Of a stretch of 12,164 nucleotides of DNA, positions 1-12,164 are shown piece by piece (positions within the stretch are counted from its first letter, which is position 1; every line of letters begins with the position of its first letter). The stretch is from NCBI RefSeq assembly GCF_029433255.1, contig NZ_JAQTHU010000003.1:1-12164 (forward strand), written 5' to 3'. The position numbers were made by a program, and so were the translations under genes. Source of the stretch: Lactobacillus sp. ESL0791 (lineage in GTDB: Bacteria; Bacillota; Bacilli; Lactobacillales; Lactobacillaceae). The notes below the pieces were generated by a model. The model did not search any database. It was not told where the DNA came from and worked only from the letters and a program-made list of their open reading frames with translations.

Positions 1-1144
1 CGGTGAAACCTATTTCAAATTACTCAAAATTTTCTTCGATGAAGAATCTTGTTATTACAATCTCAGTTTAGAAGCCGCAGTTATGTATTCACTACTGCTG
101 GATCGTCTACAGTATTCAATTAAGAATGGCTGGGTTGATCATGATGGTAATATCTTCTTCTACTTCATCAATAAATCACTCAAACAAAAATTAAGAATCA
201 AATCAGATACCAAATTAATTGCTGTAAAGCATGAACTAGAAGCTGCAGGATTATTAATTCAAAAGCATGTTGGCTTAAATAAACCTAATCGTTTGTATTT
301 ACTGCGACCAGAAATTACTGCTAAAGATGTTTATCGGATTAAACACGAAAGTGCAGATTTTGAGGACGATTTCACCAAAAAAGCCTTCTCAATGCTAGAG
401 CCACAAGGAACTCCAAAAAATAGAGTTCCAGAAAAGACGGTTGAAACCTTAGAGTCACAAGGAACTTTAAAAAATGTAGTCCCAGAAAATAGCTCCTCAA
501 CTTTACAGCCACAAGAAACTCCAAAAAATGGAGTCTATCAATATAAAGATAATATAGATATTAATAAGATACATAAAGATACTAAAAAGTCTAATACATA
601 TCCATCCGATTGCCAAAATGCTAATTGGGATTTGACTGCAGAATCATATTCAGCAACTCAAGTTGAATCACAAAATCAGAGTTTATTGAATAATGCACGC
701 AATTATATCGATAGCACCTTTGACGGAGAATTACCGTTTATTCTTGATAAGAGCACAATGTTAATGGTTACCAAGTTCATGCATAATCCACAAGAACTCA
801 AAGATTTTATTGGCACAATTATTTTGGCTAAAAACAATGCTGTTAAAACTTTTAGAACTAAAAATGAGCAATCTGGTATTGATACTACTGGCATTGGCGC
901 TAGCTTTGAAATAGTTAATTATACGGGCTCAGGTGATGTTATTTCCCACGGCTCGTTGTTAAAAGACCGAATTAATAAGACAGTGTATCGTTTCTTTAAC
1001 CGTTGCCGTGCTAATGAGGGCGATCCTAAACAGGCTATTAAAAATCCACGTGGTTATTTATATAAGGCTATTTATAAAACTGTGGTTAAGGATTTAAATG
1101 ACCAACTTGAAAAGCACCATGACAGACAGACTGTAACTGCTTAA
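1..1144 (+). CDS. repA: repA main part: RepA_N family theta-replication initiator
   Basis: Joined to 12127-12164 this gives 393 residues, a usual size for RepA_N initiators of low-copy theta plasmids in Firmicutes. The family's protein binds repeats inside its own gene and starts replication there. The N-terminal part (about residues 10-110 of the joined protein) carries the family pattern: YFKLLKIFF, an MYSLLLDRLQYSIKNGWVDHDGNIFFYF block and a winged-helix-like LIAVKHELEAAGLL segment. A low-complexity linker with three 18-residue repeats (LEPQGTPKNRVPEK, LESQGTLKNVVPEN, LQPQETPKNGV) follows; at DNA level these are the likely origin. The C-terminal part ends with NPRGYLYKAIYKTVVKDL, typical of the host-specific C-terminal domain. 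An in-frame ATG at 83 exists but would remove the start of the conserved domain. Expression is probably limited by the antisense RNA and leader hairpins at 11950-12120. Confidence 0.92.
   Translation, partial: GETYFKLLKIFFDEESCYYNLSLEAAVMYSLLLDRLQYSIKNGWVDHDGNIFFYFINKSLKQKLRIKSDTKLIAVKHELEAAGLLIQKHVGLNKPNRLYLLRPEITAKDVYRIKHESADFEDDFTKKAFSMLEPQGTPKNRVPEKTVETLESQGTLKNVVPENSSSTLQPQETPKNGVYQYKDNIDINKIHKDTKKSNTYPSDCQNANWDLTAESYSATQVESQNQSLLNNARNYIDSTFDGELPFILDKSTMLMVTKFMHNPQELKDFIGTIILAKNNAVKTFRTKNEQSGIDTTGIGASFEIVNYTGSGDVISHGSLLKDRINKTVYRFFNRCRANEGDPKQAIKNPRGYLYKAIYKTVVKDLNDQLEKHHDRQTVTA
396..540 (+). repeat. three 54-bp direct repeats inside repA (likely oriV iterons)
   Basis: Three imperfect repeats begin at 396, 450 and 504, exactly 54 bases apart. 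The core reads CACAAGGAACT-N-AAAAAAT-N-AGT. Each core is an interrupted inverted repeat: GGAACTC/GAGTTCC around an A-tract in the first (perfect 7-bp arms), GGAACT/AGTCCC in the second and ACTCC/GGAGT in the third. Because 54 is divisible by 3 they also encode an 18-residue protein repeat. RepA_N plasmids are known to keep their origin as repeats in the middle of rep, so this is the best candidate for the origin. Confidence 0.75.
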
Positions 1145-1346
1145 AAGCTAGTTAAAATTTGTTTGACATAATTTACTGTGCTTTTTTAGTAATTGCTCTA
1201 CTTAATACGCCTTCAAAATATGTTCCTATTTGTTATTCTCTTTTATGCAAACTAGCATTTATCATCTTTTTATCCTTTTCAGAACCGTAATACCTTTAGT
1301 ATTTCTAAAAGCACTTAGCACTTTCATCCGGAATATGTATTACAGG

Positions 1347-1375
1347 TAAGGCTTTATAATTGGCCTTAATTTTTA
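1347..1375. terminator. terminator between convergent repA and par genes
   Basis: TAAGGC at 1347-1352 pairs with GCCTTA at 1363-1368 and is followed on the plus strand by ATTTTTAT. It lies between the ends of two convergent transcription units, repA on plus and parA with its partner on minus. The stem is short (6 bp), so strength is uncertain. Confidence 0.5.
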
Positions 1376-1681
1376 TCCTTTTAACTTTATATCTCGTTTT
1401 TCAAGAGTCTTAATTTGAAAATCAAGCTCTTTTTTGCTGTCAGCATCTAGCTGATCATGGAAGACCTGGAATAATAAATCGATTGCTTCTTTTTGGCTAG
1501 CAGTGTAACCGAGGGTCATCAATGCCTGCAGCTTGTTTCTTGAATGATTAGTAATTTTTAAATTTGTGTCGAAAGTTACTTCGTTTAGCTTAGATGATTT
1601 TTTTTCTTTTAAATCGTCTAAACTTGCAATTTTTTTCGGTTGTAAGTCTTTAAAGTTTCGATTACTTTTGATTAAACTCAT
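1373..1681 (-). CDS. small DUF5388-like partition partner (putative centromere-binding RHH protein)
   Basis: A 102-residue basic protein in the ParB position. The stop codon of parA and the ATG here share one base (TAATG, 1679-1683), so the two are probably translationally coupled. A charged, disordered N-terminus (residues 1-35) is followed by VTFDTNLKITNHSRNKLQALMTLGYTASQKEAIDLLFQVF (about 35-74), which reads as one beta strand and two helices, a ribbon-helix-helix pattern. The position and look match the small DUF5388 (often called RepC) proteins encoded behind ParA on Lactobacillus plasmids. The inferred role is to bind the 8-bp array at 2522-2708 and link it to ParA, and perhaps to repress the operon. 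The family match is from memory; the fold is inferred. Confidence 0.75.
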   Translation of the reverse strand: MSLIKSNRNFKDLQPKKIASLDDLKEKKSSKLNEVTFDTNLKITNHSRNKLQALMTLGYTASQKEAIDLLFQVFHDQLDADSKKELDFQIKTLEKRDIKLKG

Positions 1682-2487
1682 TATTTGCTCATTCCTATTC
1701 TATCAAGAATCTCATCCGTTACTTGCTTATAAACAGCAAAAACTTTTTTATCATATCGTTGGCTAGTTGTAATTCCAGTAATTCCGTAGCGTTTTAATCG
1801 TTGCATTGAGTGAATTGCTGTAGGTAAAATATTTTCTTTTCCAAAATACTTAATGGCGTTGTTCATGGTAGTTTCATCAACTGGCGCGCCTGCTTGAATT
1901 AATACAGCGAGAATACCGATGACATCAAGTCTAGGAGCTTTATAAGTATTAACAATATCGTCTTGAATGTAGTCAATAAATGCTGAAGCACCATCAAGTG
2001 ATTGCTGTTGTGTTTGCATGACTACTAAGCACCAATCAGAAGCATAAAGGGCAGCATCGGTAATTAGTGAAATTGTAGGTGGAATATCTACAATTACAAA
2101 GTCATACTTTTCTGCTACAGGTTCAATTAGCTTACTAAGATATTGAACTCTGTCAGTGTAATCTTTAAACATTTTTTCCATAAATCTAGGAAATAATGCG
2201 AAATCTGGAGCTGATCCCATTAGGTCTAAATTTTCTTTGATATTAATAATAGACTTAGTTAAATCTTTGTCCTGAACGGCCACCATTAAAGATGAATCAA
2301 AATGCGCTAGTTCATCGTCAATGTTTGCTTTAGTTTTGAGCAGAATATTTGTTGCATTGGCCTGCGGATCTAAATCCATCAGCAAAGTTTTATAATTTCT
2401 TTTTGATAATTCATAAGCAACCTGGACAGCATTTGTAGTCTTGCCCACCCCACCTTTAAAGTTACCAAAAGTAATAATCTGTGTCAT
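1681..2487 (-). CDS. parA: ParA partition ATPase
   Basis: A 268-residue Walker-type ATPase of the ParA/Soj family, which moves plasmid copies apart on the nucleoid with a centromere-binding partner. Visible motifs: deviant Walker A KGGVGKTT (residues 11-18), Walker A' DLDPQAN (38-44) and Walker B YDFVIVDIPPT (128-138). There is no N-terminal helix-turn-helix, so this is the short (type Ib-like) form, which relies on a separate DNA-binding partner. The start is set at 2487 and not at the in-frame ATG at 2517, because TAAGGAGG (2493-2500 on the minus strand) lies 5 bases upstream of it and MTQIITFGNFKGG is the normal ParA start. The operon is parA followed by the overlapping 102-residue gene. 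Confidence 0.93.
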   Translation of the reverse strand: MTQIITFGNFKGGVGKTTNAVQVAYELSKRNYKTLLMDLDPQANATNILLKTKANIDDELAHFDSSLMVAVQDKDLTKSIINIKENLDLMGSAPDFALFPRFMEKMFKDYTDRVQYLSKLIEPVAEKYDFVIVDIPPTISLITDAALYASDWCLVVMQTQQQSLDGASAFIDYIQDDIVNTYKAPRLDVIGILAVLIQAGAPVDETTMNNAIKYFGKENILPTAIHSMQRLKRYGITGITTSQRYDKKVFAVYKQVTDEILDRIGMSK

Positions 2488-2521
2488 AAAAACCTCCTTA
2501 ATTTGTTTATGTAGCACACTT

Positions 2522-2708
2522 TAGTTCTTTAGTGCAAAAGTGCAGTAGTGCAAGTTCGCTATAGTGCTATAGTGCTATATAATATTTTTTACAAATGCTA
2601 TTAAAGCACGTTTTACTTAGTAGTGCAAGTTCGCCCTAGTGCGATAGTTCTTTAGTGCAAAAGTGCAGTAGTGCAAGTTCGCTATAGTGCTATAGTGCAG
2701 TAGTGCTT
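2522..2708. repeat. 8-bp-period TAGTGC array upstream of parA (putative centromere/operator)
   Basis: The hexamer TAGTGC occurs 11 times (2530, 2546, 2562, 2570, 2621, 2637, 2653, 2669, 2685, 2693, 2701). Within each of two blocks the spacings are 8 or 16. In register the sequence divides into 8-mers such as TAGTGCAA, AAGTGCAG, TAGTGCAA, GTTCGCTA, TAGTGCTA. A 54-bp segment is duplicated perfectly (2522-2575 and 2645-2698). The blocks (2522-2577 and 2621-2708) are separated by an AT-rich gap (2578-2620). Short phased iterons before a parA operon are the usual centromere of ParA/ribbon-helix-helix systems and commonly double as the operator. Confidence 0.85.
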
Positions 2709-2721
2709 TTAAAAAATACAC

Positions 2722-2750
2722 TTGTTTTTTTCATCTAATATCTGTATAAT
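2722..2750 (+). promoter_or_regulatory. plus-strand promoter reading away from the par array
   Basis: TTGTTT at 2722-2727 and TATAAT at 2745-2750 are separated by 17 bases, a good sigma-A match. No convincing ORF starts just downstream, so a transcript would run into the structured noncoding region 2760-3430. Function is unknown. Confidence 0.45.
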
Positions 2751-2763
2751 CACATGCATAAAG

Positions 2764-2857
2764 AAAAAGCTCCTTTCGGGTTAGCTTTGAGAGCGACCCA
2801 CAGGAGCAAAATAAATTTGAATAAAGAAAAAGCCACCCAGTGACCAAACTGGATAGC
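2764..2857 (-). terminator. two tandem terminators on the minus strand
   Basis: First: AGGAGC (2802-2807) pairs with GCTCCT (2769-2774), with inner ACCC/GGGT pairing, followed on minus by a T-rich tail (complement of 2764-2768). Second: a 10-bp stem (2848-2857 with 2832-2841, two G-U pairs) followed by the same kind of tail (complement of 2823-2831). Both tails read CTTTTTCTTTAT. Together they would stop leftward transcription before it enters the centromere array and parA. Confidence 0.6.
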
Positions 2858-3304
2858 CCAAAATCCTTAATAACGGGTTAATTATACAGCGTTTTTGCTG
2901 ATGCTGTCAATGTGGTGATTTTCGCAGTCAGGGGGACAAGCCTGGCAAGCAATGACAAGTCATAGGGCTTACTCTTCGAGAGCGGACAGCCGTTCTATGA
3001 TAAGGTTCAGCAAAAGGGGACAGGTTACCGCAATTAGCCGCTTCAATAAATTAGTTGCGCACTCAGCGTATTTAGCTGCTTTGCGACACTGGGTGAGGTT
3101 CGTGCTTCCCGCCAAGGAATTAAAAAACTCTGGTTTAAAAAAGCATGGTGGTTTAATGGGGTTGAAAAACCTGGGGCTGATAATTGTCTGAGATTGAGGG
3201 CATTAATTCAATCAAGATTATCAGTCGGTTGTTAGATCAACTAAGAAGTAAAGCAGCTTTCGACGGTGCGAAGGGGCAGAAGCCATTCGTTTTTTTTGAT
3301 TGAT

Positions 3305-3347
3305 GAGACTTCTTTTCTTTCTGTTAAAAACAGGGAGAAGTTGTCTC
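3305..3347. repeat. long imperfect hairpin
   Basis: GAGAC (3305-3309) pairs with GTCTC (3343-3347). Inside it a pyrimidine-rich arm ending CTGTT pairs, with a few G-U pairs and a small bulge, with AACAGGGAGAAG around an AAA loop. It has no T-tract, so it is not an obvious terminator. A structural element of a replication or transfer origin is possible. Confidence 0.45.
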
Positions 3348-3376
3348 AAATGCTCTGCTAACAAAAGTCATTCTGG

Positions 3377-3385
3377 TTATCCACA
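3377..3385 (+). promoter_or_regulatory. perfect DnaA box TTATCCACA
   Basis: An exact consensus DnaA box, with a degenerate second copy (CTTTCCACA, 3409-3417) 32 bases later in the same orientation. It lies in noncoding DNA about 2.2 kb from repA start and 3 kb from the presumed iterons, so it may serve an auxiliary replication function or be a relic of another replicon. Confidence 0.45.
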
Positions 3386-3880
3386 GAGCTGATTTTACGT
3401 TTGAATTCTTTCCACAGTTGCGAGCAAGGTCTGCGTTAGTTTTGACTAGATTTGTAACTTTTTGATTTCTATTTGAGATTTTGGAGGATTAGGTCGGGTT
3501 GGTCGATGGATTGCTGCAGATTTGGTTGAATTGAAGTAGCAATAGAAATGAAAAGTAAGAAAATAGCTGAAAAGTAGCCTTTGAGTGCAGGAACGAGAAG
3601 CTTGAAGTCTGCTGAAAATAGCAATGAAAGAACCATTTTGGAGATTGGATGCTCTGAAGTGGTCTTTTTTGAATGAATGATATTGTCGCAAATAAAGGTG
3701 TGTAGTGAGTTTTAGCGCTCAAAATGTAAAAGATATACTGAGATGTTGCTTTTAGGCTATAGGAGGCTAATATGAGCTCTCAGGGCGATTTGCATTTGCA
3801 TTGTTTGAGTATAAGGTTCAATTTGCCGGTTTTATTTGAGCAAATTAGGGTATTATTAGCATAAAAGATAATTCACAGTT

Positions 3881-3920
3881 TTTCGATTATTTTCGAATTT
3901 ATTCGATTTAATTTGAATGT
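3881..3920. repeat. four 10-bp phased repeats upstream of the coiled-coil gene
   Basis: Four consecutive 10-mers starting at 3881, 3891, 3901 and 3911 read TTTCGATTAT, TTTCGAATTT, ATTCGATTTA and ATTTGAATGT, and a further TTCG follows at 3920. The period is about one helical turn, so a bound protein would sit on one face of the DNA. They end about 20 bases before the start of the gene at 3944 and are good candidates for its own binding site (operator, centromere or both). Confidence 0.55.
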
Positions 3921-3943
3921 TCGTTTTAAGGAAGGTGGCATGA

Positions 3944-4459
3944 ATGATTAAGACTGTAAATGAAATTGCTTCTGGACTAGTGAAGAATAAGAAGGATCTG
4001 GTCAGAGAAAAACAGCGGGTTCGTGATGAGATTAAAAGGCAGCAGATTAAGACGCAAAAGGAGAAAAATCGCTTCGTTGTTTCTGATGAAGATGCTGCAA
4101 AGATTGCTGATGCATTGAGAGATAAAGCATCTTCGAATAAAGATGATGAATTGACGGCTTTAAGGAAGAAGTATGCCCTTTTACAGCAAGAAAATGAACA
4201 AGTAACGAAGGAAAATCAAAGATTAAGTTCGAAGATTGAGAAGTATGCGGACGATTTCAAAGATTTGAATGTGAAGCAGTTGCAGCTGAATAATCAGCAG
4301 CAACAATTGCAGGCTAGGATCTTGGAACAGACAAAAGAATTAAAAGATTCACAACAAAAGCTGCTGGAAGATGCTGAGAAGCGCTCTGAGCTGCAGGATA
4401 AAGTTGATAAGGTGACAAATGCATCATTGTGGCAACGGATCACCGGGCATTTTGAATGA
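3944..4459 (+). CDS. putative pSK1 Par-like (DUF536-type) segregation protein, coiled coil
   Basis: A 171-residue protein. AAGGAAGG (3928-3935) is the ribosome binding site; the ATG four bases earlier (3940) runs into a stop at once. Residues 3-25 (KTVNEIASGLVKNKKDLVREKQR) look like a helix-turn-helix start, followed by a short KNRFVVSDEDAAKIADAL segment (46-63). Residues about 70-155 are a long coiled coil rich in Gln, Lys and Glu, and the end is SLWQRITGHFE. That order (N-terminal DNA-binding region, ...DEEDAxxI..., coiled coil, aromatic basic tail near WQ-I) is that of the single-protein partition factor Par of staphylococcal pSK1 and its DUF536 relatives. The repeats at 3881-3920 fit a self-bound site. 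The relation is a pattern match from memory; a mobilization accessory coiled-coil protein is the main alternative. Confidence 0.6.
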   Translation: MIKTVNEIASGLVKNKKDLVREKQRVRDEIKRQQIKTQKEKNRFVVSDEDAAKIADALRDKASSNKDDELTALRKKYALLQQENEQVTKENQRLSSKIEKYADDFKDLNVKQLQLNNQQQQLQARILEQTKELKDSQQKLLEDAEKRSELQDKVDKVTNASLWQRITGHFE

Positions 4460-4509
4460 TTTTACAGATTTCTGTTTACTTGAAACATATTATGACCAGC
4501 TAATTGTTT

Positions 4510-4540
4510 GTTACATGATGTAGAAATTGTTTGATGTAAC
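4510..4540. terminator. weak hairpin after the coiled-coil gene
   Basis: GTTACAT (4510-4516) pairs perfectly with ATGTAAC (4534-4540), followed by TTTGTAT. It lies between the convergent gene ends at 4459 and 4554. The T-run is short, so termination is plausible but not strong. Confidence 0.35.
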
Positions 4541-4553
4541 TTTGTATCTGAAC

Positions 4554-4736
4554 TCATATGACAAAGTTATTTTCATTAATAATTTTCTTTTGACGTAATT
4601 GTATTGCTCTATCATAAATTGCAAACCAAAAATCACGCTCACTTTGAATAGGGGCCTGATCAATTCTGGCTTTCAATTCATAGTAGTTGATATTTTCGAT
4701 CTTGTTTTCTAATTCAGTAGTTTCTGGAAAATTCAT
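4554..4736 (-). CDS. small hypothetical protein (60 aa)
   Basis: A soluble, charged 60-residue protein: MNFPETTELENKIENINYYELKARIDQ, then RDFWFAIYDRAIQLRQKKI. AAGAGGGT on the minus strand (4742-4749) stands about 5 bases before the ATG, a reasonable ribosome binding site. It is predicted mostly helical, with no membrane segment. I do not recognise a family. It stands alone, convergent with the coiled-coil gene, with structured noncoding DNA upstream. Composition and start signal make it a likelier gene than the overlapping frames, but it could be a remnant. Confidence 0.55.
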   Translation of the reverse strand: MNFPETTELENKIENINYYELKARIDQAPIQSERDFWFAIYDRAIQLRQKKIINENNFVI

Positions 4737-4817
4737 AATTACCCTCTTGTATTGTTTTTTTATAAATCACTTAACCTGTATTCCCACTTAGTAAAGAGCA
4801 TAAGGGAAATCTGACCC

Positions 4818-4969
4818 CACACCTTGTGCCAAGGTGTGCTGGGCCTGGTTGTACCAGGCAATTTTCTTATTGTTAAACTGGGGACAGTTTATCTTAATTT
4901 GATGAACAAATCACCAAATATAATCTATATATCTGCTGATTTGAATAGTTTTGGTGACCTTATCACCAA
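4818..4969. repeat. cluster of three perfect hairpins in noncoding DNA
   Basis: CACACCTT/AAGGTGTG (4818-4825 with 4831-4838), GCCTGGT/ACCAGGC (4843-4849 with 4853-4859) and TTGGTGA/TCACCAA (4951-4957 with 4963-4969) are all perfect. The second is followed on plus by AATTTTCTT and could terminate transcription. No gene ends just upstream on plus. An origin-like or mobile-element-end role is possible. The frame 4824-5033 across it lacks a ribosome binding site and is not called. Confidence 0.45.
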
Positions 4970-5025
4970 GATGTTATTAAACTACTGCGTTATTTTTAAT
5001 AGCAGTAATCTTGTCTTTATTTTCT

Positions 5026-5165
5026 TTAATTGACGAGTTTTGAATAAGCCTTACTTATTTTAAGTTCTAATGTCTGATTTATCTGTATCAATTTGTTGTT
5101 CAATATCATCTCTTCCAGAATTAATTGGTTCAATTTTTTTGCAACTGAATCTGCTATTCGTCCAT
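5026..5165 (-). pseudogene. decayed small gene (frameshift near start)
   Basis: On the minus strand an ATG at 5165 opens MDE and then meets a stop. In the next frame there is an uninterrupted gene-like stretch, RIADSVAKKLNQLILEEMILNNKLIQINQTLELKISKAYSKLVN, ending at a TAA at 5026-5028. Removing one base from GAATAGC joins the two (5165 and 5028 are out of frame by one). The helical, Leu- and Lys-rich product would be about 46 residues. The ATG lacks a well-placed ribosome binding site, so the true start may be lost. I do not recognise the family, and a chance open frame is not excluded. Confidence 0.3.
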
Positions 5166-5196
5166 TCCTAATTTATTCTTATAAAATAAGTTGAAC

Positions 5197-5222
5197 AAAA
5201 AAAGCGATAATTAAAGCTATCG
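5197..5222 (-). terminator. terminator of the small membrane protein gene
   Basis: CGATA (5205-5209) pairs with TATCG (5218-5222), and on the minus strand a run of seven T (complement of 5197-5203) follows one base beyond the stem. It overlaps the stop codon of the gene ending at 5217. Confidence 0.65.
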
Positions 5223-5405
5223 TCTTTTTGTGTGTAAAATTTTTATAAATTTATTTAATACAACATATATGCCAATAGCAATCCAAAATACTGATAACAG
5301 GATTAGCCATTTATCATGAATTATAATGCCGTAAACAAGCAGTAGCACAAAAAAAATCAATGCCCAGAAAGTTTTCATTTTTAAAATTGTCTTGAAATTT
5401 TCCAT
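5217..5405 (-). CDS. small two-helix membrane protein (unknown; possible immunity protein)
   Basis: A 62-residue hydrophobic protein with two predicted membrane segments, roughly residues 12-29 (TFWALIFFVLLLVYGIII) and 32-51 (KWLILLSVFWIAIGIYVVLN), and a basic tail (KILHTKRR). A GAAAAAGG site precedes the ATG by about 8 bases and a clear terminator overlaps the stop, so it looks like a complete single-gene unit. Small two-helix membrane proteins near bacteriocin loci are often immunity proteins, but this one is 0.7 kb from the nearest helveticin gene, across the toxin-antitoxin module, and I recognise no family. Confidence 0.6.
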   Translation of the reverse strand: MENFKTILKMKTFWALIFFVLLLVYGIIIHDKWLILLSVFWIAIGIYVVLNKFIKILHTKRR

Positions 5406-5540
5406 TTAATTACCTTTTTCAATATATTTACTTATTTAAATTTAATAATTGTGGTTCTCAAATCGTTAGTAATAGTGAGGACACGTTTTAGAAGAAGTGA
5501 ACTGCTATAAGGAGAAGAACTCTCCTACCTAATTTTAGGT

Positions 5541-5640
5541 AAAAAAAGAGCGTTAAACGCGAGACCGTCTAACACCCAATCACAACAAATGAGATAGCTA
5601 ATCTCATTGCTCTTAGCTAGAGAGCTTTTGTTAACATCCA
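5541..5640 (-). ncRNA. antisense antitoxin RNA of the Fst-type module (RNA II-like)
   Basis: A predicted RNA of about 100 nt, from near 5639 to a terminator whose T7 tail is the complement of 5541-5547 (stem GCG/CGC around 5550-5560). The 5' end carries the complement of GTTAACATCCA (5630-5640), the same bases that begin the toxin gene (5760-5770). Two hairpins follow: AGAGC/GCTCT (5621-5625 with 5609-5613) and an 8-bp stem (5601-5608 with 5588-5595). Both expose AGCTA in the loop, matching the AGCTA loop of the toxin mRNA leader. Because TAGCTA is self-complementary these loops can kiss. Shared direct repeats in opposed transcripts are the hallmark of the pAD1 par family. Boundaries are inferred. 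Confidence 0.7.
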
Positions 5641-5645
5641 TTTAT

Positions 5646-5674
5646 ATTATAACCGATTTGTAGAATGAGTACAA
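5646..5674 (-). promoter_or_regulatory. promoter of the antisense antitoxin RNA
   Basis: On the minus strand TTGTAC (5669-5674) and a perfect TATAAT (5646-5651) are separated by 17 bases. This is stronger than the opposing toxin promoter, as expected when antitoxin RNA must be in excess. Confidence 0.75.
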
Positions 5675-5698
5675 AGCATGTAGTAAAACAGGTAAAAT
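5670..5698 (+). promoter_or_regulatory. toxin mRNA promoter (tentative)
   Basis: TACAAA (5670-5675) and TAAAAT (5693-5698) with 17 bases between. The start would be near 5704, exactly where the leader hairpin begins. Its -35 overlaps that of the divergent antitoxin promoter, so the two would compete for polymerase. The -35 is poor. Confidence 0.45.
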
Positions 5699-5703
5699 AT
5701 TTA

Positions 5704-5742
5704 TTGGAGTTGAAGAATTAGCTACTCTTCAATAAGCTCCAA
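5704..5742 (+). promoter_or_regulatory. 5' leader hairpin of the toxin mRNA
   Basis: TTGGAG/CTCCAA (5704-5709 with 5737-5742) encloses TGAAGA/TCTTCA (5711-5716 with 5726-5731), with ATTAGCTAC in the loop. It stands at the presumed 5' end, just before the ribosome binding site (AAGGCGGTGAG, 5743-5753). In pAD1 par a 5' stem-loop delays toxin translation; a similar role is inferred here, with the loop as contact point for the antisense RNA. Confidence 0.6.
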
Positions 5743-5757
5743 AAGGCGGTGAGAGCA

Positions 5758-5862
5758 ATGTTAACATCCATTGCAAAACTGGTGGTCACTTTGGTGATCT
5801 TTCCAGTTGTAGCACACGTGTTATGCAAGATGCTTGATAAGCATTTTTTTGATAAGAAATAG
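5758..5862 (+). CDS. Fst-like type I toxin peptide (34 aa)
   Basis: A 34-residue peptide, MLTSIAKLVVTLVIFPVVAHVLCKMLDKHFFDKK, too short for most gene callers. It has one hydrophobic membrane helix with a central Pro (residues 5-23) and a charged tail with LDK and DKK, the layout of Fst (pAD1) and the holin-like peptides of lactobacilli. Fst-type peptides insert in the cell's own membrane and kill cells that lose the plasmid. AAGGCGGTGAG (5743-5753) is a strong ribosome binding site. The first codons are repeated (13 identical bases) at 5630-5642, inside the divergent antisense RNA, so that RNA can pair across the start codon. A terminator follows at 5884. Confidence 0.78.
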   Translation: MLTSIAKLVVTLVIFPVVAHVLCKMLDKHFFDKK

Positions 5863-5883
5863 CTGTTAAACAGCAAACACGGT

Positions 5884-5912
5884 AAAGCATAGTTTTAAAA
5901 CTATGCTTTTTT
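5884..5912 (+). terminator. terminator of the toxin mRNA
   Basis: A perfect 26-bp palindrome (5884-5909; arms from AAAGCATAG) ends in and is extended by a T-run on plus. It is 22 bases after the toxin stop codon. Confidence 0.8.
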
Positions 5913-5954
5913 GGTAATTGGTCTAATTGTGAAATTTAAAAAAACTGCAAAACA

Positions 5955-5979
5955 AAAGCCCGATTTCTCGGGCTTTCTT
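5955..5979. terminator. bidirectional terminator
   Basis: AAAGCCCGA (5955-5963) and TCGGGCTTT (5968-5976) form a perfect 9-bp stem with a TTTC loop, T-rich on both sides. It can back up the toxin terminator and also end the leftward helveticin transcript that finishes at 6115. Confidence 0.8.
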
Positions 5980-6018
5980 ATGCTATACGACTTTGCTTTC
6001 ACAAGTGGCTGCTTTTAT

Positions 6019-6051
6019 CAGCGGCTAAATGCTAATCTAGCAGCTGTTTTT
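6019..6051 (+). terminator. possible plus-strand terminator
   Basis: CAGC-G-GCTA (6019-6027) pairs with TAGC-A-GCTG (6038-6046) with one mismatch, followed by TTTTT (6047-6051). It faces the end of the leftward helveticin gene and would block rightward read-through into it. The 5980-6114 stretch holds nothing else I recognise. Confidence 0.45.
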
Positions 6052-6114
6052 CATTAACTGCGGATTATGTGCATTATGTAAACCTCAATATGGTATAGAT
6101 GAAATATATAAATT

Positions 6115-7089
6115 TTAGCTCCAGGTTAATTCATACATCTTATTAGCAACAGTCTTATTTTTACCACCAACATTAGCGTGATATGCAACTGTTAACCAGA
6201 TATGATCTTCACCGATTACCTGAATGCCTTCTACCTCAGAATGTTTACCACTAATATCTAATCCACCAAATGAACTTAAATTAATTGAAAGCCACTTACT
6301 TTGATCGCTACGTGCATAATATGGAATTTTAATTATCTGCTTATGATGTGCTTGGTAAATGCCATTATTAAAATCTGGCTTTTTTTGACTAGAAATATAA
6401 ATATTACTATTGTCATCTAGATCATAGCCTTGGATAGAGTTTATAAGTCCCTTTTGCTTGGTTGTAGTAATTAAATTTTTAGTGGAAAAACTTTCTATAT
6501 AGCTAAAATTGCCAATATTTACGGGATCTGTGCTTGAACGATTAAGAGCTGCATTAATAGTATTTAGATCGTAAATAGTAAAATAACCATTACCAGCATT
6601 ATCGACAGTTGCGAGTAAAAATTTAGTATGATTTGGAGAAACTGCGGCTTCTGAGCGTTTCATATCAGTACCGTTATATCTTGTTCCATCAACCTTTAAT
6701 CCGCTTCCTGCACGGTTAAGGTAACCTAAACGTGGGAAATCTGTATTATACCCATGTGTACCGCTTTGTGTTTTAATATCAACACGTGCAATTTGTTTAG
6801 CCCAGTGCCCATTAGCCGTACTTGAAGGCTCCGTACCAATAAACCATTTGTCTTTATTACCTGAATATTCCCAAGTTTGTGTATGGCCGGCTGCACTATT
6901 AACCAACTCCAAAATTTTGGTAGAGACATTGCCCGCTTTCCCTCTTAAGACGAATGTGTCCTGTTGATTATTGCGTAATTGAAGTGCATAAGCGTATGTT
7001 TTTCCCATATTTCCTTTTTGCACTGCAGATCTGTGTCCTGTATTTAAGTCGAATTTTTTATTAATTAAAATATTTGTAATTTCTATCAT
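6115..7089 (-). CDS. helveticin J-like class III bacteriocin (copy 1, full length)
   Basis: A 324-residue protein of the helveticin J family, large heat-labile bacteriocins of Lactobacillus (helveticin J itself is about 333 residues). Family blocks read along the chain: YALQLRNNQQDTFVLRG, AGHTQTWEYSG, KWFIGTEPS, WAKQIARVDI, TDFPRLGYLNRAGS, SEAAVSPNHTKFLLATVDN, GYFTIYDLNTINAAL, INSIQGYDLDDNSNIYISSQ, AHHKQIIKIPYYAR, GGLDISGKHSEVEGIQ and a terminal MYELTWS. There is no signal peptide, so export needs another route or lysis. AAAGGAGA before the ATG is a strong ribosome binding site. A strong promoter flanked by two LexA-type boxes lies upstream. The gene stands alone, with shared terminators at 5955. 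No immunity gene is obvious in its unit. Confidence 0.9.
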   Translation of the reverse strand: MIEITNILINKKFDLNTGHRSAVQKGNMGKTYAYALQLRNNQQDTFVLRGKAGNVSTKILELVNSAAGHTQTWEYSGNKDKWFIGTEPSSTANGHWAKQIARVDIKTQSGTHGYNTDFPRLGYLNRAGSGLKVDGTRYNGTDMKRSEAAVSPNHTKFLLATVDNAGNGYFTIYDLNTINAALNRSSTDPVNIGNFSYIESFSTKNLITTTKQKGLINSIQGYDLDDNSNIYISSQKKPDFNNGIYQAHHKQIIKIPYYARSDQSKWLSINLSSFGGLDISGKHSEVEGIQVIGEDHIWLTVAYHANVGGKNKTVANKMYELTWS

Positions 7090-7109
7090 GTCAAGTCTCC
7101 TTTACTTTA

Positions 7110-7175
7110 ATTTTAAGAACATATGTTCTTAAAATGATTATATCATTTTGGAACTTATTGTCAAACATATGTTCG
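7110..7175 (-). promoter_or_regulatory. helveticin copy 1 promoter with two LexA-type (SOS) boxes
   Basis: On the minus strand TTGACA (7159-7164) and TATAAT (7137-7142) are 16 bases apart. Box A is GAACATATGTTC at 7117-7128, at the centre of a perfect 26-bp palindrome (7110-7135), placed over the expected transcription start. Box B, CGAACATATGTTTG on minus (7162-7175), overlaps the -35. GAAC-N4-GTTC is the Gram-positive LexA/DinR operator core, and ATAT as the spacer is common in it. Bound repressor would cover both promoter ends. A different regulator with the same palindrome is possible. Confidence 0.75.
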
Positions 7176-7350
7176 AAAAACAAAAAGAGATATGGCTTAA
7201 TAACTATCTCTCTTACTTATTAATACTTATAAATTGAAACTTGAAGGCAATAAAACTAGTCAGATTCCTTGTGAGCTCTGACTTTTTTAATGCCCACTTG
7301 TGTTTTATTTGGTTCACGCCATATATTTTTGAATGAAGCCAGGTAATAGT

Positions 7351-7623
7351 TTAATAAATTTGCTTATTATTTGGTCTACCTCTTTTGTAATTTGCTCCTT
7401 GACTTCTTTCAATGCCGATAACAGGTAGCCCAATGCTTTTTCGAAAGCTAAATCTGGCAAAGCGTGATTGGATCATCCAATTGATCACCATGAGCAGGCT
7501 AACTAAGGAATGACGTTTAAAGTTAACTTTCTTGCTCAGATCAGCTAGATCAATTAGCTTAGTAAAAGCAGAAATTAAAGAACAAGTATCTTTTTCTTGA
7601 TTGATTTGCGATATACTTTTCAT
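7351..7623 (-). pseudogene. transposase remnant (IS4-like N-terminus)
   Basis: The first 60 or so residues, MKSISQINQEKDTCSLISAFTKLIDLADLSKK then FKRHSLVSLLMVINWMIQSRFARFSF, look like the start of the IS4-type transposases common in lactobacilli, normally over 400 residues long. After about residue 60 the frame switches to unrelated sequence (SIGLPVIGIERSQGANYKRGRPNNKQIY) and stops at 90 residues, so the DDE catalytic domain is missing. Short coding-like bits in other frames (for example WREPNKTQVGIKKVRAHKESD, about 7260-7325 on minus) suggest more scrambled IS debris to 7230. It sits between the SLAP gene and helveticin copy 1 and is the likely scar of an insertion and deletion. Confidence 0.6.
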
Positions 7624-7656
7624 AGCGTAAGATCTCTTTTAACTTTGATTTTGACA

Positions 7657-7686
7657 CTTAAAGTATAACGCAGAGAGGTCTTGCGT
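7657..7686. repeat. inverted repeat near the transposase remnant (possible IS end)
   Basis: AACGCA and TGCGTT flank GAGAGGTCT (about 7667-7687), upstream of the transposase remnant start. It may be the terminal inverted repeat or outer end of the lost element. No target duplication could be paired with it. Confidence 0.3.
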
Positions 7687-7704
7687 TTTTATTTTTGTAC
7701 TAAA

Positions 7705-7745
7705 AAAGCTAGAAATCACGCTCTTTTTGCGTAATTTCTAGCTTT
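7705..7745. terminator. strong bidirectional terminator downstream of the SLAP gene
   Basis: AAAGCTAGAAAT (7705-7716) and ATTTCTAGCTTT (7734-7745) form a perfect 12-bp stem extended by CGC/GCG. On minus it is followed by more T residues, 17 bases after the SLAP stop codon. Confidence 0.85.
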
Positions 7746-7762
7746 CAAATTTCAGTTATAAA

Positions 7763-8911
7763 TTAATCCTTTAGATTGTTTAATTTGTTAATTGCTGTAT
7801 TTATATTACGAATGGCCTCTTTTACTTCTGCAAGATTAGATGTATTTGCCTCATTTACTTTTTTACCACTTGTAATAGCATTATCGTAATCATAAGCTAG
7901 TTTCTTATAAGCCTGTGATTTTGTAAGAGCTAATTTGTATTTTTTACTAGATGTAAATTCTGGCTTACTATCAATTAGTTTTTGTAATTCTTGTTTATCA
8001 AAATCTGTTGCAAGCTTAGCATCCGCTTTTGCCTCTACTTGCGAGTTTACTGCAGCAGGCATTGGCTTACTGTTTTTAAAAAGACTGACATCAGATGCTT
8101 TAATGAAGCCATGCCAAGAATTTACTAGACGATAAAACAATTCCGTCTTATTTTCTTGGGGAATCCAAATGTAAACAGCTTCATCTACATTGACAAAGTT
8201 TCCTTTAATTAAATGCTTGCTAAAATTTTTTTCTCCTTTAATGGAATAAACATAAGCTTTTTCTTTTAAGAATGCACTTGGATACACAAAATAACTATCT
8301 AAATTTGCTTTTATTTTTTCTTTAAGACTGTAAGAACCAATAAATTGATTATCTTGATTGGCAATCTTGTATAAGATGTTTCCCACATTGCTTGTGTCTA
8401 ATTCGCCTACGAGTTTTATTTTTTTACCATTTTTGATATATCTCCCAGTAGGTAACACATCAGAACTTAAAACAGGAATTCTTTTTCCTTGCACTGCCCT
8501 TACAGTTATTGTTATCCATTGAGAAAATAAAAGCTGATGATTTACCGTTTCAATATTTGCAGTTTTAATATATCTATTATTACTAATTTTATAAAAAGCA
8601 TGCCCCTTAATAATGCAATATGGAAGCCAAATTTTGGTGCCGTCTTTTTCACGTAAGTAGTATTTTTTATTAACTGAAAGCTTTTTTATTTTACCAATAC
8701 ATTTGACAGATTGTCCCTTTTTAAAATAGGTCTTTCTACTTGAGGAAGAAAGTTTTTGCCCTTTTTTATTATAAATATAAGCACCATGAGCTAATTTTAA
8801 AGTATTAATATTCGAAGTAGCAGCCAATACACTAGATCCATCTTGTATAAGCAGTGGAATACCAGTTAGAATTATAGATAAAAGAACGATAATTTTTTTA
8901 TTTAATTTCAT
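7763..8911 (-). CDS. secreted SLAP-domain (S-layer-associated) protein
   Basis: A 382-residue exported protein. Residues 1-31 are a signal peptide (KLNKK, then IIVLLSIILTGIPLLI, cleavage near VLAA-T). Residues about 35-110 match the SLAP wall-binding domain (LKLAHGAYIYNKKGQKL, YFKKGQSVKCIGKIKK, YYLREKDGTKIWLPYCIIKGHAFYKISNNRYIKTANI). Two weaker SLAP-like units follow (about 130-200 and 205-282). A charged helical region (about 295-382, QELQKLIDSKPEF...INTAINKLNNLKD) closes it, so the order is wall anchor first and helices last. GAGGTGA precedes the ATG by about 9 bases. It is divergent from helveticin copy 2. SLAP domains bind the cell wall of S-layer lactobacilli, so the protein acts outside the cell. 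A role in self-protection from the bacteriocins is only a positional guess. Confidence 0.85.
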   Translation of the reverse strand: MKLNKKIIVLLSIILTGIPLLIQDGSSVLAATSNINTLKLAHGAYIYNKKGQKLSSSSRKTYFKKGQSVKCIGKIKKLSVNKKYYLREKDGTKIWLPYCIIKGHAFYKISNNRYIKTANIETVNHQLLFSQWITITVRAVQGKRIPVLSSDVLPTGRYIKNGKKIKLVGELDTSNVGNILYKIANQDNQFIGSYSLKEKIKANLDSYFVYPSAFLKEKAYVYSIKGEKNFSKHLIKGNFVNVDEAVYIWIPQENKTELFYRLVNSWHGFIKASDVSLFKNSKPMPAAVNSQVEAKADAKLATDFDKQELQKLIDSKPEFTSSKKYKLALTKSQAYKKLAYDYDNAITSGKKVNEANTSNLAEVKEAIRNINTAINKLNNLKD

Positions 8912-8949
8912 ATAAAATTCACCTCAAAATTTATAATAACATCATCTTA

Positions 8950-8955
8950 ATTATA
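8950..8955 (-). promoter_or_regulatory. -10 of the SLAP gene promoter
   Basis: A perfect TATAAT on the minus strand about 39 bases before the SLAP ATG. No good -35 is seen 16-18 bases away (TAAATT is the best), so the promoter may be weak or assisted. Confidence 0.45.
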
Positions 8956-9004
8956 GTTCATTCATTAACAATAATTTAATTAAATATTATTTTTGTCCTT
9001 TTTA

Positions 9005-9044
9005 CAAACATGCGTTTGCATAAAGCGAACATATGTGCTATATT
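9005..9044 (+). promoter_or_regulatory. helveticin copy 2 / lysis operon promoter with LexA-type boxes
   Basis: TTGCAT (9016-9021) and TATATT (9039-9044) are separated by 17 bases. CAAACATGCGTTTG (9005-9018) overlaps the -35 and has the symmetric arms of a LexA box with one change per arm. CGAACATATGTGCT (9026-9039) fills the spacer with a perfect left half-site and a degraded right one. Both are weaker than the boxes of copy 1, but the pair and the placement over the promoter are the same. The half-site CGAACATATGT is shared with copy 1's box B. Confidence 0.6.
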
Positions 9045-9090
9045 TGCTGCATAATAAAAATATAAGAAAAACAATAGGCGATGTGAAAAA

Positions 9091-9138
9091 ATGATAATTT
9101 TAATCTATATTAATTATGAGTGTACTGAAAAGAGAACA
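9091..9138 (+). CDS. possible 15-codon leader peptide before helveticin copy 2
   Basis: ATG at 9091 opens MIILIYINYECTEKRT and stops just before the helveticin ATG at 9144. AGGCGATG upstream (9077-9084) could serve as its ribosome binding site. Helveticin copy 2 itself has a weak site (AGAGA, 9131-9135), so coupled translation from this leader is possible. It may equally be chance. Confidence 0.25.
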
Positions 9139-9143
9139 TAAAA

Positions 9144-10019
9144 ATGAAAGAGTATCCAAAAATTTCACTTCTTACAGAAATAAGTGGTGGGTATGATGTT
9201 GTTATTCAAGCGAGTAATATAGCAAACAATAATATTTATGCATTGCAACTTCGTTCTGATCAACAAGATACATATGTAATTAAAGGGTCTAAAACATCAG
9301 GAAAAATGAATAAGATGCCAAGATTAGTTTTATCTGGCACTGACAATGATACTGCTGGAGGTATTACTCAAACTTTAAAATATACCGGTAATAATTCATG
9401 GTTTATTGGTACCAATCAAAGTGCTAATGGATATGATATAGAAATTGCACAAGTATGCTTTCCCGTGTCAGGCAGAGTAGCATACCATTCACATAAAGAA
9501 TTACCAAGATTATCGTATCTTAATCGTGCTGGTCAAGAATTCGGTTTAGCATATAACGATAAGAATATAAAACATGTCGAGGCAGCTGTTTCACCTGATT
9601 ATCAAGAATTACTTATTGCAAGTGTTGATAAAAGCGGTAATGGTTATTTTTCAATTTATGATATGAATGAAGTTAGTTCTGTACTAGATGAGGTAAATGT
9701 ACCTGGAACAGTAGAAAAGGATGTTATGATTACTGAATTATCATGTAAATATGCTCCTAATTCACCAATGGACACTAGAGAAAAAAGAAATGTTATAGAA
9801 ATTCCTTGGAATTATCCTATGAACAGTTGGCCTAGCAATCCTGATTCTTGGAAAAAAGCTAATTTTTCCGAAGCATCAATAGATATTTCAGGATATATTT
9901 CTGAATTTAAGAGTATTCAAGTCACAGATTATAATATGTACTTAACGGTTTCATATCATAATAAACTTACTAACTTAAAAGCGGATAAGCACCGAATTTA
10001 TAAGATTGAATGGAATTAA
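9144..10019 (+). CDS. helveticin J-like bacteriocin (copy 2, shortened)
   Basis: A 291-residue relative of copy 1 with the blocks IYALQLRSDQQDTYVIKG, GGITQTLKYTG, SWFIGTNQS, ELPRLSYLNRAGQ, HVEAAVSPDYQELLIASVDKSGNGYFSIYDMNEV, NVIEIPWNYP, IDISGYISEFKSIQ and a terminal RIYKIEWN. Compared with copy 1 it lacks about 30 residues in the middle, including the family's SIQGYDLDDNSNIYISSQ block, without a frame break, and the rest is well diverged. It may be inactive, have another target, or be a partner or self-protection form of copy 1. It has no signal peptide. It is the first gene of a rightward unit with the holin and endolysin, under LexA-type boxes. No terminator is visible between it and the next gene, 84 bases on. 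Confidence 0.85.
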   Translation: MKEYPKISLLTEISGGYDVVIQASNIANNNIYALQLRSDQQDTYVIKGSKTSGKMNKMPRLVLSGTDNDTAGGITQTLKYTGNNSWFIGTNQSANGYDIEIAQVCFPVSGRVAYHSHKELPRLSYLNRAGQEFGLAYNDKNIKHVEAAVSPDYQELLIASVDKSGNGYFSIYDMNEVSSVLDEVNVPGTVEKDVMITELSCKYAPNSPMDTREKRNVIEIPWNYPMNSWPSNPDSWKKANFSEASIDISGYISEFKSIQVTDYNMYLTVSYHNKLTNLKADKHRIYKIEWN

Positions 10020-10103
10020 CTTAAAAATGATATTGAATTTAATAGATAGGCAACTACTTGTAGTTCGAATTAGTCCATAAATGTAAAAAGGGAAACAAGC
10101 AAG

Positions 10104-10394
10104 ATGAGCAAAACCATTCTAATACTATTGACCTCTACCGCCTTTGGTGGGCTTGTTTCAATACTAATCAACTTCTATCAATGGCACGTAAAGTCAAAAC
10201 ATAAAACTGATGAAGAAGAGCGAAAGCAATTATATGATGATGTGCAATATTATCATACGAAATATCGTAATGACGAAGATGAAATCGACCATTTAAAAGA
10301 AGAAATTCGACAATTAAAAGAAGCTCAAGCTTTAGCGGAAACTTCTGAAAAGGAGGAAAGTGAAAATAATGCAAAACATAAACTTTTTCATTGA
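10104..10394 (+). CDS. small membrane-anchored coiled-coil protein of a phage-type lysis cassette
   Basis: A 96-residue protein: one N-terminal membrane segment (residues 4-25, TILILLTSTAFGGLVSILINFY) followed by a charged coiled coil (about 35-90, DEEERKQLYDDVQYYHTKYRNDEDEIDHLKEEIRQLKEAQ). AAAAAGGG upstream is a somewhat distant ribosome binding site. Its last codons overlap the start of the holin gene. Lactobacillus prophages often carry a small protein of this build just before holin and lysin. It may regulate or assist the holin, or be a second holin; the exact role is unknown. Confidence 0.65.
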   Translation: MSKTILILLTSTAFGGLVSILINFYQWHVKSKHKTDEEERKQLYDDVQYYHTKYRNDEDEIDHLKEEIRQLKEAQALAETSEKEESENNAKHKLFH

Positions 10395-10734
10395 AACGGC
10401 CATAATTATTATTGCTTTCTTGTTTGTAGGGTTATATCCCTACATTCAGGAACATAATAAGCCATTAGCTGACAAATTAGATATTTGGTACCAGATTGCT
10501 CAAGTCTTAGTAAATAATGAAACAACTAAGACTGAGAAAGCTGGCGCAGAAAAGAAACAGACCGCTACTACAGCCTTAGTTAACCAGGCTAAACAATTAA
10601 AGGTACCATTAGAAAAAAATGTGGCAGCTGGTTTAGTTCAAGCTGCATATGACAAGTCTCAACAGAGTAATTCAACGACTAAATTACCTGATACAATGGG
10701 CTTTGTTTCAGATAACAAACAAGGTAGTGATTAG
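10369..10734 (+). CDS. phage holin, LL-H type
   Basis: A 121-residue protein with one N-terminal membrane segment (about residues 5-25, FFIETAIIIIAFLFVGLYPYI) and a soluble, helical, Lys/Gln-rich remainder, the build and length of LL-H family holins of Lactobacillus phages. Holins open the membrane at a set time so that endolysin reaches the wall. Start choice: AAGGAGG at 10350-10356 lies 3 bases before a GTG (10360, giving MKIMQN...) and 12 before the ATG at 10369. The GTG is too close, so ATG is preferred. Two starts a few codons apart recall the holin/antiholin dual starts of lambda S, with an extra Lys in the longer form. The stop codon directly touches the endolysin ATG. Confidence 0.82.
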   Translation: MQNINFFIETAIIIIAFLFVGLYPYIQEHNKPLADKLDIWYQIAQVLVNNETTKTEKAGAEKKQTATTALVNQAKQLKVPLEKNVAAGLVQAAYDKSQQSNSTTKLPDTMGFVSDNKQGSD

Positions 10735-11793
10735 ATGTTAAACGGAGTAGATTTAGCCAGCCCTTATCAAACTGGTTTTCCAAAATTAGGACAAGACTTT
10801 GTCATTGTTAAATTTACTGAAGGAACCTATTACACTAATCCTGATCGGATAACACAAATAGCAACGGCCGAGTTAAAGGCTGCCTACCATTTTACTGCCG
10901 GGACAGATGTAATTGCTGAAGCCAATTTTTTCTTACAAACATTTAAACCTTATATAGGACAGGCGATCCCTGTCCTTGATTACGAGGGTACTGCTCTTAA
11001 TAAATGGACGCCGACACAGGTTGAACAATGGTTAGATTATGTCTATCAAAAAACAGATACTAAGCCTTGGCTTTACATGGCATTGAGTACAGAAAATAGC
11101 AAAAATTGGGCCTCAGTTGCCGCTAAATATCCCTTGTGGGTCGCGCAATACAATAATGGCATTACCACTGGCTTTCAGCCGCGTAATTTGTATGGCAAAT
11201 TAGCCCATCAATGGAATTGGGCTGCTTTTCAATATGCTGGTGGCAACGGCCGGCTAGCCGGTTGGGGTAACGGCCAAAAAGCTGTTGACCTTGATGTCTG
11301 TTATTGGACTAAGGAACAATGGCAATTTTGGGTAAATAAAAGCTCAACGGATATTGTTTCTCTGCATCCAGTGGTCAAGTGGAATGTCAATAGGGTGTTC
11401 GTTGTAACCACACCAACAGGCTGCAATTTGTACGATAGCCCTGATCTAACTAAAATAATTAAGCACTTAAATTATGGTTCCAGCTGGGCTGTGCTTGCGG
11501 AAAAAGATGGGGCTTTAGAATTAGGCAAAAATCAATGGGTCGACGGTCGTGATGGTTTTAGTAAGAGTAATCCATTAGCAACGCATGACAAATTATCAGG
11601 ACAGCTTAAAATAATTGCAGCAAATACTTATTCACTGTATAAGCCAGCTGACAATGCTACAAAGGCTGATAAATTGACGCTTAATCAGTTATACGATGTA
11701 ACTGGACGACAAAATAAATTTTTTATGTTACAAGAACAATTTAATGGCCAGACAGTTTATGTATCAGGAGATAATGCTTATGTAGTTTTGTAG
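10735..11793 (+). CDS. GH25 endolysin (muramidase) of phage type
   Basis: A 352-residue lysozyme-like enzyme of glycoside hydrolase family 25, which cuts the MurNAc-GlcNAc bond of peptidoglycan. Family landmarks: GVDLAS near the N-terminus (Asp6), AAYHFTAG (about 49-56), the catalytic pair VLDYEG (Asp82, Glu84), WLYMALS, PLWVAQYN, WAAFQYAGG and DLDVCYW. The catalytic domain ends near residue 205. Two C-terminal repeats (about 225-280 and 290-352; FVVTTPTGCNLYDSPDLTK..., LKIIAANTYSLYKPADNATK...) look like SH3/SLAP-type wall-binding units. There is no signal peptide, so release depends on the holin just upstream. TAG of the holin abuts this ATG; AAGGTAG serves as the ribosome binding site. It is the last gene of the unit. 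Confidence 0.92.
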   Translation: MLNGVDLASPYQTGFPKLGQDFVIVKFTEGTYYTNPDRITQIATAELKAAYHFTAGTDVIAEANFFLQTFKPYIGQAIPVLDYEGTALNKWTPTQVEQWLDYVYQKTDTKPWLYMALSTENSKNWASVAAKYPLWVAQYNNGITTGFQPRNLYGKLAHQWNWAAFQYAGGNGRLAGWGNGQKAVDLDVCYWTKEQWQFWVNKSSTDIVSLHPVVKWNVNRVFVVTTPTGCNLYDSPDLTKIIKHLNYGSSWAVLAEKDGALELGKNQWVDGRDGFSKSNPLATHDKLSGQLKIIAANTYSLYKPADNATKADKLTLNQLYDVTGRQNKFFMLQEQFNGQTVYVSGDNAYVVL

Positions 11794-11885
11794 GATTCTT
11801 GGATTATTACAACTAAATTGGTTTAGAATGCTGCTCTCAACACTAGACTTAATAAATTAGCCGTGAGATAGATTTTGGCAACAAA

Positions 11886-11920
11886 AAACCGACTTAGAAA
11901 ATAAATTTCTCAGTCGGTTT
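11886..11920. terminator. bidirectional terminator between the lysis operon and the rep leader
   Basis: AAACCGACT (11886-11894) and AGTCGGTTT (11912-11920) pair perfectly, with inner AGAAA/TTTCT. The T-run is longer on the minus side. It ends the endolysin transcript and shields the rep promoter. Confidence 0.75.
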
Positions 11921-11921
11921 A

Positions 11922-11948
11922 TTGCATTATCGCAAATTATGCTATAAT
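11922..11948 (+). promoter_or_regulatory. repA promoter (likely)
   Basis: A perfect TATAAT at 11943-11948 with TTGCAT at 11922-11927, a short 15-base spacer. The transcript would start near 11955 and carry a leader of about 170 bases before repA. Confidence 0.55.
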
Positions 11949-11956
11949 TTCTTTAA

Positions 11957-12020
11957 TTAAAAAGTACCCAATGTGTTCTAACTTGAAACCCTAGACACGA
12001 TTGATTGGGAGCTACTTCTT
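11957..12020 (-). ncRNA. antisense RNA to the repA leader (copy-number control)
   Basis: An extended -10, TG-G-TATAAT on the minus strand (12026-12034), points left into the rep leader; its -35 is poor. The RNA would start near 12019. It forms a large hairpin from ATTGGG (12004-12009) pairing with CCCAAT (11967-11972), plus ACAC/GTGT (11995-11998 with 11973-11976), and ends in T5 (complement of 11959-11963). Length is about 60 nt. Antisense RNAs in the rep leader are known regulators of RepA_N plasmids such as pSK41. Confidence 0.6.
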
Positions 12021-12126
12021 AAGGTATTATACCAGAAAACCTTAAAAAATAAACCTAAAGAAATTAAAATAGCTCCTCAATCTATCTCTCAGGGTACTTT
12101 CCCTAGGCAGATTAAGGAGTTTTATT
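11961..12126 (+). promoter_or_regulatory. repA mRNA leader with alternative hairpins that can hide the ribosome binding site
   Basis: AAAGTACCC (11961-11969) pairs with GGGTACTTT (12092-12100), and GATTGGGAGCT (12003-12013) with AGCTCCTCAATC (12071-12082). The same CTCCTCAAT can instead pair with ATTAAGGAG (12111-12119), the ribosome binding site, with one mismatch. If the antisense RNA occupies GATTGGGAGCT, the downstream arm is freed to block RepA translation. A further TTAAGGT/ACCTTAA hairpin lies at 12019-12045. The switch model is inferred from complementarity only. Confidence 0.55.
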
Positions 12127-12164
12127 ATGTCAAAAAATAATTTTTACAATGTTAAAACCGAATA
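12127..12164 (+). CDS. repA: repA 5' end (continues at base 1): RepA_N replication initiator
   Basis: These are the first 38 coding bases (MSKNNFYNVKTE plus two bases of a Tyr codon) of the plasmid replication initiator, whose remainder is at 1-1144. The ATG is chosen because a strong ribosome binding site, AAGGAG at 12114-12119, sits 7 bases upstream. The final TA plus base 1 (C) gives TAC, and the frame runs on as YGETYFKLLKIFF, the expected start of a RepA_N domain. The gene therefore spans the ends of the window and the molecule is circular. Confidence is high because start, site spacing, frame and family signature all agree across the junction. Confidence 0.9.
   Translation, partial: MSKNNFYNVKTE

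Follow-up and report, generated by a model that had tools for sequence, protein, structure and literature searches.

Colicin operons of Gram-negative bacteria combine, on a small plasmid, a LexA-controlled toxin gene with a downstream lysis gene encoding a small lipoprotein, and an immunity gene is present as well. A second arrangement, Bcn5-UviA-UviB-amidase, occurs on Clostridium perfringens plasmids. It links a leaderless large bacteriocin to a holin and an endolysin; the SOS response induces it, and it has a putative LexA site (PMC9527704, PMC4459074). For helveticins, a homologue without a signal peptide was observed among the extracellular proteins of the bee Lactobacillus Bma5N under stress (PMC4015849). 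In the literature searched, we found no account of how leaderless helveticins leave the cell, nor any that addresses a helveticin together with LexA, a holin, mitomycin or a propeller.

The window analyzed here, i.e., the whole stretch of 12,164 bp, is a complete circular Lactobacillus plasmid. We estimate a probability of about 0.6 that it carries an SOS-induced release system of two units, HELV1 and a HELV2-ACC-holin-endolysin operon, in which lysis frees the helveticins. In cells with damaged DNA, the host's LexA would be inactivated, and both units would then be transcribed at the same time. The membrane would be permeabilised by ACC and the holin and the wall cut by the GH25 endolysin; a minority of the damaged cells would burst, and the leaderless helveticins set free, mainly HELV1, would act on related bacteria. 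Lysis, release and killing by this system are what we infer from the sequence. If the operon works as proposed, helveticin release would be a suicidal SOS response in lactobacilli, and lysis would offer an exit route to HELV1, HELV2 and the Bma5N homologue (PMC4015849), which all lack an export signal.

The plasmid shares with the Bcn5 system its plasmid location, a leaderless large bacteriocin, a linked holin and endolysin and SOS-type control, the latter here being predicted. The parts differ: the Bcn5 system comprises a BhlA-family holin, an amidase endolysin and another bacteriocin, whereas an LLH-type holin, a GH25 endolysin and a helveticin occur here. In addition, the Bcn5 system relies on a sigma factor, UviA, for activation of its toxin gene, while here the promoters themselves carry the boxes. 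The ten window proteins yielded no sigma factor above the Pfam cut-off, which places the plasmid outside the Bcn5/UviB group. A colicin layout had also been proposed in the sequence-only reading. This stands as far as the SOS-type operators and the combination of toxin and lysis genes are concerned, but the parts are unrelated: ACC, holin and endolysin take the place of the lipoprotein lysis gene, which is absent, and no immunity gene was recognised among the window proteins with Pfam or NCBIfam. We know of no immunity protein for helveticins. The likeness to colicins is one of logic, not kinship, and the locus is probably best read as a release operon like the colicin or Bcn5/UviB systems, built from other parts.

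Gene order and identity of the lysis genes

Four genes lie in the same orientation at 9144-11793 on the forward strand. HELV2 (9144..10019; 291 amino acids, PF17312) is followed by ACC (10104..10394; 96 amino acids, phrog_6664-like), which has one hydrophobic segment and a charged tail. The LLH-type holin (10369..10734) overlaps ACC, contains one hydrophobic segment and counts 121 amino acids from the ATG after AAAAGGAGG. The GH25 endolysin (10735..11793; 352 amino acids) begins right after the holin stop. Pfam scores and coordinates thus bear out the order that had been read from the letters as a helveticin-like gene, a membrane coiled-coil protein, an LL-H-type holin and a GH25 enzyme. The claim that no terminator occurs before 11886 agrees with the folding results: none is seen in the gap between HELV2 and ACC (−7.6 kcal/mol, T run absent), and a strong terminator-like hairpin lies 3' of the endolysin at about 11886..11920 on the forward strand (−19.5 kcal/mol for 11870-11935). 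ACC could also have a promoter of its own, as a promoter-like site lies at 9907-9935; the window holds 48 such sites against 51.9 expected. HELV1, an intact helveticin-J family protein of 324 amino acids (6115..7089, reverse strand), forms a separate SOS-type unit, and a SLAP-domain protein gene, a recurrent neighbour, sits between both helveticins (7763..8911, reverse strand). HELV1, HELV2 and the endolysin have no strongly hydrophobic N-terminal segment, and no signal peptide was seen in them. A whole-plasmid search of PLSDB gave only 76-base matches, in eight records, and an Rfam search of the window gave nothing up to E 0.1.

The holin narrowly exceeds the cut-off of PF09682 (25.2 against 24.9 bits) and falls below that of NCBIfam holin_LLH (23.7 against 34.75). 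Its PHROGs matches are phrog_8444, which has no named function (8.4e-21), and phrog_6918, a holin family (0.0027). The endolysin scores 67.9 bits with PF01183 (cut-off 27), which places it in GH25, and carries DYE at residues 82-84; a profile of seven lysins matches lysozyme 1h09 (E 6.3e-24), while the single sequence has no PDB match at 0.001.

Prophage-like regions of Lactobacillus genomes (L200-L202) contain a similar triad of an ACC-like gene, a holin and a GH25 endolysin in the same order (phrog_6664/3671, phrog_8444/10813, phrog_291), and a phage origin of the cassette is therefore likely. The earlier suggestion of a captured phage lysis cassette is upheld by this triad and by the phage-type parts. 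The same triad might indicate a prophage lysis remnant that came to lie beside a helveticin by chance, which we judge very unlikely. Identity to the prophage cassettes is low, and the plasmid, in contrast to them, shows no tail genes, an SOS-type promoter and SLAP and helveticin neighbours. Furthermore, all eight distinct loci of strong ACC relatives whose context was examined adjoin SLAP and/or helveticin genes, several loci have promoters in common, ACC and holin have no match at E 0.01 in 50,697 phage records, and ACC has none in IMG/VR.

LexA-type boxes at both promoters

The host genome encodes a LexA with DNA-binding and S24 domains, and a box lies upstream of its lexA gene. The LexA-box profile was built from 22 boxes (20 from 17 of 30 lexA loci and two before one polymerase-Y gene), chosen with a Bacillus-type consensus, leaving out the 13 lexA loci without a match. 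Of these control boxes, 21 score 16.1-19.1 bits; the remaining one, at 7.5 bits, is probably not a real box. As a genome-wide search pattern, GAACNNNNGTTC (nine sites) had been too strict because the host's own lexA box ends in GTTT, and the profile was used instead. The own-genome background comprised 11 stretches, six of them chosen for holding GAACNNNNGTTC and two more also holding one.

The top four positions of the whole window are boxes A-D, two flanking the HELV1 promoter and two preceding HELV2. Box A (TCGAACATATGTTTGA, 7161..7176, reverse strand, 18.0 bits) overlaps the −35 of the HELV1 consensus promoter TTGACA-16-TATAAT (7137..7164, reverse strand, 12/12), and box B (AAGAACATATGTTCTT, 7115..7130, reverse strand, 16.5 bits) lies just downstream of its −10. 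Upstream of HELV2, on the forward strand, a promoter-like sequence, TTTGCA-18-TATATT, whose −10 is preceded by TG (9015..9044), is overlapped at its −35 by box C (ACAAACATGCGTTTGC, 9004..9019, 17.5 bits) and contains box D (GCGAACATATGTGCTA, 9025..9040, 12.5 bits) in its spacer and −10. Among 100 dinucleotide shuffles of the window, the mean number of sites is 0.02 at 16 bits or more (three observed) and 0.18 at 12.4 bits or more (four observed). In shuffles of 8912-9143, none of 2000 reaches 17.5 bits and eight reach 12. Hence, of the two LexA-like boxes previously claimed on the HELV2 promoter, box C is strong and box D is weak alone; the identical 16 bases of box D precede a helveticin in genome G104. 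The proposed extent of 9005..11920 had left out the two strong HELV1 boxes at 7115 and 7161. The plasmid thus carries, at promoters, operators like those of lexA and polymerase-Y genes, at which LexA binding, induction and read-through are predicted.

Such boxes are uncommon in the helveticin J family. Among the 86 family ORFs preceded by 150 nt or more of sequence, which include near-copies and three N-truncated ORFs sharing a box with a divergent ACC, 14 have a site of at least 11.9 bits, in contrast to the other 72, with none above 5.9 bits. On a tree of 75, the boxed label requires at least four changes. The best 30 ranked helveticin loci have almost no boxes, and SOS control is not family-wide. 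The host's two chromosomal helveticins have no LexA-type box.

The two helveticins and their possible target

Both helveticins exceed the PF17312 cut-off of 25.5 bits (HELV1 152.2, HELV2 86.9) and are assigned by this model to the helveticin J family. HELV1 retains 60 of 63 near-invariant residues. HELV2 retains 43 of 65, the lowest of 44 rows for these columns (median 97%); it is also missing a conserved segment of about 30 residues, where its model is poor. Its sequence marks HELV2 as a member of the family that is either damaged or strongly diverged, and due to these losses HELV1 is the better toxin candidate; the operon may mainly release HELV1. The view of the in-operon helveticin as a bacteriocin thus keeps its family membership and missing signal peptide, but is weakened by the lost residues and segment. 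HELV2 could even be decaying or repurposed (e.g., as a decoy or immunity protein), with the operon as a lysis unit only. The conserved parts lost, its long branch (0.87 versus 0.32 for its sister) and the N-truncated helveticins of 241 residues that adjoin the cassette in L130, L131 and L199 point that way; we nonetheless regard it as improbable.

The helveticin fold matches phage receptor-binding propellers; neither HELV1 searched by sequence against phages nor a helveticin profile searched against PDB sequences gave a match. This fold match provides a first guess at the helveticin target. Speculatively, and with considerable doubt, the system could be a particle-free bacteriocin of phage-like parts, a receptor-binding propeller helveticin joined to an SOS-switched phage-type lysis cassette. 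Here, the helveticin would be a free propeller of the kind found in Staphylococcus phage tails, finding a wall glycopolymer on rivals, and the co-travelling SLAP gene may shield the producer.

The cassette in other Lactobacillus loci

The search proposed earlier, for helveticin genes beside holin genes on Lactobacillus plasmids, shows that the linkage recurs. The ACC-holin cassette occurs in eight distinct Lactobacillus loci, to which the context counts refer (most of the 14 ACC clusters lie outside them). A SLAP gene stands beside it in all eight, and a helveticin occurs within about 2 kb in seven, so that seven loci of the helveticin J family show holin linkage. A LexA-type box precedes the cassette promoter in six of the eight and is absent from two. 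The HELV2 promoter shares its layout, a box with TGnTATATT, with the lysis-cassette promoters of ESL0679 (on both plasmid and chromosome), pIBH003-1, pIBH002-1 and G104. On the ESL0679 chromosome, the cassette holin is shortened. ESL0246 and a small bee plasmid have the same gene order; there, neither the helveticin nor ACC is preceded by a LexA-type box, and a terminator-like hairpin separates the two genes.

The holin-endolysin pair, read earlier as a lysis pair, is complete on the plasmid, but an endolysin adjoins the holin in just three of the eight loci. As the other five, among them the ESL0679 chromosome with its shortened holin, have ACC and holin without an adjacent endolysin, holin-only export stays a rival: the holin with ACC would pass the helveticin (and endolysin) from living cells, with the wall opened only locally by the endolysin. 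For clostridial toxins, holin-mediated export has been reviewed, and for Bcn5 the same route has been proposed (PMC9527704). We consider such non-lytic export unlikely for the plasmid, where a complete endolysin under purifying selection directly follows the holin and the SOS-type boxes are more in keeping with lysing damaged cells than with export at a steady rate. Of 28 gene pairs, 13 gave both values, with dN/dS from 0.07 to 0.35; of the other 15, ten had no usable dS and five were mis-framed ACC pairs. Finally, in metagenomes, ACC clusters and clusters of HELV2-like proteins agree exactly in the length of their longest contig three times (7701, 6894 and 11021), which hints that the two genes are linked there.

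Layout and origin of the lysis genes

The repA frame runs uninterrupted across the ends of the contig, which is exactly 12,164 bases long, and the sequence is therefore taken to be a closed plasmid. Its gene content comprises RepA_N replication, ParA-type and DUF5388 genes, next to two helveticin-family genes, one SLAP gene and the lysis genes. A LexA protein with both DNA-binding and S24 domains is encoded in the genome (2.43 Mb, four contigs), whose lexA region obtains the top bit score to that of ESL0679 (74% identical) among the 30 lexA loci fetched.

The sequence-only reading placed a helveticin gene, a membrane coiled-coil gene, a holin and a GH25 endolysin in one direction without a terminator before 11886. 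This layout is confirmed for 9144-11793 on the forward strand. The helveticin-family gene HELV2 (9144-10019) is followed by the membrane/coiled-coil gene ACC (10104-10394), the holin gene (10369-10734) and the endolysin gene (10735-11793). ACC and the holin contain one hydrophobic segment each; the reading frames of ACC and the holin overlap, the latter with a good ribosome site, and the endolysin starts immediately 3' of the holin stop. No terminator was found in the 84 bases separating HELV2 from ACC, and a forward-strand hairpin is located 3' of the endolysin at 11886. None of the endolysin, HELV2 and the other helveticin (HELV1, 6115-7089, reverse strand) has a strongly hydrophobic N-terminus. 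The holin assignment is borderline by curated models, and the name is therefore also based on gene position and prophage kin.

The proposed phage-type nature of the cassette is supported by three prophage-like regions (L200-L202), in which ACC-like, holin-type and endolysin genes occur in the same order. The phrog_291 endolysin was matched in L200 and L202, with a GH25-like ORF in L201; phrog_521 tail genes are present in L201 and L202, and the tail match in L200 is weak. Because dN/dS ranges from 0.07 to 0.35 (13 of 28 pairs with both values), the cassette genes look as if kept by selection.

Elsewhere on the plasmid, in region 5630-5862 (+), the repeat GTTAACATCC occurs twice (5630 and 5760), together with an ORF at 5758 for a hydrophobic peptide of 34 residues. 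This may be an Fst-like type I toxin-antitoxin system; an Rfam search of the window gave no match there.

LexA-type boxes on the plasmid and in the helveticin family

The 16-base LexA profile was derived from 22 boxes, of which 20 precede lexA (17 of 30 loci) and two precede a DNA-polymerase-Y gene of ESL0679, in which the polymerase domain was found; helveticin and lysis promoters were not used. The four top sites in the window are at 7161 (18.0 bits), 9004 (17.5), 7115 (16.5) and 9025 (12.5), and the fifth reaches 11.5 bits. Three sites of at least 16 bits were observed versus a mean of 0.02 per shuffled window, and the genomic background contains one site at or above the 16.06 threshold (11 stretches, 55,912 positions). 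The pair at 7115 and 7161 lies either side of the TTGACA-16-TATAAT promoter of HELV1. The two LexA-like boxes claimed for HELV2 are likewise recovered, at 9004 and 9025 over TTTGCA-18-TATATT. Another 17.5-bit site (CCAAACACACGTTCGC) occurs in the same cell, on the 28.7-kb contig G000:C2 (position 6794 of L194), near genes that by eye resemble phage terminase and portal.

Upstream sequence of at least 150 nt was available for 86 helveticin-family ORFs; 12 of these have a site of at least 15 bits and 14 of at least 11.9 bits. The other 72 reach at most 5.9 bits, including both chromosomal helveticins of the same genome, one of which has an internal stop. In a 75-protein tree with 10 boxed members, a minimum of four changes is required to explain the boxed label. 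Given these counts, predicted SOS-type control is a minority trait of the family, clustered and not one clade in this tree. One genome (G046) has three helveticins with LexA-type sites (L033, L179 and L182; 16.7, 11.9 and 17.4 bits), and no holin cassette was seen in the 12-14 kb around them.

The cassette in related strains

Matches to ACC were found in 10 of 75 genomes of the genus, six of them strong; together with plasmid records and named contigs, eight distinct strong loci result, the first being this plasmid. The 8.6-kb plasmid of ESL0679 carries SLAP, then a box, ACC and an endolysin (80% identical), plus a boxed helveticin; its contig end falls inside ACC and its start reads as a holin end. 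On the ESL0679 chromosome, a box, ACC and a shortened holin are flanked by SLAP on either side, and the 14 kb covered there contain no helveticin. ESL0246 has SLAP, helveticin, ACC, holin and endolysin (77% identical) without a box. A small plasmid with SLAP, helveticin, ACC and holin, also without a box, occurs in four records or genomes (two Apis mellifera plasmids, L. melliventris and L. laiwuensis), SLAP lying beyond the short contig's end in one. In pIBH003-1, pIBH002-1 and G104, ACC-holin is divergent from a 241-residue helveticin, and SLAP and a second, boxed helveticin follow further on. Its relatives mark the host of the present plasmid as a Lactobacillus, and since the pIBH plasmids come from Apis mellifera, we infer a bee habitat for it.

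The search for helveticin genes beside holin-lysin pairs was answered in part: a helveticin is near the cassette in seven of eight loci (SLAP in all eight), while an endolysin adjoins the holin in only three, one of these (the ESL0679 plasmid) inferred across contig ends. A LexA-type box precedes the cassette promoter in six of eight loci, here only via HELV2, as the 400 bases 5' of ACC itself reach at most 4.9 bits. In the other five, the box is directly 5' of ACC (15.5-18.8 bits), and the cassette promoters share the layout box - TGnTATATT. In ESL0246 and in the small bee plasmid, scores are at most 0.7 before ACC and below 0 before the helveticin; the best box score of the four weak ACC matches (L200-L203) is at most 3.1 bits. 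This arrangement suggests that HELV2 sits between an SOS-type promoter of a lysis unit and its lysis genes.

The 241-residue helveticins (L130 6983-7708, L131 6984-7709, L199 8087-8812) lack the N-terminal third, are of one size and are each divergent from ACC-holin. A terminator-like hairpin in the ACC leader (L130 7900-8000, L131 about 7880-7990) could compete with an upstream segment in an attenuation-like manner.

The candidate toxin and known systems

Of 65 near-invariant columns, HELV2 retains 43, the lowest proportion among 44 rows, whose median is 97%. It lacks the segment GSIQGYDID...NIYISSQ, and its model is poor at this place (block pLDDT 35-67, residues 181-230). HELV1 retains 60 of 63 columns and is modelled with a pLDDT of 94.2. 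The colicin-like picture drawn earlier therefore fits better with HELV1 as the putative toxin, the in-operon HELV2 being doubtful in this role.

In logic, Bcn5/UviB appears the nearest known system, as far as portrayed in the relevant parts of PMC9527704 and PMC4459074. For bee strain Bma5N, a helveticin homologue without signal peptide, encoded next to an S-layer gene on the "secondary chromosome" of that study, was extracellular under stress; the passages of PMC4015849 consulted do not explain its release. Judged by gene content and promoters, we call the present system a putative SOS-controlled, lysis-released bacteriocin. Such bacteriocins are known, and the new part would be the combination of helveticin and LLH/GH25 cassette in lactobacilli.

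Of the 81 helveticin genes surveyed, 33 have a SLAP-like ORF no more than 1.5 kb away (in the window at 7763-8911, reverse strand), many loci having only about 1.5 kb of visible flank; SLAP could be a partner or shield. A 62-residue protein (5217-5405, reverse strand) with two membrane helices by eye, encoded 3' of HELV1 and separated from it by a terminator-like site, is a possible immunity candidate.
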